From assembly GCA_021108035.1 (NCBI GenBank), contig JAIORQ010000056.1, positions 1 through 64,000 of the forward strand: 64,000 nt of DNA, in the 5' to 3' direction. A program made the position numbers and the translations under genes. Position 1 is the stretch's first letter; every line of letters starts with the position of its first letter. This DNA is from Bacteroidales bacterium (GTDB lineage: Bacteria > Bacteroidota > Bacteroidia > Bacteroidales > JAADGE01). Positions 1 through 64,000 of the stretch are shown here, one piece after another. A model generated the notes under the pieces. It was given only the letters and a program-made list of their open reading frames with translations. It was not told where the DNA came from and did not search any database.

Positions 1-55
1 CTTCAAGGTTTGTCGCCTCAATTCCGACAAAGAAAAAACGCATGAATAATGCAGG

Positions 56-1021
56 TTAAACGGATTTTTTATATCGGTTAAAAATTTTATAATTTTTTAT
101 TTTAGTATATTTTTTTTCACTCGAATTAACAGGCATCTTTTTCTTAAATTGAGAAACAAATATGCTTATTAGAACTAATAAAACGCCGATTATTCCTAAG
201 CGGTTTATATCCTCATTTAATATTAACCATCCTAAAAAAACAGCAAATACAGGAGAAATAAAAATTGAAAATGAAGTAACAAAAGCTGTTGCATGTTTTG
301 CAATCCAATAATAAACAATAAAACCGAATGCAGTACCCGGAACGGCAAGATATATTATACTTATCCATAATTTTCCGTTAAATATATTTTCCGGCGGTTT
401 TTCAAATATTAATGTTATTAAAATAAATGCAACTGCCGTGATTCCGAGATGTGTCATTACTTCCGGAACAGGTTCAATTTTACGTTTTTGTTTTGATAAT
501 AAAACAAGTCCTAATGCTGCACTTGCAGCAGCAAACAATAAAACTGACATTCCTGCAAAACCCCATATCATATCCCAATTAATTTGGCTTTTATAAATCA
601 AAAATAAACCTGTCAGCCCTATAAAAAGTCCTGAAATTTTCAGAATTCCTGCTTTTTCATTTTTTGATATAAAGTGTGCAAAAATTACTACAAATAATGA
701 TTGGAATGAAAATAAAACAGCTGATAAGCCCGAAGAAATATACTGTTCGCCCCAATATACCGCAGCATAAGGTATAATAAACATAAGCAAAGCAATAAAC
801 CCGGTATTTTTCCAATATTTCAAACTTCTCGGAAATTTATATCCTTTAATTTTCTGCCAAATAAACAGTATCAAAAAAGCAAGAATGAATCTTAATGCAG
901 CAGCAAAAAACGGCGGAGCTTCATCAAGTCCGAACTTGATTGCAAGCCATGTTGAACCCCAAATAATCCCGAGTAATAAAACTCCGATATAAATTTTTAT
1001 TTTATGAATTTGTTTTTGCAT
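56..1021 (-). CDS. EamA/DMT-family transporter
   Basis: A 321-residue membrane protein with about ten hydrophobic helices in two halves, the usual layout of drug/metabolite transporters (EamA family). The first helix carries GIIWGSTWLAIKFGLDEAPP, and the GSTW motif followed by PPFFAAALRF is typical of the first EamA repeat. The second repeat begins near residue 150 and contains PGTAFGFIVYYWIAKHATA. The C-terminus has a lysine-rich tail of about 30 residues. It likely exports a metabolite or amino acid across the inner membrane, but the substrate cannot be read from sequence. Its start codon lies 9 bp from the stop of the upstream T9SS cargo gene. Confidence 0.88.
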   Translation of the reverse strand: MQKQIHKIKIYIGVLLLGIIWGSTWLAIKFGLDEAPPFFAAALRFILAFLILFIWQKIKGYKFPRSLKYWKNTGFIALLMFIIPYAAVYWGEQYISSGLSAVLFSFQSLFVVIFAHFISKNEKAGILKISGLFIGLTGLFLIYKSQINWDMIWGFAGMSVLLFAAASAALGLVLLSKQKRKIEPVPEVMTHLGITAVAFILITLIFEKPPENIFNGKLWISIIYLAVPGTAFGFIVYYWIAKHATAFVTSFSIFISPVFAVFLGWLILNEDINRLGIIGVLLVLISIFVSQFKKKMPVNSSEKKYTKIKNYKIFNRYKKSV

Positions 1022-1030
1022 TAATTCCGG

Positions 1031-2494
1031 TTACTTGATTAATATAATTTTTTCTGTATAAGAAATCCCGTCAGTTTGAATTTTTACAAAATAAATTCCT
1101 TTTGGCTGATTACTTAAATCAATTTTTAATTGGTTATTATTAGTTGATAATCTTTTAATAACTTGTCCGTTGATATTTGTGATTTCAATTGACTGTATAC
1201 TGGTCTGTCCGGCAGGCAGGTCTTCTCCTTGAATTGTAAAAATTCCGGTTGTGGGGTTTGGGTAACAATAATTTGAATATTCTGTTTGAATTTTTTCATC
1301 AATGACGCTGCCTTGTTCCGAGTCAATCTTTACGAGATAATAATTGTATTCGCCGTCGTCAAGTCCGGCATATTTATCTCCTGCAAGAATATATCCGCCA
1401 TCAGAAGTTTGCACAACTGACCTTGCACGACATGAGCGATTGAAGGTTTCGTTTCCAATAGTTTTTGTCCACAAAGTATCTCCTTCGTTGTCTGTTTTTA
1501 ATAGCCACATATAATAATTTGGAGGTTCTACTTCACTACAAGAGTTTGTAAAACCAGCTATGATATAATTATTGTCTAAAGTTGGTTTAATATCAAAACT
1601 ACGGTCATCTTCTGTTCCGCCGTAAGTTTTATTCCATATTTCATTTCCGGCGTTGTCGGTTTTTAATAGCCACACATCATAATCGCCTTCACCGTAAGAC
1701 TTTGTATAACCTGCAACAATATATTCTTCACCTGATTGAATAACTGAATATCCGTGTTCGGGTTCCGTATCACCAAAAGTATTATCCCATTCTATAATTC
1801 CGTCTTCATCAGTTTTCATCAACCATACATCACTACTCCCCGCACTATTAGTATATGTATATCCGGTAATTATATAACCACCGTCGGAAGTTTGTTTTAC
1901 ACAATGTCCAACTTCGGTATTGTCTTCTTCTCCAAAAGTTTTAGACCACTCAGCATTTCCTTCACTATCAGTTTTTATAAGAAAAAGATCATAAATCCAA
2001 TACACACCGGGGTCGAATGCACCTGTAATAATATATCCGCCGTCGGCTGTTTGTTCCACATAATAGCCCCAGTCACAACTTGGTCCGCCAAAAGTTTGTG
2101 TCCACGATTCATTTCCCGCATTGTCTATTTTCACTAACCAAATATCGTAACTGCCTGCACCATACGAATCTGTTGTTCCGAGAATAATATAACCACCGTC
2201 AGTAGTATGTTGAATACATTGCCCTCTGTCTTCATATAGTCCGCCATAAGTTTGTGTCCATTCAGTAACTCCGAACTCATCCGTTTTTATTATTCCAATA
2301 TCCCAACTTCCTGCTCCGGCAGATTGTGTGTCGCCAACCATAATACAACCTCCGTCTGAAGTTTCAAGAACTCCCCAAGCCCAATCGTACATGCCTCCTG
2401 AATACATTTGTGTCCAAGTTGTATCAGGAGCTGTTTGCGCAGATAATATTCCTGAAAAGAGTACTAATGTGATAATAAATGTAATTTTCTTCAT
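1031..2494 (-). CDS. Secreted delta-60-like repeat protein with T9SS sorting domain
   Basis: A 487-residue protein with signal peptide (MKKITFIITLVLFSGILSAQ). About seven repeats of roughly 52 residues follow, each with a TSDGGYIITG-type strand, D-W-L-x-K-T-D and W-x-x-T-x-G-G motifs, suggesting a beta-propeller-like or delta-60-type fold. The C-terminal 80 residues are a type A T9SS sorting domain (YPNPTTGIFTIQ at the start, KGIYFVKIQTDG near the end). The family is common in Bacteroidota as surface or secreted proteins of unknown ligand. It is the last of eight same-strand T9SS cargo genes in a row. The specific role is unknown. Confidence 0.85.
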   Translation of the reverse strand: MKKITFIITLVLFSGILSAQTAPDTTWTQMYSGGMYDWAWGVLETSDGGCIMVGDTQSAGAGSWDIGIIKTDEFGVTEWTQTYGGLYEDRGQCIQHTTDGGYIILGTTDSYGAGSYDIWLVKIDNAGNESWTQTFGGPSCDWGYYVEQTADGGYIITGAFDPGVYWIYDLFLIKTDSEGNAEWSKTFGEEDNTEVGHCVKQTSDGGYIITGYTYTNSAGSSDVWLMKTDEDGIIEWDNTFGDTEPEHGYSVIQSGEEYIVAGYTKSYGEGDYDVWLLKTDNAGNEIWNKTYGGTEDDRSFDIKPTLDNNYIIAGFTNSCSEVEPPNYYMWLLKTDNEGDTLWTKTIGNETFNRSCRARSVVQTSDGGYILAGDKYAGLDDGEYNYYLVKIDSEQGSVIDEKIQTEYSNYCYPNPTTGIFTIQGEDLPAGQTSIQSIEITNINGQVIKRLSTNNNQLKIDLSNQPKGIYFVKIQTDGISYTEKIILIK

Positions 2495-2530
2495 GTCTGA
2501 ATATTTTAAAAATTTAATAGTTTATGTTTT

Positions 2531-4114
2531 CTATTTTACAATAAGCTTGTTTGTATAAATTTGATTATCAGTTTGAATTTTAATAAAATAAATCCCTTTT
2601 GTTTGTTCGCTTAAATCAATTGACATTTGCCTGTTGTTTGTTGTAAATTGTTTAATAATTTGTCCGCTGATATTTGTGATTTTAATGCTTAAAGAGCCTG
2701 TCCCGATATTTCGTGAGCTTTCAAATGCTTTAAGGTTAAAAACACCGGTTGTTGGATTAGGATAAATAAAAAAATCGTTTTGAGACAGAGTTTTTATAAG
2801 TGTAGGTTCTTGTTCGTAAAAGTAAATTTTACCGGTAAAAGTATTTTTTCCGTAGGCACCGGAAATTATTCTGTTTCCGTCTATTGCAACTGTTCGACTG
2901 AAAAGGTCTCCTTCTGCTCTGTCTGATGCAACAATTTTTTGTATTTCTTCCCATGTTCCGGCATTATTATAATAAATATATGCAGAACCTGCACAATCTA
3001 AAAAATTCTCTCCGTTTGCATCTTCATCATCATTATAAGAATTTATTATTGCATAATCTCCGGATACAGATACAGACAGTCCGAATACATCTTGAATATT
3101 TCTGTCAGAAGCAGTTAATTTTTGTGTTTCTTCCCAAACTCCTTCGTTATTAAAAAAAACATAAGCCGAACCTGAGTTTTCCATAGTATTCCCACCTGAT
3201 TCATCCTCATCTTCGTACCATGCCCCGACTATTACGTAATCTCCGTAAACTGCAACATCACTACAGAAATAATCTTGGTTTGCTCTGTCAGATGCAACAA
3301 TTTTTTGTGTTTCTTCCCAAGTTCCGGCATTATTGTAAAAAATATAAGCCGAACCTGCATCATTCAATGTATTATTTCCGGTTTCGTCTTCGTCTTCATA
3401 ATAAGCACCAACTACTGCATAATTATCTGATATTGCAACAGATGCACCAAATCGGTCTTCAAAAGCTCTGTCTGATGCAACAATTTTTTGCATTTCTTCC
3501 CAAGTTCCGGTATTGTTATAAAATATGTAAGATGCACCGGCTTTGGATATTGAATTTCCTCCTGTAGCATCTGTGGTGTTTTCATAAGCTCCGATAATTA
3601 TATAATTTTCGCACATTGAAACATTTCTGCCAAAATAATTTGCAGCTTCTCTGTCGGAAGCTGTAATTTTTTGTGCCTCTTCCCATGTTCCGGCGTTATT
3701 GTAATAAATATAAGCCGAACCTGCACTTGTTAAAGTATTTCCGCCGGTAATATCTTCATCTTCTCTGAAAGCCCCTACAACAGCATAATCGCCTGATATA
3801 GAGACCGCTTTGCCGAAATTATCTTCTTGTCCTCTGTCAGATGCAACAATTTTTTGTATTTCTTCCCAAACTCCTTCATTATTAAAAAATATATAAGCCG
3901 AACCTGCATTAAGTAAATAATTTTCGCCGTTTATATCTTCATCTTCATTGTGAGCACCAACTATTGCATAGTCTCCTGATATAGAAACACAATAGCCGAA
4001 ATCATCATTACTAACTCCGTCAGAAGAAGCTAATGTTATAATTTCCTGCCAATTTTGTGCTGATAATATTCCTGAAAAGAATACTATTGTGATAATAAAT
4101 ATAATTTTTTTCAT
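2531..4114 (-). CDS. Secreted FG-GAP-like repeat protein with T9SS sorting domain
   Basis: A 527-residue protein with signal peptide (MKKIIFIITIVFFSGILSAQ) nearly identical to that of the next gene downstream. Seven tandem repeats of about 57 residues follow, each with DxFGxxVSISGDYAIVGA, an acidic EDED-x-G-x-N calcium-site-like loop, AGSAYIFYNN and W-E-E-x-Q-K. This matches FG-GAP/integrin-alpha-like propeller blades. A T9SS type A domain (YPNPTTGVFNLK ... KGIYFIKIQTD) closes the protein. The repeats are also strongly conserved at DNA level, about 171 bp per unit. The stop is followed 36 bp later by the next gene, so co-transcription is likely. Confidence 0.87.
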   Translation of the reverse strand: MKKIIFIITIVFFSGILSAQNWQEIITLASSDGVSNDDFGYCVSISGDYAIVGAHNEDEDINGENYLLNAGSAYIFFNNEGVWEEIQKIVASDRGQEDNFGKAVSISGDYAVVGAFREDEDITGGNTLTSAGSAYIYYNNAGTWEEAQKITASDREAANYFGRNVSMCENYIIIGAYENTTDATGGNSISKAGASYIFYNNTGTWEEMQKIVASDRAFEDRFGASVAISDNYAVVGAYYEDEDETGNNTLNDAGSAYIFYNNAGTWEETQKIVASDRANQDYFCSDVAVYGDYVIVGAWYEDEDESGGNTMENSGSAYVFFNNEGVWEETQKLTASDRNIQDVFGLSVSVSGDYAIINSYNDDEDANGENFLDCAGSAYIYYNNAGTWEEIQKIVASDRAEGDLFSRTVAIDGNRIISGAYGKNTFTGKIYFYEQEPTLIKTLSQNDFFIYPNPTTGVFNLKAFESSRNIGTGSLSIKITNISGQIIKQFTTNNRQMSIDLSEQTKGIYFIKIQTDNQIYTNKLIVK

Positions 4115-4116
4115 GT

Positions 4117-5394
4117 TTATTTTATAAGTAACATTTTTTTAATTTCTGAAGAAACATTTCCTGTTTTCAGGCGGTAAAAATATATTCCGGAACCGACAGC
4201 TTTACCGGTGTCAGTAGTTCCGTCCCAAACAACGGAATAATTGCCTGCGGGTTGGTTTTCATTTACCAATGTTCGTATTTCCTGCCCGAAAATATTATAT
4301 ATTTTCAATACAATCTTACCGGATACCGGTAATTGGCAGCCGATAGTTGTTGACCGGTTAAAGGGATTCGGATAATTATTTAAATTATATTCAGGTTGAA
4401 TAATTTTAATTGAATTATTTACATCTCGTCTTACACTTCTGAATCCCAATGCTGAACCAATATAATCCGGTGTATGATTCGGAAGTCGGAGTGCGCAACG
4501 AAGTCCGTGAACCTGACCTGTATGCCAAGATCCTCCTCTTAAAACTTTCCATCCTTCACCTGTATCATCAGGTCCTTTTGTATCAGTTTCAGTTGCATCC
4601 GGATTACTGTACCATTGGTCATCATACCAATCCCATACCCATTCTATAACATTACCTGCCATATCATACAAGCCGTATCCGTTTGCCATATCTGTTCCGG
4701 CAGGTATTTGATTACCGTCATAATATCCGACAGGTGTAGTCTGAACAATTTGTGTTTCATAAGGGTCGCCGCTGCCGTCATAATTAGCTTTGCTTCCGTC
4801 AATATGATCATTATATGTACCGCCGGAACTTGGCCATGGATAATGATTTGCAACAAGTTCTCCGCGGGCTGCTTTTTCCCTTTCCGCTTCAGTCGGTAAT
4901 CGGTAACCGTTTTCTTCCCATTTCACATAGTTCTTTTCAAGGTCAATTTGTCCGTTTCTGTATATTGTGTTTTGTGTCAAATCAGTATAGTAAACAGGTG
5001 TTAATCCTTCCTTTTCAGACCTTGCATTACACCATTTTACAACATCATACCAATTAATATTATATACAGGATGATTCAGAGCTTGTGCTTCTCCCGGATT
5101 ATCAAAGCTGTATCCGTTATCAACAGCCCATAAATATACACTGTCCCATTGAATTTTAAAAATTTCATATTTATCTATGTAAAAAGCACTTATGTAAACC
5201 GTATGAACCGGGATTTCTGTAGGATACCACCAAGTTCCCGACTCATCATAATTATATCCCATATCAAAATTACCGGCTTCAATAAAAATCGGTTCCGGAT
5301 TTTGTGAATATGTTACGGAAATACATAGGTTTATTTGAAGCAATAACAATAAAATAATTGCAATTTTTTTGTTTTTTGATTCCGATAAATTCAT
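4117..5394 (-). CDS. SUMF1/FGE-fold secreted protein with FlgD-like C-terminal domain
   Basis: A 425-residue secreted protein. After a signal peptide (to about residue 30), residues 35-320 form a formylglycine-generating-enzyme-like domain: FIEAGNFDMG, NINWYDVVKWCNARS, GYRLPTEAEREKAARG, NGYGLYDMAGNVIEWVWDW, LRGGSWHTGQ and GFRSVRRD. The paired cysteines expected after GGSW in true FGE enzymes are absent (HTGQVHG follows), so catalytic sulfatase maturation is unlikely; a binding or structural role is more probable. The C-terminal 80 residues (NYPNPFNRSTTIGCQLP ... GSGIYFYRLKTG) are a FlgD-Ig-like sorting domain, a different flavour from the sorting domains of the neighbouring genes. It starts only 2 bp from the stop of the next downstream gene. 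Confidence 0.85.
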   Translation of the reverse strand: MNLSESKNKKIAIILLLLLQINLCISVTYSQNPEPIFIEAGNFDMGYNYDESGTWWYPTEIPVHTVYISAFYIDKYEIFKIQWDSVYLWAVDNGYSFDNPGEAQALNHPVYNINWYDVVKWCNARSEKEGLTPVYYTDLTQNTIYRNGQIDLEKNYVKWEENGYRLPTEAEREKAARGELVANHYPWPSSGGTYNDHIDGSKANYDGSGDPYETQIVQTTPVGYYDGNQIPAGTDMANGYGLYDMAGNVIEWVWDWYDDQWYSNPDATETDTKGPDDTGEGWKVLRGGSWHTGQVHGLRCALRLPNHTPDYIGSALGFRSVRRDVNNSIKIIQPEYNLNNYPNPFNRSTTIGCQLPVSGKIVLKIYNIFGQEIRTLVNENQPAGNYSVVWDGTTDTGKAVGSGIYFYRLKTGNVSSEIKKMLLIK

Positions 5395-5485
5395 AATTTA
5401 TTAAAAGTTTGAATATGTAAGATATGAATTTAGTCTTTTTAAAAAGTCCTCGTAAATGTTTAGTTTACGAGGACATGACAAATAA

Positions 5486-8479
5486 TTATTGAATAATTAT
5501 TTTTTTAGTTACTATCTTTTTTCCTGTATTTATTTTTATAAAGTAAATACCTTTTGTAAAATTAGAGATATTAATATTTTCAGTATAATTAATTGAATTT
5601 GATAACTCTTTTTGCCAAATAATTTGTCCTTGGATGTTAAATATTTGCATGCTTAAATATGCTGATTTATTATTTAACATTTGAACATTAAATACCCCGT
5701 TACTTGGATTTGGATACACAGTAACAAATTCGTTTTCAGAGATTGGATTTTCTTCAATATCTGTCTCATAACCAAACCATTCTAATGCTTCTGTTATCAT
5801 ATTATTAATATCAGTATCGCTTGTAAACTGGGAAATATCGAAACTGATAAAGAACGATTTATAAATTAAATTATCAAGCCAAAGAGCACAAGGATTTTCT
5901 TTTGAATAAGCATTTCCGCTGAAAGGCCCGTCTTCAAAAAGGAATGAATACGAAGAATAAATTTCGGGATTAGTAACATCTGTATATGAGTCAGGGCAAT
6001 CTTTGTTAAAAACATTATCAGGGCTGTCAGAATAAACAGGTATTTCTAAGTCTTCAGTTCCGATTGGAGACTCTGCCAATCCTATTATACTTCCGTTTGA
6101 ATATTCCCAAATATCAGGACCTCCAATTCCGTTACCGCCACCGCAAGTAGGGGGAGTTTCAGGTACTAAAAATCCACCGCGTATATAAGCATTAAAAAAC
6201 TTTTTTAAAGGCACAAGGTATCCTAATGCATGTGTTGAATTGGCAAGATTATCAGAAGCCGTAAAAATATTTTTAGGATTTTCATTGGTTCCTTTTTCAA
6301 GAAATTCTATCAATGCTAAGGAAAGTGTATCATGTTTTTCATCATGTGTGGCAGAATTACTGTAAATAAATATGATCTTGTATGTTTCCGGAATATCATA
6401 TTCTTCATATTCTGCCCAATTATAAATATCATAAGTTACACCGGCGGCATCTAATGCTGCTGTATATTTCGGATATTCAATATTTTGATAATCATTGTAA
6501 CCGATTTTATTTCCGGGTGTTGCAAACAAAACTTCAACATCATCAGTAGGTAAAATTTTAAATGTATAATATTCTCCGGGTGCATCAGCCGGAAGAGTTC
6601 CTCTGTTTTGATTTGCAGAGTTATCAGTTGCAGCAAAATAATAATTTACAGTTGTGCTGTTCGTAATTTCAGGGAACTGATAATGATAAATATTTGGTTC
6701 TTCAAAACTTGAATGTGTAATACCTACCCAACCGCTTCCGATATTATAATAAAGTGTATCATTTACAATATCATGCATATCTGTAATTGTTACAGAAAGT
6801 TCAGGAGTATTATTAAATGTATTCCAGAGTTCGTCTTCATAAACTATATCCGGAGCATGTGTATCTTCACCCGGATAAAATCTTATTGCAAGTTCGTTTG
6901 AAAGCATATTGCCCGGAGGGTCCATACCAATATATTGTCCGCCGTCAACAAGTTCTCTGAGATAACAAATCCCTATGTCTGTATTATCAGCTTGTAATCC
7001 GACAGTAGTGCTTTGTCCGTAGTCGTGAGGGCATACGCTTCCGCTTTGCCCGTTTGCTACATTTTTATATTGCATTATAATTTCACCGGTAGTTTCGTAA
7101 AAAATAACTTGAAAGCATATAGTATTTGTACCGGGGTCGCCTGCATCAAATCTAAGGTTATTCCATTGAACAACACAATACCTGTTTGGTTCGGATCCAA
7201 AAGTTTGATAATAAACATCGCCTGTTCCTTCTTCGGCAAATAAATTATCCCAAAAAACAGCTACAAGGGTCGGAAAATAAGAATTTCCGGGTATCGGGAA
7301 TGAATAATTAAAAAAGTTGCCGTCAGTATCCCAACCGTCATCAGGATATGGTGTGTAAAAGAAATGGTCTGATGTCAGTAAAATTTCACCGTTTATATCA
7401 ACATGAAAAAATGTTCTGTCTATACCGTAAAAAGGGAAATCAAATCCAAAATCAATAGGCTCAGAAAAATTATCATCTCCTGCAAAAGTTGGAACGCCGT
7501 GCATAACAGCAGAAGCACCTGTTCCGCTAATTTCTGTCCAATTATAAACAGGTCCGCCTGTTTCGTGACTGTCAATCCAACAGTAACCCATCCCGTCGGG
7601 TCCGCCTGTACCGAAATGTTCTACAACTTCAGTTTCACTTGTAAGTGTATCATTATTGTTGTATGGGTCATCGATTAGATCGGTGTACATAACAATATTA
7701 TAAAATCCGAGTTCTGTTGGTGTCCAAGAAGTTGCAAAAGTAACTGCTGCTGTTTCATCGGGACTTAAAGTTCCGGAATGAGTTTCTGTAGCTGAATAAA
7801 CTTCTGTTTCAGAGGCATCATAAATTTTACAGATAATATCAAAGTTACTGATATCTGAACTTCCGTAATTTTGTATTGTTCCGGAAGGGTAACTGCTTGA
7901 ATCTACCAATTGATAATTTAGAGGGGCTTCTATTGAAACCATACCGGCATCACCCGGAAGTGCTTGTCCTAATTTTACGTCGTCAACGATTAAGGTATAA
8001 TCATTAAATGTCCATTCAATTGCAAGATAAACATTTTGTCCGTCATAAGCGCTCAAGTCATACGAATATTCGGTATAATCTTCTCCAATTCCGGTAACAT
8101 CATCTAAAATAATTGTGAAATCACCTATAGCATTGCCTCCTGTTGAAAGCCGAACTTTCATATTTTCTGTCCCGTTCCAAGCTCTCGCAAAAAAAATAAA
8201 GGCATCCCCGGTTTCAATTGAAACTTGCGGTGTTATTAACCAGTCATGTCCGTAAGGATAGTTAACGTTAACAACGGCTATCCATGTACCTGAATGTGCC
8301 TTTGCTGCATCTTCATACGCCATCCATTCAAATCCGTCATTATTTTCATCGTGAGTAGTCCAATCTGCGGGTATTACACCTCCTTCAAAACCTTCGTCAA
8401 TTTTCCATTGAGCGAAAGTCCCGGAAGTTGTAAGCAACATTATTATTAAAACAATAAATCCTTGTAGATTTTTTTTCAT
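5486..8479 (-). CDS. Large secreted choice-of-anchor J protein with T9SS sorting domain
   Basis: The start is placed at the ATG of MKKNLQGFIVLIIMLLTTSGTFAQ, because this is a good signal peptide and the same start is used in the paralogue at 11576-14833; a longer reading frame to 8539 would run through the upstream hairpin. The protein has about 997 residues: a choice-of-anchor J / cleaved-adhesin-like domain (WKIDEGFEGGVIPADW ... WLITPQVS ... VDDVKLG), a CARDB-like domain, a long central region ending in a segment that resembles secreted peptidase-associated modules, and a T9SS type A tail (YPNPSNGVFNVQ ... KGIYFIKI). Its function is unknown; it is likely cell surface or released. Confidence 0.85.
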   Translation of the reverse strand: MKKNLQGFIVLIIMLLTTSGTFAQWKIDEGFEGGVIPADWTTHDENNDGFEWMAYEDAAKAHSGTWIAVVNVNYPYGHDWLITPQVSIETGDAFIFFARAWNGTENMKVRLSTGGNAIGDFTIILDDVTGIGEDYTEYSYDLSAYDGQNVYLAIEWTFNDYTLIVDDVKLGQALPGDAGMVSIEAPLNYQLVDSSSYPSGTIQNYGSSDISNFDIICKIYDASETEVYSATETHSGTLSPDETAAVTFATSWTPTELGFYNIVMYTDLIDDPYNNNDTLTSETEVVEHFGTGGPDGMGYCWIDSHETGGPVYNWTEISGTGASAVMHGVPTFAGDDNFSEPIDFGFDFPFYGIDRTFFHVDINGEILLTSDHFFYTPYPDDGWDTDGNFFNYSFPIPGNSYFPTLVAVFWDNLFAEEGTGDVYYQTFGSEPNRYCVVQWNNLRFDAGDPGTNTICFQVIFYETTGEIIMQYKNVANGQSGSVCPHDYGQSTTVGLQADNTDIGICYLRELVDGGQYIGMDPPGNMLSNELAIRFYPGEDTHAPDIVYEDELWNTFNNTPELSVTITDMHDIVNDTLYYNIGSGWVGITHSSFEEPNIYHYQFPEITNSTTVNYYFAATDNSANQNRGTLPADAPGEYYTFKILPTDDVEVLFATPGNKIGYNDYQNIEYPKYTAALDAAGVTYDIYNWAEYEEYDIPETYKIIFIYSNSATHDEKHDTLSLALIEFLEKGTNENPKNIFTASDNLANSTHALGYLVPLKKFFNAYIRGGFLVPETPPTCGGGNGIGGPDIWEYSNGSIIGLAESPIGTEDLEIPVYSDSPDNVFNKDCPDSYTDVTNPEIYSSYSFLFEDGPFSGNAYSKENPCALWLDNLIYKSFFISFDISQFTSDTDINNMITEALEWFGYETDIEENPISENEFVTVYPNPSNGVFNVQMLNNKSAYLSMQIFNIQGQIIWQKELSNSINYTENINISNFTKGIYFIKINTGKKIVTKKIIIQ

Positions 8480-8504
8480 ATATTTTATTGATAAAAATAA
8501 GAAA

Positions 8505-8531
8505 AAGAAGGGAACTTTAAGTTCCCTTCTT
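8505..8531 (-). terminator. Intrinsic terminator or leader hairpin before the 5486-8479 gene
   Basis: A perfect 13-bp stem (8505-8517 with 8519-8531, AAGAAGGGAACTT and its complement) is followed on the minus strand by a T-rich run. It lies 17 nt after the stop of the 8549 gene and 25 nt before the start of the 5486 gene, so it may end the upstream transcript or act as an attenuator in the leader of the downstream gene. A close relative occupies the same place before the paralogous gene (14858-14882). Confidence 0.75.
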
Positions 8532-8548
8532 AAATACACATTTATTTA

Positions 8549-11194
8549 TTAATTAACTATAATTCTGTGTGTAACAGAAGTATTATTATTAGAGAGTTTT
8601 AAAATATAAACCCCTTGTTTTGCAATATTAACAGTATTGGTATTATTGTCAAGAACTTGTGTTTTAACAACTTTACCTGTAATGTCAATTACTTCGAGAT
8701 TGAAAGTTTCGGTAACATTTACATTGAATACTCCGTTTGAAGGATTCGGATAAATGCTTATTCCGTTTGCATTTAAATCTTCGATACTTGTTTCAGGATG
8801 AACAGTAACTGTCCAGTCTTGTGTTGTACCATCTTGTGCCTCAATAGTATAAGTAACAGTTTCTGTATAAGTGTTAACAGTATTACCGCTGTGTTGAGGT
8901 GTTGTTCCGATAAAAGCAATCGCTCCGGTAGAAAGTTCAAATACAGCAGTTAATGCAGTAAGATCCGTACCGTCATAAACTTCAACATCAACTGTGTGTG
9001 CAACATCATCAATGACTGTATTTCCTGTTGTTATAAATCCCTCAAAATCGAAAGACAAAATATCAGTTGAATCATTATCTGCAATATCTGCAGAAATAGT
9101 CCAATGTCCTACATTTGTTTCGTTTTGAGCAGTAACAACATAATAAACAGCACCTGTAAAGTCGTTTGCAGTAACTCCGCTGGTTTGCGTATAAGTACCA
9201 ACCATAGCACCGGCACCGTCAGAAAGGGTAAACGTAGCAATTAAATCAGAAACATCAGTTCCGAACGGGAAATCTACATGAATAGTTTCAAGCACAGTAT
9301 TAATTGTAGCATCTGTTTGTCCGGGTAAAGAATATGTTAAAAAATCAGTTTCGTGATTTAGTGCAATTGTAACAGTAACTAACCAGTCTTCCGTAGATGC
9401 ATCATCACCTGTTACGGTATAAGTAACCGGGGTTGTGAAATCATTTGCAGTTGTTCCGCTAACTTGCGTAACAGCACCAACAACAGCAGTAGCAGTACGA
9501 ACAAGAGTAAAGTCAGCAACCAATGTTGTAACATCTGTACCGTAGAAAACTTCAATATCAATAGTATGAGCTATATAGTCAATATCAGCAGGAGTTGTTT
9601 GTTCCGGAAATGAATAAGCTAAGACATCAGTCGGCAATGAATAAGGAACTGCAAAACCGCAAATTTGTGCTTTTGGAAATGCACCAATCGGAGCAGATGC
9701 CACACCCGTACTAACATCAACAGTACGCAAGTTACTTGTAGCAGGGGTATCATCTTCATAAGAAGCAATATACAGAATATCATTTTCAACATCAAATTCC
9801 ATATCTTGTGCCTGAGTTGCTATATCAATACCGAGTGCACCGATAAGTGCAGCTGCTCCTGTTGTTTTATTTATTGAATATAAAGAAGCATCATCTCTGT
9901 TTAGTGAATAAAGTTCACCTGCTTCGTTACACGCAAGATTACCAAAAGTAGAACCTCCAATACCGCAATTAGCAACGAATACAGCTACTCCTGTTGTAAG
10001 ATCAACAGTATATAAACTTGTGCCCGTAATTCCGTACATTACATCTGTGGAATAATCATAAGCCATTCCGTTTATATAAACTCCAAGGTCTCCGTCTCCT
10101 ATTGGAGTAACAACTCCTGTTTCTTTATCAATACTAATTAAAGTTTGATCCATGTAATCTGCTGCATACCAGACATGATTTGCCATTGCGCCTGCATAAA
10201 CAGATGTAGATGTTTCTTCAACAAGATTATAAATACCGTCAGGGTCTTGTAAGTAGAAATAAGAAGGACCTTGAGTAACGAGACTTTGACCCCCTTGAGG
10301 CCAGCAATATGCAATACTGCCTTCTGCTACAACACACGCATCAATTAATATATCATTAGCAGCATTTTCATCTCCTGTAAGTACTACTTCTGCAGTAACT
10401 GAATATGTGTCGTCACCGGGAGTTGTCCATTCATCGTCCATAATTACAATCATATCTTCATCACTAAAAAATGATGTACTAACAGTAGAAGTACTGCTGT
10501 AAACATCGGAAGTTCCGTCATTAATAGTAATTGTAACATCAAAATCACTCTCTGTATTGGTTCCGTAGTTATGTAGAGTAACTTTTGGAGTATATGAATC
10601 ACCTGAATTAACAAATGTAGGTTTTACAACATCTACACCGATATCGTGATCCGGAGCCGGCGTACAATCAACTACAACATCATCTATTGACCATTCATCG
10701 TTATAATCGCCTTCGTAATAGAAACCGATATAAATTATTTGTCCGTTATATGCAGCAAGAGATAAATTTACCTCAGCCCATGCATCTTCTGTGCCGGGCT
10801 GACTGTATAATACTTCAAGTTCAGTAGCAGTACTAGGATCAGGACCATCTAAAACAGATACTTTATGTAAAAGATAATAAGCACTATAGTTTTGGTATTC
10901 CCAAAAGTTTATAAAATAACCGTTATTATCAATATCTAAAGCAGGTGTAACCATCCAGTCCATACATGCATCTGCAACATTATCATCATTATGATATGCA
11001 GCTGCTGAACCAGTATGGACTACACTTGTTCCTTCAATCCATCCTGCCGGGTCTCCTAATTGGAAAAAGCCCCAATCCGTAGGTGGCCATGTTTCAAAAC
11101 CCTCGTCTAAAATTGGTTGTGCATTTGCAGAAAATACAATTACAAACGCAATCAGTAATGTAAATAATTTCTTAAGTGTATTCATTTTTATCAT
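8549..11194 (-). CDS. Secreted choice-of-anchor J protein with three DUF5018-like repeats and T9SS tail
   Basis: An 881-residue protein. MIKMNTLKKLFTLLIAFVIVFSANAQ is a signal peptide; translation may start at the second Met (11185). Residues 28-180 are a choice-of-anchor J domain (LDEGFETWPPTDWGFF ... WMVTPALDIDNN ... WSIDDVVVDC). A CARDB-like domain follows, then a propeller-like region (residues about 300-510: GVVTPIGDGDLG, GVAVFVANCGIG). Next come three repeats of about 90 residues with HTIDIEVFYGTDVT...QVSG.TANDFTTPVTYTV, which resemble DUF5018. The T9SS type A tail starts at YPNPSNGVFNVN. It is probably an outer-surface structural or binding protein. Confidence 0.84.
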   Translation of the reverse strand: MIKMNTLKKLFTLLIAFVIVFSANAQPILDEGFETWPPTDWGFFQLGDPAGWIEGTSVVHTGSAAAYHNDDNVADACMDWMVTPALDIDNNGYFINFWEYQNYSAYYLLHKVSVLDGPDPSTATELEVLYSQPGTEDAWAEVNLSLAAYNGQIIYIGFYYEGDYNDEWSIDDVVVDCTPAPDHDIGVDVVKPTFVNSGDSYTPKVTLHNYGTNTESDFDVTITINDGTSDVYSSTSTVSTSFFSDEDMIVIMDDEWTTPGDDTYSVTAEVVLTGDENAANDILIDACVVAEGSIAYCWPQGGQSLVTQGPSYFYLQDPDGIYNLVEETSTSVYAGAMANHVWYAADYMDQTLISIDKETGVVTPIGDGDLGVYINGMAYDYSTDVMYGITGTSLYTVDLTTGVAVFVANCGIGGSTFGNLACNEAGELYSLNRDDASLYSINKTTGAAALIGALGIDIATQAQDMEFDVENDILYIASYEDDTPATSNLRTVDVSTGVASAPIGAFPKAQICGFAVPYSLPTDVLAYSFPEQTTPADIDYIAHTIDIEVFYGTDVTTLVADFTLVRTATAVVGAVTQVSGTTANDFTTPVTYTVTGDDASTEDWLVTVTIALNHETDFLTYSLPGQTDATINTVLETIHVDFPFGTDVSDLIATFTLSDGAGAMVGTYTQTSGVTANDFTGAVYYVVTAQNETNVGHWTISADIADNDSTDILSFDFEGFITTGNTVIDDVAHTVDVEVYDGTDLTALTAVFELSTGAIAFIGTTPQHSGNTVNTYTETVTYTIEAQDGTTQDWTVTVHPETSIEDLNANGISIYPNPSNGVFNVNVTETFNLEVIDITGKVVKTQVLDNNTNTVNIAKQGVYILKLSNNNTSVTHRIIVN

Positions 11195-11575
11195 TTTTAA
11201 ATTGTTAAAATTATATTTTGTTATTTGTTATTTGTTGTTTTTTAAATTATAGATATTTGTATTTGCTTAGAAAAAATTGAGTTTATAATTCTGACTTTTT
11301 TGAAAAAGCACAAAATTTTATTGTCCTCACATTTTTTGCAAATAGAAATATCTCAAACCTATTCTCCATAATTGCGAGATAGTATGGTATTTAATAATAT
11401 TCCTGTTTTTCTTAAGAATATTATTATTTGATTTATATATTTCATATGTTATAATGGTTTTACTGTTATTTTATCGGAAAAATTAATTATTTTATAAATA
11501 CCGTTATATATTTTCTGTAAAATGCTTAAATGATATAATGCTTAAATGATTGATTAACTAAACGATATTGATATT
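11195..11575. other. Intergenic region with small hairpin and short degenerate repeats
   Basis: No convincing gene in 381 bp. It contains an AT-rich 10-bp perfect stem (11393-11402 with 11416-11425) with no clear T-run and, near 11520-11550, two copies of an AATGCTTAAATGAT-like unit. On the minus strand upstream of the 8549-11194 gene there is an AACAAAT-type tandem repeat (about 11205-11235). The promoter of that gene is presumably here, but no clear TAnnTTTG box was found. Confidence 0.5.
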
Positions 11576-14500
11576 CTATTGAATAATAACTTTTGTAACT
11601 TTAATTTCTTTATCGGTAGTTATTCGCAAAAAGTAAACACCGGCATTAATGCCTTGTACGTTGATTTCATTGTTTAATACTGATTTATTCTTGTAAATTG
11701 TTTGTCCTCGACTGTTTATCAATTCAACATTAATTATATTAACATTTTTATTATTTAATGAAAAATTAAAAATACCGGAACTTGGATTGGGATATACAGT
11801 AACAAATTCCTCATCAAGAATTTGATTCGGTTCAATACCGGTCGGAACATGACCGAACCAATCTAATGCTTCTTGTATCATAGTATTGATATCAGCATCA
11901 GTAAACTGGGATATATCAAAACTGGTAAAGAATGATTTATAAATAAGGTTATCTAACCAAACAGCACAACTTTTGCCTTTTGCATAAGCATTTCCGCTGT
12001 GAGGTCCGTCTTCAAACAAGAATGAATTATAAGAGCTGATATCAGGATTAGTAACTTCATCGTTATAATATTCCAAGCATGTTCCGTTACTAATTACATC
12101 GGGGCTGTTAGAATAAACGTTTAATTCCACACCTTCTGTTCCTATCGGAGAATCAGCCACACCAATTATGCTGCCGTCAGAATAATCATATATATCGGGA
12201 CCGCCTATTCCGTCAGTTCCGCCACCGGTTCCTGTGGGAATATGTCTGCCGCGTAAATATGCATAATAGAACTTAACAATGGGTCTGTAGTACATTTCAA
12301 AACTCCATAACATATAAGCACTACCTGCAAGTTCGTCTGATGCAGTAAAAATATTTTTCGGATTTTCGTTTGTTCCGAGATCAAGAAAATTCATTAAAGC
12401 TAAACCGAGAATATCTTCTGAATCACCATGTCCCATTGAATTCCCATACATAAAAATTGTTTTATATGAATCGGGAAAATCATATTGGTTGAATTCTTCC
12501 CAATTATAAAAATCATAATTTACACCAAATGCATCAAAACCGGCAGTAAATTTAGGAAATTCTTTATTTTGGTAATCTTGATAACCCGGAACTGTACCCG
12601 GATGAAGGAGAAGAATATCTACACCGTTAGTAGGTAATATTTTGAATGTGAAATAATTATCTGGGGCATCTGACGGTAATGTTCCTCTGTTTTGTGCCGG
12701 AGAATTATCAACTGCAGCAAAATAATAATTTACTGTTGTGCTTTTAGATATTTCGGGTAATTGATAGATGAAAGTATTAAATGATTTACCTGCAGAAGCA
12801 ATCGCTTGCCATCCGTTGCCGATATTATAATAAAGAGAGTCATACAGTATTTCTGCCATATCGGTTACTTCAACAGTTATTTCAGGTGTAGTATCGAACG
12901 TATTACCTCTTTCATATTCGTAATCAAAATAAGGTGCATATAAATCTTCTCCCTGAAAAAATTTAATTGCAAGTTCGTCGGTAAGAAGGTTTCCTAATGG
13001 TTCTACACCTATGTAAGTCTGGTTTTCAACAATCTCAAACAAATAAGATAATCCAATATCTGTATTATCATTTTGAATACCGATTGTTGAACTTCTTCCG
13101 TTATCGTGTGGACAAGCACTTCCTGTTTGACCAATTGCTACATCTTTATATTGAAAAATTATATCGCCGTTTTCATGAAATATTGCTTCAAAACAAAGAG
13201 TAGTGTCTGTAACCGTACCGTAACAAAACCTAAAATTATGCCATTCAACAACACAATAACGGTCAGGTGCAGTACCGAATGTTTGGAAATAAATATCTCC
13301 GATACCTTCATCTGCCAATAAATCGTCCCAATAAACTGCGACTAATGCCGGCATTGAGTAGTTTCCGGGTACAGGCATAATGTAGTTAAACATGTTACCA
13401 TCTCTCCCCCAACCGTCATAGGGATAAGGATATTCATTATACCAGGTATTATCAGCAAGAAGCATTTCTCCGTTTGTGTCAACATAAAAATAGTCTCTGT
13501 CAATCCCGTAAAAATTAAAAGGAAAACCAAAAGGAATAGGGGCAGAAAGATTATCATCGCCGTAAAAAGAAGGGTAAGGGAAACCATACATAATTGCCGA
13601 TTCACCGGTTCCGCTGATCTCTATCCAGTCATAAACAGGTCCGCCGTCTTCTTGGCTGTCAATCCATTCGTAACCCATAGCATCAGGACCGCCTGTTCCG
13701 TAATGTATAACTACTTCTGTTTCAATAATCATTGTATCATTATCGGAATTTTGGTCGCCTGTAAGGGCTGTCCAAATTTTAATTGTGTAAGTTCCTTCGG
13801 TATCCGGTGTCCATGCTCCTGAAAACAAAACTTGGTCGGTTGCTCCTGAAACAATACCTGCGGAATAAGAACTCAATGCTGAATAATCAAGAACATCCGA
13901 AGCGTCTCTGATTTCACAATTAAGATAAAAACTTTCTGTAATATCATTAGTGCCGAAATTTTTAATTGTAAAAGTCGGAATTATTTCTGCACCTGTAAAG
14001 GAATAATCGGTCGGGATTTCTATTGAAAGCACACCAACATCATTTGCTGCAATTTCAGTAACAATTACATCAACAATATCTGATGCAGTTGCTTTTCCTA
14101 ATCCGTCATCAACTTCAAAAGTAAGAGTTTCTGTACCGAACCAACCGGGAGAAGTAAAAGTTACTTCAAAACCGTCAATTGCTGCAACTACGTTTGTATT
14201 TCCTGTTACTGATAATGTTGCAATTTCGGGATTAAAAACTTCAATGTATTGTGTAAAGTCTACAATTAATTCATCGTCTTGTTCAAAAGTGAAATTATCA
14301 GGTAAAATAATTGTCGGAGCAAAAGCTTGTCCTACTTGTACGTCATCCAAAACAACAGCATAACCGTTTTGTGTCCATTTGAATGCAATATAAATATCTT
14401 CTCCGTTAAATGAGCTTAAATCATATTGATATCTTGTATGGCTGTCTGTTATACCTGCTGCTGTTTGAAAAAGTGAAAAACTCCCGATACTATTATTGGT

Positions 14501-14833
14501 TGTTGAAACCATTATTTCAATATCTTCAGTTGAGAACCAAGATCTTGCATAAAAAATTAAATAGTCTCCGGTTTCGGCTGCAATTTGTGGAGTAATTAGC
14601 CAGTCTTCGTTACCGTTGATTGATGAAACTGCAACTGCACTCCAGTTTCCGGTATGAGCATAGCTTTCGCTTTCATAAATTGACCATCCGTCATCATCAT
14701 CATTATTAATAACCCAGTCTGCGGGTAAAATTCCGCCTTCAAATCCTTCATCAATTTTCCATTGGGCGTATGCCCCGGAAGTTGTAAATAACATTATCAT
14801 TAAAACAACAAATCCTTGTAAATTTTTTTTCAT
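11576..14833 (-). CDS. Large secreted choice-of-anchor J / cadherin-like protein with T9SS tail (paralogue of 5486-8479)
   Basis: A 1085-residue protein closely related to the 5486-8479 product: same signal peptide (MKKNLQGFVVLMIMLFTTSGAYAQ), same WKIDEGFEGG start of a choice-of-anchor J domain, and the same C-terminal half (NPKNIFTASDELAGSA, CAVWLDNLIYKSFF, SFDISQFTD). It differs by an extra cadherin/Ig-like domain at about residues 180-265 (NFTFEQDDELIVDFTQYIEVFNP ... VDDGLGKATASD). The tail is T9SS type A (YPNPSSGIFNFS ... AGVYFLRITTD). The pair probably arose by duplication. The molecular role is unknown. Confidence 0.85.
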   Translation of the reverse strand: MKKNLQGFVVLMIMLFTTSGAYAQWKIDEGFEGGILPADWVINNDDDDGWSIYESESYAHTGNWSAVAVSSINGNEDWLITPQIAAETGDYLIFYARSWFSTEDIEIMVSTTNNSIGSFSLFQTAAGITDSHTRYQYDLSSFNGEDIYIAFKWTQNGYAVVLDDVQVGQAFAPTIILPDNFTFEQDDELIVDFTQYIEVFNPEIATLSVTGNTNVVAAIDGFEVTFTSPGWFGTETLTFEVDDGLGKATASDIVDVIVTEIAANDVGVLSIEIPTDYSFTGAEIIPTFTIKNFGTNDITESFYLNCEIRDASDVLDYSALSSYSAGIVSGATDQVLFSGAWTPDTEGTYTIKIWTALTGDQNSDNDTMIIETEVVIHYGTGGPDAMGYEWIDSQEDGGPVYDWIEISGTGESAIMYGFPYPSFYGDDNLSAPIPFGFPFNFYGIDRDYFYVDTNGEMLLADNTWYNEYPYPYDGWGRDGNMFNYIMPVPGNYSMPALVAVYWDDLLADEGIGDIYFQTFGTAPDRYCVVEWHNFRFCYGTVTDTTLCFEAIFHENGDIIFQYKDVAIGQTGSACPHDNGRSSTIGIQNDNTDIGLSYLFEIVENQTYIGVEPLGNLLTDELAIKFFQGEDLYAPYFDYEYERGNTFDTTPEITVEVTDMAEILYDSLYYNIGNGWQAIASAGKSFNTFIYQLPEISKSTTVNYYFAAVDNSPAQNRGTLPSDAPDNYFTFKILPTNGVDILLLHPGTVPGYQDYQNKEFPKFTAGFDAFGVNYDFYNWEEFNQYDFPDSYKTIFMYGNSMGHGDSEDILGLALMNFLDLGTNENPKNIFTASDELAGSAYMLWSFEMYYRPIVKFYYAYLRGRHIPTGTGGGTDGIGGPDIYDYSDGSIIGVADSPIGTEGVELNVYSNSPDVISNGTCLEYYNDEVTNPDISSYNSFLFEDGPHSGNAYAKGKSCAVWLDNLIYKSFFTSFDISQFTDADINTMIQEALDWFGHVPTGIEPNQILDEEFVTVYPNPSSGIFNFSLNNKNVNIINVELINSRGQTIYKNKSVLNNEINVQGINAGVYFLRITTDKEIKVTKVIIQ

Positions 14834-14857
14834 TTTTTTTTTATTAAAATAAGAAAA

Positions 14858-14882
14858 AGAAAGGAACTTTTAGTTCCTTTCT
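14858..14882 (-). terminator. Intrinsic terminator or leader hairpin before the 11576-14833 gene
   Basis: A perfect 11-bp stem (14858-14868 with 14872-14882, AGAAAGGAACT and complement, TTT loop) is followed on the minus strand by a T-rich run. It lies 29 nt after the stop of the 14912 gene and 24 nt before the start of the 11576 gene. Sequence and position match the hairpin at 8505-8531. Confidence 0.75.
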
Positions 14883-14911
14883 AAAGAAACATTTATTTAT
14901 CAATCAATCAA

Positions 14912-17900
14912 TTATTCAATAATAATTTTATCTTTATATACAGTGCCTTTGTTAAATGTGAGTTTTACGAAATATATTCCGGCTGCACAGTCGCTTAAAT
15001 CAATTTCCTTAATATTTTTCGATGTATTTAACGAAACAATAATTTTTCCGAAAGCATCTGTAATTTCAATATTATATCCGGAATTATTATTTCCTGTTGA
15101 AATAGTAAATAATCCGTTATTTGGATTAGGATAAATCAATATCCGGTTTTCGTTCGGGTTATTTATTTCTACCGCATTTTTCACTTCAAGTATAAAATCA
15201 TCTGAAACACTTGCTCCGAAAATATCGGTTGCTGTTACGACAATATCTAAAATTTGTACGTCCAAAGGTGTTCCGTTAAAGTTTTGTGTTTCATTATCAA
15301 AATTCAACCACTCCGGTAATTCATCACCGTTTGCAAGTTGTACTGAAACAGTAAGTTCATCACCTGTATCATCATCCGTAAACATATTTTCGGGGAGTGT
15401 ATAATTATATAAAACTTCCGTAAATGTTTCTTGATCAGGTATTTGTTGAGATACCACAGGCGCATCGTTCGTATCGAAATGCAGATAAAAACGTTCGTTA
15501 TCAATTCCTGCATCTTGAGTAAATGTATATATCTGTTGTTCACGTATATTTATAAATTGACTTAAATCTTGGTCTTCTATGAATATATGTACATTTTCAA
15601 AATTATTTTCTGTTAAATTTATTGTATATTCATCATTAATCCCGACATATAAACCCAAGGGAACAACTTTATATTCCGTAAATTCAGGCAAACTATTTAA
15701 TGCAAATTGATGATTTTTACTTTCTGTTAATGTATATAATTGAGGCTTATCACTGTTCTGCGGAATCATTTTGTGAGCATCGTAATTGCCGTCATGTTCA
15801 TCTGTAGCATCAGGGAGAGTACGAATTACGGTTTCATCTGAATACTCGTCTTTTTCAATTTGTAAACGTAACATATCGGGAATTGATTCGTTTTTTTTAT
15901 AAAATGCTTGTGATTTGTGTTCTCTTGCTGAATTTGGTATTGAAAAAGTACCTACAGCTGTTGCTTTTACAAAAAAGCCTTGCCCTACGGGTACATATTG
16001 CGAACCTGTATTTACTGAAATTCCTTGATTATAAGCAGTTCCTCCGCCATAATATTTATACTGTTCTGAACTGTCATCATAATAATAAACTACATTTTCT
16101 ATTTTTGTTTTGTCGAAACCGGCAGCGTCCCAGTCGAATGCTGAAGTGTATGGATTTCCTACAAGATTCCATCCTTCAAAATCATTCCAGTCAGCAGTTA
16201 CCCCGTTTTGACCAACAGCACCGGTGCCGTTGTCAGTAGTATCAACAGAAAAATCTTTTTGTCCGGCAAATAAATTACCGCCTGTTTGAGTATATGTTTT
16301 ATTTTCGGTATAATAGAAAATAAATCCTTTGTCTGTAGGAAGGCGTGGAGTTGATACTTTTGTCCAACCCGTAGTGCCGTATGCTGTTGTTGCGTCCCAG
16401 TAATCAGCCGTGCTTTCATCATACCAAAGAATATTCGGATTATAATATCCGCCTCCTGCATCTGTAAATATTAAAGTGTCAATTAGATGCAGAGGAGCAA
16501 AAAGATAATGCCAGTTGTTGCCGGTAAGGTATCTTTCTACAGTTGCGGGGATATTTACAGTTGAATGAATTAAAGAACCTGTGCCGCTTGAACTTGATTT
16601 AATTACTAAACCTGATGAGACCGCATTGTTTGTTAATGTACCGCTTACGGTTAATGCGTTTCCTTCGGCAATATTAAGAACATTCCCTGCATTGATTGTC
16701 AGGGCGTTACACGTTGTAGGACTTGCAATTGTTCCGATAATTTGCTTTGTTCCGGTTCCGTTCATAATAAGATTTCCGTAAGCATAGTTATAGATATCTT
16801 GGCTTGTGCCTGTCCCGTTATAAGTTGTTGTACTTGTTGCATTAAAACTTACTGCGTTAGGTGTAAAAGTTCCGGCAGTCAAATACAGATTTGACCCTAC
16901 ATTAGCAGTTAATGTTCCGGTTGATGTTAATGTTCCGTCTGTTATTGTTAAAATACCTGTTGCTCCGCTTCCGAGAGTTATATTTCCGCTTACAGTTAAA
17001 GTTCCGCCGGTTGTAACTGTAAGGCTTCCTCCGTCTTGTATATCAAGGCTTTTACATTGGTTATCGGCTTCATTAATAAGCGGGTAATTCGTACAACCGG
17101 AAGGTATTGTAACAGCAGCTGTATTATCAGGTACTCTATTATTCCCCCAGTTTCCGGGTATTTGCCAATCGTTGCTGACACTTCCTATCCATCTGCCCTG
17201 TTTAACTCCTATATAAACATTATCAACAGACCAACAGTCATCACCATCGTTAGTCATTACAAAAGCAATATACATATTTTGCCCGGAATATGCACTCAGG
17301 TCAACTGTATGTTTTCTGTATTCGTCTGTCCAGCCGGCTTCGCTGTAACTTGTAATATCTGTAAAACTTGCATGATTTGTTTGTGATGTTGTTGATTTCT
17401 TAATATAATACATAGAGTTAAAAGTAGCAGGAAAAGCTTGTCGTTCGTAATATATTAATTCAAAATTATTTCCTATTGATAATTGTTGTGTTACAAGCCA
17501 ATCTTCTGCCAAACCTCCGGTAACGTTTTCATAAGATACATAAGCATGATGACTTCCTGAATAAGGATGAGGTACCGGTGAATCTTGTACCCAGTCATTA
17601 TTTGTACCCAGCCCGTTAGTTCCTCTGTATGAAGTCCAACAAGTAGGCGGTACCGCGACTTCAAAGTCTTCTCTATACGGGAACGCAGAACTTCCGCATG
17701 CAAGTGTTGTTGTATTTCCTGTTAAAGGAGATGTTGTTCTGTATTTAGGACCTCCTGTACAACCGTCATTATTATATGCAAAAATAAAAAAGTAATATTG
17801 GGTTGATTGTGCAAGTCCTGATGCCGTGAAATTTGTTGCAGATGAAAACTGCACAACTGTACCGTCTCCAATAGTGTTTCCGGTGCTGTATGTTGTAGCG

Positions 17901-19717
17901 TCAACCGGTAAATCAGCAGGGTCAGAAAGAGTATTGTCGGTACTTCTTATTACGAGGTAACCGTCAGGCGAACATGCCGCAGTTTTAAATGCACCGTCAA
18001 TTTCTGTATATTCAGGAGTCAAAATTAAATTTGTTGCTTGATTTGTCGGTGTAGTGCAAGGCACACAGTCGTAAATTGAAAAATCATCAATATACCAACC
18101 TGCATAATTGTTAGTTGTGCCGTCTGTCCCGAACCAATACCTGACTTCTATATAATTGGCAGCTGTAATTGTAGAAAGTCCGGTTGTTGTTAAATCAAAT
18201 AACCTAAACGTAACTTCTTGCCAATCCCCTGCCGGTTGAGTTCCGCACCAACCGTCTTCGCCATTTTGTACTCCGTCCACATCGGTATTATTAGGCGGGT
18301 TTAAAGTGTATCCGGGGTCTGTCATTAGAATTGTAATCCATGTTCCTCCGCTTACACGTAGTTGTAAAGAACCACCGTCCCAATTATCTTCAGATTCCAT
18401 GTCCATCCAAAAACTTATTTCGGGAGCAGTTGTTCCTGATAAACTTACAGGCGGAGAATCTAAATATGCATCAACATTATTTGTTCCGTAATTTGCATTT
18501 AATTTTGTTCCGTAAACTGTGTTTCCTGAATGCCCTGATGGTGGGCCATAAGCTGTGTTTGTTTGATCACCTCTTTCCCAAATATTTGCAGTTCCGCTTA
18601 CAGCCCAAGAATCACCGGTATCAAAATTATGAGAGTAAGGGACTGTCTTCATAGATAGTGTTGTTGAATTTCCCGTAAGAGGCGATGTTGTTATGTATAA
18701 GGGTCCGCCTGTACAAGCATAGTTTTGAGAAAAAATGAAAAAATAATATTGAGTACTCATACTAAGCCCTGTTGCCGTAAAACTTGTTGCTGATGATGAT
18801 TGCACAACGATTCCGCCTCCGAGTGCTTGTCCGGTTGTATATGTAGTGGTATTAACAGGATCTGAAGACAGTGTTGAGTTTAAACTTCTCACAACAAGAT
18901 ATCCATCAGGCGAACATGTTGCAGCTGTGAATGTTCCGTCAATTTCTGTCTGTGAAGGAGTAAGGTTTAATGAAGTTGGTTGATTTGTCGGAGAAGTACA
19001 AGCTACCGGCGGTGTATATTCAATCCAACTGTTATTTGTTCCGTTATCAACATCTTGCCAATCGTTATAATAAGTATTTACACCACTGTGGATTCCAATA
19101 TCTGCACCTGCTTGTGTAACGTCATCTGTACCGAATTTAATAACGACTTTATTTGTTGTTTCGTAAAAACTTACTTGTAAATCTGCATAATTATTATGAC
19201 TATAACTAATCTCAACGTCCTGAAATTCAATTGTAAAAATTCTGTTTGGAGAGGAGCCTTGAGTTAAATAATAAATATGACTGTTTGCATCGCCAAAATT
19301 ACAATCATAAGTACCGAGAGCTATTACTTGTCCTAATCCGGTTGATGTGCTGCTTAAAGTGAAACTTGTTGCATCACCACTATTTATACTTGCATTACCA
19401 TCTAAACGAATAAATCCGTTTGTACCTATACTTAATTGACTTGCTGTAGTATAACTATCATCGTAACAAGAAAAATTAAAAGGCCAGTTTATTTCTTGTC
19501 TTCCGTCATCGGCATTACCGGCAGAAAATGTGGTAATTTCACTCCCTCCGGAGCAATCAATCCAACTGTAAGTTGTTCCTAAGTTACCTGTTTGAGTAAC
19601 ATAGTTCCAACTTGCACTTTGTGCCGAGATAAATATCGGGTTCATAAATACAAAAGCAAAAATTATTATTGCTTTTATAAGTAATGTGTTTTCTTGAAAT
19701 TGTAGTTTTTTTTTCAT
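14912..19717 (-). CDS. Very large multidomain secreted adhesin-like protein with T9SS tail
   Basis: A 1601-residue protein, the longest here. After an N-terminal signal segment it has a beta-sandwich domain with WINWPFNFSCYD-like strands, then two Fn3-like repeats (TSPTNQPTSLNLTPSQTEIDGTF ... TSPLTGNSTTL and a second copy near residue 560). Two choice-of-anchor J-type modules follow each Fn3 region (YIEVRYWFGTDG ... WYIDDFSIYDC; CWSVDNVYIG). A repetitive passenger-like region (TITDGTLTSTGTLTANVGSNLYLTAG) leads to a putative-Ig/CADG-like domain (DAPVVSQQIPDQETF ... LPEWLNFDNETQNFNGTP). The T9SS type A tail starts at YPNPNNGLFTIS. It is probably a surface adhesin; the ligand is unknown. Confidence 0.84.
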   Translation of the reverse strand: MKKKLQFQENTLLIKAIIIFAFVFMNPIFISAQSASWNYVTQTGNLGTTYSWIDCSGGSEITTFSAGNADDGRQEINWPFNFSCYDDSYTTASQLSIGTNGFIRLDGNASINSGDATSFTLSSTSTGLGQVIALGTYDCNFGDANSHIYYLTQGSSPNRIFTIEFQDVEISYSHNNYADLQVSFYETTNKVVIKFGTDDVTQAGADIGIHSGVNTYYNDWQDVDNGTNNSWIEYTPPVACTSPTNQPTSLNLTPSQTEIDGTFTAATCSPDGYLVVRSLNSTLSSDPVNTTTYTTGQALGGGIVVQSSSATSFTATGLSMSTQYYFFIFSQNYACTGGPLYITTSPLTGNSTTLSMKTVPYSHNFDTGDSWAVSGTANIWERGDQTNTAYGPPSGHSGNTVYGTKLNANYGTNNVDAYLDSPPVSLSGTTAPEISFWMDMESEDNWDGGSLQLRVSGGTWITILMTDPGYTLNPPNNTDVDGVQNGEDGWCGTQPAGDWQEVTFRLFDLTTTGLSTITAANYIEVRYWFGTDGTTNNYAGWYIDDFSIYDCVPCTTPTNQATNLILTPEYTEIDGAFKTAACSPDGYLVIRSTDNTLSDPADLPVDATTYSTGNTIGDGTVVQFSSATNFTASGLAQSTQYYFFIFAYNNDGCTGGPKYRTTSPLTGNTTTLACGSSAFPYREDFEVAVPPTCWTSYRGTNGLGTNNDWVQDSPVPHPYSGSHHAYVSYENVTGGLAEDWLVTQQLSIGNNFELIYYERQAFPATFNSMYYIKKSTTSQTNHASFTDITSYSEAGWTDEYRKHTVDLSAYSGQNMYIAFVMTNDGDDCWSVDNVYIGVKQGRWIGSVSNDWQIPGNWGNNRVPDNTAAVTIPSGCTNYPLINEADNQCKSLDIQDGGSLTVTTGGTLTVSGNITLGSGATGILTITDGTLTSTGTLTANVGSNLYLTAGTFTPNAVSFNATSTTTYNGTGTSQDIYNYAYGNLIMNGTGTKQIIGTIASPTTCNALTINAGNVLNIAEGNALTVSGTLTNNAVSSGLVIKSSSSGTGSLIHSTVNIPATVERYLTGNNWHYLFAPLHLIDTLIFTDAGGGYYNPNILWYDESTADYWDATTAYGTTGWTKVSTPRLPTDKGFIFYYTENKTYTQTGGNLFAGQKDFSVDTTDNGTGAVGQNGVTADWNDFEGWNLVGNPYTSAFDWDAAGFDKTKIENVVYYYDDSSEQYKYYGGGTAYNQGISVNTGSQYVPVGQGFFVKATAVGTFSIPNSAREHKSQAFYKKNESIPDMLRLQIEKDEYSDETVIRTLPDATDEHDGNYDAHKMIPQNSDKPQLYTLTESKNHQFALNSLPEFTEYKVVPLGLYVGINDEYTINLTENNFENVHIFIEDQDLSQFINIREQQIYTFTQDAGIDNERFYLHFDTNDAPVVSQQIPDQETFTEVLYNYTLPENMFTDDDTGDELTVSVQLANGDELPEWLNFDNETQNFNGTPLDVQILDIVVTATDIFGASVSDDFILEVKNAVEINNPNENRILIYPNPNNGLFTISTGNNNSGYNIEITDAFGKIIVSLNTSKNIKEIDLSDCAAGIYFVKLTFNKGTVYKDKIIIE

Positions 19718-19752
19718 AATTTAAAATTTTAGTTTTTTAACAGATTTTAAAT

Positions 19753-21174
19753 TTATTGAATAATAATTTTTTTAATTTTAAAAAAATCAGCAGTTTGAAT
19801 TTTTACAAAATAAATTCCTTTTGGTTGTTCGCTTATATCAACCTGATATTGAAATTCATACGATGACTTTAAGTCATCGTATGAATAAACAACTTGTCCG
19901 TTTACATTTGTGATTTCAATGCTTAAAGGCTTTTCAAATGCTTTAAGATTTTGTATTGTAAAAATTCCGTTTGTCGGGTTTGGAAATAAATTAACATTAG
20001 GCGTATTATTATTCTCATTAATACTCAGCGGAAATAACTCACCGTAATACATAATCGAAAAAGGATTTACTTCTCCTTCTGTCCAAATTACAGACAGATA
20101 TTTGTTGCACATAGAAGGGCTGCTCGGATTATCCGAATCAACATTTTCGGTATTAGTAATATTTGTAATTCCTGACCAAGTTTCAAGTTCGATGTCGTAT
20201 TTTGTATAAACAATATCAAGGTATATACCGTCTGTTTTTTCTGCCCAAAAAACATGTAAATTTCCAAGACTGTCAGTTGAGATAGTAGGGTGTAAAGATG
20301 CGAGGCCTGTATTGCTGATATTTGTATAATTAATATCCCAAACTCCGGCAATGCATTTTTTATAAAATATTTCTCTTGTTCCTGTTTGTGAGTCTTTCCA
20401 AATCAGATGAATGTTCCCGTCAATATCAGTTACAACGCAGGGGTCCATTGTTGCATAACTTCCGTTTCCTGTTGTGTTACTGATATTTGTATAGTCGGCA
20501 TCCCAACCTGAACCGACAGTATATTTTTTGTAAAGAACCATTTTATCGTTATTGATATCTTCGCCTGAATCTTTCCAAAAAACGTATATATTATCGTTAT
20601 TATCAATTGTAAGTGTCGGATATTCGGAAGCTCCGTATGAATTACTTATGTTTATCGGTGTTTGCCAACCTGTTCCCTGTGTATATTTGTTATACCATAT
20701 TTCAGAGTTGGGGGTTGAACTGTAACCGGCTCTTTGTAAGACACAGTGTAAATTATTTTCAGAATCAACAGCAATCACAGGTCGAGAAACTGTGGTAACA
20801 GCATTCTGATAAACAATATCCTTTTCACTCCAACTTATGTTATCATATGTTCTGTGAACAATATCATAAGCATTTATTCCGCCGTATTTATAAACAAGAT
20901 GTAAAATATTGTTGTTGTCAAAGGCTATGGAAGGGTTTCTTCCAATTTCATCAATAAAAAAGGGCATTGTCCATGTTTCTCCGGCATCATCTGAAAATGA
21001 GTAATAAATACCGTTATCGTAATATACAACATGTAAATCCCCGTTGCTGTCTTCGGCAATTAATCTTGCGTTATTTCTTTCTGTTGCAGAAGATTGTACA
21101 CTTTCTCCGATAAAGATCTGTGCATTAATATATCCGGAGCTAATCATTATTAAGGTAAATAATAAATTTTTCAT
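19753..21174 (-). CDS. Secreted BNR/sialidase-like propeller protein with T9SS tail
   Basis: A 473-residue protein with signal peptide (MKNLLFTLIMISSGYINA). Residues 25-380 contain repeated Asp-box-like strands (DSNGDLHVVYYDNG, DNNDNIYVFWKDSGED, DIDGNIHLIWKDSQTG, DSLGNLHVFWAEKTDG), indicating a six- or seven-bladed propeller of the exo-sialidase/BNR type. Catalytic arginines of real sialidases were not identified, so enzymatic activity is not claimed. The C-terminus is a T9SS type A domain (FPNPTNGIFTIQ ... KGIYFVKIQTAD). It is the first gene of the eight-gene minus-strand T9SS cargo array. Confidence 0.84.
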   Translation of the reverse strand: MKNLLFTLIMISSGYINAQIFIGESVQSSATERNNARLIAEDSNGDLHVVYYDNGIYYSFSDDAGETWTMPFFIDEIGRNPSIAFDNNNILHLVYKYGGINAYDIVHRTYDNISWSEKDIVYQNAVTTVSRPVIAVDSENNLHCVLQRAGYSSTPNSEIWYNKYTQGTGWQTPINISNSYGASEYPTLTIDNNDNIYVFWKDSGEDINNDKMVLYKKYTVGSGWDADYTNISNTTGNGSYATMDPCVVTDIDGNIHLIWKDSQTGTREIFYKKCIAGVWDINYTNISNTGLASLHPTISTDSLGNLHVFWAEKTDGIYLDIVYTKYDIELETWSGITNITNTENVDSDNPSSPSMCNKYLSVIWTEGEVNPFSIMYYGELFPLSINENNNTPNVNLFPNPTNGIFTIQNLKAFEKPLSIEITNVNGQVVYSYDDLKSSYEFQYQVDISEQPKGIYFVKIQTADFFKIKKIIIQ

Positions 21175-21671
21175 AATTAAATGTTTTTAAAATTATTAAA
21201 CTTAATAAGATGTTTTTATGGATTTTTCTTTTTTATTTCGGAAAATGCAAAAATTAAAATATTCCTGTTTGGACAATGAAGATGATTATTTTATGCAACA
21301 GAACTCCCCGAAATTTCTGGATAGTATCAAATATAACAATATTCGAGTTTTTTTCAAAAGTAATAATATTTTATTAAAAAGAATCATTCATTTCTTTTAT
21401 AATGGACACAAGTTTACGACTTTTTTTTAAAAACAGCCATAAAAATCTCTTTTTTTTATATTTAATTATTCTTTCTTAAATATTTTTTAATAAATTTACA
21501 ATTAAATAGTGAAGTTTAAAAGGTGCAAAGCAACTGATTTTGCAAAATGCAAAAAAGACATTATGCTTATTTACAGCTAATTATATAAGTTGCTATGCAA
21601 TTTTTAAGTGATTTTGTACCTTTTTTAATCGAACTCATTAAAGATACACATAAATAAAGGTTATTAAAACT
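21175..21671. other. Intergenic region with imperfect inverted repeat
   Basis: No gene is supported in 497 bp. A 70-codon plus-strand frame at 21218-21430 has no recognizable motif or homologous look and is treated as chance. An imperfect inverted repeat (AAAAGGTGCAAA near 21518-21529 against TTTTGTACCTTTT near 21612-21624) surrounds a small AT-rich segment with TTTTGCAAAATGCAAAA. The promoter for the minus-strand 19753-21174 gene should be at the left side of this gap, but none is clear. Confidence 0.4.
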
Positions 21672-22403
21672 TTAAAACACCAAGCCAATTCTAAAAACCG
21701 CTCTGTTATAGAAATAATGCCGTTTGTAATCGGTGTTCCAACGGTCATCAGTTAAATAATCACGAGTTTCATAGGTTTGTTGGTGTCGGTAACCGATACT
21801 GAAGGTCAAAGCAAATTCTGATGAGAATCGTTTCTTAATCCCAACACCGCCTCCCAAAAGTAATCCTCCGGTATAAGTGCTGTTATAATTGTTTGTTTCT
21901 TCATTCGGATAAAGGGCAAATCCGTATCCGCCGCGAACATAGATATAAGGTGTAAGATTGCGTTTAAACACATCGGCTTGGAATTCTCCGGCAACCGGTA
22001 AAAGCGGTATTCCGAAATATTCGATACCGCTTGACAATCCGGCATAGTATCTTTCTTTAAAACGATAAGTTCCGCTGATCAATAAACTTACTGCCGGATT
22101 AAAACTGCCGCCAAATCCGGCTAAACCGGTATCAAAACCTAACAAGAAAGGTAATTCCTTGTTAGTATTTTGTTCTTTTTGCGGGTTGTTAAGAGACAGT
22201 ATTTCTGTATGTTTAAAAACAAAAATGTCATTGCATTTGTTTTGAATTTTTATGATACTGTCGGGATGATTTTCAAGAATTTTGCCGTAAATGATGTTGC
22301 CGTTTTTGAGATGTAAAGCAGTTTGCTTATGCTTTTGAGCTGATATTACTTGAACAGTTAAAAATAGATTTACAACTAAAAATAAAAACACTATGTTTTT
22401 CAT
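21672..22403 (-). CDS. Outer-membrane beta-barrel protein
   Basis: The start is set at MKNIVFLFLVVNLFLTVQVISAQ (22403), which gives a normal signal peptide; the frame extends upstream to 22451 but those 16 residues do not look like coding sequence. The mature protein of about 220 residues opens with a short domain (KHKQTALHLKNGNIIYGKILENHPDSIIKIQ), a type often seen as an extracytoplasmic Sm-like strand pair. From about residue 95 it alternates strands with aromatic ends (YYAGLSSGIEYFG, PYIYVRGGYGFALYP, FALTFSIGYRHQQTYE) and ends in YFYNRAVFRIGLVF with terminal Phe, as in outer-membrane barrels. Its function is unknown. Confidence 0.78.
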   Translation of the reverse strand: MKNIVFLFLVVNLFLTVQVISAQKHKQTALHLKNGNIIYGKILENHPDSIIKIQNKCNDIFVFKHTEILSLNNPQKEQNTNKELPFLLGFDTGLAGFGGSFNPAVSLLISGTYRFKERYYAGLSSGIEYFGIPLLPVAGEFQADVFKRNLTPYIYVRGGYGFALYPNEETNNYNSTYTGGLLLGGGVGIKKRFSSEFALTFSIGYRHQQTYETRDYLTDDRWNTDYKRHYFYNRAVFRIGLVF

Positions 22404-22574
22404 CTGTTTTTTTGTGATTTGGTTTATAAATATATATACGATGAAAAACAATGAAACGATGCAATTAGTGCTTGTTAAAAAATAAATTTTATTGCATCAC
22501 TTTATAAAATTTGTTCGTATGGTTTATAAAGGGAAAATCTAATTTCTGAAATCTAAAATCTAAATTTTTATATC

Positions 22575-23870
22575 ATGAAAACAAACAAGAGATCAGCGGC
22601 AATTTTGTTTATGCTGTTTTTATCCGTCGGCTTATTTACTTGTAAGGATAAAGTTTTTGAAACCCGAAAATTTACCGGCAATAAACCCGTATATATGTCA
22701 TATGATGATATGCGTAACGGTATTAAATCATTACCGGGCGAAGAGTTGAAACAAACCGGAAAAATGTATTTTTATAATAATTATGTTTTTGTGAATGAAT
22801 ACCTTAAAGGGATTCACATCATTGATAATTCAAATCCCGGCAGCCCTCAAAACATTAAATTTGTTAAAATACCCGGTAATATTGATATAGCAATTAAAAA
22901 TAACTATTTGTATGTTGACAGTTACGTTGATTTAGTTGTTCTGAATATTGCCGATATAAATAATATTATTGAAGTATATCGTGTCGAAAATGTTTTTCCG
23001 TATCAAGTTCCGGAGTATGATTTAAACTATCCGTTGGCAAGCATTGATCAAGACTTGGGAGTGGTTGTAGGCTATACGATTGAAGAAGTTGAAGAAACTT
23101 ATGAAAGCAATCCGGACGGTAGTTTTTGGGATATCGGGTTTTATAAATATGAAACAATGGATGTTACAAATACAAGCGGTACAGGTAGTTTTTCAGGCGG
23201 GCAGGGGATAGGTATTGCCGGCTCTATGGCACGTTTCAGTATATATGAGGATTATATTTATTTGTTGAATGAAACAATTTTAAATGTGTATGATATTTCA
23301 AATTTAACACAACCGACTTATGTTACAGAATTAAACACCACTACAATAGCCGAGACCTTATTTTTATATGAAGCAAAGCTGTTTATGGGAACCCAAACAG
23401 GAATGCGTGTTTATAGTTTGAGTAATCCTGCGGCACCGGTATTTGTTTCTGAATTCTCTCATATTCAATCCTGTGATCCCGTTGTAGTTGTTGACGGATA
23501 TGCATATATAACATTAAGATCGGGGAATGCTTGCGGAAGTGTTACAAATCAATTGGATGTAGTTGATATCAGCGTGATTACTTCACCTCAATTGGTAAAA
23601 TCGTATGAAATGACCAATCCGCACGGGCTTGGTATTCAGGAAGATAAAACTTTATTCATATGCGATGGTGAAGCCGGATTAAAGGTATATGATGCAAGTG
23701 ATCCGTTGAGAATTGACGAAAATTTGCTGTATCATTTTCCTGAAATGAATGCTTTTGATGTTATTCCGTTGGGAACTTTAATTATGATGATTGGAGAAGA
23801 CGGTTTGTATCAATATAATTTTGAAGCCGGTGTAATGACATTGTTGAGTTTTATTTCGATAGGGAAGTAA
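22575..23870 (+). CDS. LVIVD-repeat lipoprotein
   Basis: A 431-residue protein with a lipoprotein signal (MKTNKRSAAILFMLFLSVGLFTC, Cys23 as lipid site). The body holds LVIVD-type propeller repeats: YVFVNEYLKGIHIIDNSNPGS, YLYVDSYVDLVVLNIADINN, YIYLLNETILNVYDISNLTQP, KLFMGTQTGMRVYSLSNPAAP and YAYITLRSGNACGSV...LDVVDIS. It is anchored in a membrane, most likely facing the cell exterior or periplasm; the ligand is unknown. It is transcribed alone on the plus strand. A strong intrinsic terminator lies 550 bp downstream at 24420-24438, with a nested palindromic element between the stop codon and that terminator. Confidence 0.85.
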   Translation: MKTNKRSAAILFMLFLSVGLFTCKDKVFETRKFTGNKPVYMSYDDMRNGIKSLPGEELKQTGKMYFYNNYVFVNEYLKGIHIIDNSNPGSPQNIKFVKIPGNIDIAIKNNYLYVDSYVDLVVLNIADINNIIEVYRVENVFPYQVPEYDLNYPLASIDQDLGVVVGYTIEEVEETYESNPDGSFWDIGFYKYETMDVTNTSGTGSFSGGQGIGIAGSMARFSIYEDYIYLLNETILNVYDISNLTQPTYVTELNTTTIAETLFLYEAKLFMGTQTGMRVYSLSNPAAPVFVSEFSHIQSCDPVVVVDGYAYITLRSGNACGSVTNQLDVVDISVITSPQLVKSYEMTNPHGLGIQEDKTLFICDGEAGLKVYDASDPLRIDENLLYHFPEMNAFDVIPLGTLIMMIGEDGLYQYNFEAGVMTLLSFISIGK

Positions 23871-23881
23871 TTGAAGATTAT

Positions 23882-24417
23882 AAAAATATTTGTAACTAAT
23901 CAGTTTGGCTAATTATTATGTACCTAACGGCACATTTTTTACGTGTTGTTATATATTTTACCCATATGGTAATTGCTGTTGCAATTAATTTAACAGGATG
24001 CTTAAAACCCCGTTAGGCATACGCGTCAACTTAAGAATTAATTTGCTGTTAGTAAGTTAATTGCAAATTTAAAATTAAGTTTAAATAAGGTAATAAGGTT
24101 TATTATAAGTCTTCTTATTTCTATTAAGGTTAAAAATAACAGATAAGGTTTTTGTAAATAATTGTAAAAACCTTATTTTAAAAGTTTTAACCTTAGTAGA
24201 AAATAATCCGGTTAAATTCAAAACCTTATTACCTTATTCAACAGCAAAACAAACGTTCTGTATCTTGTTGATAATCAGCAAAGCATAGATTAAGTTGACG
24301 CGTATGCCCGTTAGGGGTTAAATATTGGTAAAACACAGTAAAATTAAGCGTTATTCGTGCCCTTAGGTACGAAATATAAAACCGGTAAAACACTAACTGA
24401 TTAGTTACAAATATTTT
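23882..24417. repeat. Nested palindromic non-coding element (about 0.54 kb)
   Basis: The outer ends are a long perfect inverted repeat: 23882-23904 (TATTTGTAACTAATCAGTT core) pairs with 24395-24417. Inside, GTACCTAACGGCAC (about 23930) pairs with GTGCCCTTAGGTAC (about 24357) with one mismatch. Next, GCATACGCGTCAACTTA (about 24017-24033) pairs perfectly with TAAGTTGACGCGTATGC (about 24291-24307). The centre has further pairs: AATAAGGTAATAAGGTTT with AAACCTTATTACCTTATT, TTCTATTAAGGTTAAAA with TTTTAACCTTAGTAGAA, and a hairpin ATAAGGTTTTT...AAAAACCTTAT. No frame is coding. It resembles a MITE or long structured repeat inserted between the LVIVD gene and its terminator. Confidence 0.8.
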
Positions 24418-24419
24418 AG

Positions 24420-24438
24420 TGCCGCAATTTTTGCGGCA
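24420..24438 (+). terminator. Intrinsic terminator
   Basis: An 8-bp perfect stem TGCCGCAA (24420-24427) with TTGCGGCA (24431-24438), TTT loop, followed by five T on the plus strand. It likely ends transcription from the LVIVD lipoprotein gene. Confidence 0.75.
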
Positions 24439-24446
24439 TTTTTATT

Positions 24447-24602
24447 ATAAAAACTTTGTATCTTATGATATTGTATCCGAAAAAGCCTCGTTTTATTCTG
24501 TTCAAGAAGTTGAAGAAAAATTAGATAAGATTATTGATAAGTATGAAGATAATATTTAAAGATACCTTTTTTAACAGGCTTGAAAATCAAATTGCCGAAT
24601 AA
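24447..24602 (+). pseudogene. Remnant of an antitoxin/ParE-RelE toxin pair
   Basis: Two overlapping plus-strand fragments remain. The first (to the stop at 24557-24559) reads VSEKASFYSVQEVEEKLDKI and ends DKYEDNI, without a start codon, and looks like the C-terminus of a small antitoxin. The second starts with ATG at 24543, overlapping the first by 17 bp as in coupled TA genes, and reads MKIIFKDTFFNRLENQIAE before a stop at 24600-24602; this resembles the N-terminus of ParE/RelE toxins and is truncated after 19 residues. Assignment rests on short matches and is tentative. Confidence 0.45.
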
Positions 24603-24607
24603 ATAAA

Positions 24608-25069
24608 TCAACACTTTTCAATTACTTGATAAATCACATCTTCATAAATCTTTGCTTTTGGGCTGTTCATTCTTTTTAACCTGAAATAATCAGCCATAAT
24701 ATCGCCTTGTTGTTCAAATCTGAAATCCGTCAATTTTTTATGATCTGCAATATTATATTTATAAGTTGATTTTCCGAATTTTATATGTTCGATTCCGGCT
24801 TTTATCCAACGATAGTTGAGGTTTTGATATTGCCAAACATGGCACATTTCATGAACCAATAATGCCGTGCTTTCCGTATTTATGCTGAAATCATCTTTAT
24901 AGCTTTTCTTTGTAAAAACAATAGTATTATCAAAAACAATTCCGCTGTATTTTTTTAATAAATGACTGAACAAGTGTTGATTGGTGAGTTTCACTTTTTC
25001 ATAATCAATTTCATTAAAATATAATGATTTTAATATTTGAACTTCTTTATTGTTAAGTTTTCTTGACAT
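24608..25069 (-). CDS. Small HExxH metallopeptidase-like protein (Vgr-related/DUF4157-like)
   Basis: A 153-residue protein without signal peptide. HEMCH at residues 73-77 (LLVHEMCHVWQYQN) is a zinc-protease HExxH motif; RFEQQGDIMADYF (Glu119 region) could supply the third ligand. The N-terminus (LNNKEVQILKSLYFNEIDYEKVKL) matches the start of small proteins in Proteobacteria often labelled Vgr-related, in which a dozen residues on a conserved strand precede HExMxHVWQ. Its role is unknown; relatives occur near secretion or toxin genes. It converges with the TA remnant at 24447-24602. Confidence 0.6.
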   Translation of the reverse strand: MSRKLNNKEVQILKSLYFNEIDYEKVKLTNQHLFSHLLKKYSGIVFDNTIVFTKKSYKDDFSINTESTALLVHEMCHVWQYQNLNYRWIKAGIEHIKFGKSTYKYNIADHKKLTDFRFEQQGDIMADYFRLKRMNSPKAKIYEDVIYQVIEKC

Positions 25070-25156
25070 TTTATGTGAAGATAAAAAAAGTTTTACTAAA
25101 TTGCTGCAAAGACAGTTAATGATATTTTGGGATAATGTATTAAGTTACACCAATAT

Positions 25157-25237
25157 TTAGTTGAGGTCAAATAATTCTTTAATTGTATTTGAAAAATCAT
25201 CAAACGGAAACGGAACTAATACTATTTTATATTTCAT
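25157..25237 (-). pseudogene. Truncated MazF/PemK-type toxin remnant
   Basis: A 26-codon frame: MKYKIVLVPFPFDDFS, the typical N-terminus of MazF/PemK toxins (xxxxVxxxPFPFxD), followed directly by NTIKELFDLN and stop. The last part resembles a MazF C-terminus, so the gene appears to have lost about 80 central codons in frame. Its ATG lies inside the 3' end of the antitoxin gene (11-bp overlap), the expected TA arrangement. Confidence 0.55.
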
Positions 25238-25484
25238 ACTCAAAAGGTTTTCCGTCTTTTAATGAATAAATATCTTCTTGTGTATCATTCAGAAAATCAA
25301 ATGTTTGATTATCTGAAATTGATTTTAGCCAAAGGGTTTCATCAATATCATCAGATTTTTCATTTTCTTCGGGAAATATAATTAATATTCGTACCGATTT
25401 ATTAAGATATTGTTTATTGATTTTTTTATTGATTTTAATATTATTATTACTATCAATAATTCCTGTTGTTTCAATTGTTTTCAT
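25227..25484 (-). CDS. Antitoxin-like protein paired with a broken MazF-type toxin
   Basis: An 85-residue protein: MKTIETTGIIDSNNNIKINK, a middle RILIIFPEE strand, and an acidic C-terminus ending FDFLNDTQEDIYSLKDGKPFE. This layout (N-terminal AbrB/DUF2281-like strand pairs, C-terminal FDFLxDxxEDIYxxxDG) is common to antitoxins that precede MazF/PemK toxins in Bacteroidota and Cyanobacteria. It is followed by an overlapping truncated toxin frame (25157-25237). If still expressed it is an antitoxin without a functional partner at this locus. Confidence 0.6.
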   Translation of the reverse strand: MKTIETTGIIDSNNNIKINKKINKQYLNKSVRILIIFPEENEKSDDIDETLWLKSISDNQTFDFLNDTQEDIYSLKDGKPFEYEI

Positions 25485-25504
25485 ATTATTTGGAGCTTAT
25501 TTTT

Positions 25505-26812
25505 TTATTTTGTTATCTTCATCAGTAAATTATCCTCAATTTTTTTCGCAAAAGCAATCAAATATTCATCTTGATTAAAACTACCTGTTATTTGTAAACC
25601 AACAGGTAAGTTATTTTTTGATTTTCCCGCAGGGATTGTAATTGCCGGTAATCCCGCATAAGTCCACGGTAAATTCATAAGCGGACTGCCGGTTTGCATT
25701 CCTTTCGGAGCAGTACTTGTTGTTGCCGGTGATAACCAAACATCAATATTGTTTTCTTGTCTCAAATTTTCAATATGTTCTCTTAACTTATATCTTCCTT
25801 TTTTTGATTCAGAAAGTTCTTTATTTGAAACTTCTTTACCTTCAATAATCAGTTCTGTTGTTTTTTTTCTGTATAAAACTTCATGTTTTTCAAACCAATC
25901 TTTGTGAACTTCGGAAAATTCTGCCGAATTCATTTTTAAGTGATTTGAATTTATTGCTTCAATATTATCAAAAGGATTTATTCTTTTTATTTGATAACCT
26001 GCTTTGGCAAGTTGTTTGATTTTTGATTCATAAAACTCAATAATTTCAGGATTGGCTTGTGCGAGATATTTTCCTTCAACAGCACCTATTACAGCTTTTT
26101 TATTTTTTTGAATATTTGCTTGCCAATTATCACAAAGAACTGAAGCAGCCAAATTAATACCTTCAATATCTTGTGTAAAAATTCCGATATGATCTGCTGA
26201 TACAGAGAAAGGTATAACACCGTCTTTCGATATTCTGTCAAATGAAGGTTTAAAACCAACGATGCCGCAATATGCCGCCGGACGGATAACAGAACCTATG
26301 GTTTGTGTTCCGATTGCGAGAGGAACAATACCGCTCGCAACTGCTGCTGCAGATCCACTGCTTGAACCTCCGGGAGTATGTTCAAGATTGTGAGGGTTTC
26401 TTGTTTCTCCCGGTTCAAAATATGCAAATTCAGTTGTTACAGTTTTTCCCAAAATAATTGCTCCGGCATCTTTTAGTTTAGTAACTGATGAGGCTTCTTT
26501 TCCTATAAAAAGATTAGAAGGCAGATTTGAACCTGCTTTTGTTTCAAAACCTTTAGTATTAATAATATCTTTAATTCCTACAAGAACACCGTATAAGGGA
26601 GGTCTTTTTTGAGGATCGGGAAATTTTTTTCTTAATACATTTACTTCTTCAATAAGCCTTTCGTGTTTGTTATTTTCATGAATTAAGGCTTTTATATGAG
26701 TTTCTTTCTCGTCAATCGCCTTGCAAGTTTCTTTTACATAGTCTTTTGCATCAAGCTTGTTGGTTCTTAATGCGTATGCTGTTTTTGCAAGATGTGATTT
26801 TGAAGTGAGCAT
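25505..26812 (-). CDS. Amidase-signature family hydrolase
   Basis: A 435-residue cytoplasmic amidase. The Ser-cisSer-Lys triad is visible: Lys81 in LVGIKDIINTKG, the serine of HTPGGSSSGSAAAVASG (residues 146-161), and Ser174 in GTQTIGSVIRPAA. It is probably not GatA of the tRNA transamidosome: the C-terminal half lacks the GatA-type motifs and no gatB or gatC is nearby. It more likely hydrolyses a small-molecule amide or carbamate. It is followed 20 bp later by the antitoxin-like gene on the same strand. Start chosen at MLTSKSHLAK, where similarity to amidase N-termini begins. Confidence 0.85.
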   Translation of the reverse strand: MLTSKSHLAKTAYALRTNKLDAKDYVKETCKAIDEKETHIKALIHENNKHERLIEEVNVLRKKFPDPQKRPPLYGVLVGIKDIINTKGFETKAGSNLPSNLFIGKEASSVTKLKDAGAIILGKTVTTEFAYFEPGETRNPHNLEHTPGGSSSGSAAAVASGIVPLAIGTQTIGSVIRPAAYCGIVGFKPSFDRISKDGVIPFSVSADHIGIFTQDIEGINLAASVLCDNWQANIQKNKKAVIGAVEGKYLAQANPEIIEFYESKIKQLAKAGYQIKRINPFDNIEAINSNHLKMNSAEFSEVHKDWFEKHEVLYRKKTTELIIEGKEVSNKELSESKKGRYKLREHIENLRQENNIDVWLSPATTSTAPKGMQTGSPLMNLPWTYAGLPAITIPAGKSKNNLPVGLQITGSFNQDEYLIAFAKKIEDNLLMKITK

Positions 26813-26892
26813 GGTGAAGCAAATTAACGAAATTATTTATAATGCTACATTTTTGATGTTATGAGTTTTGTCAATTAAATATTTTCCGGTTT

Positions 26893-27801
26893 TTAAATCT
26901 TTTCTTTCAAATCATTCAAAATCTTATCATATTTTAATAAGTTTTTGCGAATTTGGATAAAATCTTCGTGTTTTATTTTTTTTTGTTCAATACCATCCTT
27001 ATTTTCAATTATCAGATATTCTACTCCGTTTGTTTGTCCGGATTTTACATGAGCAAGTTCATTCCTTATATCAATAACATCTTTTTTATATGATTGATGA
27101 AAGTTATTAATATTAATTTCTATATTTTCATTTTTTATTAGTTCATTGATTGTTCTTGCCTTTTTATCAGCATCAAACAGCCTGTCTTTTATCAGTTCTT
27201 TGTTTGTTTTAGTATCTAATTTTTCACTCTTTTTCAGGTTTGATTTTATTGACTCTTTTATTCTTTTTATAATTCCTGGTTTTAAATCGTAGCTGTTTTT
27301 ATTTAAATATTGTAACAGTATTTCATTTACAATATTATCCAAGCGACTTGTTTCAGCCATAACCAAACCTCTTACAGAATTTAAATCTTGTATTTTTTTT
27401 AATGTTTGGTTAATCAGCCAAATTATTTTTTCTTTAAGATTTTTATAACCTCTGTCATTTGTTAAGTGTTTAAAAGATACTCTGTCCTGATATAGCTCTC
27501 TTGCAACAGTATTAAAATTCATTTGAGCTGAATAAAACAAAATTTCAGTAAATATTTTTTCTTCTCTGATATATTTTATAAGTTCATCACCATTCTCTTC
27601 ATCCATGTTATAGTCGGAAAGAATTAAATCATACTTTTCTTTTTTTATTTTCTTTTTTGCTTCATTAGTGTCTTCTATACAGTCCACTTGGGGTATAAAC
27701 CCTAATTCTGATAAATATGTTTCTATATCTTTATTTACGCCAAAACTTTGAATAGTGTCAATTTCATCATCTACCCATAGCACTTTATATCTTAAACTCA
27801 T
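26893..27801 (-). CDS. Receiver-HEPN fusion protein
   Basis: A 302-residue protein. Residues 6-120 are a receiver domain with complete phosphorylation site: Asp11-Asp12 (LWVDDEID), Asp63 (LILSDYNM), Ser91 (LFYSAQ) and Lys111 (FKHL). Residues 140-300 are all-helical and contain RNELAH (Arg246 to His251), a match to the Rx4-6H motif of HEPN domains, which are often RNases in toxins and defence systems. The start overlaps the end of the ATPase gene by 4 bp (ATGA), so translation is coupled. Inference: it is the effector of the three-gene module and its HEPN domain may be released by phosphorylation or contact with the ATPase. The HEPN call rests on one motif plus helical pattern. Confidence 0.75.
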   Translation of the reverse strand: MSLRYKVLWVDDEIDTIQSFGVNKDIETYLSELGFIPQVDCIEDTNEAKKKIKKEKYDLILSDYNMDEENGDELIKYIREEKIFTEILFYSAQMNFNTVARELYQDRVSFKHLTNDRGYKNLKEKIIWLINQTLKKIQDLNSVRGLVMAETSRLDNIVNEILLQYLNKNSYDLKPGIIKRIKESIKSNLKKSEKLDTKTNKELIKDRLFDADKKARTINELIKNENIEININNFHQSYKKDVIDIRNELAHVKSGQTNGVEYLIIENKDGIEQKKIKHEDFIQIRKNLLKYDKILNDLKEKI

Positions 27802-30179
27802 TTTTTAAATGTTATTATAAATTCAACCCCTTTTTTTAATTTATTATTTACAGATATTTCGCCTTTCATTCTTTGAATAATATCGAATGTATGATACAAC
27901 CCCAAACCTGAACCGTTCGTAGTAGAAAATCGAAATTCAAATATATCGTTAATTATTTCATCTTTTATTCCTTTTCCATTATCTGTTACAAATAGTTTCA
28001 TTTCGTTTTGACTTACTTTTTGCCATTTGAATGAAATTTTTTTTGCATCAGCTTTTTCAGAATTACTTATCAAATTGTCAATAATAATTATAAGTTCTAT
28101 TGGTCTGAATTTTATTTCAAAAGAAGTATTAGTATATTCTACTTCCGGCTTGATAGATGTTCCCTCTGTTCTGATATGTTCATAGTTTTTATAAACATTT
28201 TCAATATATTCATTAACAAAAGCAACAATATCTTTGGTGATTTTTGCTGTTCTTGTATCAAAATTAGCTTTTGTAACAAACTCAGCAAGCGTAGAAATTT
28301 CTTTATTTTTCAAGTCAATTTTTGAAATGTAATTTAATAATTCCTCTTTCGGTTCATTATTATTAATTGAATATATTAACCTATCAGTAAAACCGGCAAT
28401 AATGTTTGAAGCTCTTCTTACTTGATGTTGTAATCCCAAAAATTCTTTTGCATCAATTCCGACAACTTCTCTTGCAAATAGTGTTTGCTTTATTTGTGAT
28501 TCCAGTTTTTTCTCAATTTCTTTTTTTGTCTCTTTTACAAAATCTGTTTCTTTTTCTGCTTCTTTTTTTGCTTCTCTGATTTGTTTAAAATCTTTCTTTA
28601 ATTTTTTAACTTCTTTTAACAAGTTTGGGTCATTATATTTAGAAATTTGTTTTTCTACTTTATTAAAAATTTTTGATGTGCTTTTCCTTTGTCTTTCATC
28701 AATAATTTGAAAAAAATCCCTGTCGTATTCAACTTCAATAATTTCAGATGTATGAATCGCTAACCAATAAATAAATCCAATTATTTCTTTATTTATAACT
28801 TCTTGTAGTGTAATGTTAAAATTTAATTTATTATCTTTATGCTTGGCATCTTCAATTATTTTAATTTTTATATCTTCAAAAGTTATTTCAGGAAGTGTTT
28901 TTCCTGTTTTTATTCCGTCTATTTTTTCTGTAATAGGGTCTCCCCATCTTATAACTTCAACAACATAACGTTCTAATCTTCTTAATGCCTTTTCAAGAAA
29001 AAAGTTACTTAACTCTGAATAATTTTTATTTTTTATTAATCCTCCGTCCCTGCTTGTAGTTTCTTCAAATTTATTGAGGCTATCAAAAATTTCAATTCTC
29101 CCGATTAATTCTCTTGTTCCTAAAAAACGATTGTAACCTTGCACTTTTCTTTTATTAATTCCAAATATATCTTCACCTTCTTCTCCAAAGGGATATATAC
29201 GATAACCGTTTTTATACATAAAAACAGAACCATAAGCGACAGAATCAACACCTACTAATTTTTTGAAATTATATTTTGCTTTACGGTTTAACAGGAAAAG
29301 AAAAATTGTAATATTATCTATCTCATATGGATTGTTTTCTTCTATTTGATATATTAAATTTCCTCTGTCTACCAGAATTGTAATAATTTTATCCTTTAAA
29401 ATTTTAGTTTCAATGTGAGTTGTTTTTACATTTAGTGTCTCAAAAAGTCTATTTTCAATAAATCCGTTTATTTTATCTCTTTCAAGTTTTTCATTTTTGT
29501 CTGCTTCAATTTCTTCTTTGGCTATAATTTCAATTTTAAAAGTATCCTTTTTTTGATTTGGATTAATTAGTTTTTCAAGAGAATGTTTCAGTTTTTGTAA
29601 TCCTTGTCTATTCCATGTTTCTTTATCTCTTATGCCTGAAATTTCAAGAATTGTTCCGTTATTAATATTATATCTGTTACTTTCAAGAATTTGGTGTTCA
29701 ATATTTATTTCTACGAATTCTTTTTTTGAATCACTTTCAAAATTTTCCCAATCGACTATAATATTTTCAATCTTTGAATTTATTGCATCCTTTACAGTAA
29801 TCATATTTAGTTTGCGTCCTAATCTGTCACATGAAAAACGTCCTACTCCTTTTGCTCCTGCAAACGCAACATTTTGTTTGATTTTATTTCTATAATCTTT
29901 ATATGTGTCATCTTCTGTCCCTTCTTTTTTGGCAGAATAAGCAACTCCAAGCCATTTATCTTTAATGTCTTTAATGTCCATTCCTTTTCCGTCATCAATA
30001 ATAATAATACGGGAGTTTTCTTCTTTCAAATTTTCAAAAATAATTTGTACATTTTTCGCGTGGGCATCAAATGAATTTTTAACTAACTCATATATAGCAA
30101 TATATTCATCAGTTATTTGTTTTCGACCAATTAAATCTTTCAAGCCTGAACTTATCCAAAAGTTTAAAGTATCTTTCAT
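27798..30179 (-). CDS. Protein with two GHKL ATPase domains (HSP90/MORC-like plus histidine-kinase-like)
   Basis: A 793-residue cytoplasmic protein with no membrane segment. The N-terminal GHKL domain has an N-box YELVKNSFDAHA (30-41), G1 IIDDGKGMD (60-68) and G2 GAKGVGRFSCDRLG (108-121), then an S5/MORC-like region with YRIYPFGEEGEDIFG and FEETTSRDGG (326-380). A lysine-rich coiled coil spans about 500-570. Next is a DHp-like helix with His585 in GLQHQVRRASNIIAGF. The C-terminal HATPase domain has IIIDNLISNSEKA (698-710), TDNGKGI (732-738), IFEFRFSTT and GSGLGLYHTF (756-765). It overlaps both neighbours by 4 bp. Such twin-GHKL proteins are known next to DNA methylases; kinase activity toward the receiver protein is inferred. 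Confidence 0.82.
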   Translation of the reverse strand: MKDTLNFWISSGLKDLIGRKQITDEYIAIYELVKNSFDAHAKNVQIIFENLKEENSRIIIIDDGKGMDIKDIKDKWLGVAYSAKKEGTEDDTYKDYRNKIKQNVAFAGAKGVGRFSCDRLGRKLNMITVKDAINSKIENIIVDWENFESDSKKEFVEINIEHQILESNRYNINNGTILEISGIRDKETWNRQGLQKLKHSLEKLINPNQKKDTFKIEIIAKEEIEADKNEKLERDKINGFIENRLFETLNVKTTHIETKILKDKIITILVDRGNLIYQIEENNPYEIDNITIFLFLLNRKAKYNFKKLVGVDSVAYGSVFMYKNGYRIYPFGEEGEDIFGINKRKVQGYNRFLGTRELIGRIEIFDSLNKFEETTSRDGGLIKNKNYSELSNFFLEKALRRLERYVVEVIRWGDPITEKIDGIKTGKTLPEITFEDIKIKIIEDAKHKDNKLNFNITLQEVINKEIIGFIYWLAIHTSEIIEVEYDRDFFQIIDERQRKSTSKIFNKVEKQISKYNDPNLLKEVKKLKKDFKQIREAKKEAEKETDFVKETKKEIEKKLESQIKQTLFAREVVGIDAKEFLGLQHQVRRASNIIAGFTDRLIYSINNNEPKEELLNYISKIDLKNKEISTLAEFVTKANFDTRTAKITKDIVAFVNEYIENVYKNYEHIRTEGTSIKPEVEYTNTSFEIKFRPIELIIIIDNLISNSEKADAKKISFKWQKVSQNEMKLFVTDNGKGIKDEIINDIFEFRFSTTNGSGLGLYHTFDIIQRMKGEISVNNKLKKGVEFIITFKK

Positions 30180-31405
30180 TGTATAAGCTCTTTGAGGGTT
30201 ATACCGGCTAATTCACCAAAAAGCGGCGGTATAGCATTTCCTATTTGTGAATATCTTGGGACTTCAATTTTTCTTCGTTTACCACCTGTTGTATACCTTC
30301 CTTTTATTTTATAGTTATCTGGAAAAGTTTGAATTCTTGCACATTCTCTAACAGTTAAAACTCTGCTTTCACAATAATGAATGTAGTCGTCAGGATGTGT
30401 TGTAATTGTGGGGGTTGGATTTTTAGGATGTAAAACAGCAATACTTCGCCTTTTTACATTAAATAGTTCCTTTTCATTTTTTGTTATGTGTTTCCCTTTT
30501 TTTGTGTTTTGAATAAGAGTATTAAAAAGTTTTATTGTTTCTTTTTTATGATTAGGGAATCTATGACTGTCCGGAATCTTTGATGCTACACCCTGTCGCA
30601 TTAGTTTTTGATATGCACTTTGAATTTCCCCATATTTTCCGGCTTTAAAATTTTTTGAATCGGGGCTGTTTATTTCGTTATTTTTTCGTAATAAATCTGA
30701 AATAGCATCTTCTAAACTTGTATTAATTTCTATTCCTTTATTAATTAAGAACTTTTTTTTATTTAATTCAATGTTTTTTAGAAAAAAATTAACATCTTCT
30801 TTTATTGAAATGTCTTTTCTAATCCCAACTAATATAAATCTTGTTCTTTTTTGAGGAATACCATATTTAGAGAAATCAATTAAATTACTTGAAACATTAT
30901 ATCCTTTATAATCGTCATTGCTTTTTTTCAATTCTTTTAAAACATATTCTGAGTATTTTATTCCTTTTGATTTATTTTGGTTAAATTCTTGTGTAAATCC
31001 TTTTACGTTTTCAAAAAATATTATTTTGGGTTGAACAAGCCGAATAAATTGAATATATGATTTTATTAATGAATTCCTATCATCATTTTCAATTCTTCTT
31101 CCAGCAGTAGAGAAACCTTGACATGGAGGTCCTCCTGCAACTAAATCAACGCTGCCTCTTAAATTTTTTAAATGATTTTTATGTATTTGTAGAATCTCAT
31201 TTATATCATGATTTTTTTGAGATAGCCAATCTGGCCATTCAAAATGATTCATTTTTTTTATTAAGTTATACTCTAATGTAGCAAAAGCATCAGGGCTTTT
31301 TTCAATTGCAAAAATACCTTGCCAAGCTCCTGTATTATGAAGCCCTAATGACAGACCGCCACATCCGGCAAATAAATCAATATATTTTAATTTTTTAAAC
31401 ATCAT
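30176..31405 (-). CDS. DNA (cytosine-5) methyltransferase
   Basis: A 409-residue m5C methyltransferase with all main motifs in order: I (YIDLFAGCGGLSLGL, 9-22), IV (GGPPCQGFSTAGRR, catalytic Cys95), VI (FFENVKGF, 131-137), VIII (IPQKRTRFILVG), a variable target-recognition region of about 100 residues, IX (ESRVLTVRECARIQTFPDNY) and X (SQIGNAIPPLFGELAG). It modifies cytosine in an unknown target. It is the first gene of a three-gene operon and overlaps the ATPase gene by 4 bp. No restriction endonuclease is adjacent. The start is M1 or M2 (31405 or 31402), only 6-10 nt from the -7 promoter box, so the mRNA could be nearly leaderless. Confidence 0.95.
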   Translation of the reverse strand: MMFKKLKYIDLFAGCGGLSLGLHNTGAWQGIFAIEKSPDAFATLEYNLIKKMNHFEWPDWLSQKNHDINEILQIHKNHLKNLRGSVDLVAGGPPCQGFSTAGRRIENDDRNSLIKSYIQFIRLVQPKIIFFENVKGFTQEFNQNKSKGIKYSEYVLKELKKSNDDYKGYNVSSNLIDFSKYGIPQKRTRFILVGIRKDISIKEDVNFFLKNIELNKKKFLINKGIEINTSLEDAISDLLRKNNEINSPDSKNFKAGKYGEIQSAYQKLMRQGVASKIPDSHRFPNHKKETIKLFNTLIQNTKKGKHITKNEKELFNVKRRSIAVLHPKNPTPTITTHPDDYIHYCESRVLTVRECARIQTFPDNYKIKGRYTTGGKRRKIEVPRYSQIGNAIPPLFGELAGITLKELIQ

Positions 31406-31411
31406 AAATTA

Positions 31412-31419
31412 CAAAGATA
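31412..31419 (-). promoter_or_regulatory. Putative -7 promoter box for the methyltransferase operon
   Basis: On the minus strand the octamer TATCTTTG matches the Bacteroidetes -7 consensus TAnnTTTG and lies 6-9 nt upstream of the first in-frame ATGs. A matching -33 TTTG at the right distance is not clear. Confidence 0.5.
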
Positions 31420-31451
31420 CAAAATATTTATAAAAAAATATAAGCATTGTG

Positions 31452-32630
31452 CTACTTTACATCTGAATTTATATATTCCGAAACACCTATATTTTCAGTA
31501 TCATACAATTTCCTCGAATCATTAATAAAAATATTCATCTGATCCTTGTCAGATTGTTTCAGGTCTTTATTGTTTTCAAAATCTGCAACAGGAAGCACAT
31601 AATAATTCATCAACTTGTTTCCTTTCGGTTCTCTGTAAACCCATATTAAGTGATATTCAGGGTCAATAATTGATAGGTTATCGTCATCAGTTTTTGTCAA
31701 TGAAAATTTTATCATTGTACCGCCGTCGCAATAACGCCAAGTTCCGTAGTTTGAAACAAAATTACCGAGAGAATATGCAACAAGTACATCCTTTTCATTT
31801 CCCGATTCTGTTTTATATGTTTTGTGTTCCATTTTTTGAATTACATGAGGGTGTGACCCGATTACAATATCTGCACCGTTTTCAAAACATAAATCAGCCA
31901 AACTTATTTGCTCATTATTTGGTTGATGTTTATATTCTACTCCCCAATGGAAACAGACAATAACAGCATCATAACCGGAATTTGTAGCATTGATGAGATC
32001 ATTTTTTATTTGATCTTTTTTAATACCATTAATGATACTTGGCTTTTCGGGAACATTACCGTTTAACCCATAAGTGTAATTGAAAAGTGCAATTTTGAAA
32101 TTATTTTTTTCAATTATCATCGGATGATTTTTCTTTTTATCTTCTTCATTGATAAAAGTTCCTGTTCTTTTAAACCCGACAGAATCAAGCATATGCATAG
32201 TCCTTTCAAATCCTTTTTTTCCGCGATCATACATGTGATTATTTGCTGTTACAAGATAATTAATGCCTGCTTTTTTTATATCCCAAGCCAAATCATCGGG
32301 AGAGCTGAATCTGGGATAACCTTTATATGGTTTGCCTGCCAAAGTAACTTCCAAATTGCCGATTACAATATCCGTACTGTCAAATATTGGTTTAACATGT
32401 TTAAATTGAGAAGAAAAATCATATTTCCCTGTTTCCGGTACATAAGCCGATTGAATTTGCAGGTCATGTTGCATAATGTCTCCGAGGAATAATAATGAAA
32501 CTTCATTTGGTTTTGTATTTACTATTGAGTCTTCATTATTTTCAAACTTTTCATTTTGCCCGGAAGAGTTGCAAGTTGTGAATATTAAAGATATGAGGAT
32601 AAGGATTGATGTTAGGTTTAATTTTTTCAT
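31452..32630 (-). CDS. CapA/PgsA-like metallophosphatase-fold lipoprotein
   Basis: A 392-residue protein with lipoprotein signal (MKKLNLTSILILISLIFTTC, Cys20). The CapA-type domain has LLFLGDIMQHD, IVIGNLEVTLAG, PRFSSPDDLAW, VTANNHMYDRGKKGFERT, VCFHWGVEYKHQ, DIVIGSHPHVIQKME and AYSLGNFVSN, the metal-binding blocks expected of this calcineurin-like family. Relatives act in poly-gamma-glutamate capsule synthesis or as surface phosphoesterases; no capsule genes are next to it here, so the exact role is open. It lies 46 bp upstream of the methyltransferase operon on the same strand. Confidence 0.88.
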   Translation of the reverse strand: MKKLNLTSILILISLIFTTCNSSGQNEKFENNEDSIVNTKPNEVSLLFLGDIMQHDLQIQSAYVPETGKYDFSSQFKHVKPIFDSTDIVIGNLEVTLAGKPYKGYPRFSSPDDLAWDIKKAGINYLVTANNHMYDRGKKGFERTMHMLDSVGFKRTGTFINEEDKKKNHPMIIEKNNFKIALFNYTYGLNGNVPEKPSIINGIKKDQIKNDLINATNSGYDAVIVCFHWGVEYKHQPNNEQISLADLCFENGADIVIGSHPHVIQKMEHKTYKTESGNEKDVLVAYSLGNFVSNYGTWRYCDGGTMIKFSLTKTDDDNLSIIDPEYHLIWVYREPKGNKLMNYYVLPVADFENNKDLKQSDKDQMNIFINDSRKLYDTENIGVSEYINSDVK

Positions 32631-32657
32631 TGAGTCTTTTGTTTAAAAATATGAATG

Positions 32658-33278
32658 TTAGTTAGCCCAGATATTTATATGTAAGAATTTATTCCATTTA
32701 TTATCTTCTTTGAATAAGATTTCAAGGCTACCACTACCTAATAAAGGCTTTGCTCTTTGAACAAAATAAACAATAGCATAATTTTTATAGTATCCGATTT
32801 TTGAAAATTCAAAATATCCGGGACTTGATGGATTTTTTTTATAAAATTTTCTCCAAGCTTGTTCAATTTTGGAATCAAATAACTTTTCAATTTTTCTATT
32901 GTCAATGATTTTAACAGTTATATCCAAATTGAAACTATCAGCTATTAAGCCTGTGTTATAATTTAATTTTGATTCAAAATCTTTTACAAGTTTGTCAAAT
33001 TTATTGTTTTCTGCTAAATCAAAGATTTTTTCGTTATAATCTGACAATTCATATGCAAGTTTATAATTATTTTTAGTTAGTAAGTCAAGAGGAATACTAT
33101 TAATTCTGCTAAATTTTGTCAGATTATCCGTAATTATAATATGCGCAATAGTATCTGTATTCAGTTTCCGATAATCAATATTTTCCGAAATTAATAAAGA
33201 ATATATTTCATAATCCGAATTGTTTTGGCTCTTTGAAATTATCGGTAGTAGTAATATTATGATTAGGAATCTTGTCAT
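32658..33278 (-). CDS. Secreted protein of unknown function
   Basis: A 206-residue protein not recognised by family. It has a signal peptide (MTRFLIIILLLPIISKSQ) and a charged, mostly helical mature part with several Lys/Asn-rich stretches. The C-terminus has a beta-rich segment (YAIVYFVQRAKPLLGSGSLEILFK ... HINIWAN) like small periplasmic proteins with a SnoaL/NTF2-like or DUF-type end. It is 27 bp upstream of the CapA-like gene and probably co-transcribed with it. No catalytic motif was seen. Confidence 0.65.
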   Translation of the reverse strand: MTRFLIIILLLPIISKSQNNSDYEIYSLLISENIDYRKLNTDTIAHIIITDNLTKFSRINSIPLDLLTKNNYKLAYELSDYNEKIFDLAENNKFDKLVKDFESKLNYNTGLIADSFNLDITVKIIDNRKIEKLFDSKIEQAWRKFYKKNPSSPGYFEFSKIGYYKNYAIVYFVQRAKPLLGSGSLEILFKEDNKWNKFLHINIWAN

Positions 33279-33935
33279 ATCTAATTATCTTTATCATACT
33301 GTTTCTAATGGATCGTTGAACTAAACCTTCGGTAAATGTTAAAAGTAATGAATAGTGTAATTGGTTTAATATCTGTAATTTAATGATGTTTTTTTTATAA
33401 ATATATAAAAACTTTAATACAATACCCATATAATAAGGTGTAAGTGTAGGCATAGTCCAACTGCATTCTCTCAACAATTGCTTACAAATTATTTGGAAGT
33501 ATATCTTTTTTACAGTATTTTTTGTTAATTTTGAGTACTCGCATTCTGCATGTCGCAACTGTCGATAGAATGCTTATATGTTATATACAACATTATCTTT
33601 AATATTTTCATCTTTTGATATATCAAAGGATTTTTTGAAATTAGTAAAAACACTTTCAATGTGCCTAATTCAAATAAAACTGTAAATTTAATCTTTGTTA
33701 GCTTAAAATATCTTTTATTAAGTGAAAGTTATGATTTTTCTGTATGTTTTTTATGGAAATATCAAAATAAATGACCGGCATTGAACCGATACCTTTATCT
33801 GAATTCAAAGTTTTTAAGGCAAAAAACACGTATTATGAAGACGATTTTCAAAATCATTATGAATAAAATATTTCAAGCAATAAAAAAGATATATACTATT
33901 TATTTATACTTTTGTATTTAATGTAAAATCGAAAT
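33279..33935. other. Gene-free interval with a plausible promoter at its right end
   Basis: No gene is supported in 657 bp. A minus-strand frame at 33208-33558 overlaps the signal peptide of the preceding gene, has no motif and was rejected. At 33905-33912 TACTTTTG matches the -7 consensus TAnnTTTG, 23 bp before the histidine-kinase start. The stretch around 33540-33590 (a GTTATATACAAC segment) slightly resembles recombination-site remnants seen in Bacteroidota intergenic DNA, but nothing definite can be assigned. Confidence 0.4.
33905..33912 (+). promoter_or_regulatory. Putative -7 promoter box for the TPR histidine kinase
   Basis: TACTTTTG fits TAnnTTTG and lies 23 bp upstream of the ATG at 33936. 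No convincing -33 TTTG was found. Confidence 0.4.
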
Positions 33936-35786
33936 ATGCATTTAAAAGTATATATTTTTACTTTCTCAATATTAATTTTTGCTGCAAATATTTTTGCACA
34001 AACTACTCTAAATATCGACAGCCTTAAAAGTGCTGTAGAAAAGATGCCTGACGATTCTGTAAAAGTAACCGTTTACTACAAAATCGCTGTCGGATTGCTC
34101 AGAACAAACCCTGAAGAAATGCATAAATATGCTGAAAAAGCATTGAAACTTGCAGATGAATTAGATATTAAAACTGAAATTGCAAAAAGTTATCATGTTT
34201 TAGGAATATTTTATGCCGAAAGAGGCGATTTGAAACGTTCTCTTGAATATTTTTTTAAATCATTAGAAACTCTTGAAAGAATAGGAGATGAAAGTCGTAA
34301 AGGAGTTGCTCTCGGTGCAATTGCTCGAATTTATCAATTACTTGAGAACAACGAAAAAGCCTTGGAATACGATTTAAAAGCTCTGACAATTGCTTTGAAT
34401 AACAAAGATTCTGCAAACCTTGCAACAAACTATAATAACGTTGGTGCGGATTACAATAATTTAAAAAAATATGACAAGGCAATCAAGAATTATAACAATG
34501 CTCTTGTTCTTGCGAAAAAAAATAAAAATATTCAACTGCAAGCTCTGTTACTTTTGAATATCGGTTATGCTTATCAAAAAACAAATGATTTTCAATCGGC
34601 CTTTAAAAATTTGAAAGAAGCACAAAAATTATACACCGAAATAAATGATAAATACGGACTTGCAAACACATATAACAAATTAGCAGGATATTTTAACGAA
34701 AATCAAATTAATGACAGCACAATTAAATATGCCTCAAATGCACTTTCTCTATCTGAAAATATCGGAACTTTTACTATAATAAGACAAGCATCAGGACTTT
34801 TGAGCGAAGCCTACGAAAAAACGGAAATGTATGATTCCGCGTTCAAATATTTAAGGCAGTTTAACACAATGAACGACAGTATAATAAATTCCGGTAATAC
34901 AAAAAAGATTACTCAACTCGAAATGAATTACGAGTTTGAAAAAGAACGAGAAATCAGTAAAATAAAACATAAAGAGGAAGTAAGAAGACAACAAAACTTT
35001 ACAATTTTCTTTATAACAGCATTTTTATTATCACTACTGTTAGTAATTCTAATTTTCAGAAATTACCGGTTGAAGAAAAAGTCAGAAAAAAAACTACAGC
35101 AATTAAATGCTGTAAAAGACAGATTTTTCAAAATAATCTCTCACGATTTAAAAGCTCCTTTTACTGCATTTATTTCTATTTCAGAAATTTTGTCGAATTC
35201 GGAAATAAACCTCAGCAAAGAAAAAATACAGTACTTTGCAAACAGCATAAACACAACTGCCAAAAGCTCTTATGATTTGTTTCAAAACCTTTTGCTTTGG
35301 TCAATGTCGCAACGCGAAAATTTAAAAATAAACAAAGTTGAAATTGATTTAATCAAACTTATTTCGGACACCGTAACATTGTTGAAAGCTGCCGCAGATG
35401 ATAAAGACATTGAAATAATCACAAAAATTGCAACTGACATTAAAGTTTTAACTGATGAAAACATCACAAAAACAATTTTAAGAAATCTGATAAACAACGC
35501 AATAAAATTTACACCTTCCGGCGGGAAAATAACTATTTCCGCGAACTCGGACGATAATTATACAGAAATAAGTGTTACTGATACAGGAATAGGAATAAGT
35601 AAAGAAAATCTTTCAAAATTATTTAAGCCTGAAGTACACCATTCAACATCGGGCACTAATAACGAAAAAGGAACAGGACTCGGACTTATTCTCTGCAAAG
35701 AACTTATTGAAAAAACAGGAGGAACGATTTCTGTTATAAGTGAAAAAGACAAAGGTTCTCATTTTATTTTTACTATTCCCGCTTAA
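33936..35786 (+). CDS. TPR-containing membrane sensor histidine kinase
   Basis: A 616-residue kinase. Signal peptide 1-21 (ends FAQ), five to six TPR units between about residues 40 and 315 (e.g. AIKNYNNALVLAKKN), one transmembrane helix at 355-374 (FTIFFITAFLLSLLLVILIF), a short coiled linker, then a HisKA domain with phospho-acceptor His403 (FFKIISHDLKAPFTAF). The HATPase domain has TILRNLINNAIKFT, VTDTGIGI and GTGLGLILCKEL. TPRs face the periplasm, as in the Bacteroidota TPR-kinase group. The response regulator at 36049 is the likely partner: it lies 262 bp downstream on the same strand. The stimulus is unknown. Confidence 0.9.
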   Translation: MHLKVYIFTFSILIFAANIFAQTTLNIDSLKSAVEKMPDDSVKVTVYYKIAVGLLRTNPEEMHKYAEKALKLADELDIKTEIAKSYHVLGIFYAERGDLKRSLEYFFKSLETLERIGDESRKGVALGAIARIYQLLENNEKALEYDLKALTIALNNKDSANLATNYNNVGADYNNLKKYDKAIKNYNNALVLAKKNKNIQLQALLLLNIGYAYQKTNDFQSAFKNLKEAQKLYTEINDKYGLANTYNKLAGYFNENQINDSTIKYASNALSLSENIGTFTIIRQASGLLSEAYEKTEMYDSAFKYLRQFNTMNDSIINSGNTKKITQLEMNYEFEKEREISKIKHKEEVRRQQNFTIFFITAFLLSLLLVILIFRNYRLKKKSEKKLQQLNAVKDRFFKIISHDLKAPFTAFISISEILSNSEINLSKEKIQYFANSINTTAKSSYDLFQNLLLWSMSQRENLKINKVEIDLIKLISDTVTLLKAAADDKDIEIITKIATDIKVLTDENITKTILRNLINNAIKFTPSGGKITISANSDDNYTEISVTDTGIGISKENLSKLFKPEVHHSTSGTNNEKGTGLGLILCKELIEKTGGTISVISEKDKGSHFIFTIPA

Positions 35787-36048
35787 TGTAATAATTAAGT
35801 ATAAAGTTGTAAAGTTCAAAGTCATAAAGTATAAAGATGCACTTTAATTATTCGTGTTTCATTTTTTTAAAATCGCAGCAAATATTACCGTAATATATAT
35901 TAATTTGTATTTACGGAATTCTTCTTTTCAAAATGTTAACTCAAATTATTACTTTCGATATAAGGACTTTGGGTTAAGGAGCAGATTCAAAATTGTTACA
36001 AATAATTGGTAGTTAAAACTATTAAACATAATTTTGTGAAAAAATAAT

Positions 36049-36705
36049 TTGGATAAAATTAAACTTATATTAGTTGACGACCACCAAGTTGTTATAGACG
36101 GAATTGTAGCCTCATTAATGCTTTACGATGATATTGAAGTAATAGCGGAAGCATCTGACGGCAAAGAATTATTTAAAAAACTTGAAACTTTCTCGCCCGA
36201 TATTATTATACTTGATATTGCAATGCCTGATATTACAGGTATTGAGATTTGCAAAATATTAAAAAAGGACTTTCCTGAAATTAAAGTGATAATTTTTACG
36301 GGTGATGAAAACCAAGATTCAATTTTTAAAGCCCTGAAAGCCGGAGCAAATGCCTTTTTACCAAAAGAAACACAACGAGAAGAACTTGTAAGTACAATTT
36401 ATGCAGTTAATAAAGGAGAGAAATATATCAGCAACTCTATTTCAAACACCTTAATAATTGATTATCTGGAAAAAGAAAAAAAAACAAACAAATATTCAAA
36501 AAAAAAGGTCACACTTTCCGAACGAGAAATTGAAATACTCACTTGTATTGCTGAAGGTTTGCCTTATAAAATTATTGCTGACAAGTTATTTATAAGCACA
36601 AAAACAGTTGAAAAACACAAACGAAATATTCTTAATAAATTAGACCTTGAATCAACAGTTGATTTGGTAAAATATGCAATTAAAAATAATATTATTGATT
36701 TTTAA
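36049..36705 (+). CDS. NarL/FixJ-type response regulator
   Basis: A 218-residue protein: receiver domain at residues 3-120 with Asp10-Asp11 (LILVDDHQ), phospho-acceptor Asp56 (IIILDIAMPD), Thr85 (IIFTGDEN) and Lys107 (FLPKE), then a LuxR-type HTH at about 150-215 (LSEREIEILTCIAEGLPYKIIADKLFISTKTVEKHKRNI). The start codon is TTG (36049-36051); an upstream in-frame GTG is cut off by a stop, so TTG appears to be the real start. It is the probable partner of the TPR kinase just upstream. Target genes are unknown; the adjacent surface protein at 36990 is a candidate. Confidence 0.9.
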   Translation: MDKIKLILVDDHQVVIDGIVASLMLYDDIEVIAEASDGKELFKKLETFSPDIIILDIAMPDITGIEICKILKKDFPEIKVIIFTGDENQDSIFKALKAGANAFLPKETQREELVSTIYAVNKGEKYISNSISNTLIIDYLEKEKKTNKYSKKKVTLSEREIEILTCIAEGLPYKIIADKLFISTKTVEKHKRNILNKLDLESTVDLVKYAIKNNIIDF

Positions 36706-36989
36706 ATGTACGCATTTCCCTACTCCTAATCCCTACTCTAAATACGCTTTTTCCCCATTGACAAGCATATATTTTGTTGCATATCTTTGTATTAAAATTT
36801 TATTGGAATTATTTGATCTTATATAAATGGTTTCAAGACAATATATTTATGTTTAATTTACTGATATTCAATAATTTAATTTCGATAAAAAATATTTTTT
36901 TTGCAACTTTTTAATAAATATTTAAGTCTGCTAAGTGAATTGAAAATTTAATAATGAATTTTTAAATAATAAATTTTTTTTTAAAAATT

Positions 36990-39900
36990 ATGCCAATGAA
37001 AACAATTAGATTAATATCAATAATTTTGGTTTTTCTTGTAATAACAGGAATCAATCAAAAAGCCTATTCGCAAGCAAATGCAGGCCCGGATAAGGAAATT
37101 TGTGCAGATTATACATATATGTCAGCATTGGATCCTTCACCCGATTCGGGAGAGTGGTCCGTAGTGTCAGGTTCAGGAGTTTTTGCAGATACTACTCTTT
37201 ATAATACTCTTGTTACAAGTATATCTCCGGGAATGAATGTATATCGTTGGGAAGTTACGATTGGAGCAATTATTTATTCTGATGATGTTGTAATCACAAA
37301 CAACTCTGCATCCGCCGCCAATACCGGCCCCGATCATGTAACTTGTGTAAATTATGCATCCTTATCAGCCAACTCTCCGGTAACAGGTACAGGTTTATGG
37401 ACAGTAGTTGCCGGTTCGGGTAATTTTGAGAATCCTACACAATACAGTACTGTAGTCACAAATCTAAGCCCGGGTGATAATATATTCCGATGGACAGTAA
37501 CAAACGGAGAATGTTCAAGTTTTGATGAAATTACTGTTACATACATCTTCGTAACTGCTGATGCCGGACCGGACCAAGAGATTTGTACTGACTACACGAC
37601 ATTAGCAGCCAACGACCCAAGTTTGCAGGGAGCTGCAGGTTATTGGGTAGTAAATGCAGGAGGAGGAACCATTACTAATCAGACACTATACAATTCTGAA
37701 GTTACAAATTTATCGCCGGGAGTTAATATGTTAGGATGGACAGTAGAAATAGAGGGTATGTGTTCTGATTTTGATGAAGTTATGATTACAAATAACTTGT
37801 ACAGTGCAAGTGCAAGTGTTGCCGGCCCGACAACAATCTGTGTTGATTCTGCCGATTTACTTGGTAATGTACCTGTTCAAGGTTGTACGGGAGAATGGAG
37901 CATTTGGGCAGGAGGCGGTTCATTTGATGATCCTGCAAGCCCTGCGACAAGAGTTACAGGATTATTAAAAGGTGAAAATACATTAAGATGGACCATTACA
38001 AAAAACGGTTGTTCAGCTCATGATGATGTTGTAATCACAAATAATATGGTTACTGCATTGGCAGGTTCAGATATTATTACTTGTGGTAATGATGCAAATT
38101 TGGCAGCTAATGAATTATTGCCGGGAGAGATTGGTTTATGGACAATAATCAGCGGAACAGGTACAATTTTAACACCCTCTGATAATGAAACAGTTGTTAC
38201 GGGACTTGGTGCAGGAGTGAATGTATTCAGTTGGGCAGTCAGCGGAAACGGTTGTTTTGATGAAGATTATGTTCAAGTTTCAAATAACTCTTTCGTTATA
38301 ACTGCCGGTTTTGATCAACATGTTTGTGATACTACGGTTGTATTGCAAGCTCAAGATCCTTTACCGGGATACGGTATTTGGAGCTTCTCCGGCCCGGGTG
38401 TAACAATAGTTAATCCTACATCGAATACAACAACGGTTTACGGATTACAGGATAATTCATCGCATACGTTTAGATGGACGGTTTATAAAAATGGTTGTTC
38501 TGCTTGGGATGAAGTGATTATTTATAATGACCTTGTACATGCACATGCCGGCGGTGATCAATCTGTATGTGCCGGTAATACTAACTTAGCAGCAGAAAAT
38601 CCGATTGCCGGAAGCGGATATTGGACAATTAGTGCCGGTGCCGGTACCATAACTGATCCTACCTATCATGCATCAGTTGTTACTGATTTGGGATTAGGAA
38701 CTAATACTTTGATTTGGACGGTTACTAATTTAACTTGTACAGATGCAGATGAAATGGTAATTACTAACAATACTGTTACTGCTACTGCCGGTGTCGATCA
38801 GGCATTATGTTTTAACGATGCTTATCTTGCCGGTGATCAGCCTCAACCGGGCGGATACGGTATTTGGGAAGTTGCAGGCGGACCGGGCATTGTTCATACA
38901 CCATCTGCATTTAATTCTTATGTTTCTAATCTGCAAAGAGGAGTTAATACGTTCCGTTGGACCGTTTATGAAAACGGTTGTAACAACGGAGGTGATCTTG
39001 TTCAAATAATAAATAACAGCTTTGATGCATATGCCGGAGAAGATCAAATACTTGCACAATATGATGCAGATACTTATTTTGAAGCAGAATTGCCGCCTAA
39101 CTCAACAGGTCAATGGTCTGTACTTGCAGGCAGCGGAAATATTGCCGATTTGAACAGTCCTTCATCTTATGTTGATAATATGCTGACAGGTGAAAACATC
39201 TTCACTTGGTCAGTAAATAATACTTTTACAGGATGTTCAGATTCTGATGATGTTTCAATATTTGTTGGCGATTTCACAATTGAATGTGGTGACGATCAAG
39301 TGATATGTCACAGTACTGCTGTGATGAATGCTGAATTTGAACCCGGAGCTGTTTCTCATGAATGGTCAATAATTTCCGGTGGCGGTGTATTTGATGATAT
39401 ACATGATCCTGAAACTGTTGTAAGAAATATACCACTCGGAATAAATGTTTACAAATGGACAGCCGAACTTGACGAATTTGAAATTTCTTGTACGGTTACG
39501 ATAACAAATGATTCCATATATGCCGGTGCCGGTGATGATGCAACACTTTGTGAAGACTATCATACCATGAATGCAGAACAAATTCCGGGAGGAATTGGAT
39601 TATGGTCTGTAATAGGCCTCGGTGGAGGTACCGTTGTTGATAATACTTTATATAATACACTTATAACCGATCTTGAATTCGGAACAAATCTGTTTGAATG
39701 GCATACGACAAGAACCGAAAGCGGTTGTGAGTCTCGTGATACAGTAGCAATAACAAGTTATGCAAATGCAGCTGATGCCGGAACAGATGATACAATTTCA
39801 GTTTCGTCATATCAGCTACAAGCTGTTTCATTGCCCGGTTTAAACGGTACGTGGTCAGTAGAATACGGTAACGGTATTTTTGAAGATAATTCCCTTGCTA

Positions 39901-40499
39901 ATACAATTGTAAGTAATTTAACATATGGTGACAATATTTTCAGGTGGAATACTTCTTACAACGGCTGCTATGATTTTGATGATGTTATGATTACTCTGAC
40001 TGTTTATGCAGGAGAGGATTTTGAAGTTGAAGGTGATACTGTATATCTTGATGCCGTACTCCCCGAAGGAGCAATAGGTGAATGGACAATTATGTATGGT
40101 ACAGGAACTTTTGAAGACGATACCGACCCTAAAACAAGAGTTTGGGATTTAAGCCCGGGTATTAACATCCTAAGATGGACTGTTTCTTTTCCTAACAGGA
40201 AATTAGTACTGTGGGACGAAGTAACAGGAAATAAAACATCAGGTACAGATGTTTTACTTTCAAAATCATTAATTTATCCTAATCCGTCAAGGGGTATTAT
40301 AAATATAATTTCCGGAAAATCTCTTGAAAAAGCAGATATAGAAATTTACAATATTTCAGGTTCGCTTGTAAAATTTAAAATTCTTAATAAATCAGCAAAC
40401 GAATTAAAAATCAATCTTTCTCAAAACAAACCTGGTATGTATTTTATTAAAATAAATAAACAAAATTCAATTATAATTAAAAAATTGATTATTAAATAG
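36990..40499 (+). CDS. Thirteen-repeat secreted surface protein with T9SS tail
   Basis: An 1169-residue protein (start possibly the second Met at 36996) with signal peptide ending YSQA. Thirteen repeats of about 80-90 residues follow, each opening with AxAGPDxxxC (variants AGVDQALC, AGGDQSVC, CGDDQVIC) and containing GxWSVxxGSG, VTNLxPGxNxxxWTV and VxITNN. Repeats of this kind resemble Ig/PKD-like modules of gliding- or adhesion-related proteins. Cysteine pairs recur once per repeat, so disulfides or metal binding are possible. The T9SS type A tail starts at YPNPSRGIINII. It stands alone between the two-component system and a bidirectional terminator. Confidence 0.86.
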   Translation: MPMKTIRLISIILVFLVITGINQKAYSQANAGPDKEICADYTYMSALDPSPDSGEWSVVSGSGVFADTTLYNTLVTSISPGMNVYRWEVTIGAIIYSDDVVITNNSASAANTGPDHVTCVNYASLSANSPVTGTGLWTVVAGSGNFENPTQYSTVVTNLSPGDNIFRWTVTNGECSSFDEITVTYIFVTADAGPDQEICTDYTTLAANDPSLQGAAGYWVVNAGGGTITNQTLYNSEVTNLSPGVNMLGWTVEIEGMCSDFDEVMITNNLYSASASVAGPTTICVDSADLLGNVPVQGCTGEWSIWAGGGSFDDPASPATRVTGLLKGENTLRWTITKNGCSAHDDVVITNNMVTALAGSDIITCGNDANLAANELLPGEIGLWTIISGTGTILTPSDNETVVTGLGAGVNVFSWAVSGNGCFDEDYVQVSNNSFVITAGFDQHVCDTTVVLQAQDPLPGYGIWSFSGPGVTIVNPTSNTTTVYGLQDNSSHTFRWTVYKNGCSAWDEVIIYNDLVHAHAGGDQSVCAGNTNLAAENPIAGSGYWTISAGAGTITDPTYHASVVTDLGLGTNTLIWTVTNLTCTDADEMVITNNTVTATAGVDQALCFNDAYLAGDQPQPGGYGIWEVAGGPGIVHTPSAFNSYVSNLQRGVNTFRWTVYENGCNNGGDLVQIINNSFDAYAGEDQILAQYDADTYFEAELPPNSTGQWSVLAGSGNIADLNSPSSYVDNMLTGENIFTWSVNNTFTGCSDSDDVSIFVGDFTIECGDDQVICHSTAVMNAEFEPGAVSHEWSIISGGGVFDDIHDPETVVRNIPLGINVYKWTAELDEFEISCTVTITNDSIYAGAGDDATLCEDYHTMNAEQIPGGIGLWSVIGLGGGTVVDNTLYNTLITDLEFGTNLFEWHTTRTESGCESRDTVAITSYANAADAGTDDTISVSSYQLQAVSLPGLNGTWSVEYGNGIFEDNSLANTIVSNLTYGDNIFRWNTSYNGCYDFDDVMITLTVYAGEDFEVEGDTVYLDAVLPEGAIGEWTIMYGTGTFEDDTDPKTRVWDLSPGINILRWTVSFPNRKLVLWDEVTGNKTSGTDVLLSKSLIYPNPSRGIINIISGKSLEKADIEIYNISGSLVKFKILNKSANELKINLSQNKPGMYFIKINKQNSIIIKKLIIK

Positions 40500-40575
40500 T
40501 GTTTGTCCATAATGTCCGATTAAATAGATTAAGTACAAGTTGTTTAGTCGAACTTATTAAGTGTCAATTCATATT

Positions 40576-40609
40576 AAAAGCCCTCAAAAACATTTTGTTG
40601 AGGGCTTTT
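40576..40609. terminator. Intrinsic terminator between convergent genes
   Basis: A perfect 12-bp stem AAAAGCCCTCAA (40576-40587) with TTGAGGGCTTTT (40598-40609) and a 10-nt loop. A-runs and T-runs on both sides let it work on both strands, between the plus-strand repeat protein and the minus-strand CoA-transferase gene. Confidence 0.8.
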
Positions 40610-40665
40610 GTTCATATTCAGACAAAAACTCAAGTTTGTGAATTAGCAGACTTTATGACTTATGA

Positions 40666-41853
40666 CTATATCACCTCCTTATCTTTCAATTCATTAATCT
40701 CATCTTTACTCAACCCCAACATTTTTCCGTAGATATCTGTATTATGTTCTCCGATTTCAGGAGCCGGGTTTCGATGATTCACTTCAGGTATATTGGTCAT
40801 TTTCAGCGGATTCCCTGCAATTTTAATTTTTCCGGCTTGTTTGTCTTCCACATCTATGATCATATTTCGGGCAATCATTTGTTCATCTTTCATTATATCT
40901 TCGATGTTATTGATAGGACTGCACGGGACTTTCCCCTCTTCAATAATTTTCAGCCATTCTCCGGCAGTTTTTGTAATAAATATTTTTTCAAGAGTTTTAT
41001 TAAGTTCGTCAATATTTTCTGTTCGTTTTTCATTTGTTGTAAAACGATCATCATTTAAAAATTCCGTACATTTTAAGGTACGGCAAAGATTTTCAAAAAG
41101 AACATCATTACCTACGGCAACAACAAAGTATTTATCTTTTGCTTTATATGCTTGAAAAGGTGTGATTGTAGGATGCCTGTTGCCCAACGGTTCGGGTGAT
41201 TTATGCTCAACTTGAAATCTTGAAAGGGCATTTTCTAAAATTGAGACTTGACAATCCAGCATAGCGACATCAATTTTTTGCCCTTTTCCGGTAATAGTTC
41301 TTTGATACAAAGCTGAAGATATTCCGATTGCAGTGTATAATGATGCCGTAATATCGCCGAGAGACATACCTACACGAGTAGGAGGTGAATCGGGCCAACC
41401 GGTAATACTCATCATGCCTCCTCCTGCTTGAGCCAGAATATCATAAGCAGGTTTTGTTGAACTTGGTCCTGTATGCCCGAATCCTGAAGATGCGGCATAA
41501 ATTAATTTAGGATTTATTTCTTTTAAAGTTTCATATCCCAAGCCTAATTTTTCCATAGTTCCGGGACGGTAGTTTTCTACAATAACATCAACATCTTTAA
41601 CAAGTTGTTTTAATATTTCTTTGCCTTCTTCTTTTTTCAGATTTAAAGAAATGCTTTTTTTTGCTCTGTTAATACCGACAAAATACAAGCTCTTTTCATT
41701 AAGAAAAGGCCCGAAATGTCTCGAATCATCTCCCTTAACGGGTATTTCAACTTTAATAATTTCTGCACCGAGGTCGCTTAATACCATTGTACAGAACGGG
41801 CCTGCAAGAACTCTTGTCAGGTCTAAAACTTTTATATTTTCTAATGGTAACAT
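40666..41853 (-). CDS. CaiB/BaiF (family III) CoA-transferase
   Basis: A 395-residue enzyme of the family III CoA-transferases: LDLTRVLAGPFCTMVLSDLGAEIIKVE, FLNEKSLYFVGINRAKKSISLNLK, VIVENYRPGTMEKLGLGYE, and the catalytic-Asp region KPAYDILAQAGGGMMSITG. The C-terminal part (GNRHPTITPFQAYKAKDKYFVVAVGND) completes the fold. It moves CoA between carboxylic acids; the substrate is unknown. It lies at the downstream end of the gene cluster with the cupin, the molybdenum hydroxylase and the cyclase, and may act in the same degradation route. Confidence 0.9.
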   Translation of the reverse strand: MLPLENIKVLDLTRVLAGPFCTMVLSDLGAEIIKVEIPVKGDDSRHFGPFLNEKSLYFVGINRAKKSISLNLKKEEGKEILKQLVKDVDVIVENYRPGTMEKLGLGYETLKEINPKLIYAASSGFGHTGPSSTKPAYDILAQAGGGMMSITGWPDSPPTRVGMSLGDITASLYTAIGISSALYQRTITGKGQKIDVAMLDCQVSILENALSRFQVEHKSPEPLGNRHPTITPFQAYKAKDKYFVVAVGNDVLFENLCRTLKCTEFLNDDRFTTNEKRTENIDELNKTLEKIFITKTAGEWLKIIEEGKVPCSPINNIEDIMKDEQMIARNMIIDVEDKQAGKIKIAGNPLKMTNIPEVNHRNPAPEIGEHNTDIYGKMLGLSKDEINELKDKEVI

Positions 41854-41908
41854 GTTCTGTTTTTAATTATTGATTAAGATTATTTATTAAACATTTGTTT
41901 TGATTGTT

Positions 41909-42166
41909 TTAACCGAACTTATATTTTTTCTTAATGTCTTTTGTTATTTTCCATGTACATTTTAAGCCCTGTTCAAAAGTAACCCAATCTCCTTTTTTGA
42001 AAGTAATTTTATCTCCGTTTTCTGCTGTAACTTCAGCTTCACCTTCAAGGATATAGCATGTTTCTTTTTCATCATACTCCCAAGGAAATTCAGAAACTTC
42101 TTTTTCCCAAGTTCCCCAAGTTTGGGTGCTTTTGATTTGTTCTTTTGTTGGTTTTGTTGTTTGCAT
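41909..42166 (-). CDS. Small cupin protein (Cupin_3/DUF861-type)
   Basis: Start placed at MQTTKPTKEQIKSTQTW (42166): the broken copy at 42866-42937 begins at the same residue, and the frame upstream is weak. The 85-residue product is a single cupin: KETCYILEGEAEVTAENGDKITFKKGDWVTFEQGLKCTWKIT. Glu and a Cys take positions where metal-binding His would sit in classical cupins. Members assist catabolic pathways or act as (S)-ureidoglycine-like hydrolase fragments; the substrate is unknown. It sits between the CoA-transferase gene and a TA module. Confidence 0.82.
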   Translation of the reverse strand: MQTTKPTKEQIKSTQTWGTWEKEVSEFPWEYDEKETCYILEGEAEVTAENGDKITFKKGDWVTFEQGLKCTWKITKDIKKKYKFG

Positions 42167-42243
42167 GATTATTGATTTTATTTTTTTGAACAATAATTTA
42201 AAAATCGGTAATATTTTAAACTTGACAGCTGTTAAAGGAATTG

Positions 42244-42543
42244 TTAATAAAATTTATTGTCTTCAGGATTTTGTCTGTTATTCCAAAAAGATAGGATTTC
42301 AATTTCTTTATTTTGCTCATTTACTTTGTAGAACATACTTGATAAGCGATTAATAAAACCTTTTCTTATTTGTTTATTATTGTTTGAAGCTATAAACATA
42401 TACGGATTTACTTGTATTTGTTCAATAGTTTTTTCGGTTTGTTCAATATACTTAATGACTTCTTTTTGTGTCCAATATTTATAAATATTTTCAATTGTCT
42501 GTTCAAAGGTTTCTGTTGCTTCGGGTGTCCAACTTACTTTCAT
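42244..42543 (-). CDS. ParE/RelE-family toxin (module 1)
   Basis: A 99-residue protein with the ParE/RelE layout: N-terminal VSWTPEATETFEQTIENIYKYW, a middle helix (KYIEQTEKTIEQIQVNPYMF), then RKGFINRLSSMFYKVNE and EIEILSFWNNRQNPE. Such toxins inhibit gyrase (ParE) or cut mRNA on ribosomes (RelE); the strand motif FxNRxxxx resembles ParE more. Its start overlaps the stop of the antitoxin gene by 4 bp. Confidence 0.85.
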   Translation of the reverse strand: MKVSWTPEATETFEQTIENIYKYWTQKEVIKYIEQTEKTIEQIQVNPYMFIASNNNKQIRKGFINRLSSMFYKVNEQNKEIEILSFWNNRQNPEDNKFY

Positions 42544-42791
42544 TTGTTTAAGTATTTGGATTTTATCGTTTCCATAACTTCATTGTGCGGTGTTAATTCT
42601 CCTGCATCAGCTTGTTTAATTCCAATGTTGATGCTTGCTTTTACACTTTCCGGTAATTCATCCCAAAAATCATAATCATCTTCCTGTGCTACTTGATTGC
42701 AGATGAAAATTTTTATTGATTGTAAAATATTTTCATCATCAATTTTATTGATAATTTGAGAAATATCTTTTTTTAGGTCTGTTGTTTTCAT
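42540..42791 (-). CDS. Antitoxin of TA module 1
   Basis: An 83-residue acidic protein upstream of and overlapping the toxin gene by 4 bp. The C-terminal half (DYDFWDELPESVKASINIGIKQADAGELTPHNEVM) is the toxin-wrapping segment found in many antitoxins of ParE/RelE-type pairs in Bacteroidota. The N-terminal part is a short helical domain and may bind the promoter. Expression comes from the promoter at 42821-42852. Confidence 0.82.
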   Translation of the reverse strand: MKTTDLKKDISQIINKIDDENILQSIKIFICNQVAQEDDYDFWDELPESVKASINIGIKQADAGELTPHNEVMETIKSKYLNK

Positions 42792-42820
42792 TTGCGAAAG
42801 TATTTTGTTTTGAGATAGTA

Positions 42821-42852
42821 CAAATTTACGATAATTATTAAGCTTTTACAAA
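42821..42852 (-). promoter_or_regulatory. Bacteroidetes-type promoter of TA module 1
   Basis: On the minus strand a -33 TTTG (42849-42852), a 20-nt spacer and a -7 TAAATTTG (42821-42828) match TTTG-N20-TAnnTTTG. It lies 29 nt upstream of the antitoxin start. About 55 bp around it are near-identical to the promoter of TA module 2. Confidence 0.75.
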
Positions 42853-42865
42853 AGTTTTGATTTTG

Positions 42866-42937
42866 TTAGTTTGTTTCAAATGATTTCCAAGTTGAGGTAC
42901 TTTGGATTTGTTCTTTTGTTGGTTTTGTTACTTGCAT
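42866..42937 (-). pseudogene. Truncated duplicate of the cupin gene
   Basis: A 23-codon frame, MQVTKPTKEQIQSTSTWKSF then ETN and stop, copies the first 17 residues of the cupin at 41909-42166 (MQTTKPTKEQIKSTQTW) and then runs into the promoter repeat of TA module 1. It shows that a copy of the cupin gene was cut by insertion or rearrangement of a TA module. Confidence 0.8.
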
Positions 42938-43009
42938 GATTTATTTTTTAATAAAAAAAGACTTCCTTACAAAAATAAAAAAGTCATTTAATTTTGCTTA
43001 TAAATATTC

Positions 43010-43309
43010 TTATAGATATAAACTTTCCGGGTCACTTCTTGTGTCATGTAGAGTTACTATTTCAACTTCATTATCTTTAACCCTGTAATACATGGCATTA
43101 TGTTTAGTAATTATGCATCTTCGTATATTCTTTTTTACTTGTGATGCCGGGAACATATAAGGATTCTGTCTTAAAAAATCAACTTGCTTTAATAATTTAA
43201 ACTTAAAATCATCTCTTACTTTTTCTGACCATTCCTGTTCCAAATAATGAAATACGTTTTCAATTCTTCTTTTTGCATTTTCAGATATTGTGATTTGATA
43301 CTTACTCAT
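43010..43309 (-). CDS. ParE/RelE-family toxin (module 2)
   Basis: A 99-residue ParE/RelE-fold toxin: YQITISENAKRRIENVFHYLEQEWSEKVRDDF, NPYMFPASQVKKNIRRCIITKHNAMYYRVKDNEVEIVTLHDTRSDPESL. The last strand EIVTLxDTRxDP is characteristic of ParE-like toxins. It shares the QNPYMFxAS signature with the module 1 toxin but is otherwise quite diverged. Its start overlaps the last base of the antitoxin stop. Confidence 0.88.
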   Translation of the reverse strand: MSKYQITISENAKRRIENVFHYLEQEWSEKVRDDFKFKLLKQVDFLRQNPYMFPASQVKKNIRRCIITKHNAMYYRVKDNEVEIVTLHDTRSDPESLYL

Positions 43310-43533
43310 CAGAATTTTTGTATAAATTCATCAAAATTTTCCTTATTACCTTTTTCCAAATCTGCTATCCCAAGTTCAATGTCATTTTTTTGCCAATCAT
43401 TTAATGTATCCCAAAAATCAATTCCTTGTTTTTCTTTGCCTGAAATTAAAAAATTATATATATTAGTTAATTTTGACTTATCTAAATTATCAATGTATCT
43501 GAAAATCTCTAATTTTAGTTCTGCTGTTTGCAT
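43309..43533 (-). CDS. Antitoxin of TA module 2
   Basis: A 74-residue acidic protein upstream of the ParE-like toxin with a 1-bp overlap. FWDTLNDWQKNDIELGIADLEKGNKENFDEFI matches the same antitoxin C-terminal pattern as module 1 (FWDxLxxxxKxxIxxGIxxxxxG). The N-terminus MQTAELKLEIFRYIDNLD is a short helical segment. It is likely autoregulated through the repeat-like promoter at 43555-43586. Confidence 0.82.
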   Translation of the reverse strand: MQTAELKLEIFRYIDNLDKSKLTNIYNFLISGKEKQGIDFWDTLNDWQKNDIELGIADLEKGNKENFDEFIQKF

Positions 43534-43554
43534 TTTAATCTTTTTTCTTTGTTA

Positions 43555-43586
43555 CAAATTTACGATATTTATTCAGCTTGTGCAAA
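43555..43586 (-). promoter_or_regulatory. Bacteroidetes-type promoter of TA module 2
   Basis: Minus-strand -33 TTTG (43583-43586), 20-nt spacer, -7 TAAATTTG (43555-43562), 21 nt upstream of the antitoxin start. Same spacing and nearly the same sequence as the promoter at 42821-42852. Confidence 0.75.
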
Positions 43587-43696
43587 AGTTTTGATTTTGT
43601 TAGTTTGTTTTAAGCCAAAATGAAATTAGAATAATCATACGCTTCCAAATAAGCACCTCATCGTTTTTTGCAATATTATGTGTTGTCAACTGTTTA

Positions 43697-44437
43697 TTAT
43701 TTTGCATTATATTCAGGATATTTGTCATAAAACATCGTAAATAAGTCCTCTGTTTCAATATATTTCTTTTTTGTTAAGTTTTTTAATTCATCAATTGTTT
43801 TTCCAGGATTTAAATAAGAAATTAAAATTTCTCTTATGCAGAATCTGTCAAAGCTTTTTGATAGATTTCGCCACGTTATTTCAATCATCCTTTTTACTAA
43901 ATCACCATTTAACCCATAGTCATCATAGACAATCCTATTCTTAACAACACAATCATGTATGTCGTCTCTATTTATAAATTCAGAGCGTATAGATGATTTT
44001 AAACGATTTATCATATCCATATTAAAGAAATTAGGCTCTTTATTTGCTATAAAATAAATAATATTATTTAAATCAGTATATATGTCATTTCCTCGTAATC
44101 TGAATATAGATTGAATTTTTGATGATACTAAAATTAAAGTATCTCTCCATTCATCATAATAATCATCTTTATGAAATTCTTCTCCATCGCATTCTATTGA
44201 AATTTCTTTTTCTCCATTTTTCAAGATAATATCTGGTCGAAAATTTCCACTGATAGTTTTAATTGTTTTCTGTGGAATCAATTCAGCATTTTCATTTTTA
44301 AACTTGTATAAATATTCAAATACCATTTCCTCAATTGGAGATTCAAGTAATTCTTTCTTATTCCAAAAATCTGAAAGAGAATTTAGCTCATATTTAATAA
44401 TTTCTGATAATATATTTCTATCTATTGGTATATTCAT
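43697..44437 (-). CDS. DUF559/Vsr-like PD-(D/E)xK endonuclease
   Basis: A 246-residue protein with an N-terminal nuclease core: SPIEEMVFEYLYKF (33-46, acidic first position), NFRPDIILKNGEKEISIECDGEEFHK (65-90, Pro-Asp69 and Glu82-x-Asp84), WRDTLILVS and RLRGNDIY (113-120). This is the pattern of DUF559/REase_MTES_1575 Vsr-like nucleases (SPIExxF, FRPDxx, IECDGxxFH, RxxGxDI). The C-terminal 120 residues are helical and not recognised. It may be an orphan restriction or repair nuclease that arrived with the TA modules. No methylase is adjacent. Confidence 0.75.
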   Translation of the reverse strand: MNIPIDRNILSEIIKYELNSLSDFWNKKELLESPIEEMVFEYLYKFKNENAELIPQKTIKTISGNFRPDIILKNGEKEISIECDGEEFHKDDYYDEWRDTLILVSSKIQSIFRLRGNDIYTDLNNIIYFIANKEPNFFNMDMINRLKSSIRSEFINRDDIHDCVVKNRIVYDDYGLNGDLVKRMIEITWRNLSKSFDRFCIREILISYLNPGKTIDELKNLTKKKYIETEDLFTMFYDKYPEYNAK

Positions 44438-44500
44438 TATTCAAATTGTAGGCAATATTTGTATAAACGTAACTAAATATAACTATTCTGTTTTTTAATT

Positions 44501-46840
44501 TTATTCTTTTTCAAGTAAAGCCAAAACAACCTTCTCCGCAGTAATCGGCATAGATTTAATGCGAACGCCCGTTGCGTCTTCAACAGCATTTGCAACCATT
44601 GGTGCTGCCGGAAGCATTGTATGTTCACCCACTCCTCTTGCTCCGAAAGGGCCGTCAGGTTGCGGGACTTCAATAATTATCGGAACAATTTTATCAGGGA
44701 TATCTTTTGCTGTCGGGATTTTATAATCAGTAAAGTTTGGATTAAGGAGTTTTCCGTTCTCATCATATCTCATGTCTTCATAAAGTACTGTGGCAAGTCC
44801 TTGCACTAATCCTCCCACAATTTGTCCTTTTACCAGGTCAGGATTCAGAGCTTTTCCGACATCAATTGCTTCAACCGTTTTCAGAACTTTCATTTTACCG
44901 GTTTGTTTATCAATTTCAAGAATTATGGCTGCAGCTCCTACGGTGTAATGAACATTCGGATGGCCTCCTTGTCCTGTTTCCGGATTGGATTTTGCCGTAG
45001 AAAATTCCGGCAAGAAAATCCCGCGTCCGAGAATCGGCCCGCCTTTAAAAGTTCCGTCTTCCATTTGAATTCCGTCAATAACAAAATCTTTTAAAGCTAA
45101 AGCAAAGTTTGGATTTTGAGTTGATTTCACTTTTTCATCTTCCAAATAAAGCGATGAACGAGATAAAAACTTTGTTCTTTCAACAAGGTCAAAAATTTGC
45201 TCTCTTGCATCAATTGCAGCTTTTTTAACAGCATTTCCGCTGCTCCAAGTAACATGTGATGCAACAGTTTGCCATTCATAGGGATTTCTGTCAGTGTCAG
45301 GGTTTTCTGTTCGTATCTTTGATGTAGGTACTTGCAGGATTTCGGCGGCAATTTGAGCCATAACCGTTAAATACCCTTGCCCGATGTCCATACCGGAAAC
45401 CAATAAGTTGATACTTGCATTTTCATTAAATTTTAAAAAACATGAAGATGATGCATTAGGCGGCATTGCGGGAGCTTTCCATAATAATGAAAAACCTTTG
45501 CCGATTACTGTATTCGGATTTGAAGATTTATGTTCTTTATGCCATTCAATTTCTTTTTCAACGGCATCAATAGCTTTAAATAACCCGTTCGGATTCATGT
45601 GTGTTCCGTATGCCGTTTTATCACCTTCTCTGATGGCGTTTATCTTTCTTATTTCAACAGGGTCAATATTAAGATGCTTTGCAATTCGTGTCATGTGAGA
45701 TTCCAATCCAAATAAGAATTCGGAATAACCGAAGCCTCTGTATGCACCTCCGGGCGGAAGATTCGTGTAAACGCAAACAGAGTCAATAGAAACATTGTTA
45801 ATATTATATGGGCCTATTGCCGAAAGGCCTATAGCATTGACGACATTTGCTCCGTATTCGACATAAGCACCGGCATCCCAGAAAAGTTGATGATGAAGTG
45901 CCGTAATTTCTCCGGTTTTTTTAACACCTATCTTTAACTTTGTAATAACACCGAGTCTTTGATAAGTATTATAAAATTCACGTTCTCGATTCCACATTAT
46001 TTTTACGGGGTATCCTTGAACTTTTGTTGCAATTGCTGCAGCCAGAATTTCCATTGTTACACCGGCTTTAGAGCCGAAACCGCCCCCTACATGAGGTGCA
46101 ATAACTCTTACATCATTATGTTTTATTCCCAAAGGTGCTAATGCTTCTGCAAATAAATGTCTTTGTGTATGAGGCGATTGAGAAGATGCCCAAACAGTTA
46201 GTCTGCCGCTTTTATCATATTTTCCGATTGCAACATGATACTCAATTGCACAATGAGAATAACGCGGAACTTCATATGTGTCGTCCAATATGTAATCAGC
46301 TTCTTCAAATCCTTTTTCAACTTCACCTTTACGAATTTTTCTCCAATGAGCGATATTTGTTTTTGCTTTCGGAAAGAACCAAGGCACATGCTCATAGTTT
46401 TCTAAATCTTCATGTATCAAATCAGAACCTTCTTTCACAGATTCCATTTGGTTAAGAACTTTCGGGAGTTCTTCATATTCAACTTTTACAAGTTTGGCGG
46501 CACGTTTTGCAACTTTAGGGTTTCGGGCAACAACTGCGGCAACTTGTTCTCCGATAAATCTGACTCTGTCTTGAGCAAAAATAAATCGGTCTTTCATGTA
46601 AAGCCCAAATTTATACGGGAAATCTTTGCCGGTAATAACTGCGAGAACTTCCGGATGCTTTTCAGCTTCTGAAGTATCAATGTTTTTTATCATTGCATGA
46701 GCGTACGGACTCTCAACAATTTCTGCATATAATAATTCCGGTCCGAAACTAATATCTTCAGTATAAATTGCAGCTCCTGAAACTTTTTCTTTTCCGTCAA
46801 TACGGATTTCAGATTTTCCTATATATTTTAATTCTTTCAT
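44501..46840 (-). CDS. Molybdenum hydroxylase, Mo-binding large subunit (xanthine dehydrogenase family)
   Basis: A 779-residue protein with the full large-subunit architecture: N-terminal hammerhead domain (GKEKVSGAAIYTEDISFGPELLYAEIVESPYAHA), then the Mo-MPT-binding domains with GGGFGSKAGVTMEILAAAIA, PPGGAYRGFGYSEFLFGLESHM, GMDIGQGYLTVMAQIAAEIL and GARGVGEHTMLPAAPMVANAV. The glutamate of VGEHT fits the catalytic Glu. It works with the 2Fe-2S and FAD subunits encoded upstream (48038-48499 and 48689-49576); a BRO/GIY-YIG insertion separates it from them. The substrate (a purine, nicotinate or aromatic CoA-type compound) is not determined. Confidence 0.93.
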   Translation of the reverse strand: MKELKYIGKSEIRIDGKEKVSGAAIYTEDISFGPELLYAEIVESPYAHAMIKNIDTSEAEKHPEVLAVITGKDFPYKFGLYMKDRFIFAQDRVRFIGEQVAAVVARNPKVAKRAAKLVKVEYEELPKVLNQMESVKEGSDLIHEDLENYEHVPWFFPKAKTNIAHWRKIRKGEVEKGFEEADYILDDTYEVPRYSHCAIEYHVAIGKYDKSGRLTVWASSQSPHTQRHLFAEALAPLGIKHNDVRVIAPHVGGGFGSKAGVTMEILAAAIATKVQGYPVKIMWNREREFYNTYQRLGVITKLKIGVKKTGEITALHHQLFWDAGAYVEYGANVVNAIGLSAIGPYNINNVSIDSVCVYTNLPPGGAYRGFGYSEFLFGLESHMTRIAKHLNIDPVEIRKINAIREGDKTAYGTHMNPNGLFKAIDAVEKEIEWHKEHKSSNPNTVIGKGFSLLWKAPAMPPNASSSCFLKFNENASINLLVSGMDIGQGYLTVMAQIAAEILQVPTSKIRTENPDTDRNPYEWQTVASHVTWSSGNAVKKAAIDAREQIFDLVERTKFLSRSSLYLEDEKVKSTQNPNFALALKDFVIDGIQMEDGTFKGGPILGRGIFLPEFSTAKSNPETGQGGHPNVHYTVGAAAIILEIDKQTGKMKVLKTVEAIDVGKALNPDLVKGQIVGGLVQGLATVLYEDMRYDENGKLLNPNFTDYKIPTAKDIPDKIVPIIIEVPQPDGPFGARGVGEHTMLPAAPMVANAVEDATGVRIKSMPITAEKVVLALLEKE

Positions 46841-46892
46841 GTTCTTTATTTAATGCTTCAATGCTTTAATGATATAATGCTTTAATTCTTTA

Positions 46893-47357
46893 TCATTTTG
46901 TATCATTCTTGTCGATTTCTTTATTTTTGTTTTCTAACACTTTTGCATCCGTTGATGAAATAACACCTTTCCCGGTTTTTTCTTCAATTTCTTTGCGAGT
47001 GTTTCCTGCAATTGTTCCTCCTTGATTTGCAATATGTTTGCTCTCATTAAAGGTTTTTGGTTTCTTTTCTTTCGAGATTTCTGTTGTTGTTGCTTCTGTT
47101 CGCCCCGTTAGATAGTTTTTTATTCTATTCTTTACATATCGCTTACCCCAAGATGTTTTTAAATACTTTTCCCTGTGAAGTGCATCTTTTTGAGATAAAC
47201 ATCCTTCAAAATAAATTAGTTTCAATGGTCTTCTATGTTTTGTTGAAGTCACTTTACCATTATTATGTTCTTCTAATCTTCTTTTTAAATCAGATGTATA
47301 ACCTGTGTAAAAGTTATTATCCTTTTTTGATTGTAATATATAAATATAGTATATCAT
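46893..47357 (-). CDS. GIY-YIG nuclease fused to a BRO-family C-terminal tail
   Basis: A 154-residue fusion. Residues 1-81 are a URI-type GIY-YIG domain: YYIYILQSKKDNNFYTGYTSD, Arg26-Arg27 in LKRRLEEHN, Glu63 in ALHREKYLKTSWGKRYVKNRI. Residues 82-85 (YLTG) are encoded by the right inverted repeat of the 284-bp element. Residues 86-154 (TEATTTEISKEKKPKTFNES, ANQGGTIAGNTRKEIEEKTG) belong to the C-terminus of the interrupted BRO gene. The ATG directly follows the BRO stop (TAAATG). It is probably a DNA nuclease; mobility of the gene is inferred. The domain alone is a normal-length single-domain nuclease. Confidence 0.85.
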   Translation of the reverse strand: MIYYIYILQSKKDNNFYTGYTSDLKRRLEEHNNGKVTSTKHRRPLKLIYFEGCLSQKDALHREKYLKTSWGKRYVKNRIKNYLTGRTEATTTEISKEKKPKTFNESKHIANQGGTIAGNTRKEIEEKTGKGVISSTDAKVLENKNKEIDKNDTK

Positions 47358-47386
47358 TTATGCTGTAAGTTTCATATCTAACGGGG
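47103..47386 (-). mobile_element. 284-bp GIY-YIG element with 12-bp terminal inverted repeats
   Basis: CCCCGTTAGATA (47103-47114) and its exact complement TATCTAACGGGG (47375-47386) bracket a segment that contains only the GIY-YIG domain. The sequences on either side are the two halves of a BRO-family gene (NLELVLNM outside the left repeat, TEATTTEISKEKKPKTF outside the right one). No target duplication could be fixed. Confidence 0.75.
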
Positions 47387-48029
47387 TAAACATATTCAAA
47401 ACTAATTCAAGATTTGTCATATTATCCCGAAGATTTTCCTTTTTCAGATTCTTCAATTTTTTATAATCTTTTACTGATAAATCAGTCCAAGCTTTTGTAA
47501 TTTCATCAGTTAATATTGCATATTCTAAACCTTTTTTTACTCCTCTCAAATCCCATTCGTCGGTCAATTCTTTTCTTACTTCAATGCTTTTAAGTCTTTG
47601 GTTAATCCATTTTTTAGAATAACCTTTTTTCAGATATGTTTCCATTGCTCTGTCAAAAGCTTTTTCAGGGTCTTCTGTTTCTTCAATTCTTTCATACCCT
47701 ACTTTTGCTAACCAAACTTTAAAAGGTTCTGCTTTTGGGGAGGGTATGGATTGAATTAGGCGTAAAAGTTGCTCTGTATCAGCAACATCTGTTTTGTAGA
47801 ATTTTCCGTCAGAAGATTGCATTTTCAGTTGGTTACAATTTGTAACCAACTCACTTCCTTCTTTTTTAAGTCTGTTTTTCAATACTTTCCAATAATTATT
47901 GGGATTTTGACTTTCTGTCAATACTCCAACAATATCTACTACTGAAAAATACCATTTTTCTTGCTCTTCATTCCAATGTACCCTTACTTTTTTGTCATTG
48001 AATAGTTTAATAGAGTTTTCTTTTTTCAT
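47358..48029 (-). pseudogene. BRO-family (Bro-N) gene interrupted by the GIY-YIG element
   Basis: The remaining frame encodes 223 residues. The N-terminal Bro-N domain is intact: IKLFNDKKVRVHWNEEQEKWYFSVVDIVGVLTES, WKVLKNRLKKEGSELVTNC, KTDVADTEQLLRLIQSIPSPKAEPFKVWLAKVG. The following helical region (RAMETYLKKGYSKKWINQRLKSIEVRKELT) is also intact. It then stops ten residues into the insertion (FTPLDMKLTA after NLELVLNM), and its natural C-terminus is now part of the GIY-YIG reading frame. BRO proteins are DNA-binding antirepressor-like proteins common in phages and mobile elements. It lies between the Fe-S and Mo subunit genes of a molybdenum hydroxylase, so it is itself an intruder. Confidence 0.8.
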
Positions 48030-48037
48030 TACATTTC

Positions 48038-48499
48038 TTATTTTTTTGCGACTTTTTCAATTGCTTCAATTATTGATTCGTAACCTGTGCATCTGCAAAG
48101 ATTTCCGGCAATGGCTTCTTTTATTTCTTCTTTATTAGGGTGAGGATTTTTATTCAGCAGTTCTGTTGCAGAAATTGTAATCCCGGGTGCACAAAAACCG
48201 CATTGAAATGAGTTATTTTCGATGAATGCTTCTTGTAAAGGTGTTAATCCGTCTTTTGATAAACCCTCAATAGTTGTAATCTCTTGTCCGTCAACTTCAA
48301 TTGCAAGAATTAAACACGAACGGACACTTTTTCCGTTAAGCAAAACTGCACATGTTCCGCAATCGCCTCTTTCACAGCCTGATTTGGGACTTTTAATTCC
48401 GAGTTTATCTCGTAATACATCAAGTAAAACGTCATTTGGTTCAACATAAACATAACGAGTTTCTCCATTAAGGTTTATTGTTATTTTTCTCATATCCAT
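48038..48499 (-). CDS. Molybdenum hydroxylase, 2Fe-2S subunit
   Basis: A 153-residue protein with two Fe-S clusters: plant-type ferredoxin CxxxxCxxC...C (SGCERGDCGTCAVLLNGKSVRSC) and the helical cluster FQCGFCAPG ... GNLCRCTGYESI. This is the small subunit of xanthine dehydrogenase/carbon-monoxide dehydrogenase-type enzymes. It probably passes electrons from the Mo subunit to the FAD subunit. The start may be Met1 or Met3 (MDMRKITINLNG). The gene lies 8 bp upstream of the interrupted BRO gene on the same strand. Confidence 0.94.
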   Translation of the reverse strand: MDMRKITINLNGETRYVYVEPNDVLLDVLRDKLGIKSPKSGCERGDCGTCAVLLNGKSVRSCLILAIEVDGQEITTIEGLSKDGLTPLQEAFIENNSFQCGFCAPGITISATELLNKNPHPNKEEIKEAIAGNLCRCTGYESIIEAIEKVAKK

Positions 48500-48688
48500 A
48501 TTTTATTTTTTTCTTTCAAAATTCTGCGGAATATTTACAAATGCTTTAATGATTTAATGCTATAATGCCTTAACAAGCAGATGTTTAATTTGTTACAAGT
48601 CAAATATAATTGGTATTCATTATTAAAATATATCTTCGTTTTTTTTATTACAGCATTTAAGCATTGTATCATTACAGCATTTATTTTT

Positions 48689-49576
48689 TTACAATATCGG
48701 GTCTGATTTAATTTTTTCACCTGCTGATAGTGCATAGCATTCTTTTAAAGCCCTTTCCAACATTATTTTTGTAATGTGAATTCTGTATTCTTTTGTAGCT
48801 CTGATATCCGTTATCGGAGAAATTTCAGTTGAAATTATTTTTTGTGCTTGCTTAATATTATCTTCTGTAAGCTCTTTTCCGTTTAAGAACAGCTCTGTTT
48901 TTTTTACTCTTTTCGGAATCGGTCCGATTGCACAAACAGCAATTCTGTATTGTTTGTTATCTGTTGCCATAATGCCTAATCCGACTTGTGCAAGGTCTTC
49001 GCCTTTGTATCTTCCCAATTTCTTATAGCAACTTACAGATTTTGTTTCAGGTAAAGTCAAAATGATATGTGTTACGATTTCATTATTTTTTAATGAAGTT
49101 TTTTTAGGGCCGGTAAACCAATCTTCAATATTAATAACACGTTCTTCTTTAAAACTTTTGACATGTATTCTTGTTTCATACAACAATAAAGCGGGAGCGG
49201 AGTCTAAAGACGGTACTGCCGAACAAATATTACCTGCCAAAGTTGCACGATTTCTGATTCCCACAGAAGCAACAGTTGAAGCACCCTCCCAAAGTACACG
49301 AAAATTGGTTTTAATAATTTCAGATTCTTCAATATCGGAGAATGTTACACTTGCACCAATTTTAAGTTCTGTTCCGGTGAATTCAATCTTATTTAAATAA
49401 GGTATAGCTTTAATATCAATAAGAACATCAGGTGTAATAATGTCTTCCTTTAATTGTACCGTAAGGTCAGTACCTCCGGCAATTATTTTTGATTTTCCGG
49501 AGTTTTCATCCAATAATTTTACCGCATCTTCAATGTTCAGAGGCTTAAAATATTCAAAATCGTGAGATATAGGCAT
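48689..49576 (-). CDS. Molybdenum hydroxylase, FAD-binding subunit
   Basis: A 295-residue protein: FEYFKPLNIEDAVKLLDENSGKSKIIAGGTDLTVQLK (FAD-binding start with AGGTDL), ASTVASVGIRNRATLAGNICSAVPSLDSAPALLLYE (second FAD signature), and a C-terminal CO_deh_flav_C-type domain (YKKLGRYKGEDLAQVGLGIM ... ATKEYRIHITKIMLERAL). It carries electrons from the 2Fe-2S subunit to the acceptor. It is the first gene of the three-subunit set; a 189-bp gap with short tandem repeats separates it from the Fe-S subunit gene. Confidence 0.93.
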   Translation of the reverse strand: MPISHDFEYFKPLNIEDAVKLLDENSGKSKIIAGGTDLTVQLKEDIITPDVLIDIKAIPYLNKIEFTGTELKIGASVTFSDIEESEIIKTNFRVLWEGASTVASVGIRNRATLAGNICSAVPSLDSAPALLLYETRIHVKSFKEERVINIEDWFTGPKKTSLKNNEIVTHIILTLPETKSVSCYKKLGRYKGEDLAQVGLGIMATDNKQYRIAVCAIGPIPKRVKKTELFLNGKELTEDNIKQAQKIISTEISPITDIRATKEYRIHITKIMLERALKECYALSAGEKIKSDPIL

Positions 49577-49928
49577 ATTTATTTGAGTTTTTATAAGAAA
49601 GATATTTTAACGTCTTCTTATGGTTAAACTTTAATTTTTTGAATTGCTGAATTGCTGAATTGTTGCATTGCTACATTGTTAAGTGTTGTTATTGAGGCAG
49701 TTAAGCTGCAATTTCAATGTCTGTTACTTATTACAGTGAAAACATTTTTAAATATCGAATAATGAATACTGAATAAGGAATATCGAAGTAAAAAAAGTAT
49801 AAAACATAGTTTTATCAATATATTTCTATCAAGTCATACGTGATGAAAACTTCATCATTCTACATTCAGTATTCGATATTCATTATTTTAAATTAATAAT
49901 ACAGAAATTTAACAATGCAACAATGTTT
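49577..49928. other. Intergenic region with palindrome and short repeats
   Basis: No gene. Near 49636-49680 there are tandem GAATTGCT-like units. GAATACTGAAT (49764-49774) pairs with ATTCAGTATTC (49864-49874), with additional AATATCGAA/TTCGATATT matches in rearranged order and a GATGAA-AAC-TTCATC hairpin in between. The region separates the cyclase gene from the FAD subunit gene. Confidence 0.5.
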
Positions 49929-50747
49929 TTACTCGTCTCCGTCAATAGCAATAACACGGCACATTGATGATTCCATTTCAATTCCTTTCAAGGGGAATAA
50001 ACCAATCCAAACACGTTTGTTGCTGACTTTTGCAATTTCACCGCCCAAGTTTTCGGCATGAATTAAACCTTTTGGGAATAATTTTAAATGCATTACTTGA
50101 TAATATTCATCAAGCGGAAATATTTCATCCCATTTTTTTCCGTAATCTTTAATTAATTTTTCTTCTGCTTTTATGAAAGCTTTCGGATGCCAATCTCTGA
50201 TAATTGTATTCATCGGATGGTCTGCACTTCCTGCATCTAAACCAATCCACTTAATTTCCATGTCTAATGCCCATTTATGAAATTCGGGTGAGGGCCCGGG
50301 ATGGTTTACGAAATATCTTAATTCGTCTGATTCAGGTTGGTCCCAGCTATACTTATGATAACCTGTATTGATAATTAATATATCACCTTTTTTAACTTCT
50401 ACTTTACTCATAATCATTTCAGGTGTATAAAGACTAAAGTCTTCCACTAAATCAGAAATATCGGCAACTGCTGCTTGTCCCATAAAGAAATCAAGAGGAG
50501 TATCTCCGATTGTTTTACCGCTTGAATGAAAATGAATTTCACCGTCTATATGTGTTCCGACGTGGTTACTGCTTTTAATAATTTGACCGTTTGCTCCTTG
50601 TCCCATGTGTGCTCCGGCAATTCTTTTAAAATATTGTAATTGCAACGGCATATAGCTTGGCCAAGGCGGTGTATGAATACTTAATCGTTGAGTTAAATCG
50701 TAGATTTTTGCTTCACTCATGAATTTTAATACATCTTCTGCTTTCAT
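49929..50747 (-). CDS. Cyclase-family metal-dependent hydrolase
   Basis: Start placed at MKAEDVLKFMSEAKIYDLTQRL (50747); the longer frame to 50810 begins inside the IS element end. The 272-residue protein belongs to the cyclase/kynurenine-formamidase superfamily: YDLTQRLSIHTPPWPSY, SNHVGTHIDGEIHFHSSGKTIGD (H-x-G-T-H-x-D metal site), KGDILIINTGYHKYSW and WIGLDAGSADHPMNTI. It hydrolyses a ring or amide bond of an unknown substrate. It is probably the first gene of the catabolic operon with the molybdenum hydroxylase. The IS1182-type element ends 25 bp upstream, so the native promoter may be lost or replaced. Confidence 0.87.
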   Translation of the reverse strand: MKAEDVLKFMSEAKIYDLTQRLSIHTPPWPSYMPLQLQYFKRIAGAHMGQGANGQIIKSSNHVGTHIDGEIHFHSSGKTIGDTPLDFFMGQAAVADISDLVEDFSLYTPEMIMSKVEVKKGDILIINTGYHKYSWDQPESDELRYFVNHPGPSPEFHKWALDMEIKWIGLDAGSADHPMNTIIRDWHPKAFIKAEEKLIKDYGKKWDEIFPLDEYYQVMHLKLFPKGLIHAENLGGEIAKVSNKRVWIGLFPLKGIEMESSMCRVIAIDGDE

Positions 50748-50771
50748 ATTTTTTTGTTTAAAATTATATAA

Positions 50772-52596
50772 TATTGAGTCCACTCCGAAAAGTAATTTAT
50801 AGTATGACAAAAATAATATAATTTTTCATTAAAAATTTGTTTTATCGGCTTTATTTTTTTAATTTAACATCTTGATTAATAAATAATTAACTAATGTTTA
50901 AAAAAACTGACACATCTCAACAAACATCCATGTACAGCGGTGTATATCAGCATCATACAGGCGAAAGTTCAAAACAGTTTGAGGATGAAACAGAATGGCA
51001 TAATATTTTTTATAAGCAAATTGTAAGCCGTATTGACGAAAACATTTTCTCTGTATTATATTCACAGGACAAAGGTTCTCCGAATGCACCGATAAGAACA
51101 TTAATCGGAATGATGATCCTTAAAGAAGGCGAAGGTTACAGTGATGAAAAATTATTCGAAAATTGTCGTTTCAATTTATTAACAAGAAAAGCATTAGGCC
51201 TTGTTAATATTGATGACTCTCTGCCTGTTGAATCTACATATTATCTGTTACGTAAACGTATTTCAGACTATAATAAAGAAACAGGAATTAATCTTTTCGA
51301 CACTTGTTTTAAAAGCATAACGGGAGGGCAAATAATTGATTTTCAAGTCAGCGGAGAAAATATCAGAACCGACAGTAAACTAATCGGCAGTAATATTGCA
51401 TTTATTAGTCGTTATGAGCTTATACACAAGACATTAGTTCTTTTTTATAAACACACTTACAAGGATCAATTTACATTATTATCCGAACAAGACAGAAATA
51501 CATTAAACGAATTTATTAAAGAAAAATCATCAGCCACAGTTTATCGCAGTAATAAACATCAAATTAATGAACGATTGTTAACTCTCGGAAAACTTATTTA
51601 TACCATATTAAATACGGTAAAAGAAAGTAATAACAAACATTATCAAACATTAAAGCAAGTTTTTAATGAACAATATAAAGTTTTAGAGGGTAATAAAATA
51701 GAGATTACTCCCAATAGTGAAATCAGTGCAAAAAGTGTTCAATCTCCGCACGATACAGAATTTGATTTTCGCAGTAAAGACAGCAAGAAAACAAAAGGAT
51801 ACAGCCACAATATTACAGAAACTTGCACACCCGATAATAAGGTAAACTTAATAAGTGATGTTCAAACCGAACCGGCTACACATCCCGATAATGAATTTAC
51901 AATACCTGCAATCAATAACTCGCAAGAAATTTTACATGATAAAATACAAAACTTACATGCAGACGGAGCATATAATAGTACTGCCGGTCAAGAATTTACA
52001 AATTTTGAAAATATAAATTTTTATTTAACGGGTTTTCAAGGTCCGCCGGGCAGATACGATTTAACAATGAAAGATAATGAACTCCGGGTTTTTGATAATA
52101 AAAATAAGACACAGGTAAATGTAATAAAAACAAAGAAAAATAAGTATCGCATAACAACAGAAACCGGTTACAGATATTTTTCGGAAAAAGAAATTGAAAG
52201 TTGTCGTTTAAGAAAACAAGTAGAGCAACTTCCCAAAGCAATAGGAAACAGACGCAATAATGTCGAAGCAACAATTTATCAACTTGCATATCATTTACGA
52301 AAAGATAAAACCAAATACAGGGGTAAGTTTAAAAATAAAATATGGGCAATATTAAGGAGTTTATGGTTGAACTTTGTCCGAATTACAAAATATTTAGTCG
52401 GGAAAAGCAAAAAAGCACAGCAAAATGTAAACCATGCCTTACATTGTAATGTTTTTGTGAACATTATCTATTTTCTTTTAATTTTAACTCAATTAGAATG
52501 CAATAAAAATTACAGATTTGTATTCAGGTAAATTAATAAAAAATATGGCATTCTAAAGGGATTAACTTTTTTGTCTTTTTCGGAGTGGGCTCAATA
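50772..52596 (+). mobile_element. IS1182-family insertion sequence
   Basis: Left end TTGAGTCCACTCCGAAAAGT (50774-50793) and right end CTTTTTCGGAGTGGGCTCAA (52575-52594) form imperfect 20-bp terminal inverted repeats (about two mismatches); TA on both sides extends the symmetry. The single ORF (50894-52531) is an intact transposase. A target duplication could not be fixed beyond possible TA. The element looks complete and lies head-to-head with the cyclase gene. Confidence 0.88.
50894..52531 (+). CDS. IS1182-family transposase
   Basis: A 545-residue DDE transposase. The N-terminal DUF772-type domain reads PIRTLIGMMILKEGEGYSDEKLFENCRFNLLTRKALG. The acidic residues are Asp160 (ENIRTDSKLIGSN), Asp in NLHADGAYNS, and Glu in RRNNVEATIYQLAYHLR. 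The central domain with KTKGYSHNITETCTP and the C-terminal extension are typical of IS1182. No frameshift or internal stop, so it is probably active. Confidence 0.92.
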   Translation: MFKKTDTSQQTSMYSGVYQHHTGESSKQFEDETEWHNIFYKQIVSRIDENIFSVLYSQDKGSPNAPIRTLIGMMILKEGEGYSDEKLFENCRFNLLTRKALGLVNIDDSLPVESTYYLLRKRISDYNKETGINLFDTCFKSITGGQIIDFQVSGENIRTDSKLIGSNIAFISRYELIHKTLVLFYKHTYKDQFTLLSEQDRNTLNEFIKEKSSATVYRSNKHQINERLLTLGKLIYTILNTVKESNNKHYQTLKQVFNEQYKVLEGNKIEITPNSEISAKSVQSPHDTEFDFRSKDSKKTKGYSHNITETCTPDNKVNLISDVQTEPATHPDNEFTIPAINNSQEILHDKIQNLHADGAYNSTAGQEFTNFENINFYLTGFQGPPGRYDLTMKDNELRVFDNKNKTQVNVIKTKKNKYRITTETGYRYFSEKEIESCRLRKQVEQLPKAIGNRRNNVEATIYQLAYHLRKDKTKYRGKFKNKIWAILRSLWLNFVRITKYLVGKSKKAQQNVNHALHCNVFVNIIYFLLILTQLECNKNYRFVFR

Positions 52597-52664
52597 ATGT
52601 TTTATAGAATTTTTAAGAATAAGCCAAAAAATTTAATTTATTAGATTTTCATAGAACCCCGCTT

Positions 52665-52694
52665 GCCGTAGTTTAGCTTTTGCGTAACTACGGC
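52665..52694. repeat. Small hairpin near the IS element
   Basis: GCCGTAGTT (52665-52673) pairs with AACTACGGC (52686-52694), loop of 12 nt. It lies between the IS element and a small secreted protein gene, not followed by a T-run, so it is not a standard terminator. It may be a REP-like structure related to the RAYT genes downstream, but no second copy was found. Confidence 0.4.
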
Positions 52695-52773
52695 TCACTA
52701 CTCAACATAGATCAGCAGTAGCATATCAACATTGCAACATATTTACCAAAACAATAAATAAAAATAAAATATT

Positions 52774-53073
52774 ATGAGAACATTTAAGAAGTTTATCGGT
52801 ATCAGTCTGATTTTTATGTGTTTTAGCTTGTTTAGTTATTCGCAAAATAAACCTAAAGCAACATATCAAGTAGGCACATCAAAAGTTACGGTTTGGGAAA
52901 ATAAAGAAGAAGGAAAGTTTGGAAAATACAGCATAAAAAATTTCAAAGTTGAAAAGACCTACAAAAAAGACGACAAATGGGTATCAACAAATTATTTTAC
53001 CCTTACAGAGCTTCTTCAATTAAGAGCAGCTATTGATAAAGCAATTAGTGAAGAAGGTGTAAAAGTTAAATAA
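52774..53073 (+). CDS. Small secreted protein of unknown function
   Basis: A 99-residue protein with signal peptide (MRTFKKFIGISLIFMCFSLFSYSQ). The mature part is about 75 residues, beta-rich then helical: KATYQVGTSKVTVWENK, GKFGKYSIKNFKVEKTYKK, WVSTNYFTLTELLQLRAAIDKAISEEG. The last part resembles a one-strand plus helix arrangement of small DNA- or ligand-binding folds, but a periplasmic location is more likely given the signal. No family was recognised. The ATG follows a spacer rich in A after the hairpin at 52665-52694. Confidence 0.68.
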   Translation: MRTFKKFIGISLIFMCFSLFSYSQNKPKATYQVGTSKVTVWENKEEGKFGKYSIKNFKVEKTYKKDDKWVSTNYFTLTELLQLRAAIDKAISEEGVKVK

Positions 53074-53094
53074 TATACAATATTCAATGTATCC

Positions 53095-53718
53095 ATGCCC
53101 TACAACCCAAACATACACAATCGCCGTTCAATCCGGTTAAAAGGATATGATTATTCGCAGGCAGGTTTGTATTTTATTACAATTTGTGTGCAAAACCGTA
53201 AATGTTTGTTCGGTAATATAATTGCCGGCAAAATGATATTAAACGATGCCGGGCGGATGATTGAAAATTGGTATTATGAATCGGAAAATAAATATCCCGA
53301 TAAAAAATATCATGAAATGATTGTTATGCCAAATCATTTTCATTGTATCATCGAAAATATTCCGTTATCGGATAAAAAATTAAAATCGGACGCCCACGTA
53401 GGGACGCCCCTACGTGGGCGTCCGGAAAACGGGCATCCGGAAAATATGCATCCCGAATACGGAAAAAACAACCAAAAATACAACGCAACAATAGGCGATG
53501 CAATGGATTGGTTTAAAACAATGACAACCAATGAATATATTCGCAATGTTAAAAAATACAATTGGGAACGTTTCAACAAAAAACTGTGGCAACGAAATTA
53601 TTGGGAACATATCATCAGAAATGAGGCAGAATATAATCGTATTGCAGATTATATTATTGATAATCCGCAACAATGGGATAATGATAAATTAAATCCGAAA
53701 CAATCCGGTTTGATGTAA
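53095..53718 (+). CDS. REP-associated tyrosine transposase (RAYT), copy 1
   Basis: A 207-residue Y1/HUH transposase: RRSIRLKGYDYSQAGLYFITICVQNRKCLFG (N-terminal strand), IVMPNHFHCIIEN with the HUH pair His81-Phe-His83, TIGDAMDWFKTMTTNEYI, NWERFNKKLWQRNYWEHIIRN, and EAEYNRIADYIIDNPQQW with the putative nucleophile Tyr. Its linker (residues about 91-123, KSDAHVGTPLRGRPENGHPENMHPEYG) is encoded by an in-frame palindrome (53387-53424) plus short GHPEN-type repeats. RAYTs are domesticated single-copy transposases that process REP hairpins; three copies within 2.6 kb is unusual. Confidence 0.88.
   Translation: MPYNPNIHNRRSIRLKGYDYSQAGLYFITICVQNRKCLFGNIIAGKMILNDAGRMIENWYYESENKYPDKKYHEMIVMPNHFHCIIENIPLSDKKLKSDAHVGTPLRGRPENGHPENMHPEYGKNNQKYNATIGDAMDWFKTMTTNEYIRNVKKYNWERFNKKLWQRNYWEHIIRNEAEYNRIADYIIDNPQQWDNDKLNPKQSGLM
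53387..53424. repeat. REP-like palindrome inside the RAYT copy 1 coding sequence
   Basis: A perfect 17-bp stem: CGGACGCCCACGTAGGG (53387-53403) with its complement at 53408-53424, loop ACGC. An identical copy lies at 55335-55372 in the truncated RAYT 3. In RAYT 2 the same linker holds a different hairpin with GGGCGA...TCGCCC arms. Confidence 0.85.
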
Positions 53719-53744
53719 ATTGGTAAAATATATAAATTCATTAA

Positions 53745-54332
53745 ATGCCCTACAACCCAAATATACACAATCGCCGTTCAATCCGGTTAAAAGGATACGA
53801 TTATTCGCAGGCAGGATTGTATTTTATTACAATTTGTGTGCAAAACCGTAAATGTTTGTTCGGTAACGTAATTGCCGGCAAAATGATATTAAACGATGCC
53901 GGGCGTATGATTGAAAATTGGTATTTTGAATCGGAAAATAAATATCCCGATAAAAAATGCCGTGAAATGATTATTATGCCGAATCATTTTCATTGTATTG
54001 TTGAAAATATACCGATATCGGGCGGCAATACAAAACCGGGCGACCACACAGAGTCGCCCCCACAATGGCCGCCCCCACAAACGGAATACGGGGCGAACAA
54101 TAAAAAATACAACGCAACAATAGGCGATGCAACCGGTTGGTTTAAAACAATGACAACCAATGAATATATTCGCGGTGTAAAAAAATATAATTGGGAACGT
54201 TTCAACAAAAAACTGTGGCAACGAAATTATTGGGAACATATCATCAGAAATGAGGCAGAATATAATCGTATTGCAGATTATATAATTGATAATCCAAAAA
54301 ATTGGGATGATGATAAATTAAATCCTAAATAA
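53745..54332 (+). CDS. REP-associated tyrosine transposase (RAYT), copy 2
   Basis: A 195-residue paralogue of copy 1 with near-identical first and last thirds at DNA level. It keeps the HUH motif (IIMPNHFHCIVEN) and Tyr region (EAEYNRIADYIIDNPKNW). The variable linker is GGNTKPGDHTESPPQWPPPQT, from a short hairpin with GGGCGA and TCGCCC arms and a CGCCCCCACAA direct repeat. It starts 26 bp after copy 1 with the same MPYNPNIHNRRSI start. Confidence 0.88.
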   Translation: MPYNPNIHNRRSIRLKGYDYSQAGLYFITICVQNRKCLFGNVIAGKMILNDAGRMIENWYFESENKYPDKKCREMIIMPNHFHCIVENIPISGGNTKPGDHTESPPQWPPPQTEYGANNKKYNATIGDATGWFKTMTTNEYIRGVKKYNWERFNKKLWQRNYWEHIIRNEAEYNRIADYIIDNPKNWDDDKLNPK

Positions 54333-54389
54333 TCCCGGATGAAATTAAAAGAATAATTCAGAAAAAAACTTAGCTTTGAATTTAAAAAA

Positions 54390-54734
54390 ATGATACAATC
54401 AAAATTTAAAAAAATACAACTTAAAGAAGATGAAAAATTTATATACGAGGAAAATAAAATCATAGTTTTGGCTGAAACAAAACCAAGAGCAACAAAATAT
54501 TTCGGTTCTATGATTACTATAACAAATTTCAGGATAATATTATCTCAAAAAATGTTGTTTGGAGGGTACCAAATACGATATGTAATCAATATTGAAGACA
54601 CCGGGCCGGATTTTAGTATAAAGGGCGGGCATATTACATGTAATTCCAATAAGGAGGATATACGTGTTGAAAATGAAAAAAAATCTGTTATAAAAATTAA
54701 AACTTCAGGCGGCAGTTTAAACATATTAAAAAAC
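54390..54734 (+). pseudogene. PH/GRAM-like gene, 3' end replaced
   Basis: The first 105 residues of an open frame (MIQSKFKKIQLKEDEKFIYE ... NKIIVLAETKPRATKYFGSMITITNFRIILSQKM) look like a bacterial PH or GRAM-like domain. At SVIKIKTSGGS the frame diverges into a new segment (LNILKN) that joins the next gene. A remnant at 55710-55829 preserves what appears to be the true 3' end (TSGGSWVGILNVYVKDTES). The long fused frame 54390-55244 is therefore an artefact of rearrangement. Confidence 0.65.
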
Positions 54735-55244
54735 ATGAAAAAAATTTTAAGTATAATTTTAGTCAGCTTAATTGGGAATCTGTGCTATTCTCAAGAAGCA
54801 GATACAACAGCAATACTGAATACTGCTTTAGAGCAAGGAAAGATAATGACAGAATCTTTTCAAACAGGTGATTATGACAGATTTATTGATTTTGTGCATC
54901 CGAAGATCGTCGAAATGACCGGAGGCAGAGACAGTATGAAGATAATGTTTGAAGGTATAGGCCCGGAAGTAGAGTTTATAAGCAATGAATTAACGATACC
55001 GAATAAACTGATTATAAAAGATACTTTGTATCAATGTGCTTTTGAACAAAGACAAGTCATGAGTATAAACGGACAAAAACTTTATACGCTTTCTTCACTA
55101 ATCGGAATTTCATATGATTCAGGCAGCAATTGGTTTTTTATAAGTGTTGCGTCAAATACATTAACAAATTTACAGCAGAAATTTCCCGAGTTGAGCAATG
55201 ATTTGGATATTAAAAAACAAACTAATCCTGTTTTAATTGACTGA
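54735..55244 (+). CDS. Small secreted protein of unknown function (NTF2/SnoaL-like size)
   Basis: Start chosen at MKKILSIILVSLIGNLCYSQ (54735), an ordinary signal peptide inside a longer frame. The mature part of about 150 residues contains QTGDYDRFIDFVHPKIVEMTGG, a helix then sheet (MKIMFEGIGPEVEFISNELT), and YTLSSLIGISYDSGSNWFF, which together resemble NTF2/DUF4878-like secreted proteins of Bacteroidota. Its downstream neighbour is the truncated RAYT 3, and its upstream end joins a broken PH-like gene, so it may have been moved with the RAYT rearrangements. Confidence 0.65.
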   Translation: MKKILSIILVSLIGNLCYSQEADTTAILNTALEQGKIMTESFQTGDYDRFIDFVHPKIVEMTGGRDSMKIMFEGIGPEVEFISNELTIPNKLIIKDTLYQCAFEQRQVMSINGQKLYTLSSLIGISYDSGSNWFFISVASNTLTNLQQKFPELSNDLDIKKQTNPVLID

Positions 55245-55651
55245 CGGATAAAAAATGCCGGGAAATGATTATTATGCCGAATCATTTTCATTGTATTGTT
55301 GAAAATATTCCGTTATCGGATAAAAAATTAAAATCGGACGCCCACGTAGGGACGCCCCTACGTGGGCGTCCGGAAAACGGGCATCCGGAAAATATGCATC
55401 CCGAATACGGAAAAAACAACCAAAAATACAACGCAACAATAGGCGATGCAATGGATTGGTTTAAAACAATGACAACCAATGAATATATTCGCAATGTTAA
55501 AAAATACAATTGGGAACGTTTCAACAAAAAACTGTGGCAACGAAATTATTGGGAACATATCATCAGAAATGAGGCAGAATATAATCGTATTGCAGATTAT
55601 ATAATTGATAATCCAAAAAATTGGGATGATGATAAATTAAATCCTAAATAA
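55244..55651 (+). pseudogene. Truncated chimeric RAYT, copy 3
   Basis: It lacks the first 74 or so codons. The remaining 128-residue frame (from 55265) keeps the HUH motif, the palindromic linker (identical to copy 1) and the Tyr region. The 5' part (IIMPNHFHCIVEN) matches copy 2, the middle (PLSDKKLKSDAHVG ... NVKKYNWERF) matches copy 1, and the 3' end (NPKNWDDDKLNPK and beyond) matches copy 2. It is the product of recombination or gene conversion between the other two and probably inactive. Confidence 0.85.
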
Positions 55652-55709
55652 TCCCGGATGAAATTAAAAGAATAATTCAGAAAAAAACTTAGCTTTGAAT
55701 TTAAAAAAA

Positions 55710-55829
55710 TGATACAATCAAAATTAAAAAAAACCTGTTATAAAAATTAAGACTTCAGGCGGCAGTTGGGTAGGTATTCTGAATGTGTATGTGAAAGATA
55801 CTGAATCAGTGATAAAAATGATAAAATGA
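55710..55829 (+). pseudogene. Deleted duplicate of the PH/GRAM-like gene
   Basis: It begins with the same ATG segment as 54390 (MIQSKLKK), loses about 270 bp, then shows CCTGTTATAAAAATTA and TTCAGGCGGCAGTTGGG and the terminal codons VGILNVYVKDTESVIKMIK and stop (55827-55829). It keeps the 3' end that is missing in the 54390-54734 copy. The 75-bp segment after RAYT 2 and after RAYT 3 is nearly the same, which shows a tandem duplication of the RAYT/PH unit. Confidence 0.75.
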
Positions 55830-55855
55830 CCGGAAATTGACATTAAAAACTTTAT

Positions 55856-56314
55856 ATGAAGAAAATATATTTAGATACATCAGTTCCGAGTGCCGTATTT
55901 GATTTAGGGAAACCCGAGCGACTTAAAACTACCAAGGAATGGTTTGAAAAATCAGCCGCCAAATACATTTTACATACTTCTGATCTTACAATTGAAGAGA
56001 TTAATGAACTCTTATCGACAGATAAGAAAAACAATATACTGAATTTAATAAAATCAATGAATGTAAACATTCTTAAAACTACCCGTGAAGCATTAGAGTT
56101 GTCAAAAATCTATATCGAAAAAGGAGCAATACCGGTAACAGAACCCGAAGACGCCTTACATATTGCCGTTGCCGTTATACATCAAATACCGTATTTTGCA
56201 TCTTGGGACTTTAAACATATCGTCAGCAAAAACCCTGTAAGAAAGATTGAAGAATTAAACAAAAAAGTCGGTTATAATTCAGTTAAAATCGGAACTGTAT
56301 ATGATTTTATTTAA
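55856..56314 (+). CDS. PIN-domain protein (VapC-like), apparently orphan
   Basis: A 152-residue PIN domain: Asp7 in IYLDTSVPS, acidic Glu47/48/51 in TIEEINELLS, Asp100 in PEDALHIAVAV, Asp119 in ASWDFKHIV, the four acidic positions of metal-dependent RNases of the VapC type. No antitoxin gene lies directly upstream: only a PH-gene remnant ends 27 bp before the start. An antitoxin might have been lost in the RAYT rearrangement, or the protein may not be toxic. Confidence 0.78.
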   Translation: MKKIYLDTSVPSAVFDLGKPERLKTTKEWFEKSAAKYILHTSDLTIEEINELLSTDKKNNILNLIKSMNVNILKTTREALELSKIYIEKGAIPVTEPEDALHIAVAVIHQIPYFASWDFKHIVSKNPVRKIEELNKKVGYNSVKIGTVYDFI

Positions 56315-56353
56315 TTGCTGATCTTAAACACCCAATTATGTATAACTGATTTC

Positions 56354-56520
56354 TGAATAATTAAATCTTTTAATTAAAAAATAAAAGATAAGGTTTTTTA
56401 ACAATAATAATAAGCTTATTTTAAAAGTTTTAACCTTAATAGAAAATTTACAGTCCAATATTTAAAACCTTATTTTTTCAAACATCATCTGAAGCGTTGT
56501 ATATTGGTGATAATAATAAT
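56354..56520. repeat. Diverged second copy of the core of the 23882-24417 palindromic element
   Basis: AGATAAGGTTTTT, then CTTATTTTAAAAGTTTTAACC (to 56447, 33 bp with one mismatch to 24172-24204), then TTTAAAACCTTATT and a TCAA end are shared, in the same order, with the core of the element after the LVIVD gene. The outer arms of that element are absent here. No coding frame. Confidence 0.7.
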
Positions 56521-56558
56521 TACGATAGGTCAGGAGTTCTGAATCTACAGTTCACACC

Positions 56559-57212
56559 TCATTCCTTTGATTCTTCACATTCCCTTATCATATGAAGCGT
56601 AAATTCATAACCCCATCTCGGTGACAGGCTGCTTTCAGCTTTGAAAGACTCAAATTTTTCTTTTGCTGTTAAGAAATCTTTGTACGCTTTCTCTTTGTCA
56701 CCGCCAAACATGGGAGGCGTGTGGTATAAGTTTTGTCCTCTGAGCATATAAGCACGCGGATTATCAGGATTAATTCTAAAAGCTTCTTTAAGTGCGGCAT
56801 CAGACAAGGGCCCCAGTGTTCTGCCCAGTTTTGTCGGCTTTAAAGATATTTGCATTTGCCAAACAAAAGCTTTCATTACAAGCACTTCTGAAGAATCAAT
56901 TCCCGGTTTTGTTTCACATATCTTTATCTTTTCCAATGCCTTTTCATAATAATTACTTTGTTCTTTTTTATACCCGTTTATAAGCCCGCACATTAAATAT
57001 GCGTGTGAAACATAATAGAAAGGAAGCCATTCTTCGGTTTCTTTTTCGGCAATTCGTTCCATTGTATTTGCTATCGACAGCCATTCTTCACCGGTTTTTG
57101 CACTGTCCGTTAAATCAACGGTTTTTTGCATAATTTCAAGGTATTCTGTATTCTGTGCAAACATATAATTACAAAATACCGCCGTTAAAACTATTAATAC
57201 TGACTTTTTCAT
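56559..57212 (-). CDS. Secreted TPR-like protein
   Basis: A 217-residue protein with signal peptide (MKKSVLIVLTAVFCNYMFAQ) and helical repeats resembling TPR/SEL1 units: EEWLSIANTMERIAEKE, WLPFYYVSHAYLMCGLINGYKK, ALEKIKICETKPG, NPDNPRAYMLRGQNLYHTPPMFGGDKEKAYKDFLTAKEKF. The last segment has the Ala-Tyr-Gly spacing of TPR. The function is unknown; it lies just downstream of the TonB receptor on the same strand (74 bp gap) and may act with it. Confidence 0.72.
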   Translation of the reverse strand: MKKSVLIVLTAVFCNYMFAQNTEYLEIMQKTVDLTDSAKTGEEWLSIANTMERIAEKETEEWLPFYYVSHAYLMCGLINGYKKEQSNYYEKALEKIKICETKPGIDSSEVLVMKAFVWQMQISLKPTKLGRTLGPLSDAALKEAFRINPDNPRAYMLRGQNLYHTPPMFGGDKEKAYKDFLTAKEKFESFKAESSLSPRWGYEFTLHMIRECEESKE

Positions 57213-57286
57213 AATGATTATTTTATTGATTAAAAAATTATTATTTCTGAATTCAAAACCATTTATTAACGCAGAAGTTCGGTTTA

Positions 57287-59410
57287 TTAAATATCTTCTG
57301 TATTATCACGACCTATACTTATAAATACACCGAGAAAGTAAAATCTCTTTGACGCATCGGTTACGGCAACTCTTTGACTTCCGTCAGGTGTGTAATGATA
57401 ACCGTAAATATTATCGGATCCGAGTACATTACTTACAGAGACACTTACCACAATGAATTTTTTTCCGATTGCTCTGATCCAACTCATATTCAGACTGATA
57501 TTATGGCAAGCACCTGTGATATCCGACATAAAGTTAGCATTATTCGGGTTATAATAGGGTCTTCCCGATGAAAAAACATAAGTTGCACCAATATTTGACG
57601 AAAGGAATTTGACAAAATGCTTGTAAACAATACTCAAATGATGTTTTGATGCATAATCGGGCATTGCTTCAACAGGGTAATATAAGTATTTTCTTTTGGT
57701 ATCAAGGTAAGAATAAGAAATCCAATAATCTGCATTCGGTATTGTTTTTTTATCACGCCAGAATACGTCTAAACCTTTTGCATCACCAAATCCGTCTGTA
57801 CTGAATTCCCGGCCGTATAAAAGTAAGTTATCATATTTCTTATAATAGGATTCAATCCTGAAAGATCGCTCATCACCAATCAATTGATAATTAAAAATAT
57901 AATGTGTGGCTTGTTCATAGTTGTTAAGATCGGTATTATACAGATATTCTCTTTCGGGTGCCTGATAAAACCGGCCGTATGCAAGCGAAAACTGTCCGTA
58001 ATTGCCGGTTTTATATGCAAGTGATGCTCGCGGAGCCATATTATATTTATTTACGAGTTTAGAATATTCTCCTCTGAGGCCCAAGCGGATAACCAGTTTT
58101 TTTGTCAGATAGAAATCACCTTCGGCAAATGTTGCATAATAATTTTCAGTCTGTGTTACAGAATCTTCAAAATTCATGTATTGCATTTCACCGCCGAGTT
58201 TTACACTTGAAAGATCACCGAGCAGGTATTTAAGTTTTGCTTTTGCAATACCTGCTTTATCAATAATTATTAAATTATTGTCGCCGTTTTCAATATCATC
58301 GTTGTTATAAGAGTAAGAAAGACCTGAACTGAATATCAATTTTTCTGCTAATTGTTCTTTATAAGATAAATTTGAGTATAAGTTACTGCCCAGAATTTTA
58401 AAATGAACCTGTTCGGGATAATTCAACATATCATCCCTGTAGAACCCGACATCTCCCTTGTCGTATTGAATATAGGCTTTTAACATTCCTGTTTTTGATG
58501 TTTTTTGTCTGAAAATAACAGAAGCATCATAACCGGTTGCTGAATTTGTCCAGTCAATATTTTGTTTAACAAGATATGTATATGGATTTAGATTGGTGTA
58601 ATTTGCGAAAACACCCAGCGATGTTTTATCCCACAAATGATTATGTCCCGCACCGGCACCGAGCGTCATAAGACTGATACTTGTATATGATTCAGACGGA
58701 AGGCCTTCTGTATTAAGGATCAAAGCTGATGAAAGTCCTTGCCCGTATTCTGCCGAATAACCGCCTGTACTGAAATAAGTTCCTTGAAAAAGGAATGGTG
58801 AAAATCTTCCTCTTTGTGAGATATCCGGGACACTGCTGAAGAACGGATGTGCAACACGCATACCGTCAATGAATGTTTGAGCTTCCCTGCTCTCTCCTCC
58901 TCTTACGTATAAACCCGTCTGACCTCCCACCATTGATGCACCGGGTAATGTTGTCAATGCAGAAACGATATCTGCTCCTGAACCGGCTGTTGTTACTATA
59001 TCCAACGAATTCAGTATCACGGATTTCTTTTCATCACCTGCTTCAAACATTCCTGCCGATATCGTAACCGCATCAATACGGGTTATTGACACTTCTAATT
59101 TTATATTAATTTCAATATCGTCTCCCTTAAGCTCTATTGCTTGCTCATAAGTTTCATAAGAAATATAATTAACAACAAGGATTGCCTGCCCGGTTTTCTT
59201 AGTCGTAAAACTAAAAGAACCGTCTGCTGAACATGAAGTACCGTCATAGGTATTTTTCAGATAAACATTTGCTCCCGGTATTGACCTTCCCTGCTCACCG
59301 GTAATTTTACCTCTTATTGTTGTTTGTGCATATGAAAATTTAAGTGAAAAACATAAACAAATTAAAACTACCGGTAATAACTTAATCTCTGATCTTACGC
59401 TCATAATCAA
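57287..59410 (-). CDS. TonB-dependent outer-membrane receptor
   Basis: A 707-residue receptor (start Met1 or Met3) with signal peptide (to about residue 29), a carboxypeptidase-regulatory-like domain (TIRGKITGEQGRSIPGANVYLKN ... SFSF), a plug domain (GSGADIVSALTTLPGASMVGGQTGLYVRGGESREAQTFIDGM), and about 500 residues of beta-barrel strands (FSLAYGRFYQAPEREYLYNTDL ... YFLGVFISIGRD). The C-terminus ends in an acidic tail after the last strand. No SusD partner lies next to it. The substrate is unknown; such receptors take up iron complexes, vitamins or oligosaccharides. Confidence 0.9.
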   Translation of the reverse strand: MIMSVRSEIKLLPVVLICLCFSLKFSYAQTTIRGKITGEQGRSIPGANVYLKNTYDGTSCSADGSFSFTTKKTGQAILVVNYISYETYEQAIELKGDDIEINIKLEVSITRIDAVTISAGMFEAGDEKKSVILNSLDIVTTAGSGADIVSALTTLPGASMVGGQTGLYVRGGESREAQTFIDGMRVAHPFFSSVPDISQRGRFSPFLFQGTYFSTGGYSAEYGQGLSSALILNTEGLPSESYTSISLMTLGAGAGHNHLWDKTSLGVFANYTNLNPYTYLVKQNIDWTNSATGYDASVIFRQKTSKTGMLKAYIQYDKGDVGFYRDDMLNYPEQVHFKILGSNLYSNLSYKEQLAEKLIFSSGLSYSYNNDDIENGDNNLIIIDKAGIAKAKLKYLLGDLSSVKLGGEMQYMNFEDSVTQTENYYATFAEGDFYLTKKLVIRLGLRGEYSKLVNKYNMAPRASLAYKTGNYGQFSLAYGRFYQAPEREYLYNTDLNNYEQATHYIFNYQLIGDERSFRIESYYKKYDNLLLYGREFSTDGFGDAKGLDVFWRDKKTIPNADYWISYSYLDTKRKYLYYPVEAMPDYASKHHLSIVYKHFVKFLSSNIGATYVFSSGRPYYNPNNANFMSDITGACHNISLNMSWIRAIGKKFIVVSVSVSNVLGSDNIYGYHYTPDGSQRVAVTDASKRFYFLGVFISIGRDNTEDI

Positions 59411-59526
59411 TTGATTTTGTAATTTAATGCAATAATATGAACTTTTTATAAATATGATTTGTTATATCTTGCTAAGCATTTTACAAATCTTGCTAATTTA
59501 AAAACCTAATTCAATAAATAAATATA

Positions 59527-59534
59527 TACTTTTG
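59527..59534 (+). promoter_or_regulatory. Putative -7 promoter box for the nucleoid-associated protein gene
   Basis: TACTTTTG fits TAnnTTTG and lies 20 bp before the ATG at 59555. No TTTG at -33 was found. Confidence 0.4.
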
Positions 59535-59554
59535 AGCTTCAAAAATATTATAAA

Positions 59555-60601
59555 ATGACAACATTTAATTTCAACGAAACAGAACTTGAACAATTAATTA
59601 CTCACCGTATAGGAAATAAACATCGGGAAGAAAATTTATTGCTTTCAAATGAATTAACATCGGCGGATGAGGAAACAACCGAATATCTTTTACAATACTT
59701 TCTGCAAGATTTTAAACTGCCTGAATTCTATGGTTTTTCACATTCGGTTAATCTCGAAATGAACGAGGTTTATACACTTGCAAAAACAATGTTTGAAGAT
59801 AAAAATTCATTTATTTCATCTTCTCGAAGCATTGCAAAATTACTTTACGAAGCATCGGAACATCCTAATATTAAAGAGGGCGAATTAAATATTGCTTACC
59901 TTAATTCATTAGTTTTGGGAGATGAGATTGTTGATGCCGTCGGTATTTTTAAATCAGAAAACATCTCTCCTTTTTTAAAGATGAATGAAAAAAAAGAAAA
60001 TTATTCCATACTGCACGATTTCGGTTTTGAGATAAAAAAAATTGATAAGGCTTGTATCATCTTCAATACAAACAGCGAAAACGGCTATGTTGTATTAATT
60101 ATTGATAATTTGAACAGATCAAACGATGCTCGATATTGGAAAGACGATTTTTTAAAATTGGCACCCTTAAATGATGCATATTACAACACCAAAGAATTCT
60201 TAACAATAGCTAAAGACTTTGTTACAAAACAGTTGCCCGAAGAATTTGATATTGACAAAACGGAAAGGATACAACTTTTAAACCGTTCAATAGAATACTT
60301 TAAAACAAATGACACTTTTGATAAAGAAGATTTTGAGGAAAATGTATTTCAAGACGAAGAAGTAATAGACTCTTTCAGAAAATATGACGAAAATATCAGA
60401 ACGGAGAGTAATATTGAATTAATGAGCAATTTTGATATTTCAAACCATGCCGTAAAAAAACAATCGCGAATATTTAAAAGTGTATTAAAACTTGACAAAA
60501 ATTTCCATGTATATATTCACGGCGATAAAAACCTTATTGAGAAAGGAGTTGAAAGTGACGGAAGAAAATTCTATAAAATTTATTATAATAATGAAGAATA
60601 G
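59555..60601 (+). CDS. 37-kDa nucleoid-associated protein (NdpA/YejK family)
   Basis: A 348-residue cytoplasmic protein of the NA37/NdpA family: NEVYTLAKTMFEDKNSFISSSRSIAKLLYEASEHPNIKEGELNIAYL, DAVGIFKSENISPFLKMNEK, ACIIFNTNSENGYVVLIIDNLNRSNDARYWKDDFL and the C-terminal HVYIHGDKNLIEKGVESDGRKFYKIYYN. Members are abundant DNA-associated proteins of uncertain precise role; some diverged members are found near defence genes. It is transcribed alone, divergent from the TonB receptor gene. Length is normal for the family. Confidence 0.82.
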   Translation: MTTFNFNETELEQLITHRIGNKHREENLLLSNELTSADEETTEYLLQYFLQDFKLPEFYGFSHSVNLEMNEVYTLAKTMFEDKNSFISSSRSIAKLLYEASEHPNIKEGELNIAYLNSLVLGDEIVDAVGIFKSENISPFLKMNEKKENYSILHDFGFEIKKIDKACIIFNTNSENGYVVLIIDNLNRSNDARYWKDDFLKLAPLNDAYYNTKEFLTIAKDFVTKQLPEEFDIDKTERIQLLNRSIEYFKTNDTFDKEDFEENVFQDEEVIDSFRKYDENIRTESNIELMSNFDISNHAVKKQSRIFKSVLKLDKNFHVYIHGDKNLIEKGVESDGRKFYKIYYNNEE

Positions 60602-60662
60602 GAAAACGATGAAACAGTGAAGCAATGAAACAATGCAACATTTATTCAGTATAATTTAATGT

Positions 60663-61853
60663 TTATTTTTTATCTTTTTTCTTATTTACAGATTCACCTA
60701 TTTTTTTTCGCATCTCTGTATCAGCTTCTGTATTTTGGATATTGTTATATTCTTCAACACTTAAATTGCCGTCGATAAATGCAGCAGCCATTGCTTTTTG
60801 TACTTTTTCTTCCGCTTTAATATAATCTGCTTTAGCTTTTTCGGCATTAGCTTTTGCTCTTTTGCTGAGAAGTTCTGCTTGTATATCTTTACCTACTTTT
60901 ACTTCCGAAACATCAACAGAAAGAATCTCAAAAGCAGTTCCTTTACCAAGTTCTTTTTGTTCGACTTTTTTTGCAAGAAGAAAGGGGCTTTTCAAAATTT
61001 CCCGGTGATTTTCAGCTTTTCCGATTTCTGAAGATAAATTCTCGTCAACTCTTGCCAAAACGGTTTGTTCGGTAGCACCTCCAATCATATTCTTCAGGTT
61101 TGCTCTAAGGGTAAGTTTTAATTTCATCTGTAATTGGATACCGTCTCCGGCTATTCCGCTTATTGTTTTTGTTTCAACAACTTTAGGATTAATGCACCAA
61201 CTTACAGCTTCTGTTACATCAATATCAGCAAGATCAATTGCTAAAATTTCTCTGAATGTAATGTCCCGGTAATTTGCTTCTCTCGCAGCAATAAATGCTT
61301 CAACAGATTTTGTAACATCTCCGTTTGATAAATAATGTTCCTTAAGCTGACTTAATGTGATTTCCTTAAATCCGGCATTATAAACAGTAACTAATGCTTC
61401 AATTACTTTTATTACATCTACATTTGATAAATAGTAAGAAGATAATTCATTAAAATTAACATCCAAACCGGCATTTTGAGCTGTAATCATTGCATGAATA
61501 ACTCTTGAAACATCAACTTTTGCAAGATATTGTTTTGTTAAATCATTGTAACTTACATCCAAACCGGCATTTAAAGCTCTTATTGCAGTATCAGTAACTG
61601 ATGTAATATCTACACCGGCGAGATATTTCTTCATTAAATCGTGTGAATCAATTTTCAAATCTGAATTATGAGCTTTAACTAAATTAGATATAATCAATTT
61701 ATGCGGAATTTTTTGCAATCGCATTTTTAACATATTCATAATTCCGGGATCAATTCCCGACAGCTTTGCCTCATACCAAAGTCCAATCGGTGCATAATAC
61801 CAAAAAAACAATACGATTAACGACAGTATTATAATAATAAGAATAATTCCCAT
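60663..61853 (-). CDS. floA: FloA-type flotillin-like protein
   Basis: A 396-residue membrane-anchored flotillin of the FloA/UPF0365 family. A single N-terminal membrane segment (IILIIIILSLIVLFFWYY) is followed by about five tandem 38-residue units such as NAGLDVSYNDLTKQYLAKVDVSRVI (canonical FloA has fewer), then the core (INPKVVETKTISGIAGDGIQLQMKLKLTLRANL ... GGATEQTVLARVDENLSSEIGKAENH), and a charged coiled tail (AKANAEKAKADYIKAEEKVQKAM). It organises membrane microdomains. A diverged paralogue lies 38 bp upstream. Confidence 0.85.
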   Translation of the reverse strand: MGIILIIIILSLIVLFFWYYAPIGLWYEAKLSGIDPGIMNMLKMRLQKIPHKLIISNLVKAHNSDLKIDSHDLMKKYLAGVDITSVTDTAIRALNAGLDVSYNDLTKQYLAKVDVSRVIHAMITAQNAGLDVNFNELSSYYLSNVDVIKVIEALVTVYNAGFKEITLSQLKEHYLSNGDVTKSVEAFIAAREANYRDITFREILAIDLADIDVTEAVSWCINPKVVETKTISGIAGDGIQLQMKLKLTLRANLKNMIGGATEQTVLARVDENLSSEIGKAENHREILKSPFLLAKKVEQKELGKGTAFEILSVDVSEVKVGKDIQAELLSKRAKANAEKAKADYIKAEEKVQKAMAAAFIDGNLSVEEYNNIQNTEADTEMRKKIGESVNKKKDKK

Positions 61854-61891
61854 AATAACTTTAAACTTTAAACTTTGAACTTAAAAACTCA

Positions 61892-63361
61892 TCAGTGATA
61901 GGGCAAATCATTTTCGTCTTCAGTATTAAATATGTATTTTTCTTTTTGATAATCTTTAAAACTAATTTTACCTTTTTTCAATGCTTTTGCCATATCTTCA
62001 TTAAGTTTCTTTTTAGATTTCAATAAATTCAATTTTGCTTCAGTTTCTTTTTCTTTTGCTTGAATATCTTTTATTTCAGCTAACTTATCAGCTTTTATTT
62101 CAATATCAGTTATTTTTATTTTTAATATCTCAAATGTTTTATGATACGATTCGGTTTTTTCTGTTTTAAGATCATTCAGCACATTTTCGGATATTGATTT
62201 CAAGTTCTTTAATACTTCAGTATGTGATTTAAACTTCAATAATTCATCGGAAAACTTCTCATTAATTTTATAAAAAAGATTTTTCTCATAAGAGATAAAA
62301 GAATTGATATTTATCTTCTTTTTTACTGATACTGAAATATTTGGTGATATTTGCAAACCGTCCTTCAGTACAATATATACCGGCGGATTTACTTTCAGAT
62401 CAAAAGGGATAACTGCTTGATCGATTGTTTTATCAAAATTAATATCTCTGTTCAGATCAAGTTCAAGAAGATCATTTACCGAAATTTGTGTGTTATTTGC
62501 TTTTGCAAATTCAAAAGCATTAATAACTCTGAATACATCACCGCCTTTAAAGTAATGATTTGTTATTTCAGTTTTATCAAGATCAGGTATGTTATTTCTT
62601 TGTGCTGTATCAACAGATTTAATATATTCATAAAAATTTATGCCGGATTTATATACTTCGGATAACTCATCATCTGAAATATCAATATCTTTTTGCTTAA
62701 TTAAGATCAAACTGTTTAATAATAAATTCCTTTCTTTCCATGATATTTTGCTGTCATTTAACAGTTTATGCTCTTTGCTGACACCTGTTTTTTCTGCTTT
62801 AATATAATTTTTAATGAAAAGTTCTATTTCCTGAAGATTGTTTTGGTCAAGTTGATTTTGAGAGATGTCAAGTTGAATTTCTTTTGCTTGTCCGGCAATT
62901 TCAAAATATTTTTCAATATCCGTGTCCGAATTTACAAGTTCTAATATTTTTTCTTGGCTTAAGTTTAAATTTTCATTATTTATCTTTTTCAAAACAGAAA
63001 AGAATCTTTCGGAATTATTTTCAGACAAATTAAAGTTTTCAATATCTTCTGTGGTGATTTTTAAATTTGATTTTCCGCCGTTTATAATAAGTTTAACGGT
63101 GGTTTCAAAATTCTCGGGATTGCTGCCCCAATATTTCTTTAATTCATCAAATTCAATATCAATTTTATTGTCAACAATTTTTTCATATTGTTCAAACAAA
63201 TATTTTATTGGTATTTTCTGAAGTTTTAATATAAGAAATCTTAAAGAAAATTTACTGAAACCTGCTTTTTTTGCAAGAGAATGAAGTTCATACGGAACAT
63301 ATGCCGTAATCATAAGTGCTGATATTAAAATTATAAACAGAATAATTATGATAAAATCCAT
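61892..63361 (-). CDS. Diverged FloA-like paralogue
   Basis: A 489-residue protein with the same architecture as the downstream FloA: an N-terminal membrane segment (IIIILFIILISALMITAYV), a KKAGFSKFSLRFLILKLQKIP segment matching the FloA start, at least seven of the 38-residue units (SDDELSEVYKSGINFYEYIKSVDTAQRNNIP is one), and a core with VYIVLKDGLQISPNISVSVKK and a coiled tail (KEKETEAKLNLLKSKKKLNEDM). It is less conserved in the core and longer. It probably forms hetero-oligomers with FloA (inference from adjacency). Confidence 0.75.
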   Translation of the reverse strand: MDFIIIILFIILISALMITAYVPYELHSLAKKAGFSKFSLRFLILKLQKIPIKYLFEQYEKIVDNKIDIEFDELKKYWGSNPENFETTVKLIINGGKSNLKITTEDIENFNLSENNSERFFSVLKKINNENLNLSQEKILELVNSDTDIEKYFEIAGQAKEIQLDISQNQLDQNNLQEIELFIKNYIKAEKTGVSKEHKLLNDSKISWKERNLLLNSLILIKQKDIDISDDELSEVYKSGINFYEYIKSVDTAQRNNIPDLDKTEITNHYFKGGDVFRVINAFEFAKANNTQISVNDLLELDLNRDINFDKTIDQAVIPFDLKVNPPVYIVLKDGLQISPNISVSVKKKININSFISYEKNLFYKINEKFSDELLKFKSHTEVLKNLKSISENVLNDLKTEKTESYHKTFEILKIKITDIEIKADKLAEIKDIQAKEKETEAKLNLLKSKKKLNEDMAKALKKGKISFKDYQKEKYIFNTEDENDLPYH

Positions 63362-63394
63362 TGTTTTATTGATAAAGTTTCAAATTTCAAGTAA

Positions 63395-63676
63395 TCATTC
63401 AATAGTTGCTTTCAAGTCTTTTCCTTTCAATTCGGTCATCATTGGTTTTAAAAATTCATATGCTCCTTTTTTAACATCTGCTTTTCCTTTATAATGAACT
63501 AAATAAGTGCATTGAACAGCTTGTTCAACCTCATGATTACAAACTGAAATAAGAGCATCAATAACATAATCAAATGTATGATACTCATCGTTATGCAGTA
63601 TTAAAAACTTTCCTGATGAATCTTTTACATCAGTAGTTTCTTTTTCGTTTCTTTGCGTTTTTTGTTGATCTTTCAT
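63395..63676 (-). CDS. clpS: ClpS adaptor protein
   Basis: A 93-residue ClpS: an unstructured N-terminus (KDQQKTQRNEKETTDVKDSS) and a core with LILHNDEYHTFDYVIDALISVCNHEVEQAVQCTYLVHYKGKADVKKGAYEFLKPM. The HNDEYHTFDYV segment is the hallmark N-end-rule binding site and the HEVEQAVQCTYLVH helix follows. It delivers N-degron substrates to ClpA(P). It lies 33 bp upstream of the FloA-like paralogue and is likely co-transcribed with it. Confidence 0.92.
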   Translation of the reverse strand: MKDQQKTQRNEKETTDVKDSSGKFLILHNDEYHTFDYVIDALISVCNHEVEQAVQCTYLVHYKGKADVKKGAYEFLKPMMTELKGKDLKATIE

Positions 63677-63782
63677 GTAAATACTATTATGCTAATAATA
63701 AAATAAAAATATTATAATAATTTTGGTATCAAACTATTCCCTACATTTGCCGGCTTTTTTGGCAAAGCAAAAAATTATTGTA

Positions 63783-64000
63783 TTACTCTTTCTCTTTTAA
63801 TAATTCAACAGCTTGTTTCGCACTGATTTTTTCACCGCTTTTAAATGCAATTACAAATCCGTCTTGCCCCATGCTTTTAATATCATTTTTAACAACTGAA
63901 GCTTCATTATATGTTTTATATTCTCCAATATAGTAAATGTATAATCCGTTTCCTTTTTCTTTTGAGATTATTTTATATTTTTCGGGAACGGGTTTAAATT
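63783..64000 (-). CDS. C-terminal part of a SPOR-domain protein (cut by window end)
   Basis: The last 72 residues of a minus-strand gene run from the window edge to the stop at 63783-63785. The sequence YIYYIGEYKTYNEASVVKND, SMGQDGFVIAFKSGEKISAK, QAVELLKEKE has the pattern of SPOR domains that bind denuded septal peptidoglycan. The upstream part lies beyond the window. Confidence 0.75.
   Translation of the reverse strand, partial: FKPVPEKYKIISKEKGNGLYIYYIGEYKTYNEASVVKNDIKSMGQDGFVIAFKSGEKISAKQAVELLKEKE

Follow-up and report, generated by a model that had tools for sequence, protein, structure and literature searches.

Single-domain GIY-YIG nuclease genes within 13-bp terminal inverted repeats: a probable family of very small mobile elements, one of which splits a Bro-N gene in a Bacteroidales bacterium

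In the window, i.e., the whole stretch of 64,000 nucleotides of Bacteroidales DNA that was analysed, a Bro-N gene is split by a short segment encoding a GIY-YIG nuclease. The features are the following:

47101..47388, minus strand: whole element, 288 bp, N-ACCCC...GGGGC-N' (N = T at 47388, N' = G at 47101)
47375..47387, minus strand: left (5') inverted arm ACCCCGTTAGATA, upstream of the nuclease ATG; the BRO N-part reads through it
47102..47114, minus strand: right (3') inverted arm TATCTAACGGGGC, coding (Y-L-T-G); its last base is C, the usual one being T
47389..47390, minus strand: TT, left half of the target
47099..47100, minus strand: AA, right half of the target
46893..47357, minus strand: 154-aa ORF, GIY-YIG nuclease fused in frame to the C-terminal part of Bro-N
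47357-47109, minus strand: nuclease codons 1-83 of the 154-aa ORF
47358..48029, minus strand: split Bro-N gene, N-terminal part (223-aa ORF; PF02498, E = 7e-11)
46893..47100, minus strand: native C-terminal part of Bro-N (..EATTTEISKEKKPKTF..)

The perfect 12-bp repeats CCCCGTTAGATA/TATCTAACGGGG described in an earlier note on this DNA are present at 47103-47114 and 47375-47386. The element had been bounded by them at 284 bp; the inverted repeats are real, but the arm conserved in relatives consists of 13 nt (ACCCC../..GGGGY) plus one terminal base per side, thus the element is best drawn at 47101-47388, i.e., 288 bp on the minus strand, both boundaries being set by analogy with the empty site of L144 (see below) and by comparison of BRO codons. 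The pair CCCCGTTAGATA/TATCTAACGGGG has no other perfect copies in the 4.96-Mb assembly and five one-mismatch copies elsewhere in it, and the genome contains a single copy of the element. As had been claimed, the arms enclose the GIY-YIG domain alone (PF01541, E = 9.3e-18): no transposase lies between the repeats in the window, the GIY-YIG protein being the sole one, and no Rfam intron match was obtained at E<=1 over window positions 46800-48100.

The split gene was correctly assigned to the BRO type. The upstream 223-aa ORF carries a Bro-N domain; «BRO» here stands for this domain, NCBIfam giving no more than a sub-threshold match to DNA-damage-inducible protein D. This N-part comprises 213 native codons, then FTPLDMKLTA and a TAA located immediately before the nuclease ATG at 47357. 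The right-hand repeat stays open in frame, again as proposed: since the final base of the arm is C instead of T, there is no nuclease stop codon and the frame continues into the BRO tail, giving the fusion of 154 aa. In the AlphaFold model of this fusion, the blocks of the nuclease have confidences of 88-97, those of the tail 52-77. By eye, the split Bro-N is flanked (window 44501-49576) by genes resembling three xanthine-dehydrogenase-type subunits, all on the minus strand, and looks like a foreign gene within an operon, later itself invaded. Two further observations concern the surroundings: a perfect 12-bp inverted repeat with a 1-bp loop within the Bro-N coding region (47827-47851), and a 545-aa transposase-like ORF, IS1182-like by eye (50894-52531).

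Eight nuclease queries were used to search 84,980 species genomes; they had been selected for resemblance to the window protein irrespective of their flanks, and L048 and L049 among them have no arms. Among 421 confirmed candidates the best 80 were fetched and one viral contig (L152) was added, i.e., 81 relatives. The arm type ACCC[C/T]GTNNRATA is found on both sides of the GIY-YIG ORF in 76/81 of these relatives (best 80 of 421 plus L152), hence it is not so that relatives are never flanked by the repeat, a possibility raised in the earlier note. The five others (L078, L083, L125, L132 and L148, arm score <13) were excluded from the arm, flank and frame counts, while L111 and L131 were kept although their arms differ at five positions. 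In a consensus-free test, the best inverted repeat beside the ORF scored above the highest of 81 shuffled controls in 67/81. A second sample of 295 genomes of the window's class gave the same picture: besides the window, the matches >120 bits have arms in 6/6 cases, and arms of this sequence are found in 0/17 of the weaker GIY-YIG loci measured (17 of 23 fetched). The strict pattern detects no arms in three more distant relatives from the first sample, taken at the level of the order: L048 (60%), L049 (57%) and L050 (51%).

The length from ACCC to GGGT ranges from 265 to 374 bp with a median of 286 (n=77, i.e., 76 relatives and the window). According to record titles, the hosts include lineages of Bacteroidota, Ignavibacteriota, Chlorobiota, Balneolota, Cloacimonadota, Verrucomicrobiota, Planctomycetota and Patescibacteria. 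The records are mainly metagenome assemblies; isolates with the element belong to Niabella, Algoriphagus, Marinilabilia, Psychroflexus, Mesonia, Hanstruepera, Oceanihabitans, Carboxylicivirga and Fodinibius. Among the fetched relatives there are at most three copies per assembly (L104, L121, L136). Carriage by plasmids or phages was considered and rejected: the matches in plasmid (10) and phage (21) records are all <60% identical, and there is one viral contig (L152). It must be noted that in one Ignavibacteria assembly two integrase genes (L121 and L136) carry nuclease ORFs 98% identical in DNA with flanks 82% (left) and 92% (right) identical, a pattern as after recent copying within one genome.

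The two arms of an element match each other closely: among the 76, there is no mismatch in 43, one in 26, two in 4, three in 1 and five in 2, i.e., at most one in 69/76. The within-element difference is 0.62 of 13 positions on average, compared with 2.65 for permuted partners (lowest of 2000 permutations: 2.20); with one locus per right-arm variant (n=33), the values are 1.03 and 3.48. The variable positions change together. Position 5 is C/C (left/right) in 44 elements, T/T in 24 and unequal in 8; position 8 is T/T in 37, G/G in 27, C/C in 7 and unequal in 5; position 10 is G/G in 48, A/A in 28 and never unequal. The right arm is coding and the left arm lies before the ORF, thus protein conservation alone cannot explain this covariation.

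Beyond the arms, conservation stops after three bases, with TT on the left in 65/76, AA on the right in 56/76 and both in 55/76. The nuclease stop codon is formed by the last T of the arm and the next two bases in 42/77 elements (TAA 29, TGA 11, TAG 2), so that the right-hand AA is partly a stop-codon signal, yet the copies without ORF (see below) have such flanks too. The junction pair N/N' of the ORF-bearing elements is of wobble type (C.A or T.G) in 51/76 and Watson-Crick in 9/76, the permuted expectations being 28.6 and 27.2; among 36 ORF-less copies, 17 are wobble, 15 Watson-Crick and 4 other. Selection for a wobble pair at the junction is therefore no more than a possibility, the signal being strong in the former and weak in the latter.

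Placement that spares the host gene fails as a general rule: 47/76 elements split a gene in sense orientation and two in antisense, as judged by eye. The remaining elements either lie before gene starts, e.g., gyrA, rplJ and atpC in Patescibacteria or other bacteria, or gave no clear reading. Open frames of at least 45 aa touching the ends on the element's strand give 56 N-side and 61 C-side pieces for the 76 elements. Pfam detects corresponding families at the two ends: it assigns 23S_rRNA_IVP to 11 N-side and 12 C-side pieces, phage integrase to 6 and 9 (the SAM_4 domain to 9 on the N side), AlbA_2 to 6 with HATPase_c_4 to 8, Bro-N to 6, and PDDEXK_3 to 2 and 4. The antisense pieces (34 of 42 searched, one per locus where possible) gave IS91 transposase domains only, with 2 members each, at L150 and L152. 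Assignment to gene families and to shared sites (48 split genes, 26 sites) relied on inspection by eye, with help from Pfam tallies without member lists; by this reading the same codon recurs across phyla at BRO LNM/L, integrase HTFRH/S and LLGHxV/K, AlbA_2 I/N, GxxExxY ESV/Y and IVP SIM/DNI. Comparison thus indicates insertion mainly in sense orientation, in accessory genes.

Two sites could be compared with uninterrupted alleles. (i) The split integrase of Fodinibius salsisoli (L144) has 12 homologues in the genus (incl. L263), all uninterrupted at the site, two of them being same-genome paralogues and two having an internal stop. The nearest one (823/983 aligned bases identical) reads AATGTT-AAAACAACAATG, i.e., AATGTT^AAAAC, and L144 itself reads AATGTT-C[ACCCC..GGGGT]A-AAAACGACAATG. 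Each of the 11 aligned homologues lacks exactly two bases beyond ACCCC..GGGGT, and TT^AA itself is present in three of them. This comparison implies entry between TT and AA with zero duplication, zero loss and one own base per end; TTY..RAA, favoured first as fixed ends of the element, was replaced by N..N' plus TT^AA after this empty site. (ii) The IVP gene of Algoriphagus marincola (L092) is intact in a congener (99% protein identity), which reads ATGGACAACATTGCAGAAGG where L092 reads ATG-G[ACCC..GGGT]C-GCAGAAGG: nine target bases (codons DNI) are missing from L092, and intact IVP homologues of the genus have D-N-I/V in 18 readable of 19. There is no target-site duplication at L144 or L092. 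The host transposase L222 was searched for a second copy as empty site, and two genomes gave only L222 itself; no close homologue of L097 was found within its genus.

Excision of N[ACCC..GGGT]N' restores the host frame in 31/48 split genes, i.e., 47 relatives and the window (9e-6 against one third, the loci not being independent), and at 15/26 distinct sites (P=0.009); 17/48 loci and the other 11 sites are not restored. Taken together with the empty sites, this means that clean insertion is common, with many exceptions. As a separate observation, the element lies at the start of an epimerase-like gene (VTGGAGF, by eye) in four genera by title (L111, L131, L138, L125), where a second copy of the 5' end of the gene follows the element and the gene is kept whole.

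The BRO site itself has been occupied several times. The empty site had been predicted to join LVLNM directly to EATTTEIS; this was not borne out, the actual sequence being LVLNM-LA-EATTTEIS. All the intact Bro-N homologues fetched (29/29, incl. L022, L026 and L035) have LAE at the site (LNM-LAE) and continue across the junction, as expected for a gene split by insertion in the earlier note. The site is interrupted in the window, in a Chlorobiota MAG (L072), in L073 (the same place as L043) and in a MAG titled Akkermansia muciniphila (L127). An in-frame fusion of nuclease and BRO tail occurs in 4/4 of these split copies, and a fifth, decayed BRO copy (L051) also reads on, with a 132-aa open frame. 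A CTT repeat at L073, considered as a target-site duplication, was rejected: it is explained by two extra bases, as in other BRO copies.

In the Bro-N tree, which is a quick tree with one long branch (L127), the copies of the window, L072 and L073 are scattered among the intact genes, and forcing the three into one clade costs 106.7 log units (AU p=5e-16), whereas their nucleases form one group (SH-aLRT 93). This disagreement points to repeated invasion of the BRO site. One genome (G089) contains both an intact Bro-N, 87% identical to that of the window, and a split Bro-N, 63% identical, which carries a nuclease 83% identical to the window's. Between the window and L072, identity is 88% over the N-part (639 nt), 92% over its last 213 nt, 94% over the nuclease, then 88% over the next 100 nt and 78% over the next 200 nt. 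Such a gradient looks conversion-like, as would be expected if the element had entered through break repair accompanied by co-conversion.

The ends also exist without an ORF. The pattern ACCCYGTNNRAT-N(0-30)-ATYNNACRGGGT, which covers copies up to 54 bp, has 30 copies in 12/198 genomes of the order, the reversed-pattern control having 0. The flanks are TT on the left in 33/36 and AA on the right in 30/36 distinct copies, genomes outside the 198-genome sample being included. In two sets of genomes chosen for the nuclease element, ORF-less copies are present in 3/8 and 3/16. All the 12 palindrome genomes have a GIY-YIG match at E<=0.001, compared with 92/198 overall (P = 7e-5); among the ten genomes that rank highest by nuclease match, three have ORF-less copies (P = 0.016), and nine of the 12 lie outside those ten. 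ORF-less ends thus exist and go along with GIY-YIG genes; we infer that they are non-autonomous derivatives of the element. By eye, ORF-less palindromes of ~32 bp stand on both sides of the nuclease element in L082, with two or three bases between, and ORF-less copies of ~65 bp flank it in L150.

The residues Y4, Y6, G19, R27, H31 and E63 of the nuclease, which we take to be catalytic, are retained in 78-82 of 82 sequences. The nearest solved structures by sequence are UPF0213 proteins (1zg2, 1ywl), then Slx1, and the same holds by fold; the Foldseek match to I-TevI is weak (E = 0.38), and TIGR01453 gives a sub-threshold match for two relatives. Slx1 acts on branched DNA together with Slx4; its place among the nearest solved relatives makes an action of the nuclease on folded arms thinkable, no more. 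On the nuclease tree (83 columns, 47/79 forks open), target family requires 16 changes compared with 32.5 when shuffled and is thus clustered, but phylum, for identical rows, requires 15 changes. The tree thus shows no clear advantage of target over host phylum as the basis of the clustering, and it does not separate descent within phyla from target loyalty.

These comparisons bring out discrete ends, covarying arms, presence or absence at homologous sites and recurrent occupation in unrelated lineages. A single-domain GIY-YIG ORF inside 13-bp terminal inverted repeats is therefore very probably the mark of a real and widespread family of mobile elements, about 270-370 bp in size. As for its spread, homing-type break repair is, with moderate confidence, the main route, a view supported indirectly by (i) the same-site recurrence, (ii) the conflict between gene trees and (iii) the similarity gradient. 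The likeness to a homing endonuclease gene suggested in the earlier note holds by half: these three points agree with it, but the covarying arms and the ORF-less copies fit end recognition of transposon type at least as well. The reading that we somewhat prefer is that of an element resembling intronless homing genes, with terminal inverted repeats and no splicing.

The nuclease would be translated from the mRNA of the host gene, in the window probably by re-initiation at TAA-ATG, and would cut the uninterrupted allele near TT^AA. Repair of the break off the element-bearing copy would then install the element and convert the flanks, as in intronless homing. A stem could form from the inverted ends; these would permit the element to reach, now and then, TTAA-like sites in further genes, and would let ORF-less copies spread. 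In the BRO copies, moreover, the element has lost its stop codon and the nuclease carries the BRO tail.

Several results do not fit this homing reading easily. Homing endonucleases reportedly do not recognise their own mobile DNA (PMC1564403), yet the arms show both conservation and covariation, which argues for such recognition without proving it. Some insertions are not clean, as seen from the 9-nt loss at the IVP site and from the frame, unrestored at 17/48 loci and 11/26 sites. The 83-aa domain has no obvious DNA-binding part. L127 has the same BRO site and the same fusion, but its nuclease lies outside the BRO clade. Lastly, the equally strong clustering by phylum and the armless relatives L048, L049 and L050 also count against it.

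Part of this would be accounted for by a true transposon, a possibility that we regard as doubtful though serious, in which the GIY-YIG protein is a transposase acting on folded ends (cruciform or single-stranded hairpin), with entry at TT^AA and no duplication; same-site recurrence would then result from target preference and gene transfer. Covariation of the arms, the excess of wobble-type junctions in ORF-bearing elements (51/76 for 28.6 expected), the ORF-less palindromes with the same ends and TT/AA flanks (30 in 12/198 genomes, co-occurring with GIY-YIG at P = 7e-5) and the rank of Slx1, nucleases of branched DNA, directly after UPF0213 among solved structures all argue for it. Yet there is one copy in the window genome and a maximum of three in any one assembly, the wobble rule is weak in ORF-less copies (17 wobble, 15 Watson-Crick, 4 other), and recurrence at the same codon in few gene families, together with the conflict between split BRO and nuclease kinship, is as homing predicts. 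In its full form, proposed tentatively, this would be a new class of DNA transposon with a single 83-aa GIY-YIG domain as transposase. The protein would recognise the folded pair of 13-bp ends, cut out or copy the element and insert it at TT^AA without duplication, and it would also act in trans to mobilise palindromes of 31-54 bp; with about 270-300 bp, such elements would rank among the smallest autonomous ones.

It is improbable that the palindromes are pre-existing REP-like sequences moved by something else, the GIY-YIG gene being a passenger captured between two of them. ORF-less palindromes do exist, some directly adjoining a nuclease element (L082, L150, L111, L131), and 9/12 palindrome genomes are outside the ten with the strongest nuclease matches; but the arms hug the ORF, the right arm being coding and the stop codon completed at the junction in 42/77, and GIY-YIG loci of other clades have arms in 0/17 measured. 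Still less probable is an insertion of intron type, taken out of the mRNA with the help of a stem that the arms form and that brings the exons together. Such an insertion would agree with the sense orientation, found nearly everywhere a gene is split, with the often open host halves and with the frame restored in 31/48 after removal of N..N'. Against it stand the lack of a Rfam intron match at E<=1 (window 46800-48100), the 17/48 unrestored frames and, in the BRO lineage, the fusion of the nuclease to the C-part; moreover, the non-coding sequence of the element is too short for a known ribozyme. An intein is excluded, as the N-part terminates at a stop codon and the nuclease is encoded in a frame of its own, and intron and intein were both rejected on these grounds. 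Pure coincidence, in which a Bro-N pseudogene in decay had an inverted repeat next to it and acquired a nuclease gene, i.e., a lone curiosity, agrees with the single copy in the window genome and is practically negligible in view of the arms in 76/81 relatives, their covariation, the shuffled controls and the second sample (0/17 distant loci).

Returning to the homing-like reading, the closest known systems include the segA-segG genes of T4-type phages, which, according to PMC2988022, are GIY-YIG genes without intron or intein, several without their own promoter, co-oriented with their neighbours bar one exception, with a spread consistent with break repair and co-conversion. The element shares with intronless homing genes a nuclease domain from a homing family, motif residues included, intact cognate alleles and repeated invasion of the same site. 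It differs from seg genes in that (i) seg genes lie between genes, whereas the element often splits genes; (ii) it has terminal inverted repeats, insertion at TT^AA without duplication, and ORF-less relatives; (iii) its nuclease is one 83-aa domain, and its hosts are bacterial chromosomes or contigs of several phyla. With intron-encoded GIY-YIG endonucleases of I-TevI type it shares the catalytic domain (by the weak Foldseek match and the sub-threshold TIGR01453); unlike them, it has no intron match, no linker or DNA-binding domain, and the host gene is not restored. Group I/II introns have an intron RNA core, which gave no match in the window segment searched. UPF0213 and Slx1 nucleases are the nearest in sequence and fold, and we know of no UPF0213 or Slx1 genes bounded by inverted repeats.

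Like an insertion sequence or DNA transposon, the element has terminal inverted repeats (76/81) and ORF-less copies with the same ends, but neither a transposase of a known family nor a target-site duplication (L144, L092). MITEs, REP/RAYT and IS200/IS605-type elements have palindromic ORF-less copies, a short T-rich target and no target duplication; in contrast to these, no HUH, DDE or other known transposase is present between the ends of the element. GIY-YIG ORFs have also been reported within rRNA insertions of CPR bacteria, insertions unlike group I or II introns (PMC11270868); the text of this survey does not use the term «inverted repeat», and its authors set GIY-YIG outside homing spread.

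Mobile elements are sorted by their transposase or by a self-splicing shelter; this element has neither, yet it has sharp ends, covarying repeats, empty sites and ORF-less relatives across several phyla. Having no known transposase, it is not an insertion sequence, and since the host gene is not spared it is not a classical homing gene, although a specialist may class it as a variant of intronless homing. Among the titles and abstract openings listed in searches of the open PMC literature, no description of GIY-YIG elements with terminal inverted repeats was found. If the proposal is true, (i) the 288-bp nuclease-only element, which on its sequence looks like one of the smallest self-carrying mobile elements, would push down the size limit for self-carrying DNA elements; (ii) intronless homing would be joined with transposon-type ends; (iii) many genes annotated merely «GIY-YIG nuclease family protein» would acquire a purpose.

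A possible sister group must be mentioned. GIY-YIG matches about 34-51% identical to that of the window (L052-L062, L002-L004) adjoin tRNA genes and have, by eye, a partial tRNA copy on the other side, often with the palindrome CCTGCCTGCCGGCAGGCAGG. These ORFs may represent a sister element that targets tRNA genes and restores the tRNA. A tRNA scan of 14 such loci found a tRNA gene nearby in 10, eight of them being tRNA-Arg. Several genomes contain two or three of these tRNA-side GIY-YIG ORFs in tandem, ~300-400 bp apart.
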